Shown one piece after another: positions 1-6,234 of a stretch of 6,234 nucleotides of DNA. The position numbers and the translations under genes are program-made. The notes under the pieces are model-generated. The model ran no database searches, was not told the origin of the DNA, and was given only the letters and a program-made list of their open reading frames with translations. Origin of the DNA: Desulfobia sp. (lineage in GTDB: Bacteria; Desulfobacterota; Desulfobulbia; Desulfobulbales; SURF-16); the NCBI GenBank assembly GCA_030608985.1, contig JAUWDC010000078.1, positions 1-6,234 of the forward strand. Reading direction: 5' to 3'. Each line of letters begins with the position of its first letter. Position 1 is the stretch's first letter.

Positions 1-2674
1 CCCCAGCATCCAGGGCTGCCTCCATAACCCCAAAGGGGATGACTACCCCTTTGGGAGTACTAAAATCAGCATCTTTTTTTTTTGCCAATTCCTGAAGCCT
101 TCTAGCTCCATCTGCTTTTCCACCACCATTGCTCAGAGTTACCTTATCCAACTTAATAACCTGAGGACAATCAGCAATGAGCAGGTCGGGCATGCAAACC
201 TTCTTTGCTATTGGCAGCTTCTTTAAAGTTTTTGCAGAAGTCTTTTTAGCAAATGTTACAGAATCAGCTGTGGCCGTGAGGGTAAGATTTTTTCCGACTT
301 GTTGGCTAAGTTCTCTGAACAGCGACAAATCTTCAGCTACAACCAGCACCACTCCTTCCTGACGGGTCCTGATAGCAAGATGACTTAAGTGAGGCAGATG
401 ATGGGCAAGGATAATGCCGCCTACTCCTTTGGCAATGGTTTCATCACCTTCTGCCTTGTTGACCAGTACTATTTTTTGTCCTGCCTTGGAAGTGGGTAGG
501 TCAGTGAGGAATTCAGCTGCGTGCACTCTACCACTAGCAATGCCAGGGGCAATCACGTCCCAAGGCGGCAGTTTAGCAATTGTTCTTATATTCTTAAGGA
601 GCAAATCATTAAGCTTTGACAACTGGAAGATGAGATTGCCTCGGATATCGCCCTCGCAATAAAGTTCGATTGCCTGACTCGCCAATCCCAGGGAGCGGCC
701 CAATAGTATGGCTTTTTCAAAAAATAACCCCAACTCCTTTTCGCTATAGCTGTCAGCCAAACGCTGGCTCCGGGCAAGAGTAGCCTTGAGCCTCAACAAA
801 TGGCTGCGGACCTTAGGATCAAACTTGACACGCCAAGCTTTCAGTTCAGAGATTAAGGCCATACACTCTTCAGGTGCCATGCCGCTTAAGCGAATATTCT
901 CAACGTTTACAATTAAGGCTTCGAGAGCTTTCTGCCACGGCAGCTCCTCACAATTTTCAAACTCAGTAATCACTTCACTCAACAGAACAAAGGCATAATC
1001 CTCGAGTCCCAGGTCAGCTAAGCGCATATTCTGAGTATGAGCACTTGCATCGTGTTTTATCTGTTGAGACAATTTAGAACGCAGTTCTGTAATCTGCTGC
1101 AAGAGGGCAGATTGTTTACCAGCCGTAGCAAAACTCTCTTTTATCTCCAAAAAACGTTGCACACTTTGTGCAATTTTTTCGTCTTCCTGGCTTATTTTAT
1201 GGAGATTTTTCTCAAGGGAAGCGGCATTGAAGAACTCCTGCAGCTCTTGGTGAAATATCTTGAACTGTTCGACAAAGGGCCAGGAATAATCAGCACCTGG
1301 CGCAGTGATACGCCCAAGGATATTCTCAGATGTGGTCAAGTCTTCCGGTCCGGCGCATCGATGCAGTTTATTCTGCAGGGTATGCTTGATTTCCTTTTTC
1401 AACTCTGAGGGAATATCATTTCGATGGGCAATGTCTCTTATTCTGGTCAAAGGTTCTGCCCTGGTAAAAGCACGGTCATAGGAAGGGAGCCATGGATAAA
1501 TCTTACGTAGGATAAAGGCATTATCTGTGGAAGTATGGACAAGCAGCCGTTCCTGGATCTGTTGTGAGATGCGGGCATGGTGACTGGGTCTGAAATGGCG
1601 GCCATCTTCAGTGCAGACAATCTCACCGGTACCAAGAAAACGAAGGTAGATTGCCAGATAAATAAGATCATCATCAGTCAACTCAGACGTATCGTGCAGC
1701 AATTTATAAACTCCATCTAACTTCTGCCGCCAGCTTTGATGCTGCTGGTCCGATTCGATCAACCTGCTCGCAAACCGACCTTCATCACCTTCTGGTATAG
1801 GCAACTTCTTAGAAGATTTTTCTTTTGATGGAATCGGAGCCACTTGTTGACCTGTAGAGTCAGCAAGCATCTGAATTATCTTGAGCCGTGCGGTATTAAG
1901 CATGCTGGGAGGATCAGGCCACTGCTCGAGAATGATGGCGCCTTTAAAAGAGCGCCCAGCAAGTCTTTCGAAAAAAAAGCGCAGACCTTGGTCATTCTGA
2001 CCTGCCGGACCGGTAAAAATCACCAGATGGGCATCTTGATCACCATAATTTTCATGCAGATGAAGATGAATAAGCGGAACCCGGCTTTCAAGGCGGTCTA
2101 AAAAGCCAATATAATCATTAAGGGTGCTGGAACATAAATTGGCATGCCCCAGATCAAAACACATACCGACATGGTCCGAAGCAGTATCACTGACGTCTCT
2201 TAACAGGGCAAATAATTGATTAAATTCTTCCGGAGTCGTAAGTGGAGTATTCTCAATGGAGAGTTTCAGGCCGGCCTTCCTGCAATACTTAATAATTGGC
2301 AGTATGGCCTGAACATAATCTTCCAGGCCGTCTTCGGTCTCCAGGTGGATATTCAGCAGAGTAGCGCCAATATCCTTGGCAAAAGATATATTTTCACGAA
2401 AGATCTTTTTTCCCTCTGGCTTTAAAGGATTGGCCCACCATGGAGCATGCACCGATAATGCTATATCATTTGCCAGGGCCGTCTTTTTAATAGAGCGACG
2501 CATTTTTTTGGTTATGTCGTCCAGTGCCCAGCCGGCGCCAGACTCCTTTTTATCAGGAAACCACTCAAAGGCATCAAAATGATTTTCAACGGCATAGAGA
2601 AATGGATCAAGCGGCGTCAAAGCCATAAAGGCGGTCTGGTTGCCTATGCAGATGTTTTTGCTAGTTAGTGTCAT
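1..2674 (-). CDS. TIM-barrel / phosphoglucan, water dikinase (PWD-like) fusion, 3' end outside window
   Basis: The open frame has 891 codons with no stop before the left edge, so the C-terminus is missing. Residues 1-275 are a xylose isomerase-like / AP endonuclease 2 TIM barrel. Likely metal ligands are Glu141 (SIENT), Asp174 and His177 (CFDLGH), His205 or His207 (IHLHLHEN) and Glu250 (IILEQWP). A Lys/Pro-rich linker (about 276-295) leads into a PWD body: TEDGRHFRPSHHA (355-367), PLTRIRDIAHRNDIP (408-422), IKHTLQNKLHRCAGPEDL (429-446), VEQFKIFHQEL (468-478), the phosphohistidine loop LPHLSHLAIRTRQEG (760-774, His765), then NGGGKADG (849-856) and TPKGVVIPFG (873-882), which open the ATP-binding domain. 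Plant PWD has near-identical blocks but carries an N-terminal CBM20, absent here. Expected role: phosphorylation of C3 on glucan already phosphorylated by GWD. The role of the barrel is unknown. The start is fixed by an in-frame TAA three codons upstream of the Met. It is probably co-transcribed after gwd. The PWD and TIM-barrel assignments are strong; the activity is inferred. Confidence 0.92.
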   Translation of the reverse strand, partial: MTLTSKNICIGNQTAFMALTPLDPFLYAVENHFDAFEWFPDKKESGAGWALDDITKKMRRSIKKTALANDIALSVHAPWWANPLKPEGKKIFRENISFAKDIGATLLNIHLETEDGLEDYVQAILPIIKYCRKAGLKLSIENTPLTTPEEFNQLFALLRDVSDTASDHVGMCFDLGHANLCSSTLNDYIGFLDRLESRVPLIHLHLHENYGDQDAHLVIFTGPAGQNDQGLRFFFERLAGRSFKGAIILEQWPDPPSMLNTARLKIIQMLADSTGQQVAPIPSKEKSSKKLPIPEGDEGRFASRLIESDQQHQSWRQKLDGVYKLLHDTSELTDDDLIYLAIYLRFLGTGEIVCTEDGRHFRPSHHARISQQIQERLLVHTSTDNAFILRKIYPWLPSYDRAFTRAEPLTRIRDIAHRNDIPSELKKEIKHTLQNKLHRCAGPEDLTTSENILGRITAPGADYSWPFVEQFKIFHQELQEFFNAASLEKNLHKISQEDEKIAQSVQRFLEIKESFATAGKQSALLQQITELRSKLSQQIKHDASAHTQNMRLADLGLEDYAFVLLSEVITEFENCEELPWQKALEALIVNVENIRLSGMAPEECMALISELKAWRVKFDPKVRSHLLRLKATLARSQRLADSYSEKELGLFFEKAILLGRSLGLASQAIELYCEGDIRGNLIFQLSKLNDLLLKNIRTIAKLPPWDVIAPGIASGRVHAAEFLTDLPTSKAGQKIVLVNKAEGDETIAKGVGGIILAHHLPHLSHLAIRTRQEGVVLVVAEDLSLFRELSQQVGKNLTLTATADSVTFAKKTSAKTLKKLPIAKKVCMPDLLIADCPQVIKLDKVTLSNGGGKADGARRLQELAKKKDADFSTPKGVVIPFGVMEAALDAG
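74..83 (-). repeat. Run of ten A on the coding strand inside the PWD-like gene
   Basis: Ten consecutive T on the plus strand are read as A10 across codons for Ala-Lys-Lys-Lys (residues 864-867), between the glycine-rich NGGGKADG segment and the TPKGVVIPFG motif. The frame is correct on both sides, since conserved PWD residues follow. Such a run is prone to polymerase slippage and to sequencing error. Confidence 0.85.
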
Positions 2675-2679
2675 GTGTG

Positions 2680-2685
2680 CTTCTT
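2680..2685 (-). promoter_or_regulatory. Weak ribosome-binding site of the PWD-like fusion
   Basis: The coding strand reads AAGAAG, five bases (CACAC) before the ATG at 2674. It is a partial match to AGGAGG, and spacing is acceptable. It supports the chosen start, which is also the only one possible downstream of the in-frame TAA just upstream of it. Confidence 0.4.
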
Positions 2686-2692
2686 ATAGATC

Positions 2693-2706
2693 ATTAACCA
2701 TTAACC
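2693..2706 (-). repeat. 7-base tandem repeat (coding-strand unit GGTTAAT), 2 copies
   Basis: On the plus strand ATTAACC occurs twice back to back (2693-2699 and 2700-2706). It directly follows the 6-base repeat. This is probably a replication-slippage product; no function can be assigned. Confidence 0.8.
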
Positions 2707-2721
2707 CTTTACCTTTACCTT
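2706..2721 (-). repeat. 6-base tandem repeat (coding-strand unit TAAAGG), about 2.7 copies
   Basis: On the plus strand the unit CCTTTA occurs twice in full (2706-2711, 2712-2717) and then partly (CCTT, 2718-2721). On the coding strand this reads AAGGTAAAGGTAAAGG. The repeat abuts the GWD stop codon. Its purine-rich AAAGG core resembles a Shine-Dalgarno sequence but lies more than 30 bases from the next ATG, so it is unlikely to be the main ribosome site. Confidence 0.8.
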
Positions 2722-5700
2722 CACACCTGGGGCCTGGTCTGCACTATATAAAATTTACCATCGGCATAGGCGCCTTCAATATCCTGGGGAAAGCCATCCA
2801 TGGCATTTTCAGTTTCGATCCCTAACTTTGTAATATCTTGCAGAAATTTCTTTCTAAAATCCTCTTGCCATAAGAGAGGGCTATCAATATAGTCGGGCAG
2901 TTTTTCCAGAGGTGGTGCAAGCAAAACACTGTCATACAGACCTGCTCCAGCATACCCTTCCAGGTCTTCACCATTGGAGTCGGAGCGGATGATAAGGCCA
3001 CTGCCTTTCAGGGCAAGGCTTTTGCCAGGGTAGGAAATAATACTCGGTTTGAGGTTCTTCTTAACTTTCCGGCAGGTGAAACTCAAGGCGCGGCCTGGAT
3101 AATTACCGCTGCAGATTGTCTCTCCTAATCCTAAAACAATCTCACCATAAAGTTCATTCTTGTCATTGGTGAAGGGATTGGCGGTATGGATCACAAAGGC
3201 GAATTGGGCATCAACAACTTCCTGAATAAGAACTGCCATGTGGAGTTTATCATGGCCAATATTCCATTTTTTTCGACTCCAATAGGCCCGCTCATTCCAC
3301 TTTGAAGCCCAGACATGCTTAATACGCGACCAGAGGGTCATCCAGTCATCCGGCCAAGGCATCCCCTCATCCGCCATTGCATGCTTTAGGGATTTAGGAA
3401 GATCAGGTGGCGGGATAAGCTCATTAATGCATTGACGAAGTTTAAGGAGATTTTGTAGTGGATTCTGGTCAATCACTTGTTCCAGCTTATTATAACCTTG
3501 GAGTAAGGCCTTGTTCTCTTTCATTGCCAGCACCCTCTCACAGACGCAAAAAGGGATGGCCACCGACCGAGGTATCCGGACCCAGGCAGGTATTTTGTTT
3601 TTGAGCTGCAGTAGTAGCAGGGACTTGCCGCCAACAAGTTTACTGGTGAAATCTTTACTTGCTACAGCGTACCTGGCAAAAGAAACTCGACGGCAGCTGA
3701 CAGCCGGCATCTTCATTTCTTTTATGTTTTCTTCCTTGGCAACCCCACTCTTGTCTAACTGATATTCAACATCTCCGGACGCATTTACTGTCAGTTTTAT
3801 ACCCTGGCCTTGGTATGACTTTAGCTCATCAATTATTTTGGCTTCATAGCAGGTAGCAAAGAGGATTTTCGCATTCCTTGACCGGACCGAGACATGGGAG
3901 AGGATATCCACTTGGGCAGGGGTAATAACAGCAACAACACCGTCGGGGACCTCTTCCTCACCTTTCAGATTATCGGTCAAAATTACCGTAGGTTTTTTAA
4001 ACACCTTATCCTGAATAGTAGACAAGTCCGCAATTTCCAGCTGACCTAATGCTTGGTTTCGGCTGATTATCTGCCAGCTGCCAAGATCGGCTGCCTCCCT
4101 TAATATTGGCTCAATGTGGCGGAGCAGAATGGATAATACATAGGCTGAACTGCCGCGGACCACTTCCTGGTTAAACAATTCAATGGTCCAATCCTCAGCC
4201 TTAAAAGCACTGCCAAGATGCTCTGCTTTAGGCTGCAGAAGTGCGTAATAATAGTCGATAAAGTTGCCCAGGGCTGCAGTAATCCGATCGAGCACAGAAC
4301 GGGCATGGAGAACCCAATCCCTGTCAAACTGCCTTGACTTTTGCAGCTGCTGCCAATGGTGAAAACAGCTAACTAAATCTTCATCTTCATGGGAGATGAT
4401 GAGATTATCAAGCACCAGGCCGATAAGTTCAACCAGGTGTTCCTTTCTGAATTCAAGATGGATACGGCGCTCAACCACTACCCTGAGAAACTCCTCCAGG
4501 GCCAGATCCAGGTAAAGTATGTCACGAATACCTTGAGTATCAAGGTTTTGATCCAGACGATCAATTAAGCCACGGCGCAATCCGGTAATAGAACGAACAT
4601 GGTCTGTAACTTCGATATTCGTATCATCACGACCATGATAGAAATGCCACAACCAGTCCCGCAGATGGTCGTCCAGGCAATGGCCGGCAGCTTCGGCTGC
4701 AGCAAACAGGTCGGTGGCAGAATGTACAGATTTCAAAAGTTTGAGGTATTTTTCAAAATCATGGATTAAGCCGTCCTTGATATGATGAGCAAAATCCGGA
4801 TTGGTCACTATTGGTCGTTCAAAATTCTCCAGTCGTTCTTTGGTTACACCACCTTCAGAAAGAGTATTATAAAATACGCCTAAGTCTCCGTTACTGCGAA
4901 GAAATGACAAATACGCCTCACAGATAACAATATCGTCCGGGGTTGCGTTATTGTGGAGCTTCTGATGCCATTCCTCCATAAAATGACCAGTAACTTCTTT
5001 GATCTTATGGCGATGCATAATGTGGAGAATATCATCACGAATACGCTGGCCCTTGCCGCCTTCACCACCCCGGCCAACTGTGGATAAAATAAGGCGAATT
5101 ATTTCACGGCCAGGTGGGGTGCTGTGCTGGTAATGGTCTGCCAGTTTCAAGGTGAGGCGTTTCTGGGCATGACTCAGTTCCCGGGGTTGGGTATTGTAAT
5201 TGCGCTGCCAGTCAAGCTGCCGAATTGCCGAAAAGCGCAGCCATACAAATAGCAGGGCCTGGCCCTGTAAATCCTTGTCTAGGCGGTCTAACAGGTCATA
5301 GCACAGTTTAAATCGGTGCATCAGGGTCCATGAATTGCGTCCTGTTTCTACCTGAATAATCTGGTCAGCCACATCTGCAAGTTCTGCCGATGCAAAAACA
5401 GCTTCCTCATGGGGTGGGCTTTTTACCGGGATAAACATATTGTTCCGCCCAGATTTCAACCACTGTCCAGTGTCAGGTTGATGCAGTACAAAAGCCAATC
5501 CCAGCACCGCCTCGTTTTCCTGCCATTCAAATTGCAGCGTATTAATACCATCTCCCCAGACAAAGGGGCTCTGTACCGACTTATCATCTATGGCGATCGT
5601 GCCTTGAGGTTTGAGCGATTCTGGGGGTAAAAGCCAATCATATCGTGACTTTTTGGCTATCCCCCAGTGTAAAACCAGGCCTTCAGGGATATCGGTGAAG

Positions 5701-6221
5701 AGTTTAATCAGATAACGGTCCTTGGCCAAAATCACGGCAACAGCCAATTCCATGCCGGAAAGGTGATAGTTTTGCTGAAAAACAACATTCTTTTCTTCAA
5801 GTTCTTTGCTTAAGGCCTGGTTTGGAGAAAGTAATGACTCGCCTGATTGGGGCAGTCTTATAAAGTAATTTTTACCGTTGTTATTATCCCAGTAGTTTTG
5901 TTCAGGAAAAAAGAGGACAAAAGAAAGTCCGGAGAAGTTACGGTCCGACGTAAATTTAATCTGGATTTGGCTATCAGTCTTTTTGGAGACAAAGGGAGTC
6001 TGGACAGCATCATGGCTTACAGCATTGGTTTTAGATGGCCAGCTCGCCGCAGGAGGAAGCTGCCATGCTGTTTTTTGATCGCGGACTACGCCCCAGTGCA
6101 GCAAACATTTTTTCTTGCTGTTTATCACTAATGTCACCACCAGGGCCTTGGCAGTTTTACGTCTTTCGATCTGCAGATTAAGACCTTTTGATAATTTCAG
6201 TACTTCGGTTGATTTCTTCAT
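2721..6221 (-). CDS. gwd: Alpha-glucan, water dikinase (GWD1-like), complete, 1166 residues
   Basis: Predicted to move the beta-phosphate of ATP through a histidine onto C6 of glucosyl residues in an insoluble alpha-glucan, releasing AMP and Pi. The product is likely cytosolic, with no signal or transit peptide. Seen in order: CBM45-like repeat 1 (about 20-125; LHWG at 41-44, Trp53, TPFV 75-78); CBM45-like repeat 2 (about 155-268; LHWG at 184-187, Trp196, SPFV 218-221); the GWD central region with STVGRGGEG (380-388), QRIRDDIL (392-399) and MEEWHQKLHNNATPDD (415-430); the phosphohistidine domain with LSHVSVRSRN (774-783, His776); and the ATP-binding domain with LVGGKS (862-867), ASKWNERAY (972-980), IIRSDSNGEDLEGYAGAG (1077-1094) and QDIEG...QTRPQV (1146-1166). 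Known plant GWD1 matches along this whole length, including the C-terminus; plant precursors are longer, mostly at the N-terminus. The Met start is preceded by AAGAA five bases upstream. Only 13 bases lie upstream, so an earlier in-frame start cannot be excluded. Oddity: the redox motif CFATC reads LFATC (787-791). It is first of the pair, with the PWD-like gene 46 bases downstream. Confidence 0.95.
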   Translation of the reverse strand: MKKSTEVLKLSKGLNLQIERRKTAKALVVTLVINSKKKCLLHWGVVRDQKTAWQLPPAASWPSKTNAVSHDAVQTPFVSKKTDSQIQIKFTSDRNFSGLSFVLFFPEQNYWDNNNGKNYFIRLPQSGESLLSPNQALSKELEEKNVVFQQNYHLSGMELAVAVILAKDRYLIKLFTDIPEGLVLHWGIAKKSRYDWLLPPESLKPQGTIAIDDKSVQSPFVWGDGINTLQFEWQENEAVLGLAFVLHQPDTGQWLKSGRNNMFIPVKSPPHEEAVFASAELADVADQIIQVETGRNSWTLMHRFKLCYDLLDRLDKDLQGQALLFVWLRFSAIRQLDWQRNYNTQPRELSHAQKRLTLKLADHYQHSTPPGREIIRLILSTVGRGGEGGKGQRIRDDILHIMHRHKIKEVTGHFMEEWHQKLHNNATPDDIVICEAYLSFLRSNGDLGVFYNTLSEGGVTKERLENFERPIVTNPDFAHHIKDGLIHDFEKYLKLLKSVHSATDLFAAAEAAGHCLDDHLRDWLWHFYHGRDDTNIEVTDHVRSITGLRRGLIDRLDQNLDTQGIRDILYLDLALEEFLRVVVERRIHLEFRKEHLVELIGLVLDNLIISHEDEDLVSCFHHWQQLQKSRQFDRDWVLHARSVLDRITAALGNFIDYYYALLQPKAEHLGSAFKAEDWTIELFNQEVVRGSSAYVLSILLRHIEPILREAADLGSWQIISRNQALGQLEIADLSTIQDKVFKKPTVILTDNLKGEEEVPDGVVAVITPAQVDILSHVSVRSRNAKILFATCYEAKIIDELKSYQGQGIKLTVNASGDVEYQLDKSGVAKEENIKEMKMPAVSCRRVSFARYAVASKDFTSKLVGGKSLLLLQLKNKIPAWVRIPRSVAIPFCVCERVLAMKENKALLQGYNKLEQVIDQNPLQNLLKLRQCINELIPPPDLPKSLKHAMADEGMPWPDDWMTLWSRIKHVWASKWNERAYWSRKKWNIGHDKLHMAVLIQEVVDAQFAFVIHTANPFTNDKNELYGEIVLGLGETICSGNYPGRALSFTCRKVKKNLKPSIISYPGKSLALKGSGLIIRSDSNGEDLEGYAGAGLYDSVLLAPPLEKLPDYIDSPLLWQEDFRKKFLQDITKLGIETENAMDGFPQDIEGAYADGKFYIVQTRPQV

Positions 6222-6226
6222 AAAAA

Positions 6227-6231
6227 TTCTT
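6227..6231 (-). promoter_or_regulatory. Possible weak ribosome-binding site of the GWD gene
   Basis: The coding strand reads AAGAA, then TTTTT, then the ATG at 6221. The five-base spacing and the motif echo the site before the downstream gene. The region upstream is outside the window, so the promoter cannot be seen. Confidence 0.3.
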
Positions 6232-6234
6232 TTT

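Follow-up and report, generated by a model that had tools for sequence, protein, structure and literature searches.

Does a bacterial contig encode the pair of dikinases that phosphorylate starch in plants, and which enzymes would remove the phosphate again? The question is raised by the window analysed here, a stretch of 6234 bases that constitutes an entire contig (G000:C86) of a 1.69 Mb bin with a completeness of 70.5%. The window is occupied by two minus-strand ORFs, with ORF A located upstream of ORF B. The original prediction of two minus-strand genes 46 bases apart was borne out by the ORF calls. ORF A is complete, and ORF B runs off the end of the contig. The features are as follows.

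2721..6221, minus strand: ORF A, bacterial glucan, water dikinase (GWD), 1166 aa, complete (Pfam, structure match, 20-row alignment)
5853..6194, minus strand: PF23166, first of two N-terminal Ig-like/CBM45-type stretches, residues 10-123 (Pfam scan)
3759..4079, minus strand: PF22973, GWD phosphohistidine domain, with the predicted phosphate-carrying His776 at 3894-3896 (Pfam scan)
2724..3332, limits approximate, minus strand: PF01326, C-terminal ATP-binding region in three stretches, the best at residues 965-1041 (Pfam scan)
2675..2720, no strand: intergenic gap of 46 bases between ORF A and ORF B
2..2674, open at the contig end, minus strand: ORF B, TIM-A barrel fused to a PWD-type dikinase core, 891 codons seen (ORF calls, homologues)
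1844..2674, minus strand: TIM-A, endonuclease-IV-type TIM barrel, ORF B residues 1-277 (Pfam, fold matches, alignments)
2..1747, upper limit approximate, minus strand: PWD-type core, its ATP-binding domain lying beyond the contig (homologues, alignment)
236..562, minus strand: PF22973, PWD phosphohistidine domain, with the predicted phosphate-carrying His765 at 380-382 (Pfam scan)

The dikinase genes

The product of ORF A had been regarded as a full-length GWD, and the domain content confirms this. PF23166 (Ig_N_CWD1) was found in two stretches (164.7 bits against a cut-off of 27, 1.2e-48), followed by PF22973 (GWD1_pHisD; 120.3 bits, 4.1e-35) and PF01326 (PPDK_N; 87.1 bits, 1.7e-24). Residues 283-711 match the central region of the solved plant GWD 9ha9_A with an E value of 2.8e-93; the residue alignment to this chain was made with P0001. 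The Pfam and structure matches of both ORFs are all well beyond chance level. His776 is invariant in 20/20 alignment rows. Like plant GWD1 (EC 2.7.9.4), the product of ORF A contains tandem N-terminal Ig/CBM45-type domains and central, phosphohistidine and ATP-binding domains, and its central domain is 39% identical to the solved plant chain (up to 44% in other bacteria). In contrast to plant GWD1, the first domain begins already at residue 10, and the bacterial gene sits in an operon with TIM-A. The plant motif is CFATC. The GWD of the window has LFATC at this position, and therefore the redox disulfide of the plant enzyme would not form in it. The enzyme is predicted to transfer the β-phosphate of ATP to C6 of the glucan.

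ORF B had been assigned as PWD. All three motif blocks quoted for PWD, which we take to be core motifs of this enzyme, are present, and PF22973 was detected at residues 705-813 (71.6 bits, 5.3e-20) with a His765 that is invariant in 20/20 alignment rows. The assignment holds for the core, but residues 1-277 are not PWD and the end of the protein is missing from the contig. The size of the missing part follows from the full-length cluster P0121, which is 99% identical to ORF B and encodes 1155 aa with PF01261, PF22973 and PF01326: about 264 residues, among them the ATP-binding domain, fall outside the window. No CBM20 was found in the Pfam scan of ORF B or in the precomputed domains of its 120 listed homologues. 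Since the PF01261 TIM barrel replaces CBM20, we call this part a PWD-type core and not a plant-type PWD. The core motifs and the phosphohistidine domain of ORF B are shared with plant PWD (EC 2.7.9.5), as is the ATP-binding domain of the full-length bacterial relatives. The bacterial PWD differs from it in carrying the TIM-A barrel at the position of CBM20 and, in some homologues, a second barrel, TIM-B, at the C-terminus. PWD genes that are separate and lack the barrel also occur (L083, L099, G416).

PWD is predicted to phosphorylate C3 on a pre-phosphorylated glucan. The proposed dependence of this step on GWD is consistent with the Nitrospirota sample, in which 23/23 genomes over the GWD1_pHisD cut-off have a GWD-level match (at least 114 bits). 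A second, lower match (at most 98 bits) occurs in 10 of these 23 genomes. Six of the ten lower matches were run against the PWD profile, and five of them proved to be PWD; the sixth, a GWD1_pHisD protein of 1119 aa encoded by G447 (L090), did not match the PWD profile at E 1e-60.

Bacterial origin and distribution

The search of both proteins across bacterial genomes, suggested in the original prediction together with a listing of neighbours, showed that the genes are widespread. At least 2195 homologues of ORF A and at least 1264 of ORF B were found among the 7993 and 7992 candidates, respectively, that shared the most words and were scored. The sources named among the listed homologues are bacteria (Deltaproteobacteria/Thermodesulfobacteriota, Nitrospirota, Scalindua and Anammoxibacter) or environmental samples. 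JGI already gives bacterial homologues the names GWD and PWD, and many of those listed for ORF B are called phosphoglucan, water dikinase there. Scanning genomes with the GWD alignment gave 133 relatives; the 80 that scored best (L029-L108), many of them from draft MAGs, were retained. These 80 loci belong to about eight phyla: Nitrospirota, Desulfobacterota, Planctomycetota, Verrucomicrobiota, Pseudomonadota, Myxococcota, Acidobacteriota and Nitrospinota.

The window genes are bacterial. That the contig stems from a eukaryotic contaminant, or that algae recently passed on the genes, is in our view highly improbable. Such an origin might be suggested by the rarity of GWD in the host phylum (4/395 genomes over the cut-off) and in the host family, where G000 is the only carrier among 22 genomes and the others show at most short matches to the ATP-binding region. 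In addition, a figure legend from 2018 (PMC6260743) allows that GWD in some bacteria could stem from lateral gene transfer. Against this stand the operon structure with uninterrupted frames and the listed homologues of ORF A, which are 48-81% identical and bacterial wherever they are named. The composition of the window also lies within the range of its own bin, as the GC content is 0.46 (bin range 0.42-0.48) and the tetranucleotide correlation with eight contigs of the bin is 0.80-0.83 (0.73-0.91 among those contigs). For a GWD tree, 195 bacterial GWD cores were thinned to 72 and combined with nine PWDs and a single plant GWD. In this tree, where the bootstrap is unsettled and plants are represented by one row, the plant GWD falls outside all 72 bacterial rows (97/91), among which the phyla are interspersed. 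This position argues against a recent plant-to-bacteria transfer and does not settle the ultimate origin.

The TIM barrels associated with the dikinases

The N-terminus of ORF B matches PF01261, a xylose-isomerase/endonuclease-IV-type TIM barrel, with an E value of 1.4e-21. TIM-A belongs to the AP endonuclease 2 superfamily by both profile and fold. Its predicted ligand positions are conserved: H76, H110, E141, D174, H177, H203, D214, H216 and E250, assigned from residue alignments and, in the case of E250, through 3wqo only. These nine positions correspond to the ligands of the three-metal site of endonuclease IV. All nine are present in 139/140 TIM-A sequences, the remaining one having a gap. 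TIM-A does not reach the curated cut-offs of two known families of the superfamily by a wide margin: the score for DNA endonuclease IV is only 19.8 bits (PRK01060, curated cut-off 244) and that for the cobamide phosphodiesterase CbiR only 28.8 bits (NF041277, curated cut-off 105). The barrels share the superfamily and fold with both enzymes, and all nine ligand positions with endonuclease IV, but their genes are linked to GWD and PWD genes.

It is possible, though rather unlikely, that the dikinases act as described and the barrels convert phosphorylated glucose units or oligosaccharides derived from the glucan, as isomerases, epimerases or lyases. The structure 3wqo and sugar 3-epimerases rank above endonuclease IV in the fold matches of TIM-A, and the Pfam name of PF01261 is xylose isomerase-like. 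The 3-epimerases have a single-metal site with four ligands. The nearly universal nine-position set of TIM-A argues against such an activity, as does the occurrence of one barrel per dikinase, which suits a position-specific removal of phosphate better than a shared downstream step.

The linkage of TIM-A to GWD was assessed in the 80 loci. Three contain no GWD ORF at the threshold and 11 have less than 900 bases downstream, leaving 66 testable loci. TIM-A lies immediately downstream of GWD in 42 of the 66. It is fused to PWD in 22 of the 42 (four of these proteins are 422-720 aa, below full length), free in a locus without PWD in 17 (268-317 aa as called) and free with PWD elsewhere in the locus in three. 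Among the 24 non-adjacent loci, L082 has TIM-A further along the locus, and a whole-genome search for the other 23 detected it in 18, one of them a fragment. TIM-A therefore accompanies GWD in 61/66 testable loci or genomes.

Co-occurrence was also examined in two phylum samples, each drawn around one carrier. In Desulfobacterota, GWD1_pHisD exceeded the cut-off in 4/395 genomes and TIM-A was present in those same four, with at most two candidates per genome scored among the matches listed. In Nitrospirota, the cut-off was exceeded in 23/295 genomes; TIM-A was found in 21 of these 23, a count that includes rows of the profile itself (e.g. G416, G421, G425 and G433), and in 0/272 of the others. 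Taken together, 25/27 genomes with GWD contain TIM-A, compared with 0/663 without GWD (Fisher p = 1e-9 and 4e-30 for the two samples, ignoring relatedness). TIM-A thus belongs with GWD and not with PWD alone. It is also present in all 120 listed PWD homologues, which were found with a query that itself carried TIM-A.

That TIM-A is a non-catalytic module for glucan binding or assembly, recruiting the dikinases in place of the CBM20 of plant PWD, appears improbable to us. Its location at the N-terminus of PWD and the 22 fusions among the 42 adjacent cases would fit this role. However, in 17 of the 42 TIM-A is a separate gene in a locus without PWD, and the invariant set of nine ligand residues would not be expected in a purely binding module.

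Several individual cases were noted. TIM-A was undetected in four Nitrospirota genomes with GWD (L090, L091, L092 and L096). In one Nitrospirota group (L030, L060, L087 and L105) GWD adjoins a rod-shape cluster on the opposite strand (MreB, PBP2, FtsW/RodA) and TIM-A lies elsewhere in the genome, in L105 as a fragment only. Members of the host family (L016-L026 and L028) encode single endonuclease-IV-like proteins of 266-294 aa, which are TIM-A-like except that Gln occupies one of the nine ligand positions.

TIM-B, the second barrel, has no Pfam match and is encoded directly downstream of PWD in relatives. It accompanies PWD (22/25 vs. 0/25) and retains all nine metal positions of endonuclease IV in 119/120 sequences. 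In the host, TIM-B would likewise follow PWD, past the contig edge. Triple fusions TIM-A-PWD-TIM-B occur in P0201, P0207, P0213, P0215, P0222 and P0236. A 781-aa protein joins TIM-B to a GH13/hDGE-type protein (L084:16460-18805), and by size and position the same is the case for L094:16507-18855.

Search for a plant-type glucan phosphatase

The search gave no support for a SEX4/LSF-like dual-specificity phosphatase among the neighbours. The HCxxGxxR-type active-site motif was found in 0/863 ORFs across the 80 loci, and the DSPc profile was undetected in 12 of the 26 operon genomes. SEX4, LSF2 and laforin are cysteine-based dual-specificity phosphatases. The role that we propose for the barrels is the same, namely the removal of C6 and C3 phosphate with one activity per dikinase product, but the barrels are of an unrelated, endonuclease-IV-type fold with a predicted metal site. 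Elsewhere in G000, a DSPc-containing, dual-specificity-phosphatase-like protein of 353 aa with an extra C-terminal half (L111:2851-3912) is encoded downstream of an 867-aa protein that is PEP-synthase-like by eye (L111:4079-6682). This gene pair adjoins an NtrC-like regulator and is possibly another dikinase/phosphatase unit.

Glucan enzymes in the neighbourhood

The fullest gene order observed is GWD, TIM-A-PWD, TIM-B, a GH13/hDGE-type amylase, DUF4912, a GH57 branching enzyme and GlgA. It is complete in L052, and L076 and L084 show it without GlgA in the locus. In L034 TIM-B, missed by the ORF caller and found by a separate search, follows PWD directly. One cluster representative was identified as GlgA by NF001905 (861 bits vs. 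560); the other named representatives are a GH57 branching enzyme, GH13 with hDGE_amylase, MalQ, GlgB, GH57-DUF3536 and an isoamylase-like protein with ISOA1-3_C. Across the 80 loci, GH13 is present in 16, the branching enzyme in 12, GlgA in 11, MalQ and DUF4912 in five each and the isoamylase-like protein in three. When the count is limited to the GH13 fusion cluster and to clusters of three or more members, a glucan-enzyme cluster is present in 33 of the 72 loci that have three or more further ORFs. In L053, a nearer relative of the window, GlgA-cluster and isoamylase-like genes precede GWD. In L055 (Desulfobulbaceae), isoamylase-like, GlgA-cluster, branching enzyme, DUF4912 and GH13 genes are divergent from GWD, TIM-A-PWD and TIM-B. 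The GWD frame of this locus (L055:10001-14063) is shorter (961 aa), and some 1.2 kb separate it from TIM-A-PWD, as though the gene were interrupted. In each of L034, L052, L055, L076 and L084, a gene for a DUF4912 protein stands between those for GH13 and the GH57 branching enzyme.

Bacterial glycogen operons consist of glgA, glgB, glgC and glgP. Some GWD loci resemble them in having GlgA, branching-enzyme and debranching-type neighbours, and beyond these genes the GWD loci contribute both dikinases, both barrels, DUF4912 and GH57-type branching enzymes. The predicted phosphorylation of the host's own storage glucan finds its context (GlgA, branching enzyme, GH13, isoamylase-like protein, MalQ) in part of the relatives. 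An imported or other polymer as the target has, in our view, little probability. Such a target would agree with the 39 of 72 loci without a recurrent glucan-enzyme cluster and with the host bin, in which no canonical GlgA was found and the sole PF08323 match adjoins chorismate synthase and shikimate kinase. (A PF08323 protein is present in 26/26 genomes tested, and the profile also matches 12/14 controls and other glycosyltransferases.) On the other hand, members of the GlgA cluster, branching enzymes and isoamylase-like proteins are encoded close to the pair, both in several phyla and in the nearer relatives L053 and L055, and the carriers include anammox and magnetotactic bacteria, which are not obvious starch eaters.

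Proposed phosphate cycle and its meaning

We propose, with a probability of about 0.52, that GWD and TIM-A-PWD take part in a phosphorylation-dephosphorylation cycle on the host's own storage α-glucan, with one metallo-barrel phosphatase per dikinase in place of SEX4/LSF2. GWD would transfer the β-phosphate of ATP via His776 onto the glucosyl C6, and PWD would transfer phosphate via His765 onto C3. Phosphorylation would loosen the ordered glucan chains, and amylase-, isoamylase- and GH57-type enzymes could then gain action. The phosphate would be removed by the dedicated metal-dependent barrels instead of SEX4/LSF2-type phosphatases, TIM-A acting on the GWD product and TIM-B on the PWD product. 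The observed basis of this proposal is the sequences, domains, invariant histidines, ligand positions, gene order and co-occurrence, from which we infer the reactions, the phosphorylated positions, metal binding and the phosphatase role of the barrels.

Neither the operon nor the barrel fusion nor TIM-B came up in a literature search that covered few subscription papers. More tentatively, the genes may constitute a starch phosphate switch that parallels the plant one in multiple phyla, pairing GWD with a C6-specific TIM-A and PWD with a C3-specific TIM-B. If this is true, TIM-A and TIM-B would be functional analogues of SEX4 and LSF2, derived from the endonuclease IV fold. The substrate would be an ordered, starch-like storage glucan made by GlgA and the GH57 branching enzyme, in some carriers also with the help of a plant-type isoamylase, and the glucan dikinases would predate plants rather than being borrowed from them.

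With plant-like dikinases and a barrel predicted to remove phosphate, the storage sugar polymers of these bacteria would be under a plant-like phosphate switch. The barrels represent a new candidate class of glucan phosphatases, whose specificity is suggested by the gene pairing. The bacterial two-dikinase gene set bears on the origin of the plant starch-degradation machinery.
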